A stretch of DNA of 64,000 nucleotides from Limnohabitans sp. (GTDB lineage: Bacteria; Pseudomonadota; Gammaproteobacteria; Burkholderiales; Burkholderiaceae_C). Shown here piece after piece: positions 1 to 64,000 of the stretch; positions within the stretch are counted from its first letter, which is position 1, and each line of letters opens with the position of its first letter. Position numbers and translations under genes: made by a program. The stretch is from the NCBI GenBank assembly GCA_018882835.1, contig VERE01000005.1, positions 1 to 64,000 on the forward strand, read 5' to 3'. The notes beneath the pieces are model-generated. The model ran no database searches, was not told the origin of the DNA, and worked only from the letters and a program-made list of their open reading frames with translations.

Positions 1-1093
1 ACTGACAACAGGCCTGAATGAAATGCGTGGCCTTGGTCGCGCCGGCCGGATCGATGGGGCCATTGTTGGTGATGATGCCCACTGGGTGACCTTCGATCTT
101 GGCATGGCCACAGACTGTGGCGCTGCCATAGCTTTCGCCAAAGGCCAGAAAATCGGAGCCGTCCACGATGCGGGCAATGACCTCGCGCATGTCCACCGGG
201 CGTTTGGGGTCCATGGGCATGATGCCCAGCAACTCTTCGGCGTTGTAGCGGGGCGGCATACAGTCGCGCACAACCGAGTTGCTCCCCCAATCGAGGCTGG
301 CCACAATGTCGCGCGCGATGCGGATGCCATCGCGGTCGTCTTCGGCAAGGTAGTCGCCCAAGCCAGAGACGGTGGCGTGCATTTCGGCGCCGCCCAATTC
401 CTCTTCGGTGGCAATTTCTCCGGTGGCTGCTTTCAACAGCGGCGGCCCCGCCAGAAAGGCGCGCGAGCGGCCACGCACCAGCACAATGTAATCGGACAAG
501 CCGGTCTGGTAGGCGCCCCCCGCCGTGGACGAGCCATGGGTGACGGTGATCACCGGCAAACCTGCCGCGGACATGCGCGCCAGGTTGCGAAAGGTGCTGC
601 CGCCGCGAATGAAATCTTCCACGCGGTAGGCCATCAGGTTGGCACCTGCACTTTCCACCAATTGCACATACGGCAATTTGTTTTCAAGTGCGAGTTCTTG
701 CACCCGCAAGACTTTGTCCAGCCCCATGGGTTGCAGCGCGCCGGCATCGATGCCGGCATCTGAAACCATCACCATGCAGCGGGTGCCCCGGATGAAACCC
801 ACACCGGCGATGACGCCGCCGCCAGGTACGCTCTTGTCCAGGTCGGGGTTGTCGTGTCCCAAGCCCGCCAGGCTGGACAGCTCTAAAAAAGGGGCGCCAG
901 GATCCAGCAACAAAGACAAGCGCTCGCGCGGCAGCAACTGCCCACGTTGGGCAAAGCGCGCACGCGCGCCCTCGGACTTGTCGCGTGTGCGCTGCTCGAT
1001 GGTGCGCACCTTGGCAATCAAATCCAGCATGGCCTGCCGGTTCTGCTGGAACGATTCGCTGGCCACCACCAATTGGGTTTCAATCAAACTCAT
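1..1093 (-). CDS. Acyl-CoA carboxylase, carboxyltransferase (beta) subunit, 3' end cut by window edge
   Basis: Biotin-dependent carboxyltransferase subunit of the methylcrotonyl-/geranyl-CoA carboxylase kind, which moves a carboxyl group from biotin to an acyl-CoA. I read it from the reverse complement. The ATG at 1091-1093 opens MSLIETQLVVASE, then come ARARFAQRGQLLPRERL (typical N-terminus), LDPGAPFLELS, VGFIRGTRC, the oxyanion-type segment HGSSTAGGAYQTG and MPMDPKRPVDMREVIARIVDG. About 364 residues are present. The family is usually 530-540, so the C-terminal third lies beyond the edge. It is the last visible gene of a leftward operon with the acyl-CoA dehydrogenase at 2861-4030. Together with the divergent AtuA-like gene this suggests an Atu/Liu-type branched or terpenoid acyl-CoA route. 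The exact substrate cannot be read, and the biotin-carrying alpha subunit is not in the window. Confidence 0.9.
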   Translation of the reverse strand, partial: MSLIETQLVVASESFQQNRQAMLDLIAKVRTIEQRTRDKSEGARARFAQRGQLLPRERLSLLLDPGAPFLELSSLAGLGHDNPDLDKSVPGGGVIAGVGFIRGTRCMVMVSDAGIDAGALQPMGLDKVLRVQELALENKLPYVQLVESAGANLMAYRVEDFIRGGSTFRNLARMSAAGLPVITVTHGSSTAGGAYQTGLSDYIVLVRGRSRAFLAGPPLLKAATGEIATEEELGGAEMHATVSGLGDYLAEDDRDGIRIARDIVASLDWGSNSVVRDCMPPRYNAEELLGIMPMDPKRPVDMREVIARIVDGSDFLAFGESYGSATVCGHAKIEGHPVGIITNNGPIDPAGATKATHFIQACCQ

Positions 1094-1143
1094 GCAATGC
1101 TCTTGTTCGTAGCTTCAGGCCAGTTTAGAGGAAGCCCGGGGGC

Positions 1144-2031
1144 TCAACCATTCGGGGTATCCAGAGGAGGCAACGCCCGGTACTTGGTCAGCAAGTGGCT
1201 GGGGCGGTAGGACATTTTGGTTTGGCGAAACCGCATCAGGCCCAGGTCTTGTTCGAAATTCAGCCACCTCACCTCACGCGCAGCGTGGTCCCGGCAAAAA
1301 TGCTGGAACATGTACTGGGGCAAACCTTTGAACGCGGTGCTGGCTTTGGCGAAACGCATGACCCAAACGCCGGGCTGTATGGGTTGCGCCAGAACAAACC
1401 CCGCAGGTTGCTGATCCACCCAATACAACATGCCATGCCAATTCCATGTGGGTGCCAACTGAAGGGCCTCGCGACACGGCAGGTCGTCTGCGTCTCCGGC
1501 TTGCTTGCGCTTGTCCGACAGCCAGGCTTGCAAGATAGTCACAGCCTCCGCCGCCAAAGCCGGGCTGTAGGGGCGGGCCTGAACGGTATGGGCAGCCAGG
1601 AGTTGTTTCACCAAATTGCGTTTGGCGTGCAAGCCGTCATAAGTTTCAAAGCTTTTCCCTGTGTAAACATAGTCTGCATCATCACGCACCGAGGCCCATG
1701 TGACGGGCAGCTCAGGATGGGCGTGCTCCCAGGCTTGTTTTTGGGAGGCTGACAAAGGGTAAAGGCAGCCATGGTGCTGCAGCACATCGGCCAACACATG
1801 TGCAGGTGCCTTGGCCACATCAAACAAGGGAATGGCATGCGGCGTGCCATCGTAGGTGTGGCCGACCACGACAGGCCATTCACCCTCGACAAACTGGTAG
1901 CCATGGGCATGCCGAAACAGATACAGGTTGTCTGCGCTCAGATCGGCCAGCGCGTGTTCGCCAGCCCCGGTTTGCAGCGCATCGATACGCTGCGCCCAAG
2001 TGTCGCGCCAAGCCAGATCCAGCGGTTGCAT
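1144..2031 (-). CDS. DUF2156-like (LPG synthase C-terminal/GNAT-fold) protein
   Basis: A 295-residue protein resembling the DUF2156 domain found at the C-terminus of phosphatidylglycerol lysyltransferases and in stand-alone proteins of unknown role. The segment DDADYVYTGKSFETYDG followed by LHAKRNLVKQL matches the family's conserved core (tyrosine pair, then K-R-N). The C-terminal MRFRQTKMSYRPSHL matches its end. The reading frame stays open to 2490, but that upstream part overlaps the preceding gene. The ATG at 2029-2031, 8 nt after the stop of the TIGR03084-like gene, is the natural start (MQPLDLAWRDTW). Acyl or aminoacyl transfer is a family-level inference. A link to acyl-CoA breakdown is suggested only by operon position. 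There are no membrane segments, so it is probably cytosolic. Confidence 0.7.
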   Translation of the reverse strand: MQPLDLAWRDTWAQRIDALQTGAGEHALADLSADNLYLFRHAHGYQFVEGEWPVVVGHTYDGTPHAIPLFDVAKAPAHVLADVLQHHGCLYPLSASQKQAWEHAHPELPVTWASVRDDADYVYTGKSFETYDGLHAKRNLVKQLLAAHTVQARPYSPALAAEAVTILQAWLSDKRKQAGDADDLPCREALQLAPTWNWHGMLYWVDQQPAGFVLAQPIQPGVWVMRFAKASTAFKGLPQYMFQHFCRDHAAREVRWLNFEQDLGLMRFRQTKMSYRPSHLLTKYRALPPLDTPNG

Positions 2032-2039
2032 GCGGGCGG

Positions 2040-2849
2040 TCAGAGCCGGTCCTGGGGCTGGGCCCGCACGCCGGGTGCAGGGCCATCCGCAGGCGGGCCC
2101 GCAAAACATTGCGCCATGAGCAGCCACTCGCGGGCGGTAGCGCCGTGCACCTGCAGTTGGGTGTCGTCTACATGGCGCCGTTGCGTGACCACCAGACAAA
2201 AATCCAGTGCAGGCCCTGTGACGCGATCGCTGGCGTCGGTATCGCCCCAGGCCCATGTGCTGCCATCCGGTGCGTCCAGCAGCACCGCCACAGCGCTGCT
2301 GGGCGCTGGCAGCTTGCGGTTCACGTAAGTCCAGCCCAGGGTGGTCACGCCCAAATGGGCGATGTGGCGCAGGCGGTGGGTCAGCGGTCGGCGGCGGCCC
2401 GCCACATCCCAGATGTCCTGGCCGTGGGCCCAGGTTTCCATCAACCGTGCAGTGGCAAAAGAGCGCGCACTCATGGAGGGGCCATACCAAGGCAAGCGGT
2501 CTTTCGGGTCTTTGCCGCGCAACAAGGCCACCAGGTGTTGGTAACGCGCACGCCAGACCGGTAACAGGCGACGGTCGGGCGTCGCATCGTAGTGCGCGCG
2601 CGCCACGGCGCTGATTTCATCGCCTCGCAGCATCGATTGCAGCAAGGCCTGTGCGCTCTTTTGAAACACCTGCGCATCGGTGATGGCTTCGGTGGCGGCT
2701 TCGTCAAAATAGGCCAGGTGCGCCACTTCGTCCCAAGGTGACCAGTTATAGAACGGGCTGGCCTGTTGCCATTGCGCATCCGTCAGGCTTTCGCAGAGTG
2801 CGGCCAGCTCGTCGTACTCGGCCAGGAGGTCATTGCACAAGTCGTTCAT
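2040..2849 (-). CDS. TIGR03084-like DinB/maleylpyruvate-isomerase-fold protein
   Basis: A 269-residue protein of the DinB/MDMPI four-helix superfamily, resembling TIGR03084. The N-terminal helix holds DLCNDLLAEYDELAALCESL and is followed by the family hallmark W-x(2)-ASPFYNWSPWDEVAHLAYFDE. A histidine later in ETWAHGQDIWDVAG is a probable metal ligand, as in DinB proteins. The last ~90 residues form a separate C-terminal part. Superfamily members use a bound divalent metal, and some are thiol-dependent isomerases or transferases. The reaction of this branch is unknown to me. It begins 11 nt after the acyl-CoA dehydrogenase stop, so the two are co-transcribed. The membrane-free sequence suggests a cytosolic partner of the acyl-CoA pathway. 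Confidence 0.75.
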   Translation of the reverse strand: MNDLCNDLLAEYDELAALCESLTDAQWQQASPFYNWSPWDEVAHLAYFDEAATEAITDAQVFQKSAQALLQSMLRGDEISAVARAHYDATPDRRLLPVWRARYQHLVALLRGKDPKDRLPWYGPSMSARSFATARLMETWAHGQDIWDVAGRRRPLTHRLRHIAHLGVTTLGWTYVNRKLPAPSSAVAVLLDAPDGSTWAWGDTDASDRVTGPALDFCLVVTQRRHVDDTQLQVHGATAREWLLMAQCFAGPPADGPAPGVRAQPQDRL

Positions 2850-2860
2850 GCGGTGTCCCC

Positions 2861-4030
2861 TCAGATGCCCAACTGCCTTGCGGCCAGGTCTTTCATGATT
2901 TCTTCCGAACCGCCGCCAATCATCATCACCTTGACTTCACGGTAAATGCGCTCGCTGCGGGTGCCGCGCATGAAGCCCATGCCTCCCAAAATTTGAATGG
3001 CCTGGTCGGCGCAAAATTGCATGGCCTGCGTGGCCAACACCTTGGCCATGCAGATGCGGGCCACCAGCGTGTTGTGGTCGCCTAATTGGTGTTCCAGACG
3101 GAAAGCGAGCTCTTCGATCAAGGCACGGGCAGCATCGATTTTCATGCGCATGTCCATCAGCTTGTGCCGAACCACCTGGCGCTCGGCCAATGCTTGGCCA
3201 AAGGTATGGCGTTGTTGCGCCCATTCCAGGGCCTCTTGCCAGCACACCTCGGCGTAGCCACAGGCTTGCATTGCCATGCCCAGGCGCTCGGAGTTGAAGT
3301 TGGTCATGAAAACCTTGAAGCCGGCGTTCTCTTGCCCCACCAAGTTGTGGACAGGCACACGACAGCGGTCAAATCGCAAATGCGCGGTGTCTGAGGACCA
3401 CCAGCCCATTTTTTTCAGTTCGGTGCGCGTGAGGCCAGGCGTGTCGCCATCGATCACCAGCACAGAGATGCCGCCGGCGCCTTTGTTCTCCGGGTTGGTG
3501 CGCACGGCCACCGTGAAAAAATCGGCGCGCATCCCCGAAGTGATGAATACTTTTTCACCGCTCACCACATAGTGGTCACCGTCGCGCACTGCCGTGGTTT
3601 TGAGCGCCGCCACATCGGAGCCGCCGGATGGCTCGGTGATAGCGAGTGCGGCAATTTTTTCACCAGCGAGCACTGGCGGGATGTATCGCTTTTGCAATTC
3701 CGGGTTGCCGTGGTGAAGGATGGGGGGCAGCGCGATGGTGTGCGAGTTCATGGAAGCCGCCACGCCGCCGCAGCCCGAGCGCGCATATTCCTCGCTGGCA
3801 ATCAGGGTGTGGAACACATCGCAGGGGGTGCCGCCCAAGTCTTCCGGATAGCCCATGCCGGTGATGCCCAGTTGTGCCGCGCGCTTGTAGAGCGACAGAG
3901 GAAAGGTTTCGGCCTCGTCCCATTCATTCACAAAGGGCGTGATTTCCCGAGCGACAAAGTCACGCATCATGTCGCGGAACTGTGTGTGCTCTGGCGAAAA
4001 ATAATGCCCAATCGGCGGCAAGGCTTGCAT
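2861..4030 (-). CDS. Acyl-CoA dehydrogenase, isovaleryl-CoA-dehydrogenase-like base
   Basis: FAD enzyme of 389 residues that makes an alpha,beta-double bond in an acyl-CoA and passes electrons to ETF. Family marks: ALAITEPSGGSDVAAL (FAD loop, residues 128-143), YVVSGEKVFITSG, QRHTFGQ, and GGMGFMRG near the C-terminus. The usual catalytic Glu of the YEGT motif seems absent (the region reads IGGGSEEIM). A Glu sits instead in NFNSERL (about residue 248), where isovaleryl-CoA dehydrogenase carries its base. This supports a branched-chain or terpenoid substrate and is an inference from an eye alignment. It is first in the leftward operon with the TIGR03084-like, DUF2156-like and carboxylase genes, and diverges from the AtuA-like gene 84 bp away. 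Confidence 0.92.
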   Translation of the reverse strand: MQALPPIGHYFSPEHTQFRDMMRDFVAREITPFVNEWDEAETFPLSLYKRAAQLGITGMGYPEDLGGTPCDVFHTLIASEEYARSGCGGVAASMNSHTIALPPILHHGNPELQKRYIPPVLAGEKIAALAITEPSGGSDVAALKTTAVRDGDHYVVSGEKVFITSGMRADFFTVAVRTNPENKGAGGISVLVIDGDTPGLTRTELKKMGWWSSDTAHLRFDRCRVPVHNLVGQENAGFKVFMTNFNSERLGMAMQACGYAEVCWQEALEWAQQRHTFGQALAERQVVRHKLMDMRMKIDAARALIEELAFRLEHQLGDHNTLVARICMAKVLATQAMQFCADQAIQILGGMGFMRGTRSERIYREVKVMMIGGGSEEIMKDLAARQLGI

Positions 4031-4113
4031 CTAGGGTCTCCCGGGAGAAAGGAATCAGCTTCTCAATGTAACAATGACACAGCGCGTCTGGACAAGGCTG
4101 ACGCACAGGAGAC
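4031..4113. promoter_or_regulatory. Divergent promoter region, acyl-CoA dehydrogenase // AtuA-like
   Basis: This 83-bp gap separates two divergent operons and must hold both promoters. An AGGAG ribosome site lies just before 4114. No clear -35/-10 pair or operator palindrome could be recognised by eye, and no regulator gene is adjacent. Confidence 0.4.
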
Positions 4114-5955
4114 ATGATGCCTAAAAAAATGATTCGCATCGGCGGCGCTTCCGGCTTTTGGGGTGACAGCCGATTGGGCGCCCTGCAATTGGTGCAGGCC
4201 GAGCCCGCCATCGATTACCTGGTGTTCGACTATCTGGCCGAAACCACCATGGCCATCCTGGCCGCTGCCAGACTGAAGAAACCCGAACTGGGTTACGCCA
4301 CCGACTTTGTCGACAGCGCCATGAAGTCGGTGCTGACAGACGTCATGGCCAAGGGCATCAAGGTGATCGCCAATGCGGGCGGCATCCACCCCGAAGGCTG
4401 TGCCCAGGCTTTGCGTGCGATGGCCAAAGACATGGGGCTGAGCCCGCGCATTGCCGTGGTGACCGGTGACGATGTCAGCGCCTTGCTGCCCGACTTGCGC
4501 GCCCAGGGTGTCACCGACATGTTCAGCGGCGAGCCCTTGCCAGAGAAAATTTTGAGCGCCAATGCCTACTTGGGGGCCTGGCCGATCGTGGAGGCTTTGC
4601 GGCAAGGCGCTGACATTGTCATCACCGGGCGCTGCGTGGACAGCGCCGTGACCCTCGCGCCCTTGATTCATGAATTTGGCTGGCAACCCACCGACTGGGA
4701 TCGTCTGGCCGGGGGCAGCCTGGGAGGGCACATCATTGAGTGCGGCTGCCAGGCCACCGGCGGCTTGTTCACCGACTGGCAGAGCGTGCCCAATTGGCCG
4801 CTAATGGGCTACCCCATCATTGAGTGCGACCCCGATGGCAGCTTTGTCGTCACCAAGGCCGCAGGCACCGGCGGCCTGATCAGCCCCGCCTCGGTGGGCG
4901 AGCAACTGCTGTATGAAATCGGTGACCCAGGGGCCTATGTATTGCCCGACGTGGTCTGCGACTTTCGGCATGTCCGGATGTCGCAAGAGGGCGAGCAACG
5001 TGTGCGGGTGAGCGGTGCCCAAGGCAGCGCGCCGCCCGACACCTACAAAGTCTCTGCCACGGCCATTGCCGGCTACCGATGCGTCGGCAGCCTGGTGTTG
5101 ATCGGTCCGCAAGCCGCCGCCAAAGCCCAGCGTACCGGCGATGCCATCGTCTCGCGCACACGGCAAATGCTGAAGGGCCTGGGTTGGCCCGACTTCACCC
5201 AGGCCGAGGTGCATCTCTTTGGCGCGGAAACACTTTATGGCGAGCAGGCGCGGACTGGCGACTCACGCGAGGTCATGGTGCGCATCTCGGTGTCCCACAA
5301 GCAGCGCGAAGCTCTGGAATTGTTTGCGCGCGAAATCGCACCGGCTGGCACCTCCTGGGCACCGGGCACCACAGGGGCCTCGGGGGGACGCCCTTCACCG
5401 TCGCCGCGCATTTTGCCGCTGGCTTTTTTGCTGGACAAAGCGCGCGTGGACGTGCGCATCCGCATGGACGATCAGCAGCATCCTGTGAACCTGCCGCTGC
5501 ACCACGGCCAGGTGAGTTCACCCGCTGCGCTGAGCTGGCCGCAGTGGCGCGAAAACGCCGAACCCCAACAAAGCATTCCGCTGGAAGCCCTGGCCTGGGC
5601 CCGCAGTGGCGACAAAGGCAACATCTCCAACATTGGACTGATTGCGCGTCGCCCCGAGTGGCTCCCCCTGATCGCTGAGCGCGTCAGCACCGACGTGGTC
5701 AAAGCCTACTTTTCCACCTTGGTCAAAGGCACGGTTGAACGGTTTTATCTGCCCGGGCTGCACGCCTTCAACTACGTGCTGCAGGATGCGCTGGACGGCG
5801 GCGGGCCTGCGTCCAACCGCGTAGACCCCCTGGGCAAAGGCATGGGGCAGATGCTGCTCGATCTGCAGGTGCGTGTGCCGCAGTCGATTGCCCGCGAGGC
5901 CCTCAGCGCACGAGCTGCGCGGCCAATTGCTGCAGACGATGCCCCGGCTGGGTGA
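4114..5955 (+). CDS. AtuA-family (DUF1446) acyclic-terpene-utilisation-like protein
   Basis: A 613-residue AtuA-family protein. The N-terminal DUF1446 part (residues ~5-450) starts with IRIGGASGFWGDSRLGALQL and contains DYLAETTMAIL, IANAGGIHPEGCAQAL, VITGRCVDSAVTLAPL and the GGSLGGHIIECGCQATGG segment. The C-terminal AtuA-like small domain (residues ~490-595) contains ARSGDKGNISNIGLIAR. In Pseudomonas, AtuA is needed for citronellol and geraniol breakdown, but its reaction is not established. Neighbouring carboxylase and dehydrogenase genes fit an Atu-like pathway. ATG occurs twice, at 4114 and 4117, after AGGAG; either could be used. Its 3' end overlaps the convergent hydrolase gene by 53 bp. 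Confidence 0.88.
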   Translation: MMPKKMIRIGGASGFWGDSRLGALQLVQAEPAIDYLVFDYLAETTMAILAAARLKKPELGYATDFVDSAMKSVLTDVMAKGIKVIANAGGIHPEGCAQALRAMAKDMGLSPRIAVVTGDDVSALLPDLRAQGVTDMFSGEPLPEKILSANAYLGAWPIVEALRQGADIVITGRCVDSAVTLAPLIHEFGWQPTDWDRLAGGSLGGHIIECGCQATGGLFTDWQSVPNWPLMGYPIIECDPDGSFVVTKAAGTGGLISPASVGEQLLYEIGDPGAYVLPDVVCDFRHVRMSQEGEQRVRVSGAQGSAPPDTYKVSATAIAGYRCVGSLVLIGPQAAAKAQRTGDAIVSRTRQMLKGLGWPDFTQAEVHLFGAETLYGEQARTGDSREVMVRISVSHKQREALELFAREIAPAGTSWAPGTTGASGGRPSPSPRILPLAFLLDKARVDVRIRMDDQQHPVNLPLHHGQVSSPAALSWPQWRENAEPQQSIPLEALAWARSGDKGNISNIGLIARRPEWLPLIAERVSTDVVKAYFSTLVKGTVERFYLPGLHAFNYVLQDALDGGGPASNRVDPLGKGMGQMLLDLQVRVPQSIAREALSARAARPIAADDAPAG

Positions 5956-6751
5956 GCGCCTCCACGATGCTGAAGTGGTTCAGGCCAGGAAGGTCTTCAC
6001 ACACTGTCACCACTTTCTTGCCCCAGGCTTTTTGAATCAGGTGGTTGTGGCGAATGAACTCTTCGCTTTCGTCGGCACCGGCCACGCTCATGAAGGTGGC
6101 ATGGTGCGGCGCGGGCAGCCACGCCGGGCTGGCTTGATCCACCTGGGCTTGTGTCAAGCGCAGGGAGGGCTGGACAAACGGCGTGCGCATCACAGACGCC
6201 AGCTCATACAAACCCGACAGGGACAAGCCCCGCTGCACCAACTGCGGGGGCAAGTCTTTGGCATAGGCTTGCCATTGGCAGGCCATGATCATGGCCGCCA
6301 AGTGTCCGCCCGCAGAGTGCCCTGCAACATGAATACGCTGCGGGTCGCCTCCCAGACGGTGAATGTTGCGGTAGGTCCAGGCCACGGCCTTGACCATTTG
6401 CATCACGATCTCGGGAATTGTGACGGCGGGTGCCAGCGCATAGTTGGGGACCACAGTCAATGCCCCCAGTTGCTTGAAGACAGGTGCCACAAAAGAATGC
6501 TCTGACTTGTCGAGCGAACGCCAGTAGCCGCCATGAATGAAAACCACCACCGGGGCATGGGCCTGCTCTGCTGGAAAAATATCCAGGCTTTCGTTTGGCC
6601 CATGGCCATAGGCCACGTCCAGCATGCACCGGTGCGCCTGACGTGCTTGCGCCGAAGTGTCGCGCCAGCGGGCAAAGTGAGTTTCGTGTTCCGGCACCAA
6701 GGCACGGTTGTTGTACATGCGGTCGTACCAAGCGCCATCGTGTTGCGTCAT
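5903..6751 (-). CDS. Alpha/beta hydrolase, kynurenine-formamidase/BD-FAE-like
   Basis: Serine hydrolase of about 282 residues. The oxyanion motif is VVVFIHGGYWRSLDKS; HGGYW is typical of the arylformamidase-like group. The nucleophile elbow is HVAGHSAGGHLAAM, with a C-terminal acid/histidine region at GADESEEF and LNHFSIVEAL. The frame opens at a TTG (6766), but GAGAGGA lies upstream of the ATG at 6751 (MTQHDGAWYDRMYNN), so that ATG is preferred. The N-terminal YDRMYNNRALVPEHE is also typical of the group. The substrate is probably a small ester or amide and cannot be fixed. It converges with and overlaps the AtuA-like gene by 53 bp, so the two transcripts are complementary there. Confidence 0.85.
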   Translation of the reverse strand: MTQHDGAWYDRMYNNRALVPEHETHFARWRDTSAQARQAHRCMLDVAYGHGPNESLDIFPAEQAHAPVVVFIHGGYWRSLDKSEHSFVAPVFKQLGALTVVPNYALAPAVTIPEIVMQMVKAVAWTYRNIHRLGGDPQRIHVAGHSAGGHLAAMIMACQWQAYAKDLPPQLVQRGLSLSGLYELASVMRTPFVQPSLRLTQAQVDQASPAWLPAPHHATFMSVAGADESEEFIRHNHLIQKAWGKKVVTVCEDLPGLNHFSIVEALTQPGHRLQQLAAQLVR

Positions 6752-6869
6752 GCCATTTCCTCTCAAGATGGCTGCTATCTTGTCATAAGCCTGAGAGGCT
6801 TGCAGTCAAGCCCGCAGCGCCTGAAAGCTAGCGTAAACCCCTAGAATTTCTTGATTTCAGTCAATGTAT

Positions 6870-6881
6870 TCTGTATACAGA
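6870..6881. promoter_or_regulatory. Perfect palindrome TCTGTATACAGA, probable GntR/FCD operator
   Basis: A perfect 12-bp inverted repeat centred on GTATAC, ending 7 bp before the start codon of the GntR-family gene. FCD-subfamily GntR regulators commonly bind T-N-GTATAC-N-A type palindromes (family knowledge), so this is most likely an autoregulatory operator that would block the whole three-gene operon. The position so close to the ATG suggests roadblock repression or overlap with the transcription start. Confidence 0.7.
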
Positions 6882-6888
6882 GTACTTT

Positions 6889-7575
6889 ATGCCTGCAGAA
6901 CTGGTCAAACTTGAAGCTTCACCGGACTTGGTCGACCAGGTCTACCGCAGTTTGCTGGACGCCATCAGCGATGGCTCCCTGCAACCCGGCGAGCACTTGG
7001 CGCAAGAAGACATCGCCCAACGTTTGGCTGTTTCGCGCCAGCCTGTGCTGCAAGCGCTTCGCCTGTTGAAGAAAGATGGCTTTGTCGAGGATGCCCCTGG
7101 CCGTGGCGTGCAAGTCACCCCGCTCAACCTGGACCACATTGCACAGCTTTACCAAGTAAGGGGCGCTCTGGACGCCCTCGCCGCCCGCTTGGCCGCCCAA
7201 TACCGCCACGCCATTGACCCCGGCTTGATCCTGCGCGGCCGCCAGGCCAAGCAACAACGCGAGGTCAAGGCCATGATCGAAGCCGACCTGGCCTTTCACC
7301 AAGCCATTTATGACGGCGCCCGTAACCCCATGATTGCCCAAGCGGCGCAACAACACTGGCATCACCTGCGTCGCGCCATGGGCGCGGTGCTGCAATCGTC
7401 CCAGCAACGCGAGACCGTCTGGGACGAGCATGCCGCCATTGCCCAAGCCATTGGGCGCGGCGATGGTGCGCTGGCCGCCGAACTCATCGAACACCATGCA
7501 CGCGAAGCGAGCCGTCAACTGACGTCGCGCATTGCGGACTCTCTCACCTCTCCCCTCCACAAGGAAACACCATGA
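6889..7575 (+). CDS. GntR-family regulator, FCD domain
   Basis: A 228-residue one-component repressor. An N-terminal winged helix (residues ~8-75: LVDQVYRSLLDAISDG, EDIAQRLAVSRQPVLQAL, LLKKDGFVEDAPGRGVQV) is followed by an all-helical FCD effector domain (~80-215) with the metal/ligand-type residues in EADLAFHQAIYDGARNP and WDEHAAIAQAI plus IEHHAREASRQL. FCD regulators usually sense a carboxylic acid or CoA-related metabolite of the pathway they control. The gene is first in an operon: its TGA overlaps the ATG of the PhyH gene as ATGA at 7572-7575. The palindrome just upstream suggests autoregulation. Confidence 0.92.
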   Translation: MPAELVKLEASPDLVDQVYRSLLDAISDGSLQPGEHLAQEDIAQRLAVSRQPVLQALRLLKKDGFVEDAPGRGVQVTPLNLDHIAQLYQVRGALDALAARLAAQYRHAIDPGLILRGRQAKQQREVKAMIEADLAFHQAIYDGARNPMIAQAAQQHWHHLRRAMGAVLQSSQQRETVWDEHAAIAQAIGRGDGALAAELIEHHAREASRQLTSRIADSLTSPLHKETP

Positions 7576-8444
7576 GACTGACCCCCGAGCAAATCGCCCA
7601 GTTTGACCGCGATGGCTACCTGTTTTTTCCCGGGCTTTTCACGCCGGAAGAAACCCGCAACATGACCGACGCGGTGCCCGAGTTGTACAGCCGCCGCGAA
7701 GCCTACAACGTGCGCGAGAAAGGCAGCGAGGCCGTGCGCACCAACTTTGCCGCCCACATGTACAGCAAGCCCTTCGCCAAGCTGGCACGCCACCCGCGCA
7801 TGGTCGAGCCGGTGGAAGACCTGTTTGGCGAAAAGCTCTACATGCACCAGTTCAAGATCAACGGCAAGATGGCCTTCGAGGGCGACGTTTGGCAATGGCA
7901 CCAGGACTACGGCACCTGGCTGAACGATGACATGATGCCGACCGAACGCGCCATGAACGTGGCCATCTTTCTGGACGACGTGAACGAATACAACGGCCCG
8001 CTGATGTTCATCCCGGGCAGCCACAAAAAAGGCGTGGTCGATGCCAAGCATGACCTGACCACCACCAGCTACCCGCTGTGGACCGTCAACAACGAATTGA
8101 TCACCCAACTGGTGGAGCGCGCGGGTGGCAAGCAAGGCGGCATCGTCAGCCCCACCGGCCCGGCAGGCTCCATGATTCTGTTTCACAGCTGCCTGGTGCA
8201 CGCCTCCACCAGCAACCTCTCGCCCTGGAACCGCGTGAGCGTTTACCTGAGCCTGTGTGCCGTGTCCAACCATGTGCGCCGCTTCAAGCGCCCCGAATAC
8301 ATTGCGCACCGTGACTTCACACCGATCGAGTGCCTGCCCGATGACTGCCTGCTGAAAGACTACCCGGTTGACCTGCCCTGGAAAGACGGCATGCCTGCCA
8401 GCGCCCTTGAAACCTCCCTTGAAGAACTGAAGCTCGCCGCATGA
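7572..8444 (+). CDS. PhyH-family Fe(II)/2-oxoglutarate dioxygenase
   Basis: A 290-residue cytosolic dioxygenase of the phytanoyl-CoA hydroxylase superfamily. The facial triad is visible: H110 and D112 in WQWHQDYGTW, and H210 in HSCLVHASTSN. R221 in WNRVSVYLS is the expected 2-oxoglutarate carboxylate ligand. NGPLMFIPGSHKKG is the usual strand before the second histidine. Family members hydroxylate fatty acyl-CoAs, ectoine, small alcohols or phosphonates. The substrate here is unknown. Both ends are translationally coupled (ATGA with the GntR gene and ATGA with the oxidoreductase), so the three proteins should be made together. A plausible scheme is hydroxylation by this enzyme, then NAD(P)-dependent processing by the next gene product. 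Confidence 0.9.
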   Translation: MRLTPEQIAQFDRDGYLFFPGLFTPEETRNMTDAVPELYSRREAYNVREKGSEAVRTNFAAHMYSKPFAKLARHPRMVEPVEDLFGEKLYMHQFKINGKMAFEGDVWQWHQDYGTWLNDDMMPTERAMNVAIFLDDVNEYNGPLMFIPGSHKKGVVDAKHDLTTTSYPLWTVNNELITQLVERAGGKQGGIVSPTGPAGSMILFHSCLVHASTSNLSPWNRVSVYLSLCAVSNHVRRFKRPEYIAHRDFTPIECLPDDCLLKDYPVDLPWKDGMPASALETSLEELKLAA

Positions 8445-9781
8445 ACCTGCACCGCAAACTCCAACAACGCGCCGCCGAAGGCCGCCCAGTCCGCATTGGC
8501 CTGATTGGCGCTGGCAAATTCGGGTCGATGTACCTCGCACAAATTCCGCGCACACCCGGTGTGCATCTGGTCGGCATCGCCGACCTCTCGCCCGCCAATG
8601 CGCGCGTGAACCTGGCGCGCGTCGGCTGGGCCGATGAGCGCTTGCAAGCCAAGTCGCTGGACGAGGCCGTCAAGCAAGGGACCACCCATGTCGGCGACGA
8701 CTGGAAGGCGCTGGTCAGCCACCCCGCCATCGATGTGATTGTGGAATGCACAGGCTCCCCCTTGCATGCGGTAGACCACATTCTGGAAGCCTATGCGCAC
8801 CGCAAACATGTGGTCAATGTCACAGTGGAGGCCGACGCCTTTTGCGGCCCCTTGCTGGCCACCCGCGCAGAAGCGGCTGGCGTGGTGTACTCCCTCGCCT
8901 TCGGTGACCAGCCCGCACTGATCTGTGACTTGGTGGACTGGGCCCGCACTTGTGGCTTCCCCGTGGTGGCAGCGGGACGCGGCCACAAGTGGCTGCCGCA
9001 TTTCAGCGAATCTACCCCAGACACCGTATGGGATAACTGGGGACTGACGCCCGAGCAAGCCGCACGTGGCGGCCTCAACCCCAAAATGTTCAACAGCTTT
9101 CTGGATGGCTCCAAGCCCTCGATTGAAAGCACGGCAGTGGCCAACGCCACCGGACTGGGTGTGCCCAGCCACGGACTGCTTTACCCGCCGGCCAGCGTGG
9201 AAGACATTCCTTATGTAACGCGGCCGATTTCCGAGGGCGGCGTGCTGGAGCGCAAAGGCATGGTGGAAGTGATCTCCAGCCTGGAGACCGATGGCCGTGT
9301 CATCCCCTACGACATTCGAATGGGCGTGTGGGTTACCGTGGAAGCCGAGACAGACTACATCAAGAACTGCTTTGAAGAATACAAAGCCCACACCGACCCC
9401 AGCGGTCGCTACTTCACGCTCTACAAACGCTGGCACCTGATTGGGCTGGAAGTGGGCGTGAGCGTGGCCAGCGTGGCTCTGCGTGGCGAGCCCACAGGCG
9501 TAGCCACCGGCTGGCAAGCCGACGTGGTGGCCACTGCCAAGCGCGATTTGCAGCCCGGCGAAATGCTGGACGGCGAAGGCGGCTACACCGTGTGGGGCAA
9601 GTTGTTGCCCGCAGCCACCTCCAAGAAAATGGGCGGCGTGCCCCTGGGCTTGGCACATGGCGTGAAGGTCGTGCGCCCTGTCAAGAAAGGCCAAAGCCTG
9701 TGCTGGGACGACGTGGCCATGGACACCACCACCCACGCCTATAAGCTGCGTCGCGAGATGGAAGCCGGGTACAGTTTTTAA
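8441..9781 (+). CDS. NAD(P)-dependent oxidoreductase with C-terminal SAF domain
   Basis: A 446-residue protein with a homoserine-dehydrogenase-like Rossmann domain (GLIGAGKFGS at residues 20-29, VECTGSPLHAVDHIL, NVTVEADAFCGPLLATRAE) and a C-terminal SAF/antifreeze-like domain (~residues 345-440: VATAKRDLQPGEMLDGEGGY and RPVKKGQSLCWDDVAMD). Such proteins are often mis-annotated as homoserine dehydrogenase or FlgA. Relatives act as oxidoreductases or oxidoisomerases on sugar acids or similar hydroxy acids. The start at 8441 overlaps the PhyH stop (ATGA). Its stop TAA (9779-9781) overlaps the convergent gene's stop. The reaction is probably oxidation of the product of the preceding dioxygenase (inference). 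Confidence 0.85.
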   Translation: MNLHRKLQQRAAEGRPVRIGLIGAGKFGSMYLAQIPRTPGVHLVGIADLSPANARVNLARVGWADERLQAKSLDEAVKQGTTHVGDDWKALVSHPAIDVIVECTGSPLHAVDHILEAYAHRKHVVNVTVEADAFCGPLLATRAEAAGVVYSLAFGDQPALICDLVDWARTCGFPVVAAGRGHKWLPHFSESTPDTVWDNWGLTPEQAARGGLNPKMFNSFLDGSKPSIESTAVANATGLGVPSHGLLYPPASVEDIPYVTRPISEGGVLERKGMVEVISSLETDGRVIPYDIRMGVWVTVEAETDYIKNCFEEYKAHTDPSGRYFTLYKRWHLIGLEVGVSVASVALRGEPTGVATGWQADVVATAKRDLQPGEMLDGEGGYTVWGKLLPAATSKKMGGVPLGLAHGVKVVRPVKKGQSLCWDDVAMDTTTHAYKLRREMEAGYSF

Positions 9782-10581
9782 AAAGGCGAGCCCAGCGTGC
9801 CGGAGCAGGCAAGGATGGCCGGGAAACTGGCCATCCACGCCCAGAAAAATCGGTTCAGCCCGAAGTACCAAAACACCAAGCCATGAAACAGGGCTGCGAT
9901 GGCGCAAAACGGCAGCGCCAGCAAAGGGTGCAACAACGCCAGGGGCGAGCAACCTTCCCACAAGGTAAAAGCCCAACTGCCCCATTGTGCAAGGCGCGGA
10001 TGGCGCAACAAACTGTGTTGCGGCAACGGGCCGTAAACCCCGCCATTCAAAAAGATGGTCATGGCACGCCCCGAGCGCCACTCAGGCCGCAACAATTTCA
10101 CCCAGCCCGAGACAAAGTAAGAACTGATGGCATGGATGGTGACGTACCACAAGCCGGCCTTGGCAGCGATTTCAGGATCCACCAGCACGCGCAGGACCTC
10201 TTCGATCAGCAAGCCGGTCAACACCACCAGGCTCATGAAGTCGCTGCCCCCATTGAAGGCCCCACGCCAGCGAACCAGGATCAGCAAGGTGCTGACAAAC
10301 AAAAACATGACCGAGCCCAGGTTGACACCGCTCACGCCCATGTCAGCCACCACATAAAGCCGAAGCCACAAATGGGTAGCGTGCCAGGCCGGCGAATACA
10401 ACTTTTCAAGCAGCGCCCGCATGGCCGGATTGTTGTTCGGGATATCGGCCTGCTGGACTGACCAAGCCCAAACGCCCTGGGCGGAGGTCATGTGCTGCGT
10501 GCGCAAATACTCCACACATTGCAGCCCCAGGCTCCAGCACAGCAGCCAGTTCATCCATTGCAAGCCCTGCTCAAAACTCAT
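9778..10581 (-). CDS. HTTM-like multi-pass membrane protein
   Basis: A 267-residue integral membrane protein with about six hydrophobic helices. It resembles the HTTM (horizontally transferred transmembrane) domain seen in vitamin K gamma-carboxylase-like proteins. Supporting segments are FVSTLLILVRWRGAFNGGSD between helices, a histidine- and tryptophan-bearing loop, and RHPRLAQWGSWAFTLWEGCSPLALL. Bacterial HTTM proteins have no firmly known reaction. ATG at 10579-10581 overlaps the stop of the upstream gene as ATGA, so the pair is translationally coupled; an in-frame GTG lies 9 nt further up. Its last 3 bases overlap the stop of the convergent SAF oxidoreductase. Confidence 0.65.
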   Translation of the reverse strand: MSFEQGLQWMNWLLCWSLGLQCVEYLRTQHMTSAQGVWAWSVQQADIPNNNPAMRALLEKLYSPAWHATHLWLRLYVVADMGVSGVNLGSVMFLFVSTLLILVRWRGAFNGGSDFMSLVVLTGLLIEEVLRVLVDPEIAAKAGLWYVTIHAISSYFVSGWVKLLRPEWRSGRAMTIFLNGGVYGPLPQHSLLRHPRLAQWGSWAFTLWEGCSPLALLHPLLALPFCAIAALFHGLVFWYFGLNRFFWAWMASFPAILACSGTLGSPF

Positions 10582-11096
10582 ACCGTGCACTCCGGACTGC
10601 GCAACATGGTCTGCGTGGCTTCAATGCCCTGGGCGTTGGAACGCTCCATGCGAACCTCGAACTGGTAGCCCCGCCAGGCGCGCGCCCCCAGGCGTCGATC
10701 CAGATCGAAGCGAACCAACCGATCCACCAACTGGTAGGTGACCAGTTGCCGGGCGTCCTCACCGTCGGGCAAATCGTTCAAATCATTGGCAAAGTGGTCT
10801 AACAGGTTCTGCTCGGCCAGCGCCAAATTGACATCGGTGTTGTGCACGAGGTGCCATAGACGCCGCGTTCTGCGGGGGTAAACCCAGTGCCAGTCACGCC
10901 ACGTCGCATCATTGCCCAGATGGCGAACATACAAATGAGGCACATAGCCCACCGCATGAAAGAACTTCCAGTTGGGGAAGAAAGCCCGCAGGAGAAACAG
11001 CCAGGGCCCCCGAATGATTTTGCTGCTCCACCGCAAGGTCAGCAACAGCAGCAAAAAATACAGGGCAATCCAAACCAGTGTCAGGCGAGAAGACAT
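10578..11096 (-). CDS. Membrane-anchored hypothetical protein coupled to the HTTM-like gene
   Basis: A 172-residue protein. The chosen start ATG at 11094-11096 gives MSSRLTLVWIALYFLLLLLT, a single N-terminal membrane helix. A soluble part follows, rich in W, R and H, with GYVPHLYVRHLGNDATWRD and WHWVYPRRTRRLWHLVHNTD. The frame is open further upstream to 11237, but that part is arginine-rich without a ribosome site and is rejected. I do not recognise the family. The ATGA overlap with the HTTM-like gene suggests that the two form one membrane assembly. A similar-sized partner gene beside HTTM genes would be a useful comparison. Confidence 0.6.
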   Translation of the reverse strand: MSSRLTLVWIALYFLLLLLTLRWSSKIIRGPWLFLLRAFFPNWKFFHAVGYVPHLYVRHLGNDATWRDWHWVYPRRTRRLWHLVHNTDVNLALAEQNLLDHFANDLNDLPDGEDARQLVTYQLVDRLVRFDLDRRLGARAWRGYQFEVRMERSNAQGIEATQTMLRSPECTV

Positions 11097-11254
11097 GCGC
11101 CGAATCTTAGCGCCAATGCGCCCCGACATTGCAGGCACAGCGGGGCGGTTTCGCCTTGACCAAGGCAGCCGATTCCTGATTGACGAAGCCCCTGACCTGA
11201 AGCACACTAGTCGGAAGTTTTGTTTTGTCTCTGGCACTGATGTCGCGTACTTGC

Positions 11255-11665
11255 ATGAAATTGCTGCTCTCCCTCTGGCTTGGGCTGAGCTTCACCGCCA
11301 CGTGGGCCCAAACCTTTGTCATGCATTGCGACGTCGAGGGCACCATCCCCGCCATGGACGACCTCAAACTCAAGCCCGCGCAGGTCACCCTCGAAATCCA
11401 AGCCCTTGGCCACAATCTTTTTTTGAAAATCAATGGCCCTGCGCCCTACGCTTTGTTCCTCAACACCCTGACCACCGAACAATACGAGGGTAAAAACCTC
11501 ACCAATGCCCAACGCATGGGTCTGCAAAACCGGCACATCAAGAACGGCGACATGCGTGAAGTTCGGATCACGCGGCAAGGCCTTGAGCTCAGCGGTTACA
11601 GCGACATCGAGTACCGAAGAAAAAAAGTGCGCATGGCCTTCGAAGGCACATGCCATACCCCCTGA
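11255..11665 (+). CDS. Small secreted protein of unknown function
   Basis: A 136-residue protein with a clear signal peptide, MKLLLSLWLGLSFTATWA, probably cleaved after AWA. The mature part has two cysteines (FVMHCDVEG near its start, FEGTCHTP at the end) that could form a disulfide, and reads as mostly beta. The frame could start at 11225, but the ATG at 11255 is directly followed by the lysine and hydrophobic run of a signal peptide. No family was recognised. The next gene, an acyl-CoA ligase, follows after 23 bp. Confidence 0.65.
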   Translation: MKLLLSLWLGLSFTATWAQTFVMHCDVEGTIPAMDDLKLKPAQVTLEIQALGHNLFLKINGPAPYALFLNTLTTEQYEGKNLTNAQRMGLQNRHIKNGDMREVRITRQGLELSGYSDIEYRRKKVRMAFEGTCHTP

Positions 11666-11688
11666 CGATCCCCTTTCAAAGCAACACC

Positions 11689-13233
11689 ATGCACCCACAC
11701 CATCACGCACAGCAATTCCCTGACAAAGTGGCTTACCTGATGGCGGACAGTGGCGAGAGCGTGACCTATGCCCAGCTGGAAGCCCGATCGAACCAATTCG
11801 CCCATTTGCTCAGAAGCCTGGGGCTCCAGGCTGGCGATCACATGGCTGTTTTGCTGGAGAACCATCCCCGCTTTTTTGAAATTTGCTTTGGTGCCCAGCG
11901 TGCCGGCATCATTTTTACTGCCATCAGCACTCGTCTCAAAGCCAGCGAAACAGCCTACATCATTGACAACTGTGGCGCCCGCTTGCTGGTGACCTCCAAA
12001 GCCCTTGCGACGTTGGCCCATGAGATCGTGCCATTGACGCCCGCCGTGCAGCATCGCCTGATGATCGATGGTCCCACCGCGGGTCACCAAGCCTATGAGC
12101 CCTTGATGGCATCGCAAGCCAGTTTGCCAATTCCTGACCAGACGGCAGGGGGTGACATGTTGTACTCCTCCGGCACCACGGGGCATCCCAAGGGCGTGTT
12201 CATTCCCCCTGATTCACCTGACTACGACGCGCCCACCTCGCTGATGGGCATTTGTCAAAACCATTTCGGCTTTGGCCCCAACAGCGTTTACCTTTCGCCG
12301 GCTCCGCTGTACCACGCTGCGCCCATGCGTTTTTGCATGAGCGCCATGCGGCTGGGCAGCACCTGCGTCATCATGGAACATTTCGACCCGGAGCGCTTCC
12401 TGGCCCTTGTCGAGACACACCGTGTCACCCACACCCAGCTGGTGCCCACCATGTTTGTGCGCATGCTCAAGCTGCCAGTCGCGGACCGGCAGCGCCATGA
12501 TGTGTCGTCGCTTCAGTTCGCCATTCATGCAGCTGCACCCTGCCCCATTCCCATCAAAGAACAGATCATCGATTGGTGGGGCCCCATTGTCTGGGAATAC
12601 TACGCCGGCACCGAGGGCATGGGCATGACCCTGGTGCGCTCCCCCGAGTGGCTGACCCACAAAGGCACCGTTGGCAAAGCCGTGATTGGCAAGTTGCGCA
12701 TTTGCGATGAGTTGGGCGATGAAGTCCCCACCGGAAAAATTGGAACCGTCTATTTTGCGGAAGGCAAGGCCTTCGCCTACCACAATGACCCCGGCAAAAC
12801 ACAAGAATCGAAAAATGCAAAAGGCTGGACCACGCTAGGCGATGTGGGCTACGTGGACGAAGAAGGCTACCTGTTCCTGACCGATCGCAAGTCTTACATG
12901 ATCATTTCTGGAGGGGTGAACATCTACCCACAGGAAGTCGAAAACTTGTTGGTCACCCACGACAAAGTCTTTGACGTGGCCGTGTTTGGCGTACCCCATG
13001 AGGAGTACGGCGAGGAAGTCAAGGCGGTGGTGCAACCCCGTGACATGGCGCAAGCCGGACCGGCGCTGGCCGCGGAGCTGATCGCTTTTTGCCAACAGCA
13101 CTTGTCAACCATCAAGTGCCCCAAATCGGTGGATTTCATGGCCGAATTGCCCAGGCACCCCACCGGCAAGTTGTACAAGCGCCTGCTGCGTGACCGCTAC
13201 TGGCCGCAAAAGGAAGGTAAGCTTGTTGGATGA
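11689..13233 (+). CDS. Acyl-CoA synthetase (AMP-forming, ANL superfamily)
   Basis: A 514-residue adenylate-forming ligase that activates a carboxylic acid to its CoA thioester. The phosphate-binding loop is DMLYSSGTTGHPKGV (~residues 160-174). The A5-type motif is WEYYAGTEGMGMT, followed by GWTTLGDVGYVDEEGYLFLTDRK (A7/A8), and the catalytic lysine lies in RHPTGKLYKRLL near the C-terminus. Start at 11689 (MHPHHHAQQFPDK) matches the usual N-terminus of this subgroup; an upstream in-frame ATG (11650) would overlap the preceding gene. The next gene, an epoxide-hydrolase-like enzyme, overlaps by ATGA, suggesting a two-step route whose acid substrate is unknown. Confidence 0.9.
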   Translation: MHPHHHAQQFPDKVAYLMADSGESVTYAQLEARSNQFAHLLRSLGLQAGDHMAVLLENHPRFFEICFGAQRAGIIFTAISTRLKASETAYIIDNCGARLLVTSKALATLAHEIVPLTPAVQHRLMIDGPTAGHQAYEPLMASQASLPIPDQTAGGDMLYSSGTTGHPKGVFIPPDSPDYDAPTSLMGICQNHFGFGPNSVYLSPAPLYHAAPMRFCMSAMRLGSTCVIMEHFDPERFLALVETHRVTHTQLVPTMFVRMLKLPVADRQRHDVSSLQFAIHAAAPCPIPIKEQIIDWWGPIVWEYYAGTEGMGMTLVRSPEWLTHKGTVGKAVIGKLRICDELGDEVPTGKIGTVYFAEGKAFAYHNDPGKTQESKNAKGWTTLGDVGYVDEEGYLFLTDRKSYMIISGGVNIYPQEVENLLVTHDKVFDVAVFGVPHEEYGEEVKAVVQPRDMAQAGPALAAELIAFCQQHLSTIKCPKSVDFMAELPRHPTGKLYKRLLRDRYWPQKEGKLVG

Positions 13234-14345
13234 CACACCCTCAACCTTTGCCATTGCCTGACGGCATTCGCTCCTGCTTTGCGCAAGGAGTCAACGGGCT
13301 CACCATGCATTACCTGGAAGCGGGCCGCGCAGCCAGCGACACAGCTGCGCGCCCATGCCTGTTGTTGCTGCACGGTTTTCCCGAGCTGGCCTACAGCTGG
13401 CGCAAGGTCATGCTGCCGTTGGCTGCTGCAGGCTTTCACGTGATTGCACCCGACCAACGCGGCTACGGCGCCACCACAGGCTGGTCGGACAACTACGATG
13501 CGCCACTGGCACCCTTTCACATGCTCAACCTGGTGAAAGACATCACGAGCTTGCTGGACCTCCTCAAGATTCCCAAGGTGCATGCCGTGATTGGGCACGA
13601 TTTCGGCTCGCCCGTTGCCGGTTGGTGCGCGTTGACCCGCCCCGATATTTTTCAGCGTGTGGCCTTCATGAGCGCCCCCTTCACTGGGGCGCCCGTGTCG
13701 CTCCCCGGCACATTGAAAATGATGGCAGACCTGCAAGCCCTGCCGCAACCCCGCAAGCATTACCAAGCCTACTACGGCACGCGCGAAGCCAATCACAACA
13801 TGCAACACGCCCAACAAGGCCTGCATGCTTTTCTGCGCGCCTACTACCACATGAAAAGCGCGGACTGGAGCGAGAACCGCCCCCAGCCTTTGGCCGCGGC
13901 GAGCGCCACCGAGTTGGCTCGGTTGCCGCCTTATTACGTCATGGAACACAGCCTGGGCATGGCCGAAACTGTGGCGCCCCACATGCCCGCAGCTCACGCC
14001 ATTGCATCCTGCGAATGGCTGCCGGATGCCGAACTGGCTGTTTACGTCAAGGAATACGAGCGCACAGGATTTCAAGGCGGGCTGCAGTGGTACCGCTGCG
14101 GCTTGAACAGCCAACACGCGCAGGAGCTGATGGCTTACTCGGGTCACACCGTGTCGGTGCCGGCTTGCTACATTTCAGGGGCATCCGATTGGGGCATTTA
14201 CCAAGCCCCTGGCGCACTTGAGAAAATGCAACAGCAAACCTGTCAAGATTTCCGCTTTCAGCGACTGATTCCGGGCGCGGGGCATTGGGTTCAGCAAGAA
14301 CAGGCCGAAGCCGTCATCGCCAGTTTGTTAAGCTTCCTCCATTGA
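13230..14345 (+). CDS. Alpha/beta hydrolase, epoxide-hydrolase-like
   Basis: A 371-residue hydrolase of the epoxide hydrolase/haloalkane dehalogenase group. HGFPELAYSW supplies the oxyanion loop and DQRGYGATTGW the typical following strand. GHDFGSPVAGW carries an aspartate nucleophile rather than serine, and GAGHWVQQEQ holds the C-terminal histidine. A long cap domain (~residues 150-300) contains several tyrosines (KHYQAYYGTRE) that could polarise an epoxide. ATG at 13230 overlaps the stop of the acyl-CoA ligase (ATGA). Hydrolysis of an epoxide or related electrophile is likely; ester cleavage is less likely because of the aspartate. Confidence 0.85.
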   Translation: MTHPQPLPLPDGIRSCFAQGVNGLTMHYLEAGRAASDTAARPCLLLLHGFPELAYSWRKVMLPLAAAGFHVIAPDQRGYGATTGWSDNYDAPLAPFHMLNLVKDITSLLDLLKIPKVHAVIGHDFGSPVAGWCALTRPDIFQRVAFMSAPFTGAPVSLPGTLKMMADLQALPQPRKHYQAYYGTREANHNMQHAQQGLHAFLRAYYHMKSADWSENRPQPLAAASATELARLPPYYVMEHSLGMAETVAPHMPAAHAIASCEWLPDAELAVYVKEYERTGFQGGLQWYRCGLNSQHAQELMAYSGHTVSVPACYISGASDWGIYQAPGALEKMQQQTCQDFRFQRLIPGAGHWVQQEQAEAVIASLLSFLH

Positions 14346-14368
14346 TCTTCACCTCGTTGCCCCAACCC

Positions 14369-14764
14369 ATGAACGCCATCTCTGTCACCTTGCTCGCACT
14401 CTCTCTCAGCAGCCTGAGCTTTACAGCGCATGCCGATGGATCCGGTACCTACCAACAAGTCTGCTCGGTTTGCCACGGGCAAGGGGTGGCGGGTGCCCCC
14501 AAAGCGGGTGACACAAAAGCCTGGAAAAAATTGATCGCCGAAGGCCAGGTGCCTTTGACAGCCGACGGCTACATGGGCGTGCGCGCCATGCCTGCCAAAG
14601 GTGGCAAGGCCGACCTCAGCGTCGCTGACTTCGCAGAGGCAGTGGTCTACATGGCCAACCAGTCAGGCGCCAACTGGAAAGCGCCCGATGCAGAAATGCT
14701 GAAAAAAATAGAAGCCCGGATTGCTCAAAAAACCAAGGCCAAAGCCAGCAGCGCCAAACCTTGA
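14369..14764 (+). CDS. Cytochrome c5-like periplasmic monohaem protein
   Basis: A 131-residue c-type cytochrome. A signal peptide ending near FTAHA is followed by GTYQQVCSVCHGQGVAGAPKAGD, a CxxCH haem site with the c5-type spacing. YMGVRAMPAKGGKADLS supplies the distal methionine region, and VADFAEAVVYMANQSG is the C-terminal helix. The tail is lysine/alanine-rich. It would carry electrons in the periplasm towards a terminal oxidase. The start at 14369 is chosen because it gives the signal peptide; the longer frame from 14285 would overlap the upstream gene. Confidence 0.88.
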   Translation: MNAISVTLLALSLSSLSFTAHADGSGTYQQVCSVCHGQGVAGAPKAGDTKAWKKLIAEGQVPLTADGYMGVRAMPAKGGKADLSVADFAEAVVYMANQSGANWKAPDAEMLKKIEARIAQKTKAKASSAKP

Positions 14765-14770
14765 CAGGTT

Positions 14771-15001
14771 TTACGGGGCCAGGACCCATACCAAGACCTG
14801 TTTGGCCACAAAGCCCAGCATGCCGAAAGACAACACCAAAAACAAAATGAAAGTGCCGAACTTTCCGGCCTTGGATTCACGCGCCAGCCGCCAAATGATG
14901 AAGAGCATGTAGAGCATGAACCCGGACACGCCAAAGGTCAGCCCGAACTGGGCAAATTGCTCTTCTGTCATGGCATCCAACCAGGGCTCATAGGCCCTCA
15001 T
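14771..15001 (-). CDS. DUF2788-family small membrane protein
   Basis: A 76-residue protein with two membrane helices: GLTFGVSGFMLYMLFIIW, then a cytosolic RLARESKAGKFGT loop, then FILFLVLSFGMLGFVAKQV. The TEEQFAQFGLT start and ESKAGKFGTF loop are the marks of DUF2788, a short inner-membrane family common in proteobacteria with no assigned role. An internal ATG ten residues in (MTEEQF) is an alternative start; neither has a strong ribosome site. It is convergent with the cytochrome gene, 6 bp apart. Confidence 0.8.
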   Translation of the reverse strand: MRAYEPWLDAMTEEQFAQFGLTFGVSGFMLYMLFIIWRLARESKAGKFGTFILFLVLSFGMLGFVAKQVLVWVLAP

Positions 15002-15007
15002 TGTGGC

Positions 15008-15364
15008 TTATTTTTTTGGCAGGGTTCCGCCGCTTTTCAGGCACTCATCCAGCGTTTTGAATTCGGTGAATTTTTTCGTGCGCTCGTAATGCGGGCTTTT
15101 CTCGTCGTGGCAAATGCCTGAATCAGACTTTTTCACGATCGGACCCGCGGCGGCCTGTCCGGCTGGCAAACGCCCACCGCTTTTCACACACTCGTCCAAA
15201 CTCTTGAAGGGAGTGAAATTTTTGGTATTGGCGAAAGACGGGCTGCTTTTGTCATGGCAAATGCCAGAGTCTGATTTCTTGACCACCGGGTCATTGGCGT
15301 AAACCGACGTCAAGCCCAGGGCAAGGGAAAAGGCCAGAGCGATGCGCGACACTTTGAAAGACAT
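15008..15364 (-). CDS. Secreted protein with two tandem SGICHD repeats
   Basis: A 118-residue exported protein: signal peptide MSFKVSRIALAFSLALGLTSVYA, then two ~42-residue repeats joined by GQAAAGP. Each repeat runs VVKKSDSGICHD / IVKKSDSGICHD, then SSPSFANTKNFTPFKSL / KSPHYERTKKFTEFKTL, then DECVKSGGRLP / DECLKSGGTLP. Each therefore has one Cys in GICHD and one in DEC, fitting a disulfide per repeat. I recall similar repeat units in secreted or nuclease-associated bacterial proteins, but cannot name a family with confidence. No catalytic domain is present. AGGAGCCT-type purine-rich sequence precedes the ATG. It lies 6 bp upstream of the DUF2788 gene on the same strand. Confidence 0.8.
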   Translation of the reverse strand: MSFKVSRIALAFSLALGLTSVYANDPVVKKSDSGICHDKSSPSFANTKNFTPFKSLDECVKSGGRLPAGQAAAGPIVKKSDSGICHDEKSPHYERTKKFTEFKTLDECLKSGGTLPKK

Positions 15365-15492
15365 GAGGAGCCTCCACTACAAGGGTGCTGGAAGCTTAAC
15401 TCAACTTTTTCACGAGACAAACTAGCAAGATCCCTAGCGCCAAAATACCTCAACCGGCAGCGCACTCATGCCTGATCGTGTACGCTTCTTCC

Positions 15493-15894
15493 ATGCTTGC
15501 CATTGAAGAATCCGACATTGAATGGACTGCCGTGCGGGCCCAGGGCGCTGGCGGGCAGAACGTCAACAAGGTCGCAACGGCCATTCACCTGCGGTTTGAC
15601 ATCGCCGCATCTTCCTTGCCCGAGTGGCTCAAAGCCAGGCTGCTGTCTGGCAATGACCAACGCATCAACCGCGATGGCGTCTTTGTCCTGAAGGCTCAAA
15701 CTTATCGCACCCAGGAACAAAACCGCCTGGACGCCTTCGTACGGCTGCACGCATGGGTCGAGGCGGCTGCCCAGGTCCCCAAAGTGCGCAAGCAGACGCG
15801 CCCTACGGCTGCTTCGAAAAGAAAACGGCTGGATAGCAAGCGAAAAATATCTGAGCGCAAACGCGATCGAGGGCCGGTGATGGGCCAGGGTTGA
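15493..15894 (+). CDS. arfB: Peptidyl-tRNA hydrolase ArfB (ribosome rescue)
   Basis: Stand-alone GGQ-domain protein that frees stalled, non-stop ribosomes by hydrolysing peptidyl-tRNA. The catalytic loop RAQGAGGQNVNKVATAIHLRF is present near the N-terminus. The basic tail (TRPTAASKRKRLDSKRKISERKRDR) is the part that enters the empty mRNA channel. With the ATG at 15493 the protein has 133 residues, the usual ArfB length. An in-frame GTG at 15478 would add five residues. It is convergent with the MFS gene, with only 2 bp between stops. Confidence 0.93.
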   Translation: MLAIEESDIEWTAVRAQGAGGQNVNKVATAIHLRFDIAASSLPEWLKARLLSGNDQRINRDGVFVLKAQTYRTQEQNRLDAFVRLHAWVEAAAQVPKVRKQTRPTAASKRKRLDSKRKISERKRDRGPVMGQG

Positions 15895-15896
15895 GC

Positions 15897-17078
15897 TTAA
15901 AAAGGGTTCTGCCGATGGCGATGCAAAGGCACCGAGGCCAGCGTTGCCAAAACAGAGAGCGCCAGGCAACCGCCGATCACCCACTGATAGTTTTGCAGGC
16001 GGTCGAACACCGCCCCTGCCACCACGGGGCCCAGCAAATTGCCAAAGGCAGCGCCGGTGTACAGCGTGCCAATGATGCTGGAGACAGAGCGCGCGCCAAA
16101 CAAGTCCATGCACAAGGCCGGCAACAGGGACACGATGCCGCCATAGCTCAAGCCAAACCACAAAGCGAAGAGCACCCACGCCGTATAACTCTGTGCAGAT
16201 TGCCACAGCACATAGGACAACCCCATTGACGCTTGCATCAGCACCAAGGTCAAAGGACGACCGATGCGATCTGCCATGGCGCCGATACCAAACCGGCCCA
16301 CCAGGCTGCCCACGCCGATCAAACCCACCAACCCCACGGCGCGTGCGTCGTCCATGCCCATGTCGCGCGCAGCGGCTGACACATGCGCAAACGGAATGAA
16401 CATCGTAGGTGCCCCCAGCACGACCGACAGGTACAGCCATCGGAAGCTGGACGTCTTCAAGGCCTCGCGCAAGCTCAGCCCACTGACAGCCACAGCACCT
16501 TGCGCGGTTGCAGCCGGTGCGCGTCGAAGCAAGCCAGCGGCAAGCAGCCCGACGCCCAACACACCGATGGCCAACAACTGCATGGCTTCACGCCAGGCAA
16601 AGCTGGTCAATGTGATGCCAATCAACAATGGCACCACCAACGTGCCTGCCCCGATACCGGCACTGGCAATGCCAGCAGCCAAGCCACGACGCCGGGTAAA
16701 CCAGGGTTGCACACAACCAATGGCCGGGGTGTACACCATAGCGATGCCCAGGCCAATGCAGGCGCCATAGCAAAGATAGACCATGGCCATCGACTGGGCG
16801 AAACTGGTGCCTAACAAGCCCAAGGCGATGCAGCACATGCCCATGCTGCACACCACCCTGGGGCCAAACCGGTCCGACAACATGCCTCCGACGGCGCCCA
16901 GCACAAAATAAACCAGGCCAGAGAGGCCAAAGATCAAAGAGACATCGGCCCGCTGCGCAGAAAACTCGGTGGCAAATGATTCAAAAAAAGCCGCGAACGA
17001 ATAAGACACACCGAAAATGACGGCCAGGCTGAAGAAGGTGCTCCAGACGACAACCCAAGCGTAACGCGGTTCTTGCAT
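15897..17078 (-). CDS. MFS transporter, monocarboxylate/OxlT-like
   Basis: A 393-residue, 12-helix major facilitator. The start YAWVVVWSTFFSLAVIFGVSYSFAAFF is typical of the OxlT/monocarboxylate branch. GGMLSDRFGPRVV is motif A of the first half, and GAMADRIGRPLTLVL is its counterpart in the second half. It most likely imports or exchanges a mono- or dicarboxylate, but the substrate cannot be read. It diverges from a cupin/enoyl-CoA hydratase pair 123 bp away, so it may supply the acid that these process (inference). Confidence 0.88.
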   Translation of the reverse strand: MQEPRYAWVVVWSTFFSLAVIFGVSYSFAAFFESFATEFSAQRADVSLIFGLSGLVYFVLGAVGGMLSDRFGPRVVCSMGMCCIALGLLGTSFAQSMAMVYLCYGACIGLGIAMVYTPAIGCVQPWFTRRRGLAAGIASAGIGAGTLVVPLLIGITLTSFAWREAMQLLAIGVLGVGLLAAGLLRRAPAATAQGAVAVSGLSLREALKTSSFRWLYLSVVLGAPTMFIPFAHVSAAARDMGMDDARAVGLVGLIGVGSLVGRFGIGAMADRIGRPLTLVLMQASMGLSYVLWQSAQSYTAWVLFALWFGLSYGGIVSLLPALCMDLFGARSVSSIIGTLYTGAAFGNLLGPVVAGAVFDRLQNYQWVIGGCLALSVLATLASVPLHRHRQNPF

Positions 17079-17201
17079 GGAAAAATTCTAGCCAGCACGT
17101 CGCGCAGGGAGCCTATCGCAAACCCCCGGTGACAAACACCCTCCCTTACCCTTGCAAGGTCAGAAGACCCGATCCATCGCGATGACGGGTAAACTAGCAC
17201 C

Positions 17202-17483
17202 ATGAGCATGCCATCTTTTGAAAGCTTCGAATCAGCTGCGTTGCAAGAGGGCTTTGACGAAGTCATCGTGCGCACTTGGGATCCGCTGACGGTACTGGAC
17301 ACGCACACACATCCCTTTGGCGTCAAAGCGCTGGTGACTCAGGGCGAGATGTGGCTCACTGTAGGCGACTCTACCCAGCACTTGCAGGCGGGCGATCGGT
17401 TCGAGTTGGCACGTGAAGTGCCTCATGCTGAACGTTACGGGCCGCAAGGTGCCACCTACTGGGTCGCACGTCAAAACGGATGA
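17202..17483 (+). CDS. Small single-domain cupin protein
   Basis: A 93-residue cupin: the DTHTHPFGVKALVTQGEMWLTVG stretch and LQAGDRFELAREVPHAERYGPQG supply the two cupin motifs with three histidines and one glutamate for a metal. It resembles the sensing half of AraC regulators or small metal-binding cupins and has no DNA-binding part. Its stop overlaps the start of the enoyl-CoA hydratase gene (ATGA at 17480-17483), which indicates coupled translation and a shared metabolic role. The function is unknown. Confidence 0.8.
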   Translation: MSMPSFESFESAALQEGFDEVIVRTWDPLTVLDTHTHPFGVKALVTQGEMWLTVGDSTQHLQAGDRFELAREVPHAERYGPQGATYWVARQNG

Positions 17484-18295
17484 ACTCGCCCTCAGACGCT
17501 CCGATTCAAATTCGCAAAGAAGGGCCTGTCACGGTCATTTCTTTGCATCGGCCTCAGCGACGCAATGCCGTAGACAGCCTGACAGCCAAGTTGCTCTTCG
17601 ATGCCTTTCATGCATTTGACCAGGACAGCTCGGCATCGGTCGCGGTTCTGACCGGTGATGGCGACAGCTTCTGTGCTGGCGCCGACCTGAAGGCGGTGGC
17701 CTCGGGGGATCTTCACACCCTGGACCCGACAGGCGGACAAAACACCCTCGGCCCGATGGGCCCGACACGCATGACACTGACCAAGCCTGTGATTGCCGCC
17801 ATTGAGGGGCATGCAGTGGCAGGCGGTATGGAATTGGCCCTGTGGGCTGACTTGCGCATCATGGCCGACAACGCCGTGATGGGAATTTACTGCCGACGTT
17901 TTGGCGTTCCCCTGGTCGACATGGGAACCATTCGCTTGCCGCGTTTGATCGGCCAATCAAGGGCCATGGATTTGATACTCACCGGGCGCCCCGTACACGC
18001 AGAGGAAGCGTTGGCTATTGGCTTGGCCAATCGGGTTGTGCCAGCAGGCCAAGCCTTGCAGGCGGCCATCCAGATGGCGCAGACCTTGGCCGAGTTTCCG
18101 CAAACCTGCATGCGAAATGACAGACTGTCGGTGTTGGCGCAATGGTCATTGACCACCGATGAAGCCATTGCCAACGAAATGCGCGGTGGCCTGCAAGTGA
18201 TGGCCACCGGCGAAACGCAACATGGCGCCAAAGCTTTTTCGCAAGGTGCCGGAAGACACGGACAGTTCGGCCCGCCCTCTTCCGAAACCCGCTGA
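17480..18295 (+). CDS. Enoyl-CoA hydratase/isomerase (crotonase family)
   Basis: A 271-residue crotonase. VISLHRPQRRNAVD is the N-terminal signature, SFCAGADLKAV forms the first oxyanion backbone, and IEGHAVAGGMELALWADLRIM forms the second. The first catalytic Glu position of enoyl-CoA hydratase-1 (GGMELALWAD) is present, and the second region reads FGVPLVDMGTIRLPRLIG, in which the usual second Glu is not obvious, so isomerase or other crotonase chemistry is possible. The C-terminus is serine/proline-rich. It is coupled to the small cupin. Confidence 0.9.
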   Translation: MNSPSDAPIQIRKEGPVTVISLHRPQRRNAVDSLTAKLLFDAFHAFDQDSSASVAVLTGDGDSFCAGADLKAVASGDLHTLDPTGGQNTLGPMGPTRMTLTKPVIAAIEGHAVAGGMELALWADLRIMADNAVMGIYCRRFGVPLVDMGTIRLPRLIGQSRAMDLILTGRPVHAEEALAIGLANRVVPAGQALQAAIQMAQTLAEFPQTCMRNDRLSVLAQWSLTTDEAIANEMRGGLQVMATGETQHGAKAFSQGAGRHGQFGPPSSETR

Positions 18296-18307
18296 GCGTC
18301 AGCGACA

Positions 18308-18323
18308 CCAAGTGATTACTTGG
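18308..18323. terminator. Small hairpin between convergent genes (weak terminator candidate)
   Basis: Perfect 6-bp inverted repeat CCAAGT-GATT-ACTTGG lying between the enoyl-CoA hydratase stop and including the stop codon of the opposite small gene. No adjoining T tract on either strand, so termination is only a possibility. Confidence 0.3.
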
Positions 18324-18522
18324 CGGCTTCTGCCTTTTTTGCAACATGTGCTTTTTCTTTGCTGGCTTTGGCTTCGGCCTTGACCTCGGGTTTGGCATCG
18401 GCCTTGCTGGCAACCGCTGGAGCAGCAGGCGCCGTCGGTGTGGCAGGTGCAGCCGCCGGGTTAGCGGCAAAGGCGCCCACGGAGAAAAAGCCCACAGCAA
18501 TTGAAGCAATCAGTTTGTTCAT
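18316..18522 (-). CDS. Small secreted Ala/Lys-rich protein
   Basis: A 68-residue product: signal peptide MNKLIASIAVGFFSVGAFA, then a low-complexity mature part of Ala, Pro, Lys and Glu (AANPAAAPATPTAPAAPAV, then KADAKPEVKAEAKASKEKAH). There is no fold-like hydrophobic pattern, so it is probably disordered in the periplasm. An AAAGGA ribosome site precedes the ATG. Short exported Ala/Lys-rich proteins of this type are frequent in Burkholderiales, with unknown roles. Confidence 0.7.
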   Translation of the reverse strand: MNKLIASIAVGFFSVGAFAANPAAAPATPTAPAAPAVASKADAKPEVKAEAKASKEKAHVAKKAEAAK

Positions 18523-18656
18523 ACGATGTCCTTTCGATGGTTGAGAAACTCCTCTCGGAGTGAACTTTCAACGGGACGAACAAACAAGTTGTTGACCAAA
18601 ATTTAAAAATATTTGCGTCAACCAAGCACTGCGTCTTTGCGTTTTCTCTCGCCGAC

Positions 18657-18935
18657 TCAACGCTTGTCTTCTAGATGATTTCGGGGAATTTCTCTGACCT
18701 CGGCGTCCACCACATCGGCCGACGCGGTTCGTCTGCGTTGCAGCGGATTTCTGGACTGCCAGTGCTTGTAGCGTTGCATCACCACCTTGACCTCGGGTGG
18801 GCGGCCCGTCAATAGCCATCGGACCAGCGACAGCAGCAAGCTCAACAACAGCACGACCATCAAGCTGGCAAAAAATACCACGGCCAAAGCCAGCAAAACC
18901 AACTTGAAAAGCCACGACACAAGGGAATTCAGCAC
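18657..18935 (-). CDS. Small hypothetical protein with N-terminal membrane segment
   Basis: About 92 residues. A long hydrophobic run, VLNSLVSWLFKLVLLALAVVFF through MVVLLLSLLLSLVRWLL, is followed by a basic cytosolic tail with YKHWQSRNPLQRRR. The frame has no stop until beyond 19244. A GTG at 18933-18935 with GAGG about nine bases upstream gives the membrane segment at the N-terminus and is preferred; an ATG at 18965 would add ten residues. No family is assigned. It diverges from the MDR oxidoreductase. Confidence 0.5.
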   Translation of the reverse strand: MLNSLVSWLFKLVLLALAVVFFASLMVVLLLSLLLSLVRWLLTGRPPEVKVVMQRYKHWQSRNPLQRRRTASADVVDAEVREIPRNHLEDKR

Positions 18936-19010
18936 GGGGAAGCCTCGCGGACGAAATGCATGCATGCCATCATAATGCGCACCATTGCCCTTATTCAAAT
19001 CAATGCCACC

Positions 19011-20135
19011 ATGCAAACCACACTGCAACTCAGGTCTACCGTCAAGCCCTCTGGTCAATTGGAAATCGCGCTGGTCACGCAAACCCTTCCGGCTTTGGGG
19101 CCCAACGATGTGCGCGTAGAAGTACAAGCCACACCGATCAACCCATCTGACATCGGATTGCTTTGGGGCGCCGCCGATGTCAACACGGCGCGAACGGATG
19201 ACTCTGCGCCAAACGCCGTTGTCATCGCAGACATTCCAGCCCATGCCATGCCTGGCATGGCCGGTCGCCTGGGACAGTCGCTACCGGTGGGAAACGAAGG
19301 CGCAGGGCGCGTGGTTGAGGCCGGCCAGGCCCCTGAAGCACAGGCGCTCTTGGGGCGCACCGTGGCCATGGTGGGCGGTGGCATGTATGCACAACAACGC
19401 GTGCTGCCCGTCAGCCAATGTCTGGCGTTGCCAGAAGGCACAACGGCCGCCCAAGGCGCCTCCTGCTTCATCAATCCCTTGACGGCGCTGGGTATGGTGG
19501 AAACCATGCGGCGCGAAGGCCACAAAGCCTTGATTCACACCGCAGCGGCGTCCAACCTGGGTCAGATGTTGAACCGCATCTGCCAAAAAGATGACATCGC
19601 GTTGGTCAATATTGTTCGACAACCTGCGCAAGCCAAGATTTTGCAGGACCTGGGGGCGCGCTATGTTTGCGACAGCAGTTCACCCAGCTTCGAAGCCGAT
19701 TTGAGCGAAGCACTGGTGCAAACAGGCGCCACTCTGGCTTTTGACGCCACAGGGGGTGGCACGCTGGCATCGCAAATTCTGTCGTGCATGGAAAGCGCCA
19801 TCCAGCGCGAGGCCAAGGAATACAGTCGTTATGGCTCCAACACCCACAAGCAGGTCTACCTCTATGGCAACCTGAACCTGGCGCCAACGGAAATCAAGCG
19901 CTCCTTCGGCATGGCCTGGAGTGTCGGTGGATGGTTGCTGTTCCCTTTTCTCAGCCGCGTTGGCGAAGAGCGCACCCAGGCCCTTAAGCGGCGTGTCATA
20001 GACGAACTTCACACCACCTTTGCCAGCCACTACAGCGAGCGCATCTCGCTGCATCAAGTTTTAGACCTGACCACCATTGCGGGTTACACCGCCAGGGCAA
20101 CCCGCAGCAAGTATCTGGTTGAGCCCACGCGCTGA
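19011..20135 (+). CDS. Zinc-type alcohol dehydrogenase-like (MDR/quinone reductase) oxidoreductase
   Basis: A 374-residue medium-chain dehydrogenase/reductase. The N-terminal GroES-like part has LGPNDVRVEVQATPINPSDIGLLWG and PVGNEGAGRVVEAGQ. The Rossmann part has ALIHTAAASNLGQMLNRICQ and FDATGGGTLASQIL. The structural zinc cysteines of classical alcohol dehydrogenases are not seen, as in quinone reductases and enoyl reductases, so NADPH-dependent reduction without zinc is likely. Start at 19011 (MQTTLQLRSTV) matches the family N-terminus. It is followed by an SDR gene 69 bp downstream. Confidence 0.85.
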   Translation: MQTTLQLRSTVKPSGQLEIALVTQTLPALGPNDVRVEVQATPINPSDIGLLWGAADVNTARTDDSAPNAVVIADIPAHAMPGMAGRLGQSLPVGNEGAGRVVEAGQAPEAQALLGRTVAMVGGGMYAQQRVLPVSQCLALPEGTTAAQGASCFINPLTALGMVETMRREGHKALIHTAAASNLGQMLNRICQKDDIALVNIVRQPAQAKILQDLGARYVCDSSSPSFEADLSEALVQTGATLAFDATGGGTLASQILSCMESAIQREAKEYSRYGSNTHKQVYLYGNLNLAPTEIKRSFGMAWSVGGWLLFPFLSRVGEERTQALKRRVIDELHTTFASHYSERISLHQVLDLTTIAGYTARATRSKYLVEPTR

Positions 20136-20204
20136 CCGGATTTCGATATGATGGCTGCCATCCCTTCAAGTTGTCTGGGCGCATCAAGCCCAAAGGATTG
20201 CAAG

Positions 20205-20981
20205 ATGTACAGCCCCTTTGATCTCACAGGCCGCGGCGCAGTCATCACCGGTGGCAACGGTGGCATTGGTCTGGGGATGGCCCGTGCCCTGCTGAGTGCC
20301 GGCGCCTCTGTGGCCATTTGGGGGTCGAACCCCGATAAAACAAAACAGGCACAGCAACAACTGGCCGCAGAATGCGGCGACGCAGCCAGGGTGCATGCGT
20401 TTGTCTGCGATGTCGGCTCAGAAGCCGAGGTCGAAGCCACCTTTGCCGCCTCGGTGCAGGCCTTGGGACAAGTTCACGCCTGTTTTGCCAATGCCGGCGT
20501 CTCAGGCAAGGGCACCCCCATGATGGAGATGAGTCTGGCGGAATTCCAACGCGTTCAACGCATCAATGTGGAAGGCGTTTTCTTGACGTTCCGTGCTGCA
20601 GCGCGCCACATGGTCGAACGCGGAGGCGGTGGCGCGCTGGTGGCCACGGCCAGCACAGCGGCCCTCGAGGGTGCTGCACGCAACAGCCACTATGGCGCAT
20701 CCAAGGGGGCTGTAACCTCTTATGTGCGTGCCCTGGCCATGGAACTCGCCCGTTACCGCATTCGCGTGAACTCTGTCTTGCCAGGCTGGATCGTGACCGA
20801 AATGACGCAGAAGTCTGTGACCAACGAAAAATTCGCCGCAGCCGTCATGCCCCGCATCCCGGCGCGACGCTGGGGCGACATCGATGACTTTGGCGGCATC
20901 GCCGTGTACCTGGCCAGCGACGCCTCGTCGTACACCACTGGCGAGCAGTTTGTGATTGACGGTGGCTACACCAAATTTTGA
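20205..20981 (+). CDS. SDR-family oxidoreductase
   Basis: A 258-residue classical short-chain dehydrogenase: cofactor loop VITGGNGGIGLGMA, NAG in CFANAGVSGKG, catalytic Ser in VATASTAAL, and YxxxK in HYGASKGAVTSYVRALA, with the usual C-terminal DGGYTKF. It oxidises or reduces a hydroxy/keto group with NAD(P). ATG at 20205 begins MYSPFDLTGRGAVITGG; the longer open frame from 20148 has no family match. It follows the MDR gene and precedes a lipoprotein gene by 5 bp. Confidence 0.92.
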   Translation: MYSPFDLTGRGAVITGGNGGIGLGMARALLSAGASVAIWGSNPDKTKQAQQQLAAECGDAARVHAFVCDVGSEAEVEATFAASVQALGQVHACFANAGVSGKGTPMMEMSLAEFQRVQRINVEGVFLTFRAAARHMVERGGGGALVATASTAALEGAARNSHYGASKGAVTSYVRALAMELARYRIRVNSVLPGWIVTEMTQKSVTNEKFAAAVMPRIPARRWGDIDDFGGIAVYLASDASSYTTGEQFVIDGGYTKF

Positions 20982-20986
20982 CGGCC

Positions 20987-21712
20987 ATGCTCAAACAAAC
21001 GCATCTTTTGGCTTGCGCACTGATCCTGTGCTTGACGGGTTGCGCACATACCGGGGGTGAGCGTGTCAGCAGTGACGTCCCTTTGCCCCACACTTGGACT
21101 GCCAGGGACATTGTGGCCTGGCAACCCGTTCGCCTGCCTGGCAAACAGCCCACCGAATTTGTTTTGCAACGGCAGGCCTCGCGCATGGCCTTGGAAGCCA
21201 ACGCGCAATCTTCCGCCAGCATGCTGCGCCGAAACCTGCGCATCGAGCCTGAAAAGCTGGGCACACTTGAGTTTTCATGGCATGTCCCGGCCCTGATTGC
21301 CGGCGCCGATGTCGGGCAACGTGAAAGCGATGACTCGCCAGCGCGCCTGGTCCTGGCCTTTGACGGCGATCGCAGCACATTCTCAGCCAAAAACGCCATG
21401 CTCAGCGAGTTGTCGCTGGCCTTGATGGGTGAGCCGATGCCTTATGCAACCCTCATGTACATCTGGTGTAACAAGCGGCCTGTCGGTACAGTCGTGCAAA
21501 ACCCCAGAACCGATCGAATTCGCAAACTGGTGGTGGCCTCCGGGCCGGATCAACTCAACCAATGGCTTCGCTTTGAACGCGACATCCGCGCCGATTTCGA
21601 ATTGGCTTTTGGCGAGGCCCCTGGCGCGCTTTTGGGCATTGGTGTCATGACCGACAGTGACAACACCCAATCCAATGCCCTGGCCTGGTACGGTGACATA
21701 GCGCTGCGCTGA
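20987..21712 (+). CDS. DUF3047-like lipoprotein
   Basis: A 241-residue lipoprotein. MLKQTHLLACALILCLTGC is a lipoprotein signal ending in the lipobox LTGC. The body (LEFSWHVPALIAGAD, DDSPARLVLAFDGD, YIWCNKRPVGTVVQNP, IGVMTDSDNTQSNALAWYGDI) matches the DUF3047 pattern of periplasmic proteins of unknown function. The ATG at 20987 is preferred to the TTG at 20978 because it begins the signal peptide. The spacing of 5 bp from the SDR suggests co-transcription. Confidence 0.8.
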   Translation: MLKQTHLLACALILCLTGCAHTGGERVSSDVPLPHTWTARDIVAWQPVRLPGKQPTEFVLQRQASRMALEANAQSSASMLRRNLRIEPEKLGTLEFSWHVPALIAGADVGQRESDDSPARLVLAFDGDRSTFSAKNAMLSELSLALMGEPMPYATLMYIWCNKRPVGTVVQNPRTDRIRKLVVASGPDQLNQWLRFERDIRADFELAFGEAPGALLGIGVMTDSDNTQSNALAWYGDIALR

Positions 21713-21720
21713 GGCTTTGT

Positions 21721-23805
21721 TCAGCTGCTGGCCTTCTCGGCTTTCAGGCCGACATAGATGCCTGCCACAATGATCATGCCTGCCCCCAGCCAGGTATAGC
21801 TGTCAGGCAAGTCGTCGAAGAGCCAGTACCCTACAGCCACCGAGCCGATCATTTGCCAGTAATTGAAAGGCGACACAAAGTTGGCCGGCGCATAGGTCAT
21901 GGCGCGTGCCACACAGTAGTGCCCCAATGCCCCCAACGCGCCCAAGCTGCAAAGAATCAGGGCGTCGTTCACGCTGGCCAGGGGAGTCCAGAAAAAAGGC
22001 ACAACCAGTGTGAGCAGCACCGACCCCAGTAATGCAGAGTACACCACCGACGTTTCTGGTCGGTCAATGCCCGCGACCTGGCGCGTCAGAAGCTGGTACA
22101 GCGCGTAGCAGCAAGCGTTGCCCAGGATGAGCAGCGAAGCCCAATGAAACACCGCAGAGCCGGGCCGAATGACCACCAGCACCCCGGCAAACCCGAAGAT
22201 CACGCCGATGACGCGCGACAGGCGCACTTTTTCACCCAGCATGGGCCCAGCCAGCAGCACCACAATCAAAGGCGCCGTGAAAGAAATCGATGCGGCCTGC
22301 GCCAAGGATACAAATTGAATGGCCGTGAAAAAAAGCAGCGTGGACGCCATGAGCAGCGACGACCGACCCAGTTGAAGCCAGGGTCGTTGGGTGCGCAAGA
22401 TGCCAACGCCGTATTGGGGCAACAAAACCATCAGCACCAACAACAGATGGCTCAGAGTTCGAAACCACACGACTTGCTCGGAGGTGTAGCTTTGGCTCAT
22501 CCATTTGGCCAATCCGTTCATGACTGGAAAGAAAGTGGCCGCCAGACACATGAACAATATGCCCAGCCAGGGTCGATGGCCAGAGGCCTTGGCAACTGCC
22601 GAGGAAGCGCGCTGCGGGCGATGCAAAACCCAATGCGCCAGCACCGCCAACGCCGTAAATCCCAGCATCAGGCATGAAAGGTTCACCGCGCCATCGTGTG
22701 AGACCAAGCCCACCGAGAAGCCACCCACAGCGCCCATCAACTGCTGCATCAAGCCGGCAACCGCGGCAGCAGAGCCGGCCAGCGCAGGGACCAACCCCAC
22801 CGAACCGGCCAAGGTCGGTGGCAACAGAAAACCGTGCCCCAGGCCCAGCAACATCAAGGGCATGGCGAAAGCCAGAGGCGTGTTCCAACCCCACAATCCC
22901 AGCGCCAGCGTCAGCAGCAGACCGGCTACCGTGAGTGTTTGTCCAGCCAGCATCATCTTTCTCTCGCCAACACGGCGAATCAGATGGCTCGTGGTGAAAT
23001 TCCCCACGATGTAAGACAAAGGGGCCATCATGATGTACCAACCCACCCCATCGGGCCCCACGCCGTAACTGCCCAACACCAGAGGCGCCCCGGAAAGAAA
23101 GGTGTAAAAGGTGGCCGTGGTCATGGCCAGGATGGCCACATAGGCGAGAAAGGCAGGCTCTTTTGCCAGGCGTGCATATGCCGACACCATGGCGCGCAGC
23201 CAGTGCGAATCGCTGGCTGCAACGGGCCCTTTGCTTGGGAATCCCCGCCATGCCGTCGCCAAAAGCACCACCGCCAGCGCGCTCATGGCCCAAAAGTTGG
23301 CTTGCCACCCGAAACGAACATGCAATTGCCCCCCTACGACTGTGGCCAGCGGCGGGCACAGGCCCAAGACCATGCCGATGAAGGCCATCACCCGCGTGCG
23401 TTCGGGTCCTTGAAACAAATCTTGCACCATGGAGCGCCCGACCACCATACCGGCAGCGCTGCCGGCGCCTTGCAAAACGCGCGCAAACACCAGAGCTTGT
23501 ATGTCGCTCACGCAGGCTGCCAGGACCGAACCCGCCAGGCCGAGCGTGAGGCCTGCGAACAAAATTGCACGTCGGCCGTGCCGGTCAGACAGCGGCCCGT
23601 ACACCAATTGCAAACCGCCATAGGCCATGACAAAGCCACTGAAGGTCAACTGAACCTGAGACTGCTCTGCCGAAAAAATGCTGCCCCATTCCTGCATGGA
23701 GGGCAAACAGATGGTCATGGCCAGCAAGCCGAATGCAATCTGGGCCAGCAGGTTGGCCACCATCCAGCCCGATGGCCTGTGCGCGAGTGGGGATGTCGGG
23801 CTCAT
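21721..23805 (-). CDS. MFS (Bcr/CflA-like) - EamA (DMT) double transporter fusion
   Basis: A single uninterrupted 694-codon frame encoding two complete transporter families. Residues ~1-395 are a 12-helix drug-efflux MFS unit: motif A is YGPLSDRHGRRAILFAG, with FARVLQGAGSAAGMVVGRS after it. Residues ~396-411 are a short basic linker (HRPQRASSAVAKASGHRP). Residues ~412-690 are a 10-helix DMT unit with two EamA halves: GLAKWMSQSYTSEQVVWFRT and SISFTAPLIVVLLAGPMLGEK, then the second half ending WQMIGSVAVGYWLFDDLPDSYTW. Both units are full length, so this is not a truncated remnant. MFS uses 12 helices and DMT 10, giving ~22 in one chain. Efflux of a metabolite or drug is likely, but the substrate is unknown. 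Confidence 0.88.
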   Translation of the reverse strand: MSPTSPLAHRPSGWMVANLLAQIAFGLLAMTICLPSMQEWGSIFSAEQSQVQLTFSGFVMAYGGLQLVYGPLSDRHGRRAILFAGLTLGLAGSVLAACVSDIQALVFARVLQGAGSAAGMVVGRSMVQDLFQGPERTRVMAFIGMVLGLCPPLATVVGGQLHVRFGWQANFWAMSALAVVLLATAWRGFPSKGPVAASDSHWLRAMVSAYARLAKEPAFLAYVAILAMTTATFYTFLSGAPLVLGSYGVGPDGVGWYIMMAPLSYIVGNFTTSHLIRRVGERKMMLAGQTLTVAGLLLTLALGLWGWNTPLAFAMPLMLLGLGHGFLLPPTLAGSVGLVPALAGSAAAVAGLMQQLMGAVGGFSVGLVSHDGAVNLSCLMLGFTALAVLAHWVLHRPQRASSAVAKASGHRPWLGILFMCLAATFFPVMNGLAKWMSQSYTSEQVVWFRTLSHLLLVLMVLLPQYGVGILRTQRPWLQLGRSSLLMASTLLFFTAIQFVSLAQAASISFTAPLIVVLLAGPMLGEKVRLSRVIGVIFGFAGVLVVIRPGSAVFHWASLLILGNACCYALYQLLTRQVAGIDRPETSVVYSALLGSVLLTLVVPFFWTPLASVNDALILCSLGALGALGHYCVARAMTYAPANFVSPFNYWQMIGSVAVGYWLFDDLPDSYTWLGAGMIIVAGIYVGLKAEKASS

Positions 23806-23898
23806 GAAGATTTTGCAGGTCTGAAGACCATTCTCTCACCCCCGCCAGAATGTGCGCAAAGATCCTGGCGCTTCAACTGGCACCTGGATGACAGCGCG

Positions 23899-25485
23899 TC
23901 AGTGCGACAGAGCGTCCAAGACACGCACTGCGACAGCACCCCCAGTGCCTAATGGCAAGAGTTGCTGGCGTAAATTTTCTTCGCCTGCGGCTTGGTGCAG
24001 CAGTTGCAGTTGTGCAATCAGCACTTGGAACTGCCTGGCGGCCAAGTCTGGGTGTTGCCGCGGATCAAGTACCACCGCTGCGGTGTGATGTTTCTCCTCG
24101 CGTTGCTTGGCATGAAAGGCTTCACGGGCCTCCTGGGTCAGCCGCTGGATGTCCTCGGCCGAGAGGTGCAAGCGCTCGGTTTCCTCTGCAATCATGGCCC
24201 TGGCACGCGGGTTCAGCTCACCGCTCTCATAGGCATGCAATAACTTTTGCTTGAAGGTCTCGCGGTCAATTCGAAGTTGGTCGGTGAATGCCGAGGCCAA
24301 CAGGCCAGCAGGAATGGCAAAGATGCCAATGCCCAGCAAGGCCAGAACCACCGTCAGTGCACGACCCATCGGTGTGATGGGCGAGATATCGCCGTAGCCG
24401 ACCGAGGCCAGGGTGACGACGGCCCAGTAAATGGACTGAGGAATATTCTCGAATTTGTCCGGCTGCGCTTCATGCTCAAACAAATAGCCCATGCTGGCCG
24501 TCAAAACGACCAACAGCAACATCACGAACACCGAGGCAAAGATCACTTGCCATTCGCGCTTCACCACCTTGTAAAGCGTCACTGTGGCAGATGTGTAACG
24601 GGTCAGCTTGAGCAATCGCATCAAGCGAAACACGCGCAGGAATCGCAAGTCCAGGGCAAACGGTAAAAAATGCTCTAACAGAAAAGGCAAAATCGCCAAC
24701 AAATCAATGATGGCGTGACCCGAGCGCATGTGCGCCCAACGCGGCAACCATCGCCTCTTGTAAGCGGGATTCTCTGGCGCAGCGTACAGCCTTGCCAAGT
24801 ATTCCAGCGTGAAAATTGAAAAAGCAACGGCGTCAATCACCTTGAATTCAAACGCCAGCACGTCATGAATTGAGGCCACCGTTTCCAATACCACCGACAC
24901 GATCGACAGCAGCACCCAAAACATGATGAAGTTGTCGAAATACACATGCAACTGGCCTGAGTGGCCTGTGGGCTCCAACAGTGCGTAAAGTTTTCCCCTG
25001 AAAGATCGGCCGTGGTTCATGGCATGAAACTCTTTCCAGGCCGGAATCATGTAGCGGGACAACTTGAAAACTCGCAGCAAGCGCAACAGCCGCAAGGCGC
25101 GCAACATTTCGACATCCATCGCACCCAAGCTAGCGAGATAAAAAGGTGCGATCGCCATCAAATCGACCAAGGCGTAAAAGCTGAAGATGTAGCGCACTCG
25201 CGCAAAGCGTCGTCCGGCAAACTCCGGCTCCAGGGGGGCGATCAGAACACGTAACAGATATTCCACCGTGAAGACGCCGACCGTCATGACATCCAACACG
25301 TGAAACCAAACAGCGTAGCGGGCATGCAGCGGCTCAACGTGCTCGGCGGCAATGGCCATCACGCTGAAGATGATCAGCCAAGCCACGCCGTTTTCGACCA
25401 GGCGCGCGTGGCCCTCTTGAAAGCCCGTGTCAAAAAACCACCGGTGAAGCCAGGCCAAGCGGCCTTTCGGCGTGACTTCTAACAT
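23899..25485 (-). CDS. Voltage-gated potassium channel with an additional N-terminal voltage-sensor domain
   Basis: A 528-residue channel. Residues ~31-150 form one S1-S4 sensor whose S4 is RALRLLRLLRVFKLSRY. Residues ~185-300 form a second S1-S4 sensor with S4 LRFLRVFRLMRLLKLTRY. S5, pore and S6 follow (315-400) with selectivity filter TLASVGYGD at 358-366. The C-terminal cytosolic tail (401-528) is helical and charged (ESGELNPRARAMIAEETERL), a likely coiled coil. A standard Kv-type subunit has only one sensor. The frame is open to 25998, but GAGGA precedes the ATG at 25485 (MLEVTPKGRL) and the translation further upstream lacks any channel-like pattern. The gene diverges from an MFS gene. 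Confidence 0.85.
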   Translation of the reverse strand: MLEVTPKGRLAWLHRWFFDTGFQEGHARLVENGVAWLIIFSVMAIAAEHVEPLHARYAVWFHVLDVMTVGVFTVEYLLRVLIAPLEPEFAGRRFARVRYIFSFYALVDLMAIAPFYLASLGAMDVEMLRALRLLRLLRVFKLSRYMIPAWKEFHAMNHGRSFRGKLYALLEPTGHSGQLHVYFDNFIMFWVLLSIVSVVLETVASIHDVLAFEFKVIDAVAFSIFTLEYLARLYAAPENPAYKRRWLPRWAHMRSGHAIIDLLAILPFLLEHFLPFALDLRFLRVFRLMRLLKLTRYTSATVTLYKVVKREWQVIFASVFVMLLLVVLTASMGYLFEHEAQPDKFENIPQSIYWAVVTLASVGYGDISPITPMGRALTVVLALLGIGIFAIPAGLLASAFTDQLRIDRETFKQKLLHAYESGELNPRARAMIAEETERLHLSAEDIQRLTQEAREAFHAKQREEKHHTAAVVLDPRQHPDLAARQFQVLIAQLQLLHQAAGEENLRQQLLPLGTGGAVAVRVLDALSH

Positions 25486-25660
25486 CTGACCATCCTCGGG
25501 GAGTCGCATACAGCACCATTCGCGATTGAATAAAACACTTGCATTGTCCAGGGGAATCCCCACACGAAATTGACATTCATCAATCTCTTGAGCGCGCACC
25601 GGGCCTGATCTGTTATGGTTTGGCCTTTCAAGGTGCAAAGCACCCTCGTGGAGTGAGACA

Positions 25661-26929
25661 TTGGGTTCAAATTTTTTGCAAGGCTCGGTTGCGGTTATTG
25701 TTTTTCTTTGTTTTGCCTTCGGATATGCACTCTCATTTGCATTGCGCACGGTCAATGCAGTCATCGCGCCCGACCTCGTGGCTGAATTCGGATTGAGCAA
25801 CGCGCAACTTGGCGCCCTTTCCAGCGCATACTTTTTCAGCTTTGCAGCCATGCAATTGCCCCTGGGCATCTGGCTGGACCGCTTTGGCTCCCGCAAAACC
25901 CATGCAAGTTTGCTGTGTGTGGCCGCCCTTGGCTGCGTCTGCTTTGGCTTGTCCCAGGAAACCTGGATGCTGTGGATCGGTCGCGCCTTGATTGGCATGG
26001 GCGTTTCGGGCGCCCTGATGGCGTCGTTCAGGGCCTTCCGATTTTGGTATCCCGTGGAACAACAGTCTCAACTGGCTTCCTGGATGCTGGTAGCGGGCTC
26101 CATGGGTGCATTGGCTTCCACCCTTCCCGTCCAATGGGCACTGCCGGTGATGGGATGGCGTGGCTTGTTCAATCTGATTGCCGTCCTGTTGCTCCTGGCC
26201 AGCATCCTGATTTTTTTCTTGCTGCCCGCTGAACCCGCACCCCAGGCCCACACTTCGGAGAATCCTTGGGCCGGTTACATCACCGTGTTCAAGGATCGCT
26301 ATTTCTGGCGTTTCGCAGCGCCCGGCATTGGCATGCAGGCCAGCTTTGTGGCCTTTCAAAGCCTATGGGCGGGCCCCTGGCTGACCCAGGTACTGGGCAT
26401 GAGCGCCGATGAAAGTGCGCAAACGCTGCTGATCTTGAATTTCTTTTTGATGATGGTTTATTTGTTGTTGGGCTGGCGTTCGCCCAAATTGGCCGCCAAA
26501 GGATGGACACCCTTGCGCATGGCGAGCATCGGTGGTTTGATCATGCTGGTCGCGCAAACTGGCATGGTCTTCATGCACGGCCCCTGGGCCTGGACACTTT
26601 GGCTGCTCTTGGGCCTGGGCTCCACCACCTTCATGCTGACCCAAACGCATGTGAACCAAAATTTTCCGCAACACCTGGCAGGACGCGCTTTCACCGCCTA
26701 CAACTTACTTCTTTTTGCCGGCATGTTCTTGGTGCAATGGCTGTTCGGGGTATTGATAGATGCGATCAGGGTTCTGGCCAGCGTCAGCCATGTTTCCGAA
26801 GCGTTTCGAGGGGCCATGCTGGTTTGGGTGGTGTTCGAAGCGGCCACCCTGGCGGTGATGGTCTTCTGGCGCGTGCCCAGAACCTATGTACCGCAGCCGG
26901 CGACACCCCCTGCCGCCAACCCCAAGTGA
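25661..26929 (+). CDS. MFS transporter (TTG start)
   Basis: A 422-residue 12-helix major facilitator. Helix 2/loop motif A reads GIWLDRFGSRKTHASLL; GRALIGMGVSGALMASFRAFRFWYP is helix 4 and the following loop. The best start is the TTG at 25661, preceded by GTGGAGTGA, since the first helix begins directly after it (NFLQGSVAVIVFLCFAFGY) and no ATG lies before helix 3. The substrate is unknown. It is divergent from the channel gene across 175 bp and converges with the cupin gene. Confidence 0.85.
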   Translation: MGSNFLQGSVAVIVFLCFAFGYALSFALRTVNAVIAPDLVAEFGLSNAQLGALSSAYFFSFAAMQLPLGIWLDRFGSRKTHASLLCVAALGCVCFGLSQETWMLWIGRALIGMGVSGALMASFRAFRFWYPVEQQSQLASWMLVAGSMGALASTLPVQWALPVMGWRGLFNLIAVLLLLASILIFFLLPAEPAPQAHTSENPWAGYITVFKDRYFWRFAAPGIGMQASFVAFQSLWAGPWLTQVLGMSADESAQTLLILNFFLMMVYLLLGWRSPKLAAKGWTPLRMASIGGLIMLVAQTGMVFMHGPWAWTLWLLLGLGSTTFMLTQTHVNQNFPQHLAGRAFTAYNLLLFAGMFLVQWLFGVLIDAIRVLASVSHVSEAFRGAMLVWVVFEAATLAVMVFWRVPRTYVPQPATPPAANPK

Positions 26930-26944
26930 ACGGAAAGCGAAGGC

Positions 26945-27568
26945 TTAGGCCTTGGCTTTCTTGGCAACCGCTTTCTTTTTCGCCGGTGCTGGCTTTGTAA
27001 GCATGGCCTTCGCCGTTTTTTGCTGCTGAAACTCTTCGCAACGCGCCATCGCAGCCGCCGTGAACTCCGCCTTGGGCTGGTTGCCGCCAATCACGAACAT
27101 CAACAAATGCTCTTTGTCGGGCTCGTTCTTGGTGACGTTCATGAAACGACGCGCCATGCCAGGCGGGAAAGAAATGACATCGAACGGGTTCAGGTCGACG
27201 TGCATCTTGTCCTTGCCTTCGTTCCATTCGCAGCGCCACTTGCCGGTCATGGCAATGAAGGTTTCGTTGGTATCGTGGTTGTGCATCAAGGGGCCACGTC
27301 CAGGTTTGGCTTTGCAATAACCCAGATTGAAGCCTTCGGAGATTGGAATGGCCGGCATGGTCGAGGCGTTATCACCGACGGGTGAAGTCGTGGCTTTGTT
27401 GTTCTTTTTCGGAGGCTGAAAGCCAATCACCGCATACAGCTTGCGCTCAGACTCGGGCAAGGGACTGTCAGGCAAGCCACCATCCGAGCCCTTGAGCTTG
27501 TTAAAGCGCGCCACCCGCTTCATCATGTCTTCGCGGCTGACGACCCGAATGTCTTTCCAATTGGCCAT
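26945..27568 (-). CDS. Cupin-domain protein with lysine/alanine-rich tail
   Basis: A 207-residue cytosolic protein. The cupin core (residues ~75-160) has PLMHNHDTNETFIAMTGKW and HVDLNPFDVISFPPGMARRFMN, giving three histidines and a glutamate region for a metal. The C-terminal ~20 residues (TKPAPAKKKAVAKKAKA) are histone-H1-like and would bind nucleic acid or acidic surfaces. The conserved N-terminus WKDIRVVSREDMMKRVARF resembles a cupin group of unknown function. A GGAGACAGA ribosome site precedes the ATG. It diverges from the GST gene. Confidence 0.8.
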   Translation of the reverse strand: MANWKDIRVVSREDMMKRVARFNKLKGSDGGLPDSPLPESERKLYAVIGFQPPKKNNKATTSPVGDNASTMPAIPISEGFNLGYCKAKPGRGPLMHNHDTNETFIAMTGKWRCEWNEGKDKMHVDLNPFDVISFPPGMARRFMNVTKNEPDKEHLLMFVIGGNQPKAEFTAAAMARCEEFQQQKTAKAMLTKPAPAKKKAVAKKAKA

Positions 27569-27720
27569 GTCTGTCTCCTCGTTGCTGTTAGCTTGATCAA
27601 TAGCGAGTTCATCTTCGCAAAATTCATTTTGAGCGTCAAGCGTGCAAGCGACCCGCCTGCACGATGGCTCGGATTGATTTATAAAGAGCGATCACTGATT
27701 TTTTTCAACAGGAGTTCTTC
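27569..27720. promoter_or_regulatory. Divergent intergenic region, cupin // GST
   Basis: 152 bp between divergent starts. AT-rich segments (GATTTATAAAGAGC around 27675-27690) could hold a -10 element for the GST gene, whose ATG follows an AGGAG site. No palindromic operator was evident. Confidence 0.35.
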
Positions 27721-28335
27721 ATGCTGAGTCTTTTCTATGCGCCTGGCGCCTGCTCAATGGCCGCGCACATCGTGATGGAGGAAAGCGGCGAGGCCTACCA
27801 GCCGAAGCGCATGGATTTGGCCAAGGGCGATCAAAAAACTGCCGCGTATTTGAAAATTCACCCTCTGGGCCGGGTCCCCGCACTGGCACTGGACGATGGC
27901 AGCTACCTGACTGAAAACACGGCCATCCTGCCTTACCTGGGCCAACGCTTTGGCCTCTGGCCCACGGACCCGCTGGCACAAGTGCGCGCCCTGTCTGTCA
28001 TCGGTTTCTTCGCCACCAATGTGCATCCGGCATTTGCCCATATTCGGCGTCCCGAACGTTACACCGAAGAAGCTTCTGCCCATGCTGGCATTCAGGCCGT
28101 GGGACAACGCATGTTTCTCAGCCACCTTCATCAAATCGATGCCCTGTATGCAGATCGCGAATGGTTGAGTGGCCGATATTCCGTGCTTGACCCGTATGCC
28201 TGGGTCTTTTACGTGTGGGGCCAGCGCATTGGCATGCCGATGTCAGACCTGAAAAACTTCACCGCCCTCAAAGACCGCATGCTGCAGCGCGCAGCTGTGC
28301 AGCGCGTCATGGCCGACGAGGGCCTGTCGCTTTAA
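27721..28335 (+). CDS. Glutathione S-transferase family protein
   Basis: A 204-residue GST. The N-terminal thioredoxin fold has LFYAPGACSMAAHIVMEESG, where APGACS holds the beta-class type Cys/Ser active-site region, and LGRVPALALDDGSYLTENTAIL carries the cis-proline and glutathione-binding ENTAIL. The helical C-terminal domain ends SVLDPYAWVFYVWGQRIG. Beta-class GSTs conjugate or reduce electrophiles in the cytosol. It is preceded by AGGAG and ends at a palindromic stop shared with the convergent MBL gene. Confidence 0.9.
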   Translation: MLSLFYAPGACSMAAHIVMEESGEAYQPKRMDLAKGDQKTAAYLKIHPLGRVPALALDDGSYLTENTAILPYLGQRFGLWPTDPLAQVRALSVIGFFATNVHPAFAHIRRPERYTEEASAHAGIQAVGQRMFLSHLHQIDALYADREWLSGRYSVLDPYAWVFYVWGQRIGMPMSDLKNFTALKDRMLQRAAVQRVMADEGLSL

Positions 28336-28339
28336 AGCG
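28328..28339. other. Palindrome CGCTTTAAAGCG carrying both convergent stop codons
   Basis: A perfect 12-bp palindrome in which the central TTTAAA supplies the TAA of the GST gene on one strand and the TAA of the MBL gene on the other. It may also weakly help transcription ending, but there is no T tract. Confidence 0.6.
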
Positions 28340-29225
28340 CAAACACGCCAGGCTCGACCTGGCGTGCATCGCCATCGGCGATGAGTTCATCCAGATGCAT
28401 TTGGATGCTGCGCTGCTCTGCGCTTTCAATGTAAACCTCTTCATAGCCCGGCGGGTAAATCAAGCGCTCTTGCACCAAGGATGCCAGCGTGCGCGGGCCT
28501 TTGGACAACATGACCAACAAACGCTGGCGCCGCTCATCCACCTTGGCAAGGTAACGTGCCAGCTGACTCAAAAAAGTTTCGCGATCCGTCAACACGCCCC
28601 GGTGGTGCGAGGTGATCCAGGCCTTGACATCGAGTTGCTTAACGTCCTCCAGGGTTTGGCGGAAGGCTGACAAACTGGAAGTGGCATCCCCATAGTAAGG
28701 CCCAAAGCTGGTGAGGTCGATGTCACCAATGAAAGCCACCCCTTCGTTCTCGATGACAAGCGCGCAATGGCCCGAGGTGTGTCCGGGCAAATGCTGCGCA
28801 CGAATCTGAACACCACCGCCCAAGTCCCACACATGGCCGTCACGGTAACCTGTGGCATCTGGCCTGGGGGTGTAATGAAATTCATGCTCGATTTTTTTCT
28901 TCAAAGCCGTCAGCACTGGCTCTGAATACCCGTAATGCGCCGCCAGCCCCTCCCAGGACCGGGCTGCCGCCAAATCTGCCTCGTGCACTTGCACCTGGGC
29001 ACGCGGCACGCGATGCAGGCCTGCCATGTGGTCCTCATGGACATGACCCAGAATGACCAAATCCACCGAATCAAAGTCATCGCCCATGCGGTTGGCCACC
29101 AGCGGTGTGTCAAACGCCACGCGCATCTGGGCGCTGCTGACCAGCACCTGATTGCCTTCGGGATACTTGCCAGACTTCTCGCCCAAATGGACCGTGACCG
29201 TGCCGCATTGCCAAAGAGTGTCCAT
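28332..29225 (-). CDS. Metallo-beta-lactamase-fold hydrolase
   Basis: A 297-residue MBL enzyme. The metal motif HxHxDH is in ILGHVHEDHMAGL; further ligands lie in HLPGHTSGHCALV and GVAFIGDIDLTSFGP, with ITSHHRGVL near the end. A C-terminal helical part (~220-297) resembles a winged-helix extension with an LVQERLIYPPGYEE segment. It hydrolyses an unknown ester, lactone or thioester. ATG at 29223-29225 gives MDTLWQCGTVTVHLGE; the open frame upstream (to 29324) overlaps the divergent Bug gene and is not family-like. Confidence 0.85.
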   Translation of the reverse strand: MDTLWQCGTVTVHLGEKSGKYPEGNQVLVSSAQMRVAFDTPLVANRMGDDFDSVDLVILGHVHEDHMAGLHRVPRAQVQVHEADLAAARSWEGLAAHYGYSEPVLTALKKKIEHEFHYTPRPDATGYRDGHVWDLGGGVQIRAQHLPGHTSGHCALVIENEGVAFIGDIDLTSFGPYYGDATSSLSAFRQTLEDVKQLDVKAWITSHHRGVLTDRETFLSQLARYLAKVDERRQRLLVMLSKGPRTLASLVQERLIYPPGYEEVYIESAEQRSIQMHLDELIADGDARQVEPGVFAL

Positions 29226-29322
29226 GGTGATTTCAGTCCCGATAAAAAAAGCTCGATGCGAAAATTTTAAAGCCTGGGCAATCCCGCTATAGTCAGAAGA
29301 ACTCAAGACCCTTGGAGTCCTC

Positions 29323-30309
29323 ATGCGACGTTCTTTCTGCCACCGCTCATTCTGGATCGCAGGTGCTTTGGCGCTGGGCAGTTTTTTATTTTCACAGGCG
29401 TTCGCGCAGGCAGACTACCCCACCAAGCCCGTCAAAGTCATTGTGGCCTTCCCACCCGGCGGCACCAGTGATGTCATGGGGCGGATGGTGGCCGACGAGC
29501 TCACCAAAATTTTGAAACAGCCCTTTGTGGTTGAAAACATAGGCGGTGCTGGCGGCACCATTGGGATGGAGCGCGCCCTCAAGCTACCGGCCGATGGCTA
29601 TACCCTGATTCAAACAGGCGTTGGCCAAAATGCGGTCGCCCATGGGCTTGACCCCCACCTCAAGTACAACTCGGTCACGGACTTCTTCCACCTGTCGCAA
29701 ATCCACTCGGGCCCCAATGTGCTGGTGGTGCATCCAGCGACACCCTACAAAACCGTGAAGGACATTGTCGACTTTGCCAAAGGCAACCCCGGCAAGCTGG
29801 ACTATGGCTACACCCACGCAGCTTCCGGGCACATGGCGATGGAACTCTTCAAGCAAACAGCAGGCATCTACCTCACGGGCATTCCCTACCGAGGCGGCGG
29901 ACCCATGCTGACCGATTTGCTGGCGGGCACCATTCCCATGATGTTCATCAATCAGGATGTTGCGCTGCCTCACATCAAAGCCGGAAAGATGCGCGCCATT
30001 GCTGTTTCAAGTGCCAAGCGCAACCCCTTGTACCCCGATACCCCCACGATTGCAGAGGCGGGCTACAAAGACTTTGAGGCACTTTCCTGGTCAGGTATGT
30101 CGATTGCCAAGGGGACGCCTCAGCCCATAGTGGACAAACTAGAAGCCGCGATCAGCCAAGCCATGCAATCCGATGCCATCAAGCAGCGCATGAGCTCAAT
30201 CGGCTTCATCATCCCTGCGCAAGGGTCCAAGCCTTACAACGAGTTTCTGAAGAAAGAGCTGGAAGTCTGGACCCGCGTGATCAAGACTGCGGGCATCAAG
30301 CCGCAATAA
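29323..30309 (+). CDS. Bug-family (TctC-like) periplasmic substrate-binding protein
   Basis: A 328-residue Bug receptor with signal peptide ending SQAFAQA. Hallmarks are YPTKPVKVIVAFPPGGTSDVMGRMVA, VVENIGGAGGTIGME (ligand loop) and YGYTHAASGHMAMELFK, with a final GSKPYNEFLKKELEVW. Bug proteins bind small carboxylates, aromatic acids or amides. Some serve the TctAB transporter, and many are orphans with unclear partners. No tctA or tctB is present in this window. It is convergent with the exported hydratase gene and divergent from the MBL gene. Confidence 0.92.
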   Translation: MRRSFCHRSFWIAGALALGSFLFSQAFAQADYPTKPVKVIVAFPPGGTSDVMGRMVADELTKILKQPFVVENIGGAGGTIGMERALKLPADGYTLIQTGVGQNAVAHGLDPHLKYNSVTDFFHLSQIHSGPNVLVVHPATPYKTVKDIVDFAKGNPGKLDYGYTHAASGHMAMELFKQTAGIYLTGIPYRGGGPMLTDLLAGTIPMMFINQDVALPHIKAGKMRAIAVSSAKRNPLYPDTPTIAEAGYKDFEALSWSGMSIAKGTPQPIVDKLEAAISQAMQSDAIKQRMSSIGFIIPAQGSKPYNEFLKKELEVWTRVIKTAGIKPQ

Positions 30310-30324
30310 CGCTGCACAGCACGC

Positions 30325-31194
30325 TCATTTGAAATTCACTTGCACCGGCTTCGCCCCCGGCAAGCCTTCGTAAGTGACCCGAATTTGCTGCCCCGGCTTG
30401 GGCGGCATCAAGGGCGAAAAAGAGCCCAGACTGATCAGCTCGCCCGGCTTCATGGCCAGCCCTTCTTGGGCCAAAGCCTGTGCCAGCCAGACCACCGCAT
30501 TCAATGGATGGTCCAAAATGGCGCTGCCCTTGGTGGTGTTCAAGACTGCCCCTGAGCCATCGGAGACCACAACCGACATGTCGCGCAAGGCGTCCAGCAT
30601 GACTTGCCGCTCAGCAGATCCGGCAGGCGTTGCAATCGGCTCCCCCATGACTCCCAAGCGGGCTCCCACGTTGATGGCAGCCACGCCCGCGCCATTGAGC
30701 TTCATCGGGGCCTCAACCACCAAATCGGGCAACTCGATGAAAGGAATCACCTGATCAATGGCCGCCAATACCTCTTCTGGGGTGCGGGCTTGGTTGATAC
30801 GATCACTGCTCACCCGTACCAGCAAATCTGACTCAAAGACGGGCCGGGCCGCGTATTGCGCTGGCACGCTCGCACCGTTGGCCAACAGCATGCTCTCGTA
30901 CAACTTGCCCCAGACCGGGCGGTCGGTGTTGAAGCGTTTCTGCACAGCCACATTGGTGAGCCCGGCTTTGTAGCCCACCAGCTTGCCGTGGCGGCTGGCC
31001 AAGAGTTGCGTCAGCTTGTTGCGCGTGCAGGCGCCGTCTGCGTCTGACAAGCCTTCGATGTTGGCCGCTGGCTGAGCCTGGGCCATGCGCTGTGCCATGT
31101 CAGACACTTGCGCGTCGCTCAGGCAACCGGCAGCAGAAAAATTGGGAAACAACAAAATACAGGCCGTGACAGGCAACAAAAGACGGGCAAACAT
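30325..31194 (-). CDS. MhpD-like hydratase (2-keto-4-pentenoate hydratase/FAH fold) with signal peptide
   Basis: A 289-residue protein of the 2-oxopent-4-enoate hydratase group. GYKAGLTNVAVQKRFNTDRPVWGKLYE, ARPVFESDLLVRVSSD, IPFIELPDL and the final GELISLGSFSPLMPPKPGQQ with VTYEGLPG match the MhpD pattern, with a metal-ligand type E-x-E/D in FESDLL. It begins MFARLLLPVTACILLFPNFSAAG, a convincing signal peptide, after a strong GGAGGTG at the ATG 31192-31194. Most family members are cytosolic, so export is unusual. The Cys after the hydrophobic run (AAGC) could also make it a lipoprotein. It diverges from a DctP gene. Confidence 0.85.
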   Translation of the reverse strand: MFARLLLPVTACILLFPNFSAAGCLSDAQVSDMAQRMAQAQPAANIEGLSDADGACTRNKLTQLLASRHGKLVGYKAGLTNVAVQKRFNTDRPVWGKLYESMLLANGASVPAQYAARPVFESDLLVRVSSDRINQARTPEEVLAAIDQVIPFIELPDLVVEAPMKLNGAGVAAINVGARLGVMGEPIATPAGSAERQVMLDALRDMSVVVSDGSGAVLNTTKGSAILDHPLNAVVWLAQALAQEGLAMKPGELISLGSFSPLMPPKPGQQIRVTYEGLPGAKPVQVNFK

Positions 31195-31316
31195 GTGAAG
31201 CACCTCCTTGGATGGGTCAAGACATTCTAAAACTGGGGTTCTCCCTTGCGAACAAACCCCATGTAAAAAAGTCACTTGCTACATTAAAAATGCAAAGGTT
31301 CATTTTTGGAGAATTC

Positions 31317-32285
31317 ATGAAACGCCTTACGCTCAGCCTCGCCCTGTTAACTGTCGGCATGATGTCAGCCCCCGCCTTTGCACAAACCATCGTCAAGGTA
31401 GGCCACGCGCTGACCATGAATTCGCACACCGGCGCAGGCACCACCGCTTTTTGTGATCACATTGAGTCACAGACCCAAGGGCGGTACAAATGCCAGCAGT
31501 ACCCGAACTCATCCTTGGGGGGCGAGCGTGAAATGATCGAGGCGGTTCAACTGGGAACCCTGGATGTCGTCAGCACGTCGACCGGTCCGGTTGGCAATTT
31601 TGTGCCGGAAGTCAAAATTGTGGACATCCCCTTTCTTTTCCGCGACTACGACCATGCCCGCCGCTACCTGGATGGCCCTGGACAAGAGTTGTTGACCAAG
31701 TTCCCCTCCAAAGGCCTGGTGGCCTTGGTCTGGACCGAGAACGGCTTCCGTCACATGACCAACAGCAAGCGCCCCATCACCAAGCCTCAAGACGTTGCGG
31801 GCTTGAAGATGCGGACCATGGAAAACAAGGTGCATATGGACGGCTACCGCGCCTTTGGCATACAGCCTACGCCCATGGCATTCCCTGAAGTTTTTGGCGC
31901 GCTGCAAACGGGCACCGTAGATGGCCAGGAAAACCCCATCCCTGTGATTCTGGCGGCCAAGTTCAGCCAGGTGCAAAAGCATCTTTCCCTCACAAACCAT
32001 GTTTACTCGCCATCCTTGTTGATCACGTCTCCCCGGTTCATGAACAAACTGAGCGAAGCCGACAAGAAAATTTTCTATGAGGCAGCCAAAAAGTGTGCCG
32101 CGGCCCAACGTGCGCGCGTCAACGAGGATGAAAACAATGGCATTGCGCAACTTGAAAAAGAAGGCGTGAGTGTGGTTCGCAAAGTCGACGGACAAGCCTT
32201 CCGAGATGCGCTGCGCGAAGTTTATGTGAGCTACTCCAAAGAGTTCGGCGCCGAGAATATTCGCCGCATCCAAGAGTTCAAGTAA
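31317..32285 (+). CDS. TRAP transporter DctP-type substrate-binding protein (no DctQM nearby)
   Basis: A 322-residue periplasmic receptor. Signal peptide MKRLTLSLALLTVGMMSAPAFA, then IVKVGHALTMNSHTGAGTTAF and the family core YPNSSLGGEREMIEAVQLGTLDV, with GLKMRTMENKVHMDGYRAFG, whose Arg lies where the DctP ligand-binding Arg sits. FGALQTGTVDGQENPI completes the pattern. DctP captures organic acids for the DctQM membrane pair, which is not in the window. GGAG lies 6 bases before the ATG at 31317. The substrate is probably a small acid linked to the exported hydratase (inference). Confidence 0.92.
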   Translation: MKRLTLSLALLTVGMMSAPAFAQTIVKVGHALTMNSHTGAGTTAFCDHIESQTQGRYKCQQYPNSSLGGEREMIEAVQLGTLDVVSTSTGPVGNFVPEVKIVDIPFLFRDYDHARRYLDGPGQELLTKFPSKGLVALVWTENGFRHMTNSKRPITKPQDVAGLKMRTMENKVHMDGYRAFGIQPTPMAFPEVFGALQTGTVDGQENPIPVILAAKFSQVQKHLSLTNHVYSPSLLITSPRFMNKLSEADKKIFYEAAKKCAAAQRARVNEDENNGIAQLEKEGVSVVRKVDGQAFRDALREVYVSYSKEFGAENIRRIQEFK

Positions 32286-32293
32286 GCTACCTC

Positions 32294-32319
32294 GCCGTGT
32301 GGGCATCTGCCTGCACGGC
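32294..32319. terminator. Hairpin downstream of dctP-like gene, terminator candidate without T tract
   Basis: GCCGTG (32294-32299) pairs with CACGGC (32314-32319) and, within the loop, GGCA can pair with TGCC. This 26-base imperfect hairpin lies between convergent genes. There is no downstream T run, so it could stabilise the transcript end or help termination by another route. Confidence 0.35.
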
Positions 32320-32332
32320 CCGCAGGGGTCGC

Positions 32333-34534
32333 TCAGGACTCGACTGCGTTTCTCAGCTCATCATTGGTGTGGCGAAGACGCGCCGCCAAACCCAATCCAA
32401 TGCGCCTGAGGACGGTCGAGAGGATGCGCGGATGCTCTTGGGCCAGTTGCAGGAAGTGTTGTTTCTCAAGAACTATCAGCTCGGCGTTTTCAGCGGCGTG
32501 AACGTCTGCCGAATAATTGGCATCGTCCAGGAATGACATTTCGCCAAACATCTGGCCCTGGCCGAGCGTGGTCACATGGAGGCTTTTTCCGTCGGCCAGC
32601 CTGAGCGTGATTTTGACCTCGCCCTGGGCAATTAAAAAGAGGCCTCTGCCCGGCGCCCCGGTTTCGACAATGGGTTGCCCCTTTTGGAAAAATTCCCGCT
32701 GGGTGATGCCTTCCAGCAGTTTCAGCTCGTCTTGGGAAACACCATCGAGCAGATCAAAGGCCCCCAAAGGCAGGGATGCCGTCTCGGAAGACCGGTCCGC
32801 ATGTTGCAAAAGCAGTTGCGATTCCACCCACTCCAGCGCATCGCTCAAATCAGAAAAAAGATGGGTGGTCGCCGATGCGGTGAGTCCCAAATGGCCGATG
32901 TAGGTTCGCAAATCCTTGCCTGTGACCGTCTTTTCCGGCAATCGGCTGAGGATCAAATGCGCGCCACGCTCCTTGAGCTGGTGCTCGACCCTTTCAAGCA
33001 TGTGACCCGCCGTGAAATCAAGCGATTGCACACGATGAAAATCCAACACCACGTTGTGTGCCGATTTCAAATGCGCCTCTAAAAATTGAAGCAGACGGTC
33101 AGTGGTGCCAAAAAAGAGGCTGCCCTGCAACTCAACGATGACCGTCCTTGCGCCATGGGTTTCCAGGATTTGGCGCTGCGCAAAAGTGCGAACACGCTTG
33201 GAAAAAGTTTGATTTCCATGGCTCAAGCGCCGCACATTGGAGGCATGAACCTGCTCGCTGATGAACATCAGGATGGCCAGAGCCACGCCGAGGCCGGAAG
33301 CCGCGATCAAGCTGACAGTGTTGGCAACCACCACGACAGAGATGATCACCACAAACTCCAGGGCGGTATCCCGCGACTTCAGCAGGCTCAGAGAGTGCCA
33401 GTCAATCATCCTGTAGCCAATCACCACCAGCAATGCTGCCAGGGAGGCGACGGGTACCCATGCAATCAATGGCGTCAAGAGCGCAACCGCCAGCAAGGCC
33501 CACAGACCTTGAAACACGCCCGACAAGAAGGTTGTGCCGCCGCTGGCCTTGTTGACCAGGGTCGCGCCCATGGTGCCAGCGCCAGGCGCTCCGCCCAGCA
33601 AGGTCGCGGCCAGGTTACCCAGCCCCTGGCCAATCAATTCTTTGTTGGAGTTGTGGCGTGTGCCCGTCAGGGCGTCCAGCACCAAACAAGTTTTCAATGT
33701 ATCGATCGACAAGAGCACTGCCAAGGTGACTGCTGGCACAAGAACTTGCTGCCACCCAGGCATCGAGGAACCGAGAATGCTTTGCCAAGGCCCCGTCACC
33801 GCCTTCACCAAGCCCTCCAGGTCAGCGGACAGGTGACCAATGATGAATGCGTTGCCTTCCATGGACAGCAAGCCGGGTGCGAGGGTCCACCCCAGCAACC
33901 AATACATGGCGATGCCCGCCAGCAAGCCAACGATCACCGCAGGCACCTTGGTGGTGACCTTGGGGGCGTAAATCATCGCCAGGGCCGTGGTTGCACCGGT
34001 CGCCAAACTGGTGCCTTGCCATAGCTCTGGCGCCTGAAGGCTTTGCCACCAGTTCATTCCTTTGGGTGTTGCAAGCCATTTGGGCAACTGGCTGAAAATC
34101 ACGATCAGGCCAACCCCACTCAAATAGCCGCTGACAACGGTGTAGGGCATGTAGCGCATCAAATCGCCGATTCTGAGAACGCCAAAGCCAAGCTGAATCA
34201 AACTCGCGACCAGTGCGACCAGGAAAAGAGTGACCAAAATGAGGCCAGGACTCTGCGCTTGCTGCGCCATTTGTATGGACAAGGCAGACAACACCGCAGC
34301 GGCAGGCGCACACGGTGCAGAGATAAGGCGCTGCGTTCCGCCAAAGCTGGCCGCCACCAGGCCCAAAGCGGTCACGCCCAGCATGCCCGCCAAGGCACCC
34401 TTGGCACCAAACTCGCTGCCTAGAGGCGCGAAGATTGTGACCCCAAAGGCAATGGCAGAAGGCAAGGCAACCAGCATGGCCGCAAAGCCGCCCCAGACAT
34501 CCCCCATGAGGTGTCCCTTGTTAGAAAACTGCAT
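32333..34534 (-). CDS. SulP anion transporter with STAS and cNMP-binding-like domains
   Basis: A 733-residue SLC26/SulP protein. Membrane part ~1-430: GGTQRLISAPCAPAAAVL, YMPYTVVSGYLSGVGLIV and the GGAPGAGTMGATLVNKASGG signature. STAS domain ~460-575 includes VVLDFHRVQSLDFTAGHML. cNMP-like domain ~593-715 includes FFQKGQPIVETGAPGRGLFLI and GQMFGEMSFLDDANYSADV. In the last motif the usual phosphate-binding Arg of the PRxAT segment appears as Tyr, so nucleotide binding is doubtful. SulP proteins move sulfate, bicarbonate or dicarboxylates. The start at 34534 or an ATG at 34507 with AAGGGA upstream are both possible. It is last in an operon with an MBL gene and a cNMP gene. Confidence 0.9.
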   Translation of the reverse strand: MQFSNKGHLMGDVWGGFAAMLVALPSAIAFGVTIFAPLGSEFGAKGALAGMLGVTALGLVAASFGGTQRLISAPCAPAAAVLSALSIQMAQQAQSPGLILVTLFLVALVASLIQLGFGVLRIGDLMRYMPYTVVSGYLSGVGLIVIFSQLPKWLATPKGMNWWQSLQAPELWQGTSLATGATTALAMIYAPKVTTKVPAVIVGLLAGIAMYWLLGWTLAPGLLSMEGNAFIIGHLSADLEGLVKAVTGPWQSILGSSMPGWQQVLVPAVTLAVLLSIDTLKTCLVLDALTGTRHNSNKELIGQGLGNLAATLLGGAPGAGTMGATLVNKASGGTTFLSGVFQGLWALLAVALLTPLIAWVPVASLAALLVVIGYRMIDWHSLSLLKSRDTALEFVVIISVVVVANTVSLIAASGLGVALAILMFISEQVHASNVRRLSHGNQTFSKRVRTFAQRQILETHGARTVIVELQGSLFFGTTDRLLQFLEAHLKSAHNVVLDFHRVQSLDFTAGHMLERVEHQLKERGAHLILSRLPEKTVTGKDLRTYIGHLGLTASATTHLFSDLSDALEWVESQLLLQHADRSSETASLPLGAFDLLDGVSQDELKLLEGITQREFFQKGQPIVETGAPGRGLFLIAQGEVKITLRLADGKSLHVTTLGQGQMFGEMSFLDDANYSADVHAAENAELIVLEKQHFLQLAQEHPRILSTVLRRIGLGLAARLRHTNDELRNAVES

Positions 34535-34571
34535 TGATCACCACACTTGGGGAAAGTTGATTGGATGTCGC

Positions 34572-35369
34572 TTACCGGTTGAGGTCGCGCAGGGAGCGCA
34601 TGATGTAGTCGAAACCGTGCTCGGAGTTTTGCACGACATGAAACAGCGTTTTGGACTCGTCCAGCAGTGTTTCGAGCCGTTCAATTCCCCGCTCCACATC
34701 ACTCTGGGCTTGGTTGGACACTTTGCCGTGTCCCGGAAACAAGTGATCCAGGCGCAGCGTCGCCAAGCGCCGCAAGGAGTAGATGTAGTCACTGATGTTG
34801 CCTGACTGCAAAACGCCCCCGACAATGCCATTGGCCATGACCACATCGCCCGAAAATAGCAAGCGATGGACCGGCTCATAAAAGCAAACGGCCCCTGAAC
34901 AATGGCCGGGCGTATGAATCACTTGCAACTCATAGTTGCCCAAATTGATGCTGGCCCCTTCCGAAAGGAACATGTCGATATGGAACAAGTCTGACGCCGA
35001 GCCAAACGCCTTGTTCATCAGGACAAATTCATCTTGCAGTGTCAACTTGTTGGCCGCCAGACGGTGCGCCGCAACGATGGTTTTGGGGCCGAGTTCGGGC
35101 ACACCACCCGCATGGTCGATGTGCTCATGGGTGAGAAGTATCATGTGCAGATCATCTTGCGTCAGCCCGACTTCAGCCAGGCATGCGCGCACGCTTTCAA
35201 CGCCATCTGGCAGGCAAGAATCGATCAAAACGTTTTTGTGCTGACCCTTGATCAGGTAGGCATGTGCGGACCGGTTCTGTCCCAATATTTGGTAAACATT
35301 GGGATATACCTCCACAATGGTTTTCTTGATCTTGGCCCCTGCAGAGCTCACTTCTTCGGGCATGTCCAT
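34572..35369 (-). CDS. Metallo-beta-lactamase-fold hydrolase (in cNMP/SulP operon)
   Basis: A 265-residue MBL enzyme. HxHxDH is in ILLTHEHIDHAGGV; further ligands are in IHTPGHCSGAVCF, LFSGDVVMANG and HLFPGHGKVS. The pattern YPNVYQILGQNRSAHAYLIKG at the start resembles lactonase or glyoxalase II-like enzymes. ATG at 35369 has GGAG 9 bases upstream and sits 1 bp after the stop of the cNMP gene; the longer frame to 35393 is not preferred. It shares an operon with a cNMP sensor and a SulP-cNMP transporter. The substrate is unknown. Confidence 0.88.
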   Translation of the reverse strand: MDMPEEVSSAGAKIKKTIVEVYPNVYQILGQNRSAHAYLIKGQHKNVLIDSCLPDGVESVRACLAEVGLTQDDLHMILLTHEHIDHAGGVPELGPKTIVAAHRLAANKLTLQDEFVLMNKAFGSASDLFHIDMFLSEGASINLGNYELQVIHTPGHCSGAVCFYEPVHRLLFSGDVVMANGIVGGVLQSGNISDYIYSLRRLATLRLDHLFPGHGKVSNQAQSDVERGIERLETLLDESKTLFHVVQNSEHGFDYIMRSLRDLNR

Positions 35370-35370
35370 T

Positions 35371-35760
35371 TCAAGCTCCTTCCGCCAAAGCATTCATTGG
35401 TTGGCCGGCCTTTGCCAAGCGCTCAGCCATCATTCGTATGACGCTAAGTGCAAATGCGGGCTGTTGGCTCACCAGATAAACGAAACGCGCTTGATCGACC
35501 CTGACCAAACGCGTTTCAGGCGCCAGCGCACGGGCTGACGCAAAGCGCCGGCCTTCTGCGACCAACGCCATTTCCCCGAACATCTCGCCTTGCCCGAGTG
35601 TGGCAAGGCTGTGGATTTTGTCGCCCTCGGTCTGTCGATAGATTTCGACACTACCGGACAACACCACAAACATCTCCCTGCCGGGATCGCCTTCGTGAAA
35701 AACCGTCTCACCCGCATCGAACTCTTGTACAAACCGCTCTGCGCTTTTGGGGGTTGCCAT
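35371..35760 (-). CDS. Stand-alone cyclic-nucleotide-binding domain protein
   Basis: A 129-residue single cNMP domain: FDAGETVFHEGDPGREMFVVLSGSVEIY, LATLGQGEMFGEMAL and EGRRFASARAL. An Arg sits at the usual phosphate-binding position of the cassette, unlike in the SulP protein of the same operon. There is no DNA-binding helix-turn-helix or kinase part, so it would act by protein contact. ATG at 35758-35760 is chosen over a TTG at 35775. The gene heads the operon with the MBL and SulP genes, and its upstream DNA is AT-rich. Confidence 0.88.
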   Translation of the reverse strand: MATPKSAERFVQEFDAGETVFHEGDPGREMFVVLSGSVEIYRQTEGDKIHSLATLGQGEMFGEMALVAEGRRFASARALAPETRLVRVDQARFVYLVSQQPAFALSVIRMMAERLAKAGQPMNALAEGA

Positions 35761-36126
35761 CGCTGTTTCCGTCAACCTAAAAATGGAAATGATAGCAATT
35801 TATTAAATTTGCAAAATTTCCAATATCAGAATTTTGTCAACAGACTTGCCTCAGCGCTCAGGCATTTGCAACTCAATAAAGAACAACTGCACCTAGCGAA
35901 GCAGGCTCATCCAATTTTTTTCAATGATGATGGTGTGCGTCCCCAAGAACAGCTCGAGGCGGTGTTACTTTCAGGGGGAAGGGTCACCGGTTTGAGGCTC
36001 GATAAACAGTATCCCCTAGAACTTAACGGCTACGCAGGCTCACCGCTGAATCCATGGGATCAGGCTTGATTGTCAAACCTCCATTTTTCAAGTCAAATCG
36101 GCACACTATTTCAAGGAGATTCGACT
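35761..36126. other. 366-bp AT-rich region with promoter potential and one doubtful ORF
   Basis: No clear gene. It must hold the promoter of the leftward cNMP/MBL/SulP operon and, at the right end, the AAGGAGA ribosome site of the amidotransferase gene. An imperfect palindrome lies at 35795-35812 (GCAATTTATTAAATTTGC). A TTG-started reading frame at 35809-36069 is listed separately. Confidence 0.5.
35809..36069 (+). CDS. Doubtful small ORF
   Basis: An 86-codon frame from a TTG to a TGA at 36067-36069: residues such as LRHLQLNKEQLHLAKQ, FFNDDGVRPQEQLEAVLL and RLDKQYPLELNGYAG have a protein-like composition. There is no clear ribosome site and no recognised family, and its base composition is similar to the AT-rich neighbourhood. 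It could be a degraded or unusual small gene just upstream of the amidotransferase. Confidence 0.25.
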   Translation: MQNFQYQNFVNRLASALRHLQLNKEQLHLAKQAHPIFFNDDGVRPQEQLEAVLLSGGRVTGLRLDKQYPLELNGYAGSPLNPWDQA

Positions 36127-36921
36127 ATGTGCCGATGGGTAGCTTACGCCGGTCCTGAAATTTATCTGGAAGACATTCTGTTCCATCAATCACACTCCAT
36201 TGTCAGCCAAAGCCTCTCCGCCAAGGAATCAGTTTTCACGACCAATGGTGATGGGTTTGGGGTTGCTTGGTACACAGCACGGACCCACGCTGGACTTTTC
36301 AAAGACGTATTGCCCGCATGGAATGATGCGAACTTGAGGTCTTTGGCCAGCCACATTAGAACCCGTATGTTCTTTGCGCATGTTCGAGCGACCACCGGCA
36401 CCTCGGTCAATCGCGCCAACTGTCATCCCTTCATTTGGCGAAATTGGACATTCATGCACAACGGTCAAATTGGCAACTGGCCAAATTGCAGAAAAGCCTT
36501 TGAGTCTCACATCGACGCCAGCATTTTTTCTCTTCGCGAAGGCACCACCGACAGCGAGGCCATGTTTTTGCTCGCCATCAGTTTGGGGCTGGAGCACAAT
36601 CCCATTCAGGCATTGAACGACACCCTTCGCATCGCTCTGCAAACCATGCGGGATCACGGCGCAGATGAGCCACTGCGAGCCACCCTGGCGCTCACCAACG
36701 GCCAAGAAATTTGGGCCGTGCGATTTGCCAGCGACGCACGCTCTCCATCACTTTATTATGGTTCGGCACAGACCCGCGCACACGAACAAGGCGGCAACCC
36801 TGTCAATACCATTGCCTCAGAGCCGATTGACTCAGAGGCAGACCGTTGGCACCGGGTCGATGCAGGCACGGGCATTCACTGGACCCCCGATGGGCTTCAA
36901 TCGTTTTCACTTCATTTGTGA
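36127..36921 (+). CDS. Class II glutamine amidotransferase (YafJ/EgtC-like)
   Basis: A 264-residue Ntn-hydrolase. After the initiator Met comes Cys2 (MCRWVAYAGPEIYLEDILF), the N-terminal nucleophile. NGDGFGVAWYT, FFAHVRATTGTSVNRANCHPF and TFMHNGQIGNW supply the glutamine-binding residues. The size and motifs match YafJ/EgtC-type proteins that release ammonia from glutamine or cleave gamma-glutamyl bonds. AGGAG precedes the ATG at 36127; the open frame from 36070 is not needed. No synthetase partner is adjacent, so the acceptor is unknown. Confidence 0.9.
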   Translation: MCRWVAYAGPEIYLEDILFHQSHSIVSQSLSAKESVFTTNGDGFGVAWYTARTHAGLFKDVLPAWNDANLRSLASHIRTRMFFAHVRATTGTSVNRANCHPFIWRNWTFMHNGQIGNWPNCRKAFESHIDASIFSLREGTTDSEAMFLLAISLGLEHNPIQALNDTLRIALQTMRDHGADEPLRATLALTNGQEIWAVRFASDARSPSLYYGSAQTRAHEQGGNPVNTIASEPIDSEADRWHRVDAGTGIHWTPDGLQSFSLHL

Positions 36922-36979
36922 AACGCTCTGGGCGTGAAAGTTAAAGATGCGTTGACCCCCTCTGCCTCATAACCACCTC

Positions 36980-38470
36980 ATGAAGCGCTGTATCCGTCAC
37001 TATTGGATAGTTTTCATTTTTTCAAGCTTGGCAGGCTGTGGGTTTGACGACCTCAGATTGGCGCAATTTTTAGCTATGGCGCCAGCTTTCTCAAGAGCGA
37101 GCCTCCATACGCCTGACCTCGAACCCATCTATGTATCGTTTTGCAATAACGACTCACGTTCGCTCCAGCATGTGGTTCCCGTTGACATGAATAAAGATGG
37201 GCGAATGGACCTGTTACTGTGGCTCTGGTGCAGCCCAGTCTCCGACCGTTCCACCTTCATCGGGCCTACACCCAGCCGTTTGGTTGTTTTTTTACAGAAT
37301 TCACAAGGTATTTTCAGGAACGGAACCGCGGAAATTTTCGGAAAAGAAAACGTTCAACCTGGAGGAAGTGGCGAGTACTATGTCACAGGTGATTTCAATC
37401 AAGATGGCTACACCGATATTTTTTGGACAGCCGCCAGAGAGGATGGCCGAGGCTACAGCGATTGGTCTACCCAATGGTCTGCAAACATCGCGGTCATGAG
37501 TCAAGGCAACGGAACATACCGTCTGGACATGGTCGGAAGTCCAAACTGGAATTCAGGCGTTTCAAGTATTGACAACGCGCAAGGCGGTCTGGATCTGCTG
37601 GCAAGCTCAAACTCTGATTCACCCAAGCGATGGCGCTACGACCTCCAATCTGGCTGGATCAATATTCCGGGCTATGAATGGACAGGCGGCAATGGCACTC
37701 TCTTTTTAAGTCGGACCGCACCCAACAAAGAGTCGACAACCGCCTTGGTGACCTACAGCAACCCAACGGAACTGGGCATCAAACTCTACACCTACTTGGG
37801 TGGCAGTTGGAATTCAAGTTCAAAGTTTTCTTATCCTGCTTCCGTCATTCAGAAAAAGGACACGCAAACCGAACCCACACCGGCTGCGTTTGTCAGCATC
37901 GAAGGCATTGATTACATTGATCCAAGCTTTTCATTTACCTGCCAGATCAAGAGAGCACCCTCAAGTGCCCCTGAATTTCTAACGGTATTCGAAGCTCAAA
38001 AAATCATAGGGGGTTATCACGGCCAAGTCATCGTCTATTACTCACCCGAGTCACCACTGGAAGAGCTCTTCAAAATCATGTCATTCAGCCCCGGCACTCA
38101 AAATGAGCTGGTTAAAAGTGATCTTGTAATTCGCAACGAAGTGACTTCTGAAGTCAAGGCCAACCGGATGGCCTGTCTTGACTTGAACGGTGACAATTAC
38201 GATGACATTATTTTGTATGTAAGCAAACCTGAACAAACGCCCATCATTTACCTGAATGACAGAAATGGCGGATTTGACAGGGTGCGCGCGAGTGTTTTTC
38301 CCACCTCACCGAGCAACCATACTTCTAGCAATTACGTTTTTGCTGATATCAACAACGATGGCGCCAAAGATTTGATCTACTTTCAAATCAATGGCCAGGG
38401 TGGCTCGCCAAATCAGCTGACGATCTACAAAGCGAACCGCCAACTGAATTTTTTCGACGTCATCCGGTGA
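36980..38470 (+). CDS. FG-GAP/VCBS repeat lipoprotein
   Basis: A 496-residue surface-type lipoprotein. The signal MKRCIRHYWIVFIFSSLAGC ends in the lipobox LAGC. At least four calcium-loop repeats are visible: VDMNKDGRMDLLL, GDFNQDGYTDIF, LDLNGDNYDDIIL and ADINNDGAKDLIYF, with linking beta segments as in a seven-blade propeller, although some blades lack the loop. The gene has lower GC than its surroundings and many asparagines. Such proteins are often anchored adhesins or binding proteins; no enzyme motif is seen. It lies 58 bp after the amidotransferase gene. Confidence 0.82.
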   Translation: MKRCIRHYWIVFIFSSLAGCGFDDLRLAQFLAMAPAFSRASLHTPDLEPIYVSFCNNDSRSLQHVVPVDMNKDGRMDLLLWLWCSPVSDRSTFIGPTPSRLVVFLQNSQGIFRNGTAEIFGKENVQPGGSGEYYVTGDFNQDGYTDIFWTAAREDGRGYSDWSTQWSANIAVMSQGNGTYRLDMVGSPNWNSGVSSIDNAQGGLDLLASSNSDSPKRWRYDLQSGWINIPGYEWTGGNGTLFLSRTAPNKESTTALVTYSNPTELGIKLYTYLGGSWNSSSKFSYPASVIQKKDTQTEPTPAAFVSIEGIDYIDPSFSFTCQIKRAPSSAPEFLTVFEAQKIIGGYHGQVIVYYSPESPLEELFKIMSFSPGTQNELVKSDLVIRNEVTSEVKANRMACLDLNGDNYDDIILYVSKPEQTPIIYLNDRNGGFDRVRASVFPTSPSNHTSSNYVFADINNDGAKDLIYFQINGQGGSPNQLTIYKANRQLNFFDVIR

Positions 38471-38537
38471 TCTTCTAAAGTTCCCCTCGCCTATGCCGAT
38501 TCCATGAGTAAATCTTCTTCTTTTTTAGGAGGGAATG

Positions 38538-38759
38538 ATGGAACTGCGTATCAGACAATTAAGTGATGTCGCCCGACTTAACATGAGCACCAGCGCTAGG
38601 ATTTCTCAAGCGCTGCGGGTTAATGACATTGGCACTGCGCAAAAATTAGCTGAAACTGTAGCCCTTGCCACGAAAAACTTGCGGGCACAAGCTACCGCTT
38701 CTGAGCCGCAGCAAAAACCCCCTTCACAAGGAATGCATAAAGTAGATGTATGGGCATGA
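38538..38759 (+). CDS. Small hypothetical protein with strong ribosome site
   Basis: A 73-residue frame: MELRIRQLSDVARLNMSTSARISQALRVNDIGTAQ... with a glutamine/proline-rich C-terminus (EPQQKPPSQGMHKVDVW). It is preceded by AGGAGGG, spaced 4 bases from the ATG at 38538; another ATG at 38535 is only 1 base away. The N-terminal half is predicted helical. No family was recognised. The stop codon lies inside a stem-loop. Confidence 0.5.
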   Translation: MELRIRQLSDVARLNMSTSARISQALRVNDIGTAQKLAETVALATKNLRAQATASEPQQKPPSQGMHKVDVWA

Positions 38760-38775
38760 ACCAGGGGGTTCATGC
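38754..38775. terminator. Hairpin with stop codon in stem (terminator candidate)
   Basis: GCATGAACC (38754-38762) and GGTTCATGC (38767-38775) form a perfect 9-bp stem with AGGG loop. The TGA of the small gene sits in the left arm. No T tract follows, so it may be a transcript-stabilising or rho-independent-like element of low certainty. Confidence 0.45.
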
Positions 38776-38961
38776 CGCCGGCTCGTTGTAGGCGCAAATC
38801 CTTGTAGCTAACGCAGAGGGCTTTGAAAAGCCCTCCAGCCACTGACTCTGATTGCCAATTCGCTTGCGATTTAATCCGAGCAACTTCCGTATAAGCAGGC
38901 TTCTGCGTGTTACCAAAGCTAGCGAGCATAGATCCCCAATCCCGTTAGCTCGGCCCAATGT

Positions 38962-39912
38962 CTACCGTTTTTTCGCAACGTCCAATTTGCGGCGTTGACT
39001 CTGCAGAAACAAGGTGCTGCAAACGTCCCTTAGCCAGCGGTTCGCCGGGTCATGGTGGAAGCGGGTATGCCAGTACTGCTTCACTGTGAAGCCATCAATA
39101 GGCAATGGGCATGGCAATACGCGCAAACCGGCTGCGAGCGCCAGCGTTTCCCCTATGTGCCTGGGCAGTGTTGCAATCAAATCACTGCCCTGCAAAATGG
39201 CGGGCAGGCCTAAAAAGCCAGGTAACGCCAGTTGAACCTGACGTTGTTGCCCTGCTCTTTTCAAGGCGTTGTCCAGCAAGGTAGCACCGGTACCAGAGAC
39301 TATGCCAACGTGCGCTTCTGACACATAGTTCTTGAGCGTGAACTTGGCGCCCAAACGCGGGTGCATTGGGTTGGCCAAACAGATCCAATCCTGGTCAAAC
39401 AAGGCTTGTTGGTAAAACCCCGCCTCCAGCCCTGGGATCAAGCCCAATGCCAGATCAGCGTCACCTGACTGCAGTTCAGAAGCCATTTGGGGACCAAGGG
39501 TCGCCGCCTCCAACCGGATACCCGGTGCCAGCGCATGAACATGCGCAAACAACTTTGGCATTAATGTGATGTGACTGGCATCGGTCATGAAGATGCGAAA
39601 CCTGCGTTCACTGGTGGCCACATCAAATTGGTTGGCACTGGAGATCAGTTGCGACATCCCGCAAAGCACCTGACGCACCGCAGGCATCAGATCTTCGGTT
39701 CGCGGTGTCGGTTGCATGCCCCCGGATGTTCGAACAAACAGTGGGTCTGAGAGCATCTTTCTCAACCTGGCCAAACCGATACTGACCGTGGGTTGGCTTA
39801 ATGCTATTTGCTCTGCAGTTCGGGTCACGCTTCGTGTGGCATAGAGCGCATCAAGCAGCCTCAGCAACTTGAGGTCGATTTCCGTCGGGTTAAGTTCCGA
39901 ATTCTTCGTCAT
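38962..39912 (-). CDS. LysR-family regulator (NodD/LinR-like branch)
   Basis: A 316-residue LysR protein. Helix-turn-helix at residues ~12-70: LLRLLDALYATRSVTRTAEQIALSQPTVSIGLARLRKML, then DPLFVRTSGGMQPTPR. The effector domain follows with the RFRIFMTDASHITLMPKLF opening of the PcpR/LinR/NodD branch. It diverges from the PanE/VOC/MaoC/CoA-transferase operon over an AT-rich 105-bp region, so it most likely controls that operon in response to a pathway compound. Confidence 0.92.
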   Translation of the reverse strand: MTKNSELNPTEIDLKLLRLLDALYATRSVTRTAEQIALSQPTVSIGLARLRKMLSDPLFVRTSGGMQPTPRTEDLMPAVRQVLCGMSQLISSANQFDVATSERRFRIFMTDASHITLMPKLFAHVHALAPGIRLEAATLGPQMASELQSGDADLALGLIPGLEAGFYQQALFDQDWICLANPMHPRLGAKFTLKNYVSEAHVGIVSGTGATLLDNALKRAGQQRQVQLALPGFLGLPAILQGSDLIATLPRHIGETLALAAGLRVLPCPLPIDGFTVKQYWHTRFHHDPANRWLRDVCSTLFLQSQRRKLDVAKKR

Positions 39913-40017
39913 ATTTAAATTTTCAATATTTATTATTTATTTCATTGTATTTACCTAATTTTGTTCCAGTATTAGCATCCGCGCAACTCGACCAAATGCA
40001 AGAGATAGGAGTGCACA
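39913..40017. promoter_or_regulatory. Divergent AT-rich control region, LysR // CoA-transferase operon
   Basis: 105 bp with a long A/T run (39915-39960, including ATTTAAAT and CAATATTTATTATTTATTTCATTG). LysR sites of the T-N11-A type are likely here, but no single perfect dyad stands out. AGGAG lies before the TTG start of the PanE-like gene. Confidence 0.4.
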
Positions 40018-40956
40018 TTGAAGATAGCTGTACTGGGCGCGGGTGCGCTGGGTTGCGCAATGGGAAGTTGCCTCAGCGAATCGGGACACGAGGTCTGGTT
40101 GATCAATCGCCGCGAAGATCACGTCGAAACGATGAACACGCTTGGGCTTTGCGTTCAGGTCAATGGGGCAGACCGGTACACGCCCGTCAAGGCGGCGTTG
40201 CATGCTTCTCATGTTGCCGCGCAAATCGGCACCGTCGATCTGCTGTTAGTGCTCGTCAAATCATTCCATACGCGCGAAGCCATCACTTCCTCCACTTCAA
40301 TCGTAGGCCCCGATACGGTCGTCTTGTCGCTGCAAAACGGCCTTGGCCATGAGGATGTACTGGCAGAGGTCGTGGGGCGCGACAAAGTGATGGCCGGCAA
40401 AACATATGCCGGAGGCGTCATGCTCGGTCCTGGCCGGATCATTTGCGGTACAGAGGGCAAGGAAACTTACATTGGCGAACTTGAGGGACGCATGACCGAT
40501 CGCGTCCAGCGCGTGGCTGCGGCATTCAATGCAGCCGGATTGATCACCCACATCAGCGACAACATCATGGGCACGATCTGGGAGAAGCTCCTGGTGAATG
40601 TAGCTACCGGCGCATTGAGTGGCATCACCCGCCTTGCTTATGGCGATTTGTACCAGGTGCCAGAAGTCAAGGCCTGCGCATTGGCTGCTGTGCAGGAGGC
40701 CATGGATGTTGCCCGAGCCTGCGGCATTGGCCTTTCTGTCAATGACCCTGAGCAGCCCTGGATCAAGGCAGCCGCAGGACTTCCGCCAGAATTCAAGGCG
40801 TCCATGCTGCAAAGCCTTGAAAAGGGCTCTGTCACCGAGGTGGACTATGTCAACGGCTCGGTGGTTCGGTGGGGGCAGAAATGTGGGGTACCCACGCCGG
40901 TGAACAGCACCCTGGTCGCTTGCCTCAAAGGCATCGAGCGCCGCTTCACAACATAA
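40018..40956 (+). CDS. Ketopantoate-reductase-like (PanE/ApbA family) oxidoreductase
   Basis: A 312-residue NADPH-type reductase: Rossmann loop MKIAVLGAGALGCAMGSCLS at the N-terminus, VKSFHTREAI, SLQNGLGHEDVLAEVVG (family LQNG motif), AGGVMLGPGRI, and a helical C-terminal part with IWEKLLVNVATGALSGITR carrying the catalytic Lys. It begins with TTG at 40018 after AGGAG. In a catabolic operon it probably reduces a 2-oxo acid or similar intermediate rather than making pantoate (inference). A VOC gene follows after 14 bp. Confidence 0.88.
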   Translation: MKIAVLGAGALGCAMGSCLSESGHEVWLINRREDHVETMNTLGLCVQVNGADRYTPVKAALHASHVAAQIGTVDLLLVLVKSFHTREAITSSTSIVGPDTVVLSLQNGLGHEDVLAEVVGRDKVMAGKTYAGGVMLGPGRIICGTEGKETYIGELEGRMTDRVQRVAAAFNAAGLITHISDNIMGTIWEKLLVNVATGALSGITRLAYGDLYQVPEVKACALAAVQEAMDVARACGIGLSVNDPEQPWIKAAAGLPPEFKASMLQSLEKGSVTEVDYVNGSVVRWGQKCGVPTPVNSTLVACLKGIERRFTT

Positions 40957-40970
40957 CTCAAGGAGTCACC

Positions 40971-41366
40971 ATGGCGATCAAAGCCTACGTTGAACATGTG
41001 GCCGTGCGGGTCAGGGATATTCGCTGGCACATCAATTTCTTTAGCGAAGTTCTTGGGATGGACGTGCGAGAAATCGATGGCCCCACCGATGATCCGAAGC
41101 AGTACTGGACAATGGGCGGAATGCAGTTCATTGCCGCGCCAGATTTTAAGGCTCCGCCCAGCAATGATGATGGCTGGCTGGCGCATCTTGGGATCATGGT
41201 CGATGACCTTGAAGCGGCGCTTCAAGCAGCCGAACCTTGGGGCGTCAAAACATTGCCGCAAGGTCGCAATTGGTTGCAATTGCCAGACGGGCTTGCAGTT
41301 GAGCTCATTCAGGCGGCCCCCGGCACCGTGCAGCAGGCCCTCCTGGTCAATCCGCGCGCCCAATGA
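40971..41366 (+). CDS. VOC-superfamily (glyoxalase/dioxygenase-like) protein
   Basis: A 131-residue single-domain VOC protein: YVEHVAVRVRDIRWHINFFSEVLGM, MGGMQFIAAPDF, WLAHLGIMVDDLEAALQAAE and LPDGLAVELIQ. Metal ligands would be the His in the first and third segments and Glu in the last. VOC proteins include glyoxalase I, methylmalonyl-CoA epimerase and dioxygenases. AAGGAG precedes the ATG at 40971. Placed between PanE-like and MaoC genes, an epimerase or isomerase role is possible. Confidence 0.85.
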   Translation: MAIKAYVEHVAVRVRDIRWHINFFSEVLGMDVREIDGPTDDPKQYWTMGGMQFIAAPDFKAPPSNDDGWLAHLGIMVDDLEAALQAAEPWGVKTLPQGRNWLQLPDGLAVELIQAAPGTVQQALLVNPRAQ

Positions 41367-41381
41367 CCCAAGGAATCGACC

Positions 41382-41867
41382 ATGAAAATCACGCCCCCTG
41401 CCATCCACTTCAAGACAGCCGAGAAATACTGGGACGACGCCAAGGAAGGCGATGCCTGCATCAGCCCCAGTTACGAGGTCACCGAGGAACGTATCAACGC
41501 CTACGCTGTGCTGACCGGTGATTACACCCCTGTGCACATTGATGAAGACTACGCCAAAACCACGCCATTTGGAACCCGCGTGGCGCATGGCCTTTTTGGC
41601 CTGTCCATCGCGGATGGCCTCAAAACACAAAGCGAGTACCGATTTTTGCCTGGCATGTCATTGGGCTGGACTTGGGACTTTTTGCTCCCCATCAAGATCA
41701 ACGATGTGCTGCACGTCAAATTCACAGTCACAGGCTTGCGGGCCAGCAAGAGTCGGCCAGGCTGGGGCATCGTCATTCTGCCCTCGTCGCTGATCAACCA
41801 GCATGGCCAAGTCGTCCACAAAGGTGAGCATCGCCTGATGATCCCTCGTCGCCCAGGAGCGTTCTGA
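41382..41867 (+). CDS. MaoC-family (R)-hydratase/dehydratase
   Basis: A 161-residue hot-dog-fold hydratase. The catalytic segment is AVLTGDYTPVHIDEDYAKTTPFGTRVAHGLFGLSIA, with Asp and His of the (R)-specific enoyl-CoA hydratase type. MSLGWTWDFLLPIKINDVLHVKFTVT is the central helix/strand part. It adds water to an enoyl-CoA. The stop and the ATG of the CoA-transferase gene overlap by one base (TGATG), so translation is coupled. Confidence 0.9.
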   Translation: MKITPPAIHFKTAEKYWDDAKEGDACISPSYEVTEERINAYAVLTGDYTPVHIDEDYAKTTPFGTRVAHGLFGLSIADGLKTQSEYRFLPGMSLGWTWDFLLPIKINDVLHVKFTVTGLRASKSRPGWGIVILPSSLINQHGQVVHKGEHRLMIPRRPGAF

Positions 41868-43090
41868 TGCAAAACCTGCCCCTCCAAGGTATTCGGGTGA
41901 TCGATTACAGCCACTTTCTAGCAGGTCCCTATGTGGGCCGATGCCTGGCCGCCATGGGCGCTGAAGTCATCAAGGTGGAACGCCCGGGGCTGGGCGACGC
42001 TGGACGCCAGCATGCGCACGTTCTTGACGATCAGCAAAGCGGCTACTTTCTGCAACTGAACATGGGGAAGCAAGGGGTCAGTGTCAACATGAAAGACCCG
42101 CGCGGCAAAGACTTCATGCAAAAACTGTGTGACAGCGCCGATGTCTTCATTGAAAACTACCGCCCTGGCGCCCTGGACAAACTGGGCCTGGGCTACAAGG
42201 AGCTGTCTGAGCGCAACCCGCAGTTGGTGTATTGCTCGATCTCGGCTTACGGCCACACCGGGCCCGACTCGCACCGCGCGGGATTTGGCCTGATCGCAGA
42301 AGCCAAGAGCGGCATCATGCAGATGGTGGGGGTCCCCGGAGAAGCGCCCCCACTGCTGCGCATCTCGCTGGGCGACATGTACACCGGCATCCACGCAGTG
42401 GCCGCCATCAATGCCGCGCTGCTGGGGCGCATGCGTTCCGGCAAGGGACAACACATCGACATGGCGCTCTACGACACGCTGGTCTCCATGCACGAATATG
42501 CGGTGCAGTGCTATACCCTTTCTGGTGGCAAGGTGCTGCCACAACAAACCGGGCACGATATGCCAACCTCGACGCTCTACGGGGTGTTTCGGGCCAACGA
42601 CGGTGACCTGGTTATCGCGGCGCAAGTGGACGACGCCTGGTTGCGATTTGCCAACATGCTGGAACAGCATGGCGGGCCTGCAGGCTTTGGCAGCGACACC
42701 CGTTTTCACAGCCTCGCGGGACGCAATACCCACCGCGAAGAGGTTCTGGCCACTGTCAAGACCTGGGTCGCGCAGCGCACCGTGGCCGAGGTCCTGGCCC
42801 TGCTGGATGGCATCGATGTGCCCAGCGCCAAGGTGCAGCGTATTGACGAGGTTCTCAATGACCCCCAAATTCAGGCACGTGGCATGGTGCTGGAACAGCA
42901 ACACCCGCGCTACGGCATCCTCAAAATGCCCAATCTGCCGTTCCGTTTTTCGGACTGCGACACCACGGCACCGATGCAACAGGTTGCCCCTGACATGGGT
43001 CAGCACAACGCCCAGATTGCCCGCACTCTGGGCTATTCCGATGCCGACATTCAAACCATGCAGTCCGAGGGCGTTCTGTTTTCGAAATGA
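41867..43090 (+). CDS. Class III (CaiB/BaiF) CoA-transferase
   Basis: A 407-residue family III CoA-transferase: LQGIRVIDYSHFLAGPYVGRCLAAMGAEVIKVERPGLGD at the N-terminus, NMGKQGVSVNMKDPRGKDF, DVFIENYRPGALDKLGLGY and ISLGDMYTGIHAVAAINAAL, in which the Asp is the residue forming the acyl-anhydride. It moves CoA between acids, probably from a pathway product to the entering acid. It closes the operon with PanE-, VOC- and MaoC-like genes. CoA transfer plus hydration plus reduction suggests a ring-free or side-chain organic-acid pathway. Confidence 0.93.
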   Translation: MQNLPLQGIRVIDYSHFLAGPYVGRCLAAMGAEVIKVERPGLGDAGRQHAHVLDDQQSGYFLQLNMGKQGVSVNMKDPRGKDFMQKLCDSADVFIENYRPGALDKLGLGYKELSERNPQLVYCSISAYGHTGPDSHRAGFGLIAEAKSGIMQMVGVPGEAPPLLRISLGDMYTGIHAVAAINAALLGRMRSGKGQHIDMALYDTLVSMHEYAVQCYTLSGGKVLPQQTGHDMPTSTLYGVFRANDGDLVIAAQVDDAWLRFANMLEQHGGPAGFGSDTRFHSLAGRNTHREEVLATVKTWVAQRTVAEVLALLDGIDVPSAKVQRIDEVLNDPQIQARGMVLEQQHPRYGILKMPNLPFRFSDCDTTAPMQQVAPDMGQHNAQIARTLGYSDADIQTMQSEGVLFSK

Positions 43091-43203
43091 ACTCTAAGCC
43101 AAGCCTGATCACTGTTCATCCATGCCAGCCCGACTGACCTCTTGCCAATCTTCTGAATTTGTATATATTGGTGAGACATCAACCCGCTTGATTGGACTGC
43201 AGC

Positions 43204-43632
43204 ATGAAAACCATCAGCCAATTTTTAGACCAACACGACAGGCAGATTTTTTCAGTCAACCCGACCACCTCTGTCAGAGAGGCACTGGAAAAAATGTCCA
43301 ACCACAACATTGGTGCGTTACTGGTTCTCGATGGCAACGCGCTGGTGGGCATTTTTTCCGAACGAGACTATGCACGAAAAGTTGTGCTCCACGGTAAAAA
43401 TAGCAACGATGCCAAAGTGAGCGAAATCATGACTGCGAAGGTGATCACCATCGATACAGCGCACACGATAGATCAATGCATGGAGATCATGACCCACAAT
43501 CACATCAGGCACTTGCCCATCGTCAACGGATCCAGGGTGATTGGGTTGATTTCGATTGGCGACGTGGTTCGGGAAATGATCGCATATCAAAAAACAATGA
43601 TTGACCAATTGCAGAGCTATATCACTGGTTAA
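43204..43632 (+). CDS. CBS-domain pair protein
   Basis: A 142-residue protein made of two CBS motifs: IFSVNPTTSVREALEKMSNHNIGALLVLDGNALVGIFSERDY and VITIDTAHTIDQCMEIMTHNHIRHLPIVNGSRVIGLISIGDVV. Such Bateman modules sense adenine nucleotides. There is no attached enzyme. ATG at 43204 is preferred over the in-frame 43192. The adjoining alpha/beta hydrolase begins 9 bp later, so the two may be co-expressed. Confidence 0.92.
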   Translation: MKTISQFLDQHDRQIFSVNPTTSVREALEKMSNHNIGALLVLDGNALVGIFSERDYARKVVLHGKNSNDAKVSEIMTAKVITIDTAHTIDQCMEIMTHNHIRHLPIVNGSRVIGLISIGDVVREMIAYQKTMIDQLQSYITG

Positions 43633-43641
43633 AAGTTTTGC

Positions 43642-44514
43642 ATGGAAACAAAAATTCAACTCCATCAAATCCATGCGAATGGAGTCGATTTCTCATACCT
43701 CGCGTGTGGGTCAGGTCCAATCGCTCTTTGTGTACACGGGTTCCCTGACTCCGCTCATACCTGGCGATACTTGATGCCCGAGTTGGTCCGTGCAGGCTTC
43801 AAAGCGATTGCTCCTTTTACCCGAGGTTATGCGCCCACATCCGTTGCGCCCGATGACTGCTACCAAACTGGGGCACGTGCAGCCGATATCAATGCTTTGC
43901 ATGAGGCACTTGGCGGTGATGAAAATGCGGTGCTCATTGGTCATGATTGGGGGGCATCTACTGTGATGACCGCTGCTGCCAATGCACCTCATCGATGGAA
44001 ACGTGTGGTGGCCATGTCGGTTCCGCCGGTGAGCATCCTGCGCAAGGCATTGACTGGGAATCACGCTCAAATCAAACGCAGTTGGTACATGTTTTATTTT
44101 CAGTCCGCATTGGCAGAAATTGCCATTGAAGCGAACGATTACCAATTCATCGAGATGCTGTGGGATGATTGGTCCCCAGGTTTCAAATCAAACATTGACC
44201 TGGAAAATTTTAAGAAGTGCGTTCCCACGGCCAGCCACCTCAAAGCAGCCCTTGGCTACTACCGAGCCTCGCTGGGCAATGGCAAAAAAATGGACATTTA
44301 CACTGCGCTAGAGACTCAAGGACTTGAGCCCCTGACACAGCCAACACTTTACTTGCATGGCAAGAAAGATGGATGCATTGGTGTTGAACTGGCTGAGGAA
44401 ACCAGGCGCACTTGCCCTTGGCTAGAAGTGAGGATTCTGGATGAGGTCGGGCATTTCATGCAGCTTGAAGATCCCAGACAGGTTAACCAGCACATTGTTG
44501 AGTGGCTCACCTAG
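43642..44514 (+). CDS. Alpha/beta hydrolase
   Basis: A 290-residue hydrolase: LCVHGFPDSAHTWRYLMP (oxyanion), TRGYAPTSV, VLIGHDWGASTVMTAAAN (nucleophile elbow with Asp) and LYLHGKKDGCIGVE, DEVGHFMQLE (acid and His). GHDWG with aspartate points to an epoxide hydrolase- or dehalogenase-like mechanism. A GTTTTGC stretch and weak purines precede the ATG. The substrate is unknown. It converges with a LysR gene. Confidence 0.88.
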   Translation: METKIQLHQIHANGVDFSYLACGSGPIALCVHGFPDSAHTWRYLMPELVRAGFKAIAPFTRGYAPTSVAPDDCYQTGARAADINALHEALGGDENAVLIGHDWGASTVMTAAANAPHRWKRVVAMSVPPVSILRKALTGNHAQIKRSWYMFYFQSALAEIAIEANDYQFIEMLWDDWSPGFKSNIDLENFKKCVPTASHLKAALGYYRASLGNGKKMDIYTALETQGLEPLTQPTLYLHGKKDGCIGVELAEETRRTCPWLEVRILDEVGHFMQLEDPRQVNQHIVEWLT

Positions 44515-44542
44515 AAAAAAGGTGATATTTGAACGACCCCGC

Positions 44543-45439
44543 TCATTGAACCAACTTGGGCGCCAGCGCGCGGATTCGCGTCGCCACATGGCGCGCAGCC
44601 AGCGACAAAGGGCGTTGACTCGTGACTGACAACACAATGGTGCGAACAATGGCGGGGTTGACGATCGGTCTTGCCTCCAAGCGGCCCTGCGACAGTTCAG
44701 CCTTCACGGCCATCAATGGCAGCAAGGTATAGGCATGCCCGCTTTGCGTGACATCTTTCATACTGCCTGCACTGTCGACTTCCATCACAATGTTCAATTT
44801 GACGGCGTGACGCCTCGCAAGTTGGTTCAAATTTGTTCGCAGTCCATTGGGGACAGAAGGTAAAACCAACGGAATTGTGCTGAGGGCTTTGAAGGGAATG
44901 CTTTTTCTCTCCATCAATGCACTTCCCTTACGCCCGATCAAGTAAGTATCTGCCGAGCCCAGAACTTCTTCTTCGCGCCGGGTGCTGAACCCATAACGGT
45001 TGATCACTGCCAAGTCGAGTCTTCCATTGGCCAGCTGCTCATCCAGGAGCCCACTAAACCCCTCCACGGCACGCAGCGTGATTTCAGGCGCGTTGGCGCG
45101 CAGATCCGCAAAAAGCAATGGCAACAATTGCGTCGCCAATGAGGGAAGAACACCCACCTGCACAGTTCCCGTGGGGACGCCTGCTGACTCTTTGGCAGTG
45201 ACATCCAAGCGCAGGATCTGATCCATTGCGGCGCGCACCTGCGGCAGCATCAGCTTGCCGAATTCAGACAAGACCATGCCACGCCCGGTGCGTTCAAACA
45301 ATCGCGCGCCCCAAGCGGTTTCCAAAGAAGAAATGTGCCGACTGATCAGCGACTCCGCCAGGTCGGTGGCGGCAGCGGCCCTGGCCAGAGAGCCTTGCTC
45401 GGCCACTGTTAAAAAAGATTGCAAATGCTTGAGGTTCAT
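44543..45439 (-). CDS. LysR-family regulator (Nac/Cbl-like length)
   Basis: A 298-residue LysR protein: MNLKHLQSFLTVAEQGSLARAAAATDLAESLISRHISSLE as the helix-turn-helix, with RLFERTGRGMVLSEFG, then an effector domain with PTGTVQVGVLPSLATQLLPLL. ATG at 45437-45439 is preferred; an upstream ATG (45457) would add six residues. It is divergent from the Bug gene at 45535, 95 bp away, and should control the Bug/ligase/hydratase module. Confidence 0.9.
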   Translation of the reverse strand: MNLKHLQSFLTVAEQGSLARAAAATDLAESLISRHISSLETAWGARLFERTGRGMVLSEFGKLMLPQVRAAMDQILRLDVTAKESAGVPTGTVQVGVLPSLATQLLPLLFADLRANAPEITLRAVEGFSGLLDEQLANGRLDLAVINRYGFSTRREEEVLGSADTYLIGRKGSALMERKSIPFKALSTIPLVLPSVPNGLRTNLNQLARRHAVKLNIVMEVDSAGSMKDVTQSGHAYTLLPLMAVKAELSQGRLEARPIVNPAIVRTIVLSVTSQRPLSLAARHVATRIRALAPKLVQ

Positions 45440-45534
45440 GGATTCACTTTTTTGCAACTCTGATTTGAGTAGTTTGTTATTTTAATCAAGCCACAAAGGT
45501 TTTATGCTCACCCCATCACACGGAGACTGGCACC

Positions 45535-46509
45535 ATGAAACTCGCTAGATGGACTTTTCTATTTTTGGCCTGCCTGACCTCAACCTTCACGACACAGGCT
45601 CAGAGTCCAGCCTATCCACGTGGCCCTGTGACCCTGGTGGTGCCCTTCCCTGCAGGAGGGCCGACGGATGCCATGGCCAGGCAACTGGCGCAAAAGCTTG
45701 GGGAGCGCCTTGGGCAACAAGTCTTGATTGACAACAAAGGCGGAGCTGGCGGCAGCATTGCGGCCGAAGCTGTAGCCAAAGCAGCACCCGATGGACAAAC
45801 GCTTTTTTTTGGGACCACAGGAACGCTGGCGATCAACCCCAGCCTCTACACCAAACTTCGCTATGACCCGATCAAAGATTTTGCCCCGGTCAGCCTGATG
45901 GCAACCACCATGAACGTGTTGGTTGTCAATCCCGAGGTCCCCGCTAAAAATCTGACGGAGCTGATCCGATTGGCCAAGGCAAAACCCGGCACGTTGACCT
46001 ATGGCTCCGCCGGCAATGGCAGCTCAAACCACCTCTCTGGGGAGTTGTTGAAGTCTGCGGCCAGCTTGCAAATCAACCACATCCCCTACAAAGGAAGTGC
46101 CCCAGCCTTGGTAGATTTGATGGGGGGGCGTCTGACAATGATGTTTGACACCCTGGCGCAACAGACAGGAAACATTGCCTCCGGCAAATTGCGTGCGCTC
46201 GCCGTGACAGGTCCCAACCGGTCACCTTTATTGCCTGAAGTGCCTACAGCGCAGGAGGGGGGACTCAAAGACTTCGACGTGACAATTTGGTTTGGCGTTT
46301 TGGCTCCAGCCGGCACGCCCTCCTCTGCTGTTGATCGTTTGGCCAGAGAAATCGCCAACGTCATGTCTACCGATGAGATGAAAAAGCGCATGCAAGACGA
46401 TGGCGCAGAAGCGCGCCCGTCGTCACCGTCTGAATTTTCGGCGCTGATTCGCAGTGATATGGCCAAGTGGGCGCCCATCGTCAAGGCATCGGGCGCCTCG
46501 CTCGATTAA
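45535..46509 (+). CDS. Bug-family (TctC-like) periplasmic binding protein
   Basis: A 324-residue receptor with signal peptide MKLARWTFLFLACLTSTFTTQA. YPRGPVTLVVPFPAGGPTDAMARQLAQKL, VLIDNKGGAGGSIAAEAVAKA and YGSAGNGSSNHLSGELLK are the family marks. GGAG lies before the ATG. Binding of a carboxylic acid is likely. It heads an operon with an acyl-CoA ligase and enoyl-CoA hydratase, so its ligand is probably the acid that these process (inference). No TctAB is present. Confidence 0.93.
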   Translation: MKLARWTFLFLACLTSTFTTQAQSPAYPRGPVTLVVPFPAGGPTDAMARQLAQKLGERLGQQVLIDNKGGAGGSIAAEAVAKAAPDGQTLFFGTTGTLAINPSLYTKLRYDPIKDFAPVSLMATTMNVLVVNPEVPAKNLTELIRLAKAKPGTLTYGSAGNGSSNHLSGELLKSAASLQINHIPYKGSAPALVDLMGGRLTMMFDTLAQQTGNIASGKLRALAVTGPNRSPLLPEVPTAQEGGLKDFDVTIWFGVLAPAGTPSSAVDRLAREIANVMSTDEMKKRMQDDGAEARPSSPSEFSALIRSDMAKWAPIVKASGASLD

Positions 46510-46519
46510 GGGCAGTGGC

Positions 46520-48643
46520 GTGACGGGTGTCGATGCGCGTTTGAGCGCGCTATTCAACCCACGCAGCGTCGCCGTGATCGGGGCGACGGAAGATCGCAAC
46601 CGAGTGGGTGGACGACCCCTGCACTATTTGCGCACCTTTGGCTACGCCGGAGCTGTTTACCCGATCAATCCAAAGCGTGAATGGGTACAGGGTTTCAAGG
46701 CCTACGCATCTCTGGATGAACTGCCCGAAGTGCCCGATGTCGCAGTGCTTGCGGTTGGCAGCGAGCAAGTCCAAGCGGTACTGGCACAGTGCGCATTCAA
46801 AGGCATTCGAAGCGCAGTTGTCATGAGCTCGGGGTTTGCCGAAACCGGGGCAGAAGGCGTCCAAAGGCAGGCCTGCCTGGTGGATCAAGCCAAGGCGCTG
46901 GGGATCCGGCTGGTTGGCCCCAACGCGCAGGGTGTGGCCAACTTCAGCACCGGCGCAGTTTTGAATTTCAGCACCATGTTCATGGAAGTTGCGCCGCAGG
47001 ATGGTCCTGTGGCCATCATCAGCCAAAGTGGTGCAGCAAGCGTGATGCCCTATGCCATGTTGCGCGAGCGCGGTGTGGGCGTTCGTTACCTGGTGGCTTC
47101 AGGCAACGATGCTGACACCTCGGTCAATGACTTGGCCCTGGTGGCAGCGACCGACCCGAACATTCGCGTGGTGCTGATGTACATCGAGTCGTTGCCGGAC
47201 CCTGACACGCTGGCCCAAGTGGCGAGCACAGCGCGGTCCAACGGCGCAGCCGTGATCGCGCTCAAATCGGGTCGCAGCGCACAAGGGGCCAAAGCGGCTG
47301 CATCGCATACAGGCGCCATCCTCAACGACGACACCGTGGTCGACGCGTTTCTCGACAGGCATGGGATCTGGCGTGCACAGGATGTGCATGGCATGGTCAA
47401 TGCCGTCGAACTGTACTTGGCCGCTCCGTCACGGCCGGCACAGCAACTGGTGGTCATGAGCCACAGCGGCGCGGTGGGTGTGCTGTGCGCCGACACTGCT
47501 GAATTTTTGGGCCTGCCCTTGACCGAGTTGGCACCATCGACTGCCACAGATCTTGCCCGCATCATGCCCAGCTTTGCCACAGCGCAAAACCCGGTAGACA
47601 TGACCGCTTCACTGATGACTCAGGGCGGCATGTTTTCTGAAGCCCTGAACATCCTGGCTTGCGACCCTGGGGCAGACATGTTCTTGATCGGGGTCCCTGT
47701 GGCTGGACCCGGGTATGACGTGCCAGGCATGGCGGCCGACGTCGCAAAGTTGGCCATTTCTCAGGGCAAGCCAGTAGTCGTTTCAGCACCGCAGGAAAGT
47801 GTGCGTTCGGCGTTTCGTCAGGCGGGTGTCCCTGTGTTTCGTCACGAGACCGATGCCTTGCACGCCTTGCACCAGTGGAGTCGCCACGCAGCACGCATGG
47901 CGCAAGCACTGGCGAGAGAGTCGCTACCGGCTCGTGAAGAAACGATGCCTCGTGTTGCCGCTGGCCGACATGGTTTTCTCAACGAGGCCGATAGCCTCCA
48001 ATTGCTGTCGCAGTCGGGAATCCCGACTGTGCCCTTCAAGCACTGTCGCAACCTGCAAGAAGCAAGGGAAGCCTGGCAAGCATTGGGCCCTGCAGCAGTT
48101 TTGAAGGCTAGCTCGGAGCACCTGCCGCACAAATCAGAGCATGGCCTGGTGTTTCTGGACATCGACAGCGAGGCGGCTCTTGAAATCGCCTGGCAAACCT
48201 GCGCTGAACGTGTCAACGCGCTCAATATTGCCTTCGAGGGTGCGATCGTTGCCAAGCGTGTCAACGGGCGACGCGAATTTGCCCTTGGGGTGAAACAGGA
48301 CCCCAGCTTTGGAATCGTGGTGATGCTGAGTGACGGCGGCAAATATGTCGAAGCGCTGCGTGACTTTGTGGTGCTGTTGCACCCTTTCTCTGAAGACCAT
48401 GTGTTGCAACGCCTCAGGCAACTGCGTGTGTTCCCCATTCTGGCGGGCGTGCGTGGCGAAGCGCCAGTCGATCTTGGCATCATTGCCAGCGTCGCTGTCA
48501 AAATAGGTCAGCTTGCCGCGGCGAACGCTGATTCGATTGCGTCCATTGATCTCAATCCCCTGATGATTCACGACATGGGCTCAGGAGGCTTGGCGGTGGA
48601 CGCTGTTGTAGAACTGAAGGGATCCAATCTTGAGCAACGATAA
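46520..48643 (+). CDS. NDP-forming acyl-CoA synthetase (acetate-CoA ligase family, fused subunits)
   Basis: A 707-residue ligase. N-terminal CoA-binding Rossmann domain: LFNPRSVAVIGATEDRNRVGGRPL and MSSGFAETG, then succinyl-CoA-ligase-like domains with GPNAQGVANF, IISQSGAASVMPYAML and VVMSHSGAVGVLCAD (SHSG, phospho-His region). A C-terminal ATP-grasp part has ILAGVRGEAPVDLG and SIDLNPLMI. It forms an acyl-CoA with ADP or GDP release. GTG at 46520 is preceded by AAGG; the frame from 46454 overlaps the Bug gene. Followed by an enoyl-CoA hydratase. Confidence 0.9.
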   Translation: MTGVDARLSALFNPRSVAVIGATEDRNRVGGRPLHYLRTFGYAGAVYPINPKREWVQGFKAYASLDELPEVPDVAVLAVGSEQVQAVLAQCAFKGIRSAVVMSSGFAETGAEGVQRQACLVDQAKALGIRLVGPNAQGVANFSTGAVLNFSTMFMEVAPQDGPVAIISQSGAASVMPYAMLRERGVGVRYLVASGNDADTSVNDLALVAATDPNIRVVLMYIESLPDPDTLAQVASTARSNGAAVIALKSGRSAQGAKAAASHTGAILNDDTVVDAFLDRHGIWRAQDVHGMVNAVELYLAAPSRPAQQLVVMSHSGAVGVLCADTAEFLGLPLTELAPSTATDLARIMPSFATAQNPVDMTASLMTQGGMFSEALNILACDPGADMFLIGVPVAGPGYDVPGMAADVAKLAISQGKPVVVSAPQESVRSAFRQAGVPVFRHETDALHALHQWSRHAARMAQALARESLPAREETMPRVAAGRHGFLNEADSLQLLSQSGIPTVPFKHCRNLQEAREAWQALGPAAVLKASSEHLPHKSEHGLVFLDIDSEAALEIAWQTCAERVNALNIAFEGAIVAKRVNGRREFALGVKQDPSFGIVVMLSDGGKYVEALRDFVVLLHPFSEDHVLQRLRQLRVFPILAGVRGEAPVDLGIIASVAVKIGQLAAANADSIASIDLNPLMIHDMGSGGLAVDAVVELKGSNLEQR

Positions 48644-49421
48644 AACTGTTCTGCAGACCATGATCGATGGCGTAGCTGTAGTGCAATTGAACCGCCCAGC
48701 AGCGATGAATTCTGTCAACGCTGACTTGCGGGCTGCGCTGACACAAGGTTTGTACGACCTTGACAAGAATCCGCAGGTTCAGGCCATGGTTCTGACAGGC
48801 AGCGGCGACCGGGCATTTTGTGCAGGCCAGGATTTGGACGAAGCGGCGACCATCGACACAGCCAATTTGGCAGGCTGGCTGAATCGGCAACACGCCATGT
48901 ACCAGGCTGTGCGAGACGTGAACAAGCCATTGATTGCCGCCATCAATGGCACTGCCGTCGGTGCAGGCTTCCAAATGGCGTTGATGTGCGACCTCAGGAT
49001 CGGGCATGCCGGCTTGCGCATGGGGCAACCCGAGGTGCGCGCAGGATTGGCCAGCATCGTTGGCTCCTACCTGATGTCGCTGCAGATAGGGCACTCCCTG
49101 AACCAACAGCTGTCATTGAGTGGCGAGCTGATCAGTGGTCAACGCGCTCACGAGATCGGCCTGATCAATGACCTCGTCCCTGCGGCCGAAGTCCTGGCTC
49201 GCGCCATTGAGCGCGCAAAAGAATTGGCCGCATTGCCCGTCATGGCTTTTCGCACGACCAAGCAGCGCTTTCGCGAAAAAACGCAAGCTGGATTTCAAGA
49301 GGCCTGCGGCGCTGGCATCCGTCACCAGCTGGAGTGCTATTCAACGGGAGAGCCGCAACGGGTGATGCGCGAATTCATTGCTCGCCGAAATTCACAAGTG
49401 GACAATAGCCGCCAACGCTGA
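48630..49421 (+). CDS. Enoyl-CoA hydratase/isomerase (crotonase family)
   Basis: A 263-residue crotonase with TTG start at 48630 overlapping the ligase stop by 14 bases, preceded by AAGGGA. Family marks: AVVQLNRPAAMNSVN, RAFCAGQDLDE and INGTAVGAGFQMALMCDLRIG, then RMGQPEVRAGLASIVGSYLM, where the PE segment fits the second catalytic Glu. The first Glu position reads Gln (GFQMAL), which differs from classical hydratase-1 and hints at isomerase or other reactivity. An ATG at 48660 is an alternative start. Confidence 0.9.
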   Translation: MSNDKTVLQTMIDGVAVVQLNRPAAMNSVNADLRAALTQGLYDLDKNPQVQAMVLTGSGDRAFCAGQDLDEAATIDTANLAGWLNRQHAMYQAVRDVNKPLIAAINGTAVGAGFQMALMCDLRIGHAGLRMGQPEVRAGLASIVGSYLMSLQIGHSLNQQLSLSGELISGQRAHEIGLINDLVPAAEVLARAIERAKELAALPVMAFRTTKQRFREKTQAGFQEACGAGIRHQLECYSTGEPQRVMREFIARRNSQVDNSRQR

Positions 49422-49479
49422 CAGCTTGCGGCCCGGTTCCTTGGCTTCGCCCTGGCCGGGGGTCGGGCATGCTTCGGAA

Positions 49480-50391
49480 TCAAATGGCGTGGTACCCGGC
49501 AGCACTGGCTCGGATCGCAGAAATCAGCGCGCGTGCTGCCGGTGTGAGAATGGTTTTTTTGCTGGTGATCGCATGAATGCGCAAGAGGGGAAGCACTTCG
49601 ACCACAGGAGCCACCGCGATGCCTTGCGCTGCCCACAAAGCCAGCGGCCTGGGAATAAAACCAATCAGGTCACTGTGACGAATCACCTCCAGGGCGGACC
49701 ATACCGTCTCCAGGTACAAAGGGGTGGCTGGGGCTTGCAGGCCATATTTTTCAAACACCTGGCCCACAATGGCGCCCGGCCCATCCGGTGGGCCCATCAC
49801 CATCCAGTCCTCCTCCAGGAAGTCCTTGATCGATTTCGAGTGGGCTTTTCGGTGACCCTTGCGAACAGCCACGACCAGTTCCACGTCCATCAGTTTGGTG
49901 GTTTTGAAATCGCGGCCCAGGCCGCGCTCAGGTATCGGACCAATTGCGAAGTCAATGCTCTCCTGCCGAAATTCGTTCATGAGCTCCGGGTAAACGGCCT
50001 CGGTCACTCGCACTTGCACATCGGTGAACGTCCGTCTGAAATGCCCAATCGCTTCGGGCACAAACAGCATCATCGGAATCGGCGAGCAGGCCATCGAGAT
50101 ATTTCCGGAAACCTTGCCCTGCATTTGTAGCAGCTCATCCTTGGCTCGCCGCAACTCTTCTTCGATCCTTTGGGCTCGCTCCACAAGGGCCAGGCCGTAG
50201 GGGGTGAGACTTGCCCCGCGCGCACTGCGCTGCAGCAGGCCTACTCCCACTTGCTGCTCGAGCAGTCGCAGGCCGCGCGTGAGCACCGGCTGTGTCACCC
50301 CAAGGGCTGCAGCGGCTGAAGTGATGCTGCCGTTGCGCTGAACCGCCAGCAATGCACGCAGTTGGGCAAAGGTGATGTCGGTCAGTGACAT
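49480..50391 (-). CDS. LysR-family regulator
   Basis: A 303-residue LysR protein starting MSLTDITFAQLRALLAVQRNGSITSAAAALGVTQPVLTRGLRLLE, then LLQRSARGASLTPYG. The effector domain has FRRTFTDVQVRVTEAVYPELMNEF and PIPERGLG. ATG at 50389-50391 gives the family N-terminus. It is divergent from the FAD hydroxylase operon and is its likely activator. Confidence 0.92.
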   Translation of the reverse strand: MSLTDITFAQLRALLAVQRNGSITSAAAALGVTQPVLTRGLRLLEQQVGVGLLQRSARGASLTPYGLALVERAQRIEEELRRAKDELLQMQGKVSGNISMACSPIPMMLFVPEAIGHFRRTFTDVQVRVTEAVYPELMNEFRQESIDFAIGPIPERGLGRDFKTTKLMDVELVVAVRKGHRKAHSKSIKDFLEEDWMVMGPPDGPGAIVGQVFEKYGLQAPATPLYLETVWSALEVIRHSDLIGFIPRPLALWAAQGIAVAPVVEVLPLLRIHAITSKKTILTPAARALISAIRASAAGYHAI

Positions 50392-50542
50392 GGGCAAATG
50401 CTTTTGGTGGAGGAAGGGGCATGTCATAAAGGCATGACCCATAGCCGAATTCTAACTTCCGACGCGCCCACCCCCTTCCTACACTGGCCACACCCCAAAA
50501 AATGACAACACAAAACCGATTACTGCATACAGAGACTGATCA
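50392..50542. promoter_or_regulatory. Divergent control region, LysR // aromatic hydroxylase operon
   Basis: 151 bp containing both start regions. No perfect dyad was found by eye. A candidate ribosome site is GAGACTGATCA before the 50543 ATG; GC-rich left half and AT-rich right half (CCAAAAAATGACAACACAAAACCGATTAC). Confidence 0.35.
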
Positions 50543-51727
50543 ATGATTTCAGAAAAAAGTCCCAGCATTAGCCAGAGCATCCTGATCAATGGCGGAGGCA
50601 TCGGGGGATTGACCACCGCCCTGGCTTTGGCTCAAAAAGGCATCGCCAGCCAAGTGCTGGAACAAGCCAGTGAATTCCAGGAAGTCGGTGCCGGACTGCA
50701 AGTTGGACCCAACGCGTTTCGGGTCTTCGACCAGCTGGGTGTCACCGAGGCCATCAACGCCCTGGCCACCTTCCCAGAGTCTTTCACCTTGATGGATGCG
50801 CTGGAAGCCAGGCAGATCGTGCAATTGCCTCTCGGAGACGGTTTCCGCGCCCGTTTTGGATTTCCATATGGTCTGATGCATCGCGCCGATTTGCATCAAG
50901 TTTTACTCAATGCATGCCGTCGGCAAACGCTGATCAAACTGCACACCAACAGCAAATGTGTGTCCTTCATGGACACAGGCAATGGCGTGGACGTCACACT
51001 CGCCGACGGCAATTTGGTCAGCGGCAGTGCCCTGGTGGGCGCCGATGGTCTTTGGTCGGTGGTGCGTCAATCGATTGTGGGCGATGGCCCGCCACGCCTT
51101 GCCGGTCACATCTGTTACCGAGCCATCGTGCCGATCACACAACTGCCAGAAGACATGCGCAGCAACGCCATGAACCTGTGGGTTGGCCCCAAAATGCACA
51201 TGGTGCTGTGGCCCATGCGCCAGGGGGCTTACAGCAATGTCACGGTGGTCTTTCACAGCGACCGCTTTGAAGAAGGCTGGGATACCTATGGCGACCCAGA
51301 AGAACTCCGCGAGCGCGTGGCCAACCTGGATCCCAAGGTGCGTGACTTTGTGATGGCGATCCAGGACTGGCGCATGTACGTCTTGCGCGATCGCGATCCC
51401 ATCCGAGATTGGTCCAAAGGCCGGGTAACCCTGCTTGGCGATGCAGCACACCCCATGCTGCAGTATCTGGCGCAAGGCGCCTGCATGGCGATGGAAGATG
51501 CAGTCTCCCTCGCCGATCAGGTGGCTAGCCACGCCAGCGACCCTGCTGCCGCGTTTAAAGCCTACCAACAGCAGCGCTATCTGCGCACAGCACGCGTGCA
51601 GCTTACAGCCCGTCTGTATGGCCATGTTTATCACGCCGCTGGCGCCAGTGCTGATTTGCGAAACGAATTTCTGCGCACCAAAACACCCGCTCAGATCTTT
51701 GAAAGCATGGCCTGGATTTACGAGTAG
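50543..51727 (+). CDS. FAD-dependent aromatic hydroxylase (3-hydroxybenzoate 6-hydroxylase/salicylate hydroxylase-like)
   Basis: A 394-residue group A flavin monooxygenase. Dinucleotide loop ILINGGGIGGLTTALALAQ, then VGADGLWSVVRQSI (DG motif) and GRVTLLGDAAHPMLQYLAQGACMAMEDA (GD motif) are all complete. It hydroxylates an aromatic ring with NAD(P)H and O2. The HPMLQYLAQGACMAMEDA stretch is typical of the salicylate- and 3-hydroxybenzoate-hydroxylase group. The ring-opening enzyme in the same operon is a VOC-type dioxygenase, not the cupin gentisate dioxygenase, so the exact substrate is uncertain. Confidence 0.9.
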   Translation: MISEKSPSISQSILINGGGIGGLTTALALAQKGIASQVLEQASEFQEVGAGLQVGPNAFRVFDQLGVTEAINALATFPESFTLMDALEARQIVQLPLGDGFRARFGFPYGLMHRADLHQVLLNACRRQTLIKLHTNSKCVSFMDTGNGVDVTLADGNLVSGSALVGADGLWSVVRQSIVGDGPPRLAGHICYRAIVPITQLPEDMRSNAMNLWVGPKMHMVLWPMRQGAYSNVTVVFHSDRFEEGWDTYGDPEELRERVANLDPKVRDFVMAIQDWRMYVLRDRDPIRDWSKGRVTLLGDAAHPMLQYLAQGACMAMEDAVSLADQVASHASDPAAAFKAYQQQRYLRTARVQLTARLYGHVYHAAGASADLRNEFLRTKTPAQIFESMAWIYE

Positions 51728-51787
51728 CCCCAAAACCGAGGGGGTTTGAACCCCCAAAGCAATATCCACAACCCAATGGAGACAACC

Positions 51788-52765
51788 ATGTTCTTTTTCC
51801 GTAGACATCTGCTGAGCGCCTTGGCTGCCCTCGTTGGACTGAGCGCTGCAATCGTTGGTCATGCCCAGTCCTTTCCTAGCAAGTCCGTGCGCTTGGTCAT
51901 CCCCTCGTCTGCGGGCACCCCGGTTGACATCCTCTCCCGGGTTGTCGCTGCGCGTATGGCTGCTGACCTGGGACAGCCTGTGGTCGTAGACAACAAGGTC
52001 GGCGCAGGTGGCATTGTGGGCATGCAGGATGTCATGCGACAGCCAGCCGATGGGCACACACTGATGACCATTTACCGAGGCATGGTGCTCACACCATTTA
52101 TCTTTCGAAACGTTTCTGTTGATCTGCGGCGAGACTTTTCGCCTGTGGGACAAACTCTTTTCACCTACAACGTTCTGGTGGTCAACCCCAAGGTGGCTGC
52201 CAACACGGTGTCGGAACTGGCCAGCATGATCAAAGCCAAGCCAGGACAAGTCAATTTCGCATCAGGCGGCATTGCTTCTCCCGCGCACCTTGCCGGTGAG
52301 CTGTTCTCGCAAAAGCTCGGCAGCAAGATGCTGCATGTCCCCTATCTGGCCTTTCCCCAAGCCATCGGTGACGTCATGGGGGGGCAAGTGGAGATGATGT
52401 TTGCGGCCACCGCACCGGTGATTGGACACATCGAGTCGGGCAAGCTCAAGGCGCTTGCCGTCACTTCCAGCCGTCGTCTGCCCTCTCTCAAGGATGTTCC
52501 GACCATGGCTGAAATGGGATTCCCTGAAGTCACGATGCGTGACTGGCTCGGCCTGGTTGTCAAAGCCGGCACACCGGCAGATATCGTCCAGAAGCTGAAC
52601 AACGCATTGCGCAACGCACTTAACTCTGAGGAAGTGCGTCAGACTTTTGCGCGATTGGGCGCTGAAGCGAATGGCGGAACTCCGAGTGATTTTGCTGCTC
52701 TGATTGCACAGGATTCGGATAGCCTGCAGCAACTTGCGCGCAGCGCCAGCATCAGCGCCGACTGA
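51788..52765 (+). CDS. Bug-family (TctC-like) periplasmic binding protein
   Basis: A 325-residue receptor. Signal peptide MFFFRRHLLSALAALVGLSAAIVGHA, then FPSKSVRLVIPSSAGTPVDILSRVVA, VVVDNKVGAGGIVGMQDVMRQ and NFASGGIASPAHLAGELFSQ. ATG at 51788 is placed after GGAGACAACC; the open frame from 51746 has no signal pattern. It lies between the hydroxylase and sulfatase genes. Its ligand is probably the aromatic compound taken up by this module (inference). Confidence 0.92.
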   Translation: MFFFRRHLLSALAALVGLSAAIVGHAQSFPSKSVRLVIPSSAGTPVDILSRVVAARMAADLGQPVVVDNKVGAGGIVGMQDVMRQPADGHTLMTIYRGMVLTPFIFRNVSVDLRRDFSPVGQTLFTYNVLVVNPKVAANTVSELASMIKAKPGQVNFASGGIASPAHLAGELFSQKLGSKMLHVPYLAFPQAIGDVMGGQVEMMFAATAPVIGHIESGKLKALAVTSSRRLPSLKDVPTMAEMGFPEVTMRDWLGLVVKAGTPADIVQKLNNALRNALNSEEVRQTFARLGAEANGGTPSDFAALIAQDSDSLQQLARSASISAD

Positions 52766-52801
52766 TGTGACTTTCTTTTGTCGCTCCAAAGAGTCCTCGT
52801 C

Positions 52802-54127
52802 ATGATGCAGCGCCCCAACATCATCCACATTCTTGCTGACGACATGGGCTATGCCGACCTTGGGTGTACTGGTGCACGTGATGTGTACAACCAAACCGTA
52901 GATGTTTCCCCTCATCTTGACGGAATGGCCAGGCAAGGCATGCGCATGACCCATGCCTATGCCAACTCGGCACTGTGCTCACCCACACGCTTTGCTTTGA
53001 TCACGGGCCGCTGGCAATACCGGCTGCGCGGGGCCGCCGAGGAACCCCTGGGACCGACTGCACACATCATGGGTCTTCCGCCCGAGCATGCAACCGTTCC
53101 GTCCCTGTTGAAAACAGCGGGTTATGCCACGGCCTTATTCGGAAAATGGCACCTGGGCACCCCTCCTCACTTTGGTCCTCGTCTGTCTGGTTACGACGAA
53201 TTTTTTGGCTGCCACAGCGGTGGGCTTGACTATTTTGCACATACCGATGTCCGGGGCAAACATGACCTTTGGGAAAACGAGTCACCGGCACAAGCCGATG
53301 GTTATTTCACCGATCTGATCAGTGCACGCGCTGTCAGCTTTATTGAGCGACAACCAAGGCAAGGCGCACCATTTTTCATGAGTGTGCACTACACAGCCCC
53401 CCATTGGCCCTGGCTGACGCGCGATGATCGCGAGGAAGCCAAGCATACCTACAACCGTGGCGAGCACACTGACGGTGGCTCGGTGCCCACCTACCAGCGG
53501 ATGATTCACCATATGGATGAGGGCATCGGTCAGATACTGGCAGAGCTTGAGCGCTGCGGTTTCGCGGAAAACACTCTAGTGATTTTCAGCAGTGACAATG
53601 GCGGCGAGCGCTTCTCCAACAATTGGCCCTTCATGGGCCAGAAAATGGACTTGCTTGAAGGCGGTCTTCGCGTTCCCCTGATTGTGCGCTGGCCCAAGGC
53701 CATCCCTGCAGGCGCGGTGCACCACACTCCCAACCTCACCATGGATTGGTCAGCCACCATGCTGGCCGTTGCTGGCGTCAAGCCAGATCCTCTCTACCCA
53801 TTGGATGGGATCGATCTCAGCCCAGCCTGGACAAACCCCGACTGGCGCCGTCCCGGCGACCTGTGCTGGCGCATGAAACACAGAGACCAGAGCGCACTGG
53901 TGCGCGGTCGCTGGAAGTACCTCCAGATCGAAGGGGTCGATTACCTTTTTGATATCGAAAATGATGCGCGTGAACGCGCAAATTTGCGTGAGCGACACCC
54001 GGATGTGATGCTGACTCTCAAGTCAGCATGGCAGACATGGAATGCCTCCCTGCCCCCCATTCCTGAGGACGCGCAGGTCTACAAGCTCTACACACAAAAC
54101 CATATGCCGCAATCCACCTACGGCTGA
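52802..54127 (+). CDS. Sulfatase (formylglycine type), no signal peptide
   Basis: A 441-residue alkaline-phosphatase-fold sulfatase. Metal Asp pair D13/D14 in HILADDMGYADLG; formylglycine motif CSPTR at residues 59-63 within ANSALCSPTRFALITGR; signature II GYATALFGKWHLG with K115 and H117; FSSDNGGERF later. There is no signal peptide, so it is predicted cytosolic and would act after uptake. The Cys must be oxidised to formylglycine by a maturase not in the window. It is flanked by a Bug gene and a ring-cleavage dioxygenase, suggesting an aryl sulfate substrate (inference). Confidence 0.9.
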   Translation: MMQRPNIIHILADDMGYADLGCTGARDVYNQTVDVSPHLDGMARQGMRMTHAYANSALCSPTRFALITGRWQYRLRGAAEEPLGPTAHIMGLPPEHATVPSLLKTAGYATALFGKWHLGTPPHFGPRLSGYDEFFGCHSGGLDYFAHTDVRGKHDLWENESPAQADGYFTDLISARAVSFIERQPRQGAPFFMSVHYTAPHWPWLTRDDREEAKHTYNRGEHTDGGSVPTYQRMIHHMDEGIGQILAELERCGFAENTLVIFSSDNGGERFSNNWPFMGQKMDLLEGGLRVPLIVRWPKAIPAGAVHHTPNLTMDWSATMLAVAGVKPDPLYPLDGIDLSPAWTNPDWRRPGDLCWRMKHRDQSALVRGRWKYLQIEGVDYLFDIENDARERANLRERHPDVMLTLKSAWQTWNASLPPIPEDAQVYKLYTQNHMPQSTYG

Positions 54128-54160
54128 TCAACCTTCACCCCACCCTTTTGAGCTCCAACC

Positions 54161-55108
54161 ATGAAACCTCATGAATTCCGTCGTCCCGGCATCCATGCCG
54201 TTCACTCGGTGAACCGCTTTGTTTTTTCCGTACCCGATCTGGCGTCGGCTGAACACTTCTACCAAAGCTTCGGCCTTGATGTTCGTCGCCATGGCGATCG
54301 GCTGGATTTGAAAACGGATGGTCTTGCACATGTCTGGGCCAGCATTTTCGCCAGTGGAAAGAACAAGCACCTGGAGTACCTGAGCTTTGGCATCGATGCG
54401 GAAGATGAGTCAGCTTTTTCACAAAGGATCGCTGAACAGGGTCTTGCGTGCGCTCCACACCCACTGTCTGATGGGACGGGGCTCTGGTTGAAAAATCCGG
54501 ACGGCATTTCAGTGCAGTTAGTGGTGACATCCAAGGTGTCTCCTAGTGAAAAGTCAACACCCCATCCCAAAGACGCTCCCCTGCTGGGGCAGGGCGCGGC
54601 CCCCCTGCGCAGCCAGGTTCAGCAGGTACGGCCTCGAAGGCTTTCACATGTCCTGTTTTTTACGCCGGATGTGCCTCGCATGGTCCGGTTTTGCACAAAC
54701 ATTCTTGGCTTGCGTTTGTCAGACCATTCGGGTGACGGTATTGCCTTCATGCACAGTGCTCACGGCAGCGACCACCATCTGGTGGCCTTCGCCAAATCCG
54801 ATGCCCCGGGGCTGCACCACTCAAGCTGGGATGTTGGCAGCTTGGATGATGTCGGTTGTGGCTCCGAGCAGATGCGCGTCGCAGGTTATGTCCATGGCTG
54901 GGGCGTGGGCAGGCATGTACTAGGCTCAAATTACTTTTACTACGTTCGCGATCCATGGGGTAGCTGGGCAGAGTTCTCGCACGATATCGACTTTATCCCG
55001 CACAACCTGGATTGGCCTGCGGCCGATCATGCGCCAGAAGACTCGCTGTATGTGTGGGGGCCGGCTTTGCCTGAAGACTTCATCACCAATCACGAACAAC
55101 ACAACTGA
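54161..55108 (+). CDS. Type I extradiol ring-cleavage dioxygenase (VOC, two modules)
   Basis: A 315-residue protein with two VOC repeats (~14-125 and ~160-280). The second holds the iron triad: H163 in RRLSHVLFFTPDVPRMV, H219/220 in APGLHHSSWDV, and E271 in GSWAEFSHDIDF. This is the pattern of catechol 2,3- and 2,3-dihydroxybiphenyl-type extradiol dioxygenases, which open a catecholic ring next to the hydroxyls. It is preceded by a sulfatase gene (33 bp) and followed by a FAH-fold hydrolase, consistent with a meta-cleavage route. The ring substituents are unknown. Confidence 0.88.
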   Translation: MKPHEFRRPGIHAVHSVNRFVFSVPDLASAEHFYQSFGLDVRRHGDRLDLKTDGLAHVWASIFASGKNKHLEYLSFGIDAEDESAFSQRIAEQGLACAPHPLSDGTGLWLKNPDGISVQLVVTSKVSPSEKSTPHPKDAPLLGQGAAPLRSQVQQVRPRRLSHVLFFTPDVPRMVRFCTNILGLRLSDHSGDGIAFMHSAHGSDHHLVAFAKSDAPGLHHSSWDVGSLDDVGCGSEQMRVAGYVHGWGVGRHVLGSNYFYYVRDPWGSWAEFSHDIDFIPHNLDWPAADHAPEDSLYVWGPALPEDFITNHEQHN

Positions 55109-55127
55109 ATCTGGTTAGAGAATTTAT

Positions 55128-55994
55128 ATGAAGCTCGTCACATTTCACGCGCGCGCCCGACACAGCATAGGCAAGGTCGTAGGCCAACAGGTCATTGATT
55201 TGCCAGCCAGTGACCCCTCTTTGCCAGGCAGCATGCTGGAATTTTTACAGGGTGGTCAGCTGTTCATGGAACGTGCGCGTGTGTTAGAGCCTTCCCAGGC
55301 AGTCACCTACCCTTTGGCGGATGTCTCCCTTGCTGCCCCTGTCCCCAACCCCTCCAAATTCCTTGCCATCGGCATGAATTACCGAAAGCATGTGGCAGAG
55401 GCTGTTGCCGCAGGTATCAAGGTGCCCGACAGCCAGGTCTGGTTCAACAAGCAGGTGTCATGTGTCAACGGTCCGTTTGATTCCGTGCTGATGCCCAAAG
55501 TATCAGACCATCTGGATTACGAAGCTGAACTCGGAGTGGTGATCGGCACGCGCTGCCGCCATGTTTCTGAAGCGGATGCCGCATCGGTCATTGCTGGCTA
55601 TGTTGTCTGCAATGATGTTTCCGTGCGTGATTGGCAAATGCGTTCACCCACCATGATGCTGGGCAAATCTTTTAATACCCATGGCCCATTCGGACCCTGG
55701 ATTGTGACGCGCGAGGAAATCGCCGATCCACACAACCTCTCCATGCGCATGTTTGTCAATGGCGAGTTGCGTCAGGAGGTAAGCACAGGCGAGATGATCT
55801 ATAACATCTGGCAACAAATCGCTTACCTCTCAACCGTCATGACGCTTGAACCAGGCGACGTTTTGGCTACGGGGACGCCATCGGGCGTTGGGCTTGCCTA
55901 CAAACCACCCAAGTTCTTGAAGGTTGGGGATGTGGCCCGGGTTGAAATCGATGGCGTAGGGCACATAGAAAACCGCGTAGCCCAGGAAATTTAA
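55128..55994 (+). CDS. Fumarylacetoacetate-hydrolase-fold protein (ring-cleavage-product hydrolase/isomerase)
   Basis: A 288-residue FAH-family enzyme: KFLAIGMNYRKHVAEA, WFNKQVSCVNGPFDSV, DHLDYEAELGVVIG (metal-binding E-x-E region), VCNDVSVRDWQMR and GDVLATGTPSGVGLAYKPPKFLKVGD. Members hydrolyse C-C bonds or isomerise diketo acids, including 5-carboxymethyl-2-hydroxymuconate and fumarylpyruvate-type compounds. It lies directly after the extradiol dioxygenase, so it probably acts on its ring-fission product (inference). The operon appears to end here. Confidence 0.9.
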   Translation: MKLVTFHARARHSIGKVVGQQVIDLPASDPSLPGSMLEFLQGGQLFMERARVLEPSQAVTYPLADVSLAAPVPNPSKFLAIGMNYRKHVAEAVAAGIKVPDSQVWFNKQVSCVNGPFDSVLMPKVSDHLDYEAELGVVIGTRCRHVSEADAASVIAGYVVCNDVSVRDWQMRSPTMMLGKSFNTHGPFGPWIVTREEIADPHNLSMRMFVNGELRQEVSTGEMIYNIWQQIAYLSTVMTLEPGDVLATGTPSGVGLAYKPPKFLKVGDVARVEIDGVGHIENRVAQEI

Positions 55995-56049
55995 GCCAGA
56001 GAAGTTTCCTCCACCCTTCCCTGCTGCGCAGAACGACCCAGATTGCGAT

Positions 56050-56832
56050 CTAAATCAACGAGCGCAACTCCTGGGCGGTTTTCTGCAGCAAAGGTAACCA
56101 CTTGCTTGCCAAATCCGGGGCATCCGGGCCTGCTCCAGAACGCACCAAATTGAGAGCGGCTACGGTTTCTCCACGCAAATTCCGTAAAGGGACGGCCAGC
56201 GCATCGACTGCCATTTCATATTCCTGGCTGGCAAGACAATAATCCTGCTTGGCCACGCGCTTGAGTTTGCTCTTCAATTCTTTCATCCCAGACACCGTAT
56301 TGGGAGTGAGTCGGCTGATCGGGTGCGCATTCAACCACTCTTGGAGCTGTGCCGATTGCAAGTTAGCCAGTAGCACCTGGCCAGTGGAGGTGGCATGAGC
56401 AGACAATCGCGTCCCGACATGAAGACCATACGCCAGAACGCTAGGGATGCTTTTGATAGACGAATCCGGTCCTTGCCAGATACCACGCGCAACAATGATG
56501 ACGGCATCGTTTTGCAATACAGCCACCGAGCACGACAACTTCGTGATCAGACTGAGTTGATGCAAAGAGGGCTGGACTGCGCGAGGCAAACGGGCACTGG
56601 CCAGGTAACTTCCTGCAAAACCAAGCACTTTGGGTGACAACCAGAAATACTGGCCATCAGACTCGAGATAGCCCAGTTGCGACAAAGTCAGCAAATGCCG
56701 GCGAGCAGCTGCACGGGTAAGCCCGGTGCGTTGGGCCGTCAGGCTGGCATTCAGACGCTGCCGATCGGTGCCAAAGCTTTCAAGTACAGCCATCCCCCGA
56801 GCCATTCCTTCGATCCAGTCAGATTTGTTCAT
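56050..56832 (-). CDS. IclR-family regulator, PobR/PcaR-like
   Basis: A 260-residue IclR protein: winged helix (~10-75) with GMAVLESFGTDRQRLNASLTAQ and RAAARRHLLTLSQLGYLE, then an effector domain with VAVLQNDAVIIVARGIW, GTRLSAHATSTGQVLLAN and YEMAVDALAVPLRN. It is divergent from pobA and is therefore probably the 4-hydroxybenzoate-responsive activator. The name pobR is inferred from position rather than proven. Confidence 0.9.
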   Translation of the reverse strand: MNKSDWIEGMARGMAVLESFGTDRQRLNASLTAQRTGLTRAAARRHLLTLSQLGYLESDGQYFWLSPKVLGFAGSYLASARLPRAVQPSLHQLSLITKLSCSVAVLQNDAVIIVARGIWQGPDSSIKSIPSVLAYGLHVGTRLSAHATSTGQVLLANLQSAQLQEWLNAHPISRLTPNTVSGMKELKSKLKRVAKQDYCLASQEYEMAVDALAVPLRNLRGETVAALNLVRSGAGPDAPDLASKWLPLLQKTAQELRSLI

Positions 56833-58145
<1,313 letters not shown>

Positions 58146-58179
58146 AAAACTGCCCCTGGAGGAGCTTCTTGCCTTTCAA

Positions 58180-59100
58180 TCACCGATTGGTGGTTGATTT
58201 TTCGAACCTTTTCAAGGCGTAGTGCTGAATCCAGGCAACCAATTGAATGGCTGCAGGTGTCAGCGGCAGATCGTGGCGGCGCACAGTGCAAATCAGGGGA
58301 CTGGGCAACTCGTCCTTGATCGGGACCACGCACAGCCGTTGTTTGAATGAGCTGTTTTCCCAAAGAATTTGCGGCATTGTCGTCATCCAATGTTCGGATG
58401 CGGCCACAATGGCTGGCAAGGCAAGAAATGATTCGCACAGCATTCTGACCTTGGGCGCCGAAAGGCCTTGCTTCTTGAAAGCTTCCTCAATGATCGCACC
58501 CGGCCCTCTGGATGGGCTGGACAGCACCCACTCGCATTCTTGAAGTTGCTTGAGTTTGGTGGCACGCGAGAGAGGATGCGATACCCCCGCAACAATGACA
58601 ACCTTGCTTGCGTACAAGGGCTCAGCCACCAAGTCTGTTTCCAGATCAAAACGATGTACGGGTGTCAGGGCGAAATCCAATGTGCCATCCCGAATGGCTG
58701 GTGCGATGCTAGGGTACAGGCCATCCTGGCAATGCACTTTAACTTTGGGGTGCTGTTGAGAAAACTGCTGCATCGCTGCAGGCAACAGGCCCAAGCCAAT
58801 GGCTGGCGAAACGGCCATTCTGACGGTTCCCTCCCAATGCCCCCGCAGTTGGGAAATCTCATCTCTGGCTCGACGACTTTGCGAAACCATCAATTTGGCA
58901 TGTCGAAGAAATGCTTGTCCAAAATTGGTGAATGTGGCTCCCTGTCGGCTGCGAACCAACAACGGTGCCTTGAGTTCAGCCTCCAGTTGCTGAACGGCAG
59001 CCGTCAATGCAGGTTGCGTCAAGTTCATGGCCTGCGCTGCCGCCCGAATGCTTCCCAGCTCTTCGACCAGCATCAATGCCTGCATAGTGGGTAATTTCAT
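58180..59100 (-). CDS. LysR-family regulator
   Basis: A 306-residue LysR protein: MKLPTMQALMLVEELGSIRAAAQAMNLTQPALTAAVQQLE as the helix-turn-helix, LVRSRQGATFTNFG, then the effector domain with GTVRMAVSPAIGLGLLPAAMQQF. It diverges from the vanAB-type operon across 129 bp. Its likely role is activation of that operon by vanillate or a related aromatic (inference). Vanillate operons in many bacteria use a GntR-type VanR instead, so a LysR partner is a variant. Confidence 0.9.
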   Translation of the reverse strand: MKLPTMQALMLVEELGSIRAAAQAMNLTQPALTAAVQQLEAELKAPLLVRSRQGATFTNFGQAFLRHAKLMVSQSRRARDEISQLRGHWEGTVRMAVSPAIGLGLLPAAMQQFSQQHPKVKVHCQDGLYPSIAPAIRDGTLDFALTPVHRFDLETDLVAEPLYASKVVIVAGVSHPLSRATKLKQLQECEWVLSSPSRGPGAIIEEAFKKQGLSAPKVRMLCESFLALPAIVAASEHWMTTMPQILWENSSFKQRLCVVPIKDELPSPLICTVRRHDLPLTPAAIQLVAWIQHYALKRFEKSTTNR

Positions 59101-59229
59101 GCATGCCTCGCTATATCAATTTTTTTTATCAAAGCGTGATTTTTTTGAATTTTCATTATTAGATCCTTTTTTTAGGATCACTTCAAGTCAATAAAGCACC
59201 CCAAGGTGCATCATCCATAGGAGACCGGT
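59101..59229. promoter_or_regulatory. Divergent control region of vanAB-like operon with two dyads
   Basis: AT-rich 129 bp. First dyad: ATCA-AAGCG-TGAT at 59128-59140, flanked by T runs. Second dyad: GATCCT (59162-59167) / AGGATC (59174-59179) with a T6 loop. Both are candidate LysR sites. AGGAGAC lies before the 59230 ATG. No regular -35/-10 pair was firm by eye. Confidence 0.4.
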
Positions 59230-60273
59230 ATGTTCATTCAAAACTGTTGGTACGTCGCGGCCTGGGACATCGAAGTCCCTGAAGAAGGAATGCTGGCCCG
59301 CACGCTGCTGAATGAGCCGGTGCTGATGTACCGAGACACCAAAGGGCAAGCGGTAGCGTTGGAGAACCGCTGTTGCCATCGTTCGGCGCCCTTGCACCTG
59401 GGGCGCAAGGAAGGAGACTGTGTACGCTGCATGTATCACGGTCTAAAGTTTGATCCCAGTGGGGCTTGCGTCGAGATTCCCGGACAGGACAAAATTCCTC
59501 CCAAAACCTGCATCAAGAGCTACCCCGTGGTTGAGCGCAACCGCCTGGTTTGGATATGGATGGGTGACCCGGAGAAAGCCAACCCTGAGGACATCGTTGA
59601 CTATCATTGGCACGATTCGCCAGATTGGCGAATGAAGCCCGGCTACATCCACTACAAGGCCAATTACAAACTCATTGTGGATAACCTGCTGGATTTCACC
59701 CACTTGGCCTGGGTTCATCCCACGACATTGGGAACCGAAAGTGCTGCGGCGCTCAAGCCGGCCATTGACCGCAACACAGACGGAAACGGCACGCTCACCA
59801 TCCGTCGCTGGTACATCGATGACGAGATGCCTAACCTGCACAAGAAAGTTGCGAAGTTCGAGGGTCGAGTCGATCGCTGGCAAATCTACCAATGGTCCCC
59901 GCCTGCTTTGCTACGCATGGATGCAGGCTCCGCGCCCACAGGAACGGGGGCCCCCGAAGGTATTCGCGTACCCGAAGCGCTCCAATTTCGTCACACCTCG
60001 ATTCAGACACCGGAGACAGAAACGACCAGCCATTACTGGTTCTGCCAGGCTCGCAACTTCGAGCTTGAAAACGCGCAGATGACCGAGTCTATCTTCCAGT
60101 CAGTCGTGGAAGCCTTTGAGGAAGACCGCACGATGATCGAGGCGCAGCAAAAGATTCTGGACCAGGTCCCCCAGCGTCCGATGATCCCCATTGCGGCTGA
60201 CAGTGGTCTCAACCAGGCACGCTGGTTGATCGATCGACTGATCAAGCTGGAAGCTGAAGAAGGCAGCGCATGA
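59230..60273 (+). CDS. vanA: Vanillate O-demethylase oxygenase subunit (Rieske)
   Basis: A 347-residue Rieske non-haem iron oxygenase. Rieske cluster: C48-x-H50 in ENRCCHRSAPL and C67-x2-H70 in VRCMYHGLKF. The mononuclear iron site is NLLDFTHLAWVHP (D-x2-H-x4-H type). The size, MFIQNCWYVAAWDIE start and partner gene match vanillate demethylase, which removes the O-methyl group as formaldehyde to leave protocatechuate. It overlaps vanB by 4 bases (ATGA). A related dicamba- or methoxybenzoate-demethylase cannot be excluded. Confidence 0.85.
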   Translation: MFIQNCWYVAAWDIEVPEEGMLARTLLNEPVLMYRDTKGQAVALENRCCHRSAPLHLGRKEGDCVRCMYHGLKFDPSGACVEIPGQDKIPPKTCIKSYPVVERNRLVWIWMGDPEKANPEDIVDYHWHDSPDWRMKPGYIHYKANYKLIVDNLLDFTHLAWVHPTTLGTESAAALKPAIDRNTDGNGTLTIRRWYIDDEMPNLHKKVAKFEGRVDRWQIYQWSPPALLRMDAGSAPTGTGAPEGIRVPEALQFRHTSIQTPETETTSHYWFCQARNFELENAQMTESIFQSVVEAFEEDRTMIEAQQKILDQVPQRPMIPIAADSGLNQARWLIDRLIKLEAEEGSA

Positions 60274-61217
60274 TCCAAGTTGCCGTTACGCGGACACAGG
60301 CCATAGCGCGTGATGTCTTGCTGATCGAACTAAGCGCACCTGGGGGGCAATCGCTGCCCGGTGCTGCGCCAGGCGCGCATGTAGATGTGCATTTGCCCAG
60401 TGGCCAGATTCGACAGTATTCCCTCACAAATGCGCAAGGCCAGGTCACTCAGTCCTGCTATCAGATCGCCGTTGCACGAGACGCCAATAGCCGCGGCGGT
60501 TCTGAGTGGATTCATGACAAGCTTCGACTGGGTTCATCCTTGAGGATCAGCGAGCCACGCAATTTGTTTCCCTTGGATGTCTCTGCGCACAAAAAGGTCC
60601 TTTTTATCGGTGCCGGCATTGGCATCACACCTATTTATTCCATGGTGAACTCGATCAAGAGTTCGCCTACGGACTGGACTTTGATGGCCTGTGCGCGATC
60701 GGCTAGCCGTCTGGCCTTTCAGGAGGAGTTGTCAGGGCTGGATGAACAACGGGTGCACTTTCACTTCGACATGGACCACGGTGGCCCCCTGGATCTGCAG
60801 ACCCTGCTGAGCAGCGGCCCATGGGATGCGCTTTATGCGTGTGGTCCGGCAGGTCTTCTGGACGCCCTGCAAGATGCGACGCGCGATTGGCCTGCTGGCT
60901 CAGTTCATATGGAACGGTTCAAGGCACAAGCGCAGGACAACTCTGAAAATTCCAGCTTCGAGTTGGTACTGTCATCAAACGGTCAGTCTGTGCATGTCGA
61001 GCCCGAAGAGTCCCCTCTGGAAGCGTTGGAGCGGATCGGTGTTGATCATCCCTTCGCATGCCGCGAAGGTCTGTGTGGCACCTGTGAAGTCGAAGTGGTG
61101 GAAGGCTTGCCGGACCATCGCGACAACGTGCTGGATGCCAACGACAGAGCCGCTGGCAAACGATTCATTCCTTGTGTGTCGCGTTGCGGTGGCAACAGAC
61201 TCGTCATCAATTTATGA
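60270..61217 (+). CDS. vanB: Vanillate O-demethylase reductase subunit
   Basis: A 315-residue reductase of the phthalate dioxygenase reductase type: flavin-binding IRQYSLTNAQ, NAD-binding VLFIGAGIGITPIYSMVNSI, YACGPAGLLDAL, then a C-terminal plant-type 2Fe-2S domain with CREGLCGTCEVEV and the fourth Cys in RFIPCVSR. It passes electrons from NAD(P)H to VanA. The ATGA overlap with vanA indicates coupled synthesis. Confidence 0.88.
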   Translation: MIQVAVTRTQAIARDVLLIELSAPGGQSLPGAAPGAHVDVHLPSGQIRQYSLTNAQGQVTQSCYQIAVARDANSRGGSEWIHDKLRLGSSLRISEPRNLFPLDVSAHKKVLFIGAGIGITPIYSMVNSIKSSPTDWTLMACARSASRLAFQEELSGLDEQRVHFHFDMDHGGPLDLQTLLSSGPWDALYACGPAGLLDALQDATRDWPAGSVHMERFKAQAQDNSENSSFELVLSSNGQSVHVEPEESPLEALERIGVDHPFACREGLCGTCEVEVVEGLPDHRDNVLDANDRAAGKRFIPCVSRCGGNRLVINL

Positions 61218-61224
61218 GAACGTC

Positions 61225-61983
61225 ATGAACCTGAATAAAAAAATTGCCATCGTGACCGGTGGCGCATCTGGATTTGGGGCTGCGTGCGCCCTGCGTATGG
61301 CAGAAGCAGGCGCTTTGGTGATGGTGGCTGATCTCAACATGGCAGGCGCGCAAGCCATTGCCGAGAAAATCAAGGCCTCTGGCGGTCAAGCCGCCAGCGT
61401 CATTGCTGATGTCTCTGACCGGGTGTCATTTGAGAACATGGTCGCCACCACTCGCCAACACTTTGGCGGCCTGGATATTCTGATCAACAACGCTGGAACC
61501 ACACATCGAAACAAGCCGGCGCTTGAAGTCACCGAGGAGGAGTTTGACCGGGTTTACCGAGTGAATGTCAAAAGTCTTTTTTGGGCGTCGCAGGCCGTGC
61601 TTCCCTTCTTTGTCAAGCAAGGCAGTGGGTGCATCGTGAATGTGGCTTCCACAACCGGGGTCCGTCCCGGCCCAGGGCTGGCCTGGTACAGCGGCAGCAA
61701 AGCAGCCATGATCAATCTCACCAAAGGATTGGCGCTGGAATTTGCACGATCTGGGGTTCGCATCAATGCGGTGAACCCGATGATCGGTGAAACCGCCATG
61801 TTGGGCGACTTCATGGGCATGGAAGACACCCCGGCCAACCGGGAACGCTTTTTAATGCGTATCCCCCTGGGGCGCTTTACCCGCCCTGCTGATGTCGCAT
61901 CGGCCGTGACCTTTCTGGCCAGCGACGAGGCGTCCTACCTGACGGGTGTGTGCCTGGATGTGGACGGAGGTCGCAACATATGA
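61225..61983 (+). CDS. SDR-family dehydrogenase
   Basis: A 252-residue classical SDR: VTGGASGFGAACALRMAEAG, ILINNAGTTHRNK, Ser in NVASTTGVRPG and YxxxK in WYSGSKAAMINLTKG, ending LTGVCLDVDGGRNI. ATG at 61225 is 7 bases after the vanB stop; the open frame from 60826 is the antisense-frame shadow of vanB. It lies in the vanAB operon with an aldehyde dehydrogenase, so it may oxidise an alcohol to an aldehyde in side-chain breakdown of a methoxylated aromatic (inference). Confidence 0.9.
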   Translation: MNLNKKIAIVTGGASGFGAACALRMAEAGALVMVADLNMAGAQAIAEKIKASGGQAASVIADVSDRVSFENMVATTRQHFGGLDILINNAGTTHRNKPALEVTEEEFDRVYRVNVKSLFWASQAVLPFFVKQGSGCIVNVASTTGVRPGPGLAWYSGSKAAMINLTKGLALEFARSGVRINAVNPMIGETAMLGDFMGMEDTPANRERFLMRIPLGRFTRPADVASAVTFLASDEASYLTGVCLDVDGGRNI

Positions 61984-63410
61984 CCAACAACTACCAAGCC
62001 CCTGGCTTGCTGATACAGGGACGATGGCGTTCCGGTCGTCATGCGATGACGGTCCCGATCATCAATCCTGCGACTGCTCAGACCCTGGACACCTTGCACC
62101 TGGCCAATCATGAAGACATTGAATTGGCTCTGAGTGCTTCCTGCACAGGCTTTGAAGCATGGCGACAGGTGCCCGCGCATGAGCGATCCGCTCGCCTTGA
62201 GCGCGGTATTGCCCGGATACGGCAAAACATAGACAAAATTGCCACCTTGCTGACGTTGGAGCAAGGCAAGCCACTGGCAGAAGCCCGTGCGGAATGCGCC
62301 ATGGCGGCTGACCTCATCAAATGGTACGCAGAGGAAGCACGCCGAACCTACGGTCGCATCATCCCCGCCAGACAGCCCAATAGCAGCATGCAGGTGCACA
62401 AACTGCCTGTGGGCCCAGTGGCTGCGTTCTCCCCGTGGAACTTTCCACTGGTGTTGTCAGCTCGCAAAATTGGTGGGGCACTGGCAGCTGGCTGTTCAAT
62501 CATTGTGAAAGCGGCCGAGGAGACACCGGCCAGCGTTGCCGCCATGGTCGATTGTTTGCAAGAGGACTTGCCAGAGGGCGCCTTGCAATTGCTGTTTGGG
62601 GTGCCGGCAGAAGTATCGGCTCAACTGATAGCCTCGCCCATCGTTCGAAAGGTGAGCTTCACAGGCTCAGTGCCAGTGGGTCGGCATTTGTCGCAGCTCA
62701 CGGCGCGTCATCTCAAGCGCATCACGCTGGAGCTGGGCGGCCACGCGCCCGTCATCGTCTGTTCGGATGCCGATATCGACAAGACCGTGAACATGATGGT
62801 CACCCATAAATTCCGAAACGCTGGCCAGGCCTGTCTGGCACCGACGCGTTTCTTCGTGGACAGATCCATTGAGAATCGCTTTAATGAGGCATTCATCCAA
62901 AAGAGTCATGAACTGGTATTGGGAGACGGTATGGCCAGCGACACACAGATGGGGCCGTTGGCGAATGCACGCCGTGTTGCCGCGGTGCGAGACTTAGTCG
63001 ATCGGTCGGTGCAGGGTGGCGCCCGTTTGCATCAGGGAAAAAGTCCAGCGTCTGGCTTCTTTGCCCCCGCGACGGTGCTGACCCATGTGACACCAGACTC
63101 ACCGATCATGTCAGAAGAGCCTTTTGGTCCCGTGGCCACCATCACACCATTTGACGCTCTCGACCATGCGATTCAACTGGCCAACCAATGCCCATACGGT
63201 TTGGCTGGCTATCTGTTCACCGATTCAGCCCGAGCAATCCAGCGCGTGAGCGAAAGACTGGAAGTCGGCAGCCTGGCCATCAACGGAATGGGCGTATCCG
63301 TCCCAGAAGCTCCGTTTGGTGGCATCAAAGACAGTGGCTACGGCAGCGAGTCGGGCATTGAAGGCATGGAAGCTTTTCTGGAAACCAAGTTCGTCCACCT
63401 TTGCAACTGA
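61980..63410 (+). CDS. NAD(P)-dependent aldehyde dehydrogenase (SSADH-like)
   Basis: A 476-residue aldehyde dehydrogenase: FSPWNFPLVLSARKIGGALAAG, VSFTGSVPVGRHLSQL, catalytic Glu in ITLELGGHAPV and catalytic Cys in NAGQACLAPTRFF, and SEEPFGPVATI with the final GIKDSGYGSE. The pattern is closest to succinate-semialdehyde- or vanillin-type enzymes. ATG at 61980 overlaps the SDR stop (ATGA). It would oxidise an aldehyde made by the SDR or formed in aromatic side-chain cleavage (inference). Confidence 0.9.
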   Translation: MTNNYQAPGLLIQGRWRSGRHAMTVPIINPATAQTLDTLHLANHEDIELALSASCTGFEAWRQVPAHERSARLERGIARIRQNIDKIATLLTLEQGKPLAEARAECAMAADLIKWYAEEARRTYGRIIPARQPNSSMQVHKLPVGPVAAFSPWNFPLVLSARKIGGALAAGCSIIVKAAEETPASVAAMVDCLQEDLPEGALQLLFGVPAEVSAQLIASPIVRKVSFTGSVPVGRHLSQLTARHLKRITLELGGHAPVIVCSDADIDKTVNMMVTHKFRNAGQACLAPTRFFVDRSIENRFNEAFIQKSHELVLGDGMASDTQMGPLANARRVAAVRDLVDRSVQGGARLHQGKSPASGFFAPATVLTHVTPDSPIMSEEPFGPVATITPFDALDHAIQLANQCPYGLAGYLFTDSARAIQRVSERLEVGSLAINGMGVSVPEAPFGGIKDSGYGSESGIEGMEAFLETKFVHLCN

Positions 63411-63433
63411 AATAAACCACAACGGAGACACAC

Positions 63434-64000
63434 ATGAAACGTAAAAATTTCCTTGCCTGCTTGGCCCTTGTTTCAACAGTCGGGGTCCATTCCTCAGCTT
63501 CTGCTCAATCGGATAAAACCTTGCGGGTTGTGGTCGGTTTCCCGGCCGGGGTATCCATTGATGTCGTTTCTCGAATCTTGACCGAAAAGATGAAGGACGA
63601 ACTCAAGCGCCCGGTGATTGTGGATAACCGACCAGGTGCTGGCGGCCGTCTGGCAGCGGATCTGTTGAAGGCAGCGACCCCAGATGGCAATACCGTGATG
63701 ATCACACCCATCGTCGTGCCTGTGCTTGCGCCGATGGTTTTCAACAAATTGAGCTACAACCCAGAGATCGACTTCGTCCCCGTAGGCAAGGTTTGCGATT
63801 TTTCTTTCGCACTGGCTGTGCCTGCCACTGCACCTGTCAAGACCCTTAAAGAGTACGCCGCGTGGATCAAGGCAAACCCCCAGCAAGCCAATTTTGGCTC
63901 TCCTGCGGCGGGAAGTCTGCCTCACTTTTTCGGCGTGATGATTGGCACTGCCCTGAACGTCGAGATGGTCCACGTCCCTTTCAATGGCGGTGCCGCTTTG
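63434..64000 (+). CDS. Bug-family periplasmic binding protein, 3' end cut by window edge
   Basis: About 189 codons of a TctC-like receptor starting MKRKNFLACLALVSTVGVHSSASA (signal peptide). Then LRVVVGFPAGVSIDVVSRILTEKM, VIVDNRPGAGGRLAADLLKA and ANFGSPAAGSLPHFFGVMIG give the family pattern. A GGAGACACAC stretch precedes the ATG at 63434. It lies 23 bp after the aldehyde dehydrogenase gene, completing the pattern that each aromatic module has its own Bug receptor. The C-terminal part is outside the window. Confidence 0.9.
   Translation, partial: MKRKNFLACLALVSTVGVHSSASAQSDKTLRVVVGFPAGVSIDVVSRILTEKMKDELKRPVIVDNRPGAGGRLAADLLKAATPDGNTVMITPIVVPVLAPMVFNKLSYNPEIDFVPVGKVCDFSFALAVPATAPVKTLKEYAAWIKANPQQANFGSPAAGSLPHFFGVMIGTALNVEMVHVPFNGGAAL

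Follow-up and report, generated by a model that had tools for sequence, protein, structure and literature searches.

A gene of Limnohabitans sp. predicted to encode a voltage-gated potassium channel subunit with two voltage-sensor domains ahead of a single pore

The window (the whole stretch of Limnohabitans sp. DNA analysed here, 64,000 nucleotides) carries on its minus strand, at 23899..25485, an intact gene for a K+ channel subunit of 528 residues in which two S1-S4 voltage-sensor domains are followed by one pore domain; homologues were found. Judged by its sequence features, the product is a putative Kv channel that departs from the usual arrangement of one sensor for each pore domain. We consider it fairly probable that four copies of the protein form a K+-selective channel having eight sensors, the inner sensor 2 driving the gate and the outer sensor 1 tuning it.

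The frame is continuous from an ATG at 25485 to the stop codon at 23899-23901. This bears out the single uninterrupted frame of the initial annotation, in which no strand had been given; frame 1 of the plus strand contains stops over the same coordinates. A GAGG stretch ends eight bases ahead of the ATG. Because a further in-frame ATG lies 24 bases 5' of it and the frame stays open up to an ATG at 25998, the ATG at 25485 is best regarded as the probable start. The gene is adjoined by that of a 694-residue MFS-EamA protein and by a divergent MFS gene, and Pfam recognised no channel among the ten neighbouring proteins scanned. The 694-residue protein (21721-23805, minus strand) combines an MFS half and an EamA (DMT) half within one frame.

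Pfam found two Ion_trans stretches and one Ion_trans_2 stretch in the whole protein, and the first 178 residues alone matched Ion_trans over residues 34-145 with an E value of 3.2e-13. The AlphaFold2 model of the whole protein had a mean pLDDT of 85.4. Voltage-sensor domain 1 comprises residues 27-147 (25045..25407; all features named here lie on the minus strand), with modelled helices S1 at 27-48, S2 at 51-85, S3 at 103-120 and S4 at 125-156. Voltage-sensor domain 2, residues 177-298 (24592..24957), falls into the Ion_trans stretch 181-402 and was modelled with helices at 177-201, 204-238, 256-273 and 280-298. These helices agree within a few residues with the sensor boundaries proposed before, 31-150 and 185-300. 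When folded alone, sensor 1 again gave an S1-S4 bundle (mean pLDDT 87.5), and this model resembled Kv sensors in the PDB, including those of Kv4 and Shaker, in a fold search; the suggestion that residues 31-150 form a sensor has thus stood up to structure prediction. An alignment of the two sensors of the protein, 115 columns long, shows 35% identity (E 3e-20). In a hydropathy scan, S1, S2, S3, S1', S2', S3', S5 and S6 stood out as clear peaks, and the S4 helices, rich in arginine, gave weak ones.

Between the sensors lies a linker predicted to be cytosolic, residues 148-176 (24958..25044), in which the model shows the last part of the long S4 helix and then a short helix at 162-170, ahead of S1 of sensor 2; it carries the conserved motif FxxLNxGRTFRQK, given in shorter form as NxGRTFRQK. 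Sensor 2 is followed by an S4-S5 linker, residues 299-311 (24553..24591), modelled as a helix at 300-310, and by the pore domain S5-P-S6, residues 312-405 (24271..24552; Ion_trans_2 at 322-401, E 1.1e-17 in the whole protein), with S5 at 312-337, the P helix at 348-360 and S6 at 372-420. The selectivity filter TLASVGYGD occupies residues 358-366 (24388..24414), and T358, L359, S361, G363, Y364, G365 and D366 are invariant in 55 aligned rows. The lone S5-P-S6 unit and its filter are as quoted in the initial annotation, with one Ion_trans_2 stretch and one P helix plus filter. The remainder, residues 406-528 (23902..24270), was modelled as C-terminal helices, presumably cytosolic, and is the least conserved region.

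The extra sensor, whose recurrence in related genomes had been left for a homology search, proved to be common in the genus. In a search of 61 genomes, 32 of the 36 other genomes from this genus gave matches across both sensors; the matches listed for the 24 genomes from the order's other families included none. The four same-genus genomes without such a match were G011, G022, G028 and G030, of which G022 (79%) and G030 (62%) are incomplete. The genome of the window itself (assembly 98.0% complete, 5.2% contamination) holds a second copy, 48% identical, at G000:C66:76846-78282. When named genomes were scanned with the two-sensor region, the best 80 of at least 533 confirmed candidate loci comprised 72 loci in which one or more two-sensor frames run full length (74 such frames), seven cut by a contig end and one broken (L066). 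Most of these 80 come from records titled as Burkholderiales or betaproteobacterial bins (Comamonadaceae, Oxalobacteraceae, Limnohabitans, Rhodoferax, Ramlibacter, Polaromonas and others); among the records without such a title are Limnohabitans sp. Jir61 (L063) and Rhizobiales bacterium TNE-4 (L096). Several record titles mention lakes or ponds, and Limnohabitans lives in fresh water, so that the carriers of the two-sensor channel are probably freshwater bacteria.

In evenly drawn samples the two-sensor layout is rare. The family sample gave matches at 1e-40 in 12 of 399 genomes, nine of which, the window's own included, span both sensors; of the remainder, G602 has a broken copy, and G011 and G699 have the one-sensor form only, with no sensor 1 found within the 5-kb stretch of G699. 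At class level 60 of 369 genomes matched at 1e-10, and a match of two-sensor length occurred in one, the window's own. Three other rows of this sample (G171, G065 and G210) had profile ranges reaching across both sensors, yet they amount to 128-141 residues, one sensor's worth. The phylum sample yielded three matches in 398 genomes, two of them across both sensors: the window's own and that of G1170, from the same order. Two long single-sensor relatives, L153 and L154, were read by eye for a second sensor, and their extra length does not look like part of a channel.

Gemmobacter aquarius HYN0069, a named strain with fresh water as its source, encodes a distant member on a plasmid of 284 kb, the sequence of which is complete. 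This protein (L155:4818-6293, WP_159082572.1) is annotated only as 'ion transporter' and, like the window's, contains two Ion_trans stretches by Pfam. Out of 72,556 plasmid records, 80 matched at 1e-10; among the 20 of these matches listed, the one from Gemmobacter aquarius alone spans both sensors (residues 27-423, 37% identity), the other 19 starting at residue 144 or beyond. The plasmid-borne protein has fewer basic residues in both S4 helices.

Residue conservation was recounted over 75 rows, namely the window's protein and the 74 full-length copies from the best 80 loci, with the broken locus and the seven cut loci left out and with L069 retained, the C-terminal part of which is seemingly out of frame. 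Two further alignments, A3 (55 rows) and A4 (51 rows), consist of hand-picked full-length copies. In the S4 helix of sensor 1 (25054..25101), R132, R135, R138, K141 and R144 correspond to basic residues in all 75 rows and R129 in 70; in that of sensor 2 (24598..24645), all six positions, R281, R284, R287, R290, K293 and R296, are basic in every row. Both S4 sequences, with their regularly spaced arginines, are as first quoted. F72, E75 and D108 in sensor 1 and F225, E228 and D261 in sensor 2, which we take to be the counterparts of the known Kv charge-transfer residues, are retained in 74, 75 and 75 rows in either sensor. Selection was estimated from 16 close, non-overlapping pairs, from which pairs with saturated dS were removed domain by domain. 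The median dN/dS was 0.065 for sensor 1 (12 usable pairs), 0.059 for sensor 2 (13), 0.013 for the S4-S5 linker plus pore (14) and 0.091 for the C-terminus (12); one pair of low dS, L105/L110, gave 0.37 and 0.46 in the two sensors. By these medians, purifying selection on sensor 1 is about as strong as that on sensor 2 and tighter than that on the C-terminus. Mean pairwise identity was 0.512 for sensor 1, 0.577 for sensor 2 and 0.76 for the S4-S5 linker plus pore. From their residues, both sensors look functional.

The likeness to Kv1-Kv4, KCNQ and the bacterial 6TM K+ channels, such as KvAP and KvLm, extends to S1-S4 with regular S4 arginines, the F-x-x-E and D residues, the S4-S5 linker, S5-P-S6 and the GYGD filter. 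As in a Kv channel, S1-S4 and S5-P-S6 lie in one chain (Pfam Ion_trans 181-402 and Ion_trans_2 322-401, the model and the fold search), the filter is of the T-x-G-Y-G-D type in the form SVGYGD, with S replacing the usual T and with G363, Y364, G365 and D366 invariant, and every third S4 position is basic, together with the charge-transfer residues of S2 and S3, in both sensors. What sets the window's protein apart from Kv channels is a complete additional S1-S4 domain in front, so that two such domains precede the single pore. Among the matches listed, the closest solved relatives were KCNQ4 (E 3.7e-23) and Kv2.1 (E 2.1e-22) by sequence and Kv4.2/4.3 and KCNQ by fold. None of the 50 PDB fold matches listed begins before model residue 155, and none of the 60 sequence matches listed before residue 160, so that no match among them covers both sensors. 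Against the NCBIfam model NF040645 (K_channel_Meth, hyperpolarisation-activated) the protein scored 57.3 bits, below the curated cut-off of 300.

Two S1-S4 domains per chain are also present in two-pore channels (TPC), where the whole 6TM unit is repeated and the chain has two pores. Eukaryotic tandem Kv-like channels (PMC7576140) likewise share two S1-S4 domains per chain with the window's protein and differ from it in that the entire 6TM unit is duplicated and each chain has two pores, as opposed to one here. The window's protein lacks such a second pore domain, since it contains a lone Ion_trans_2 stretch, P helix and filter. Sensor 1 resembles Hv1 in being an S1-S4 domain without an S5-S6 of its own; Hv1, however, is a separate proton channel, whereas sensor 1 is fused to a full Kv channel, and the presence of the pore distinguishes the protein from stand-alone voltage sensors. 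No recognisable paper on a layout of two sensors and one pore was found in open-licence full texts, nor was a solved structure of this kind found among the PDB matches listed. Both results are consistent with the earlier statement that no bacterial channel of this layout is known to have been characterised.

Within the same genus a sister clade lacks sensor 1. Its proteins, of 388-406 residues (e.g. L036, L037 and L048), are 40-45% identical to the window's protein and share with it the linker motif, here N-terminal, and a similar filter; they differ in starting at the linker and in having one sensor, which groups with sensor 2 (100/99). Because these proteins open with the same linker, sensor 1 appears to be an add-on ahead of an otherwise complete channel. 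Relatives of this form, beginning at or near the inter-sensor linker, were seen at L036, L037, L038, L044, L045, L046, L048 and L157. A tree was built from 99 sensor domains, with 31 two-sensor proteins represented, among them the window's and those of 28 loci hand-picked from A3 for spread. In this tree, which came with program warnings about the small number of columns and about the meeting of long branches, sensor 1 formed one group (100/100), sensor 2 formed another (97/90), and sensor 2 and the sister clade came together to the exclusion of sensor 1. Since sensor 2 groups with the sister clade and sensor 1 stands apart, sensor 1 does not seem to have arisen from within the present sensor-2 clade. 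A tree that joins sensor 1 to sensor 2 plus the sister clade (p 0.41) was not rejected by the AU test, and neither was one that joins it to the sensors of the partner genes described below (p 0.465). Sensor 1 may thus stem from an old internal duplication or be akin to the sensors of these partners.

The second dual-sensor gene of the window's genome heads a run of three genes (L031: 3733-5388 for the dual-sensor gene, then 5419-6372 and 6369-7340), and from their spacing the paralogue and its two Kv partners probably form a single operon. Similar arrangements recur. Outside the window's group, a set of 27 genes defined by a list of loci (L051-L076 and L086) and not by the tree, there are 53 loci; 43 genes there have more than 1 kb of downstream sequence, and 21 of them have a Kv gene within the next 400 bases and a second one after it, all in the same direction. 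No such neighbour was found for the other 22, nor for 24 of the 27 genes in the window's group, the remaining three being accounted for by two pairs of dual-sensor genes and one split gene. The first partner has matches at 1e-60 in 42 of the 61 genomes of the genus search, with at least two matches in 38 of these 42. Both partners have filters one residue short, e.g. TITSGYGN, TIISGWGN or TIVSGWGN, as compared to TLASVGYGD of the dual-sensor subunit, which suggests that they might give rise to mixed channels with changed selectivity or be silent subunits. Pairs of single-sensor Kv genes with short filters were observed at L031:5419-7340 (G000:C66), at L042:6823-8698 (Jir61) and at many related loci.

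In the arrangement that we favour, each subunit would contribute ten membrane helices, made up of sensor 1, the cytosolic linker, sensor 2 and the single pore. Four subunits would surround a common K+-selective pore; their sensor-2 domains would form an inner ring of four, and their sensor-1 domains an outer one, likewise of four. As each sensor has six basic S4 residues, a tetramer would contain 48 of them as compared to 24, a residue count and not an effective gating charge. Upon a change in membrane potential the arginines of both S4 helices would move. Sensor 2 should open the gate directly, because the 11-residue helix 300-310, placed like the usual S4-S5 linker, joins it to S5. Sensor 1 lacks its own S5, and its S4 continues as one helix (125-156) into the linker and its short helix; it would therefore most likely act on the pore via sensor 2 by shifting or sharpening the voltage dependence. 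A bolder version appears tentative to us: two concentric rings of working sensors, eight per pore, the outer reaching the gate solely through the inner and producing a steeper or two-step response, with the dual-sensor subunit of the paralogue joining its two short-filter partners in a mixed channel. Work on how sensors jointly open a pore mostly relies on channels with four sensors per pore or on engineered concatemers. The two-sensor family and its sister family without the outer sensor offer a natural test of whether additional gating charge unattached to S5 can drive or tune a pore, and of whether coupling can pass from sensor to sensor. They suggest that in some freshwater bacteria voltage sensing has been elaborated beyond current single-sensor models.

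The tuning role assigned to sensor 1 has to be weighed against the view that it is a true S1-S4 domain which no longer reports voltage to the pore and serves in assembly, membrane placement or docking of a partner. The sister clade, which retains the remaining channel without it, the somewhat lower pairwise identity of sensor 1 compared to sensor 2 and to the S4-S5 linker plus pore, and the absence of an S5 of its own would all fit. A mere scaffold would be expected to shed its S4 charges, however, and five gating-charge positions are basic in all 75 full-length members, the charge-transfer centre is retained and dN/dS is near that of sensor 2; we therefore regard this view as unlikely. Less likely still is that the dual-sensor subunit acts mainly in mixed channels with single-sensor subunits, which would have fewer than eight sensors. 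The partner pairs behind 21 of the 43 genes with room downstream outside the window's group and the frequency of the first partner in the genus speak in its favour, but the pattern is missing from the other 22 and from 24 of the 27 genes in the window's group, and none of the ten scanned neighbours of the window's own gene was recognised as a channel.

Conduction of protons or cations by sensor 1 itself, as in Hv1, which likewise consists of S1-S4 without its own S5-S6, is very improbable. The selectivity aspartate of Hv1 sits in the middle of S1; S1 of sensor 1 (27-48) is acidic only near its ends, with E31 near the inner and E48 at the outer end and none in mid-helix, and its S4 is of the plain Kv type. 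That two genes were fused by a sequencing or assembly error deserves next to no credence. Two broken copies elsewhere (L066 and L131) demonstrate that errors or decay occur, with nothing of the kind in the window's gene. A frame error or chimera, the former a doubt raised at the outset, is ruled out: 72 of the best 80 loci, most of the sampled genomes of the genus and one complete plasmid have the same unbroken frame through both sensors, and the conserved linker crosses the join.

The break lies in sensor 2 in L131 (from G602) and in the pore region in L066, and may reflect either decay or sequencing error. At two loci (L073:2571-5803 and L074:2370-5581) two dual-sensor genes lie adjacent to each other in the same direction.
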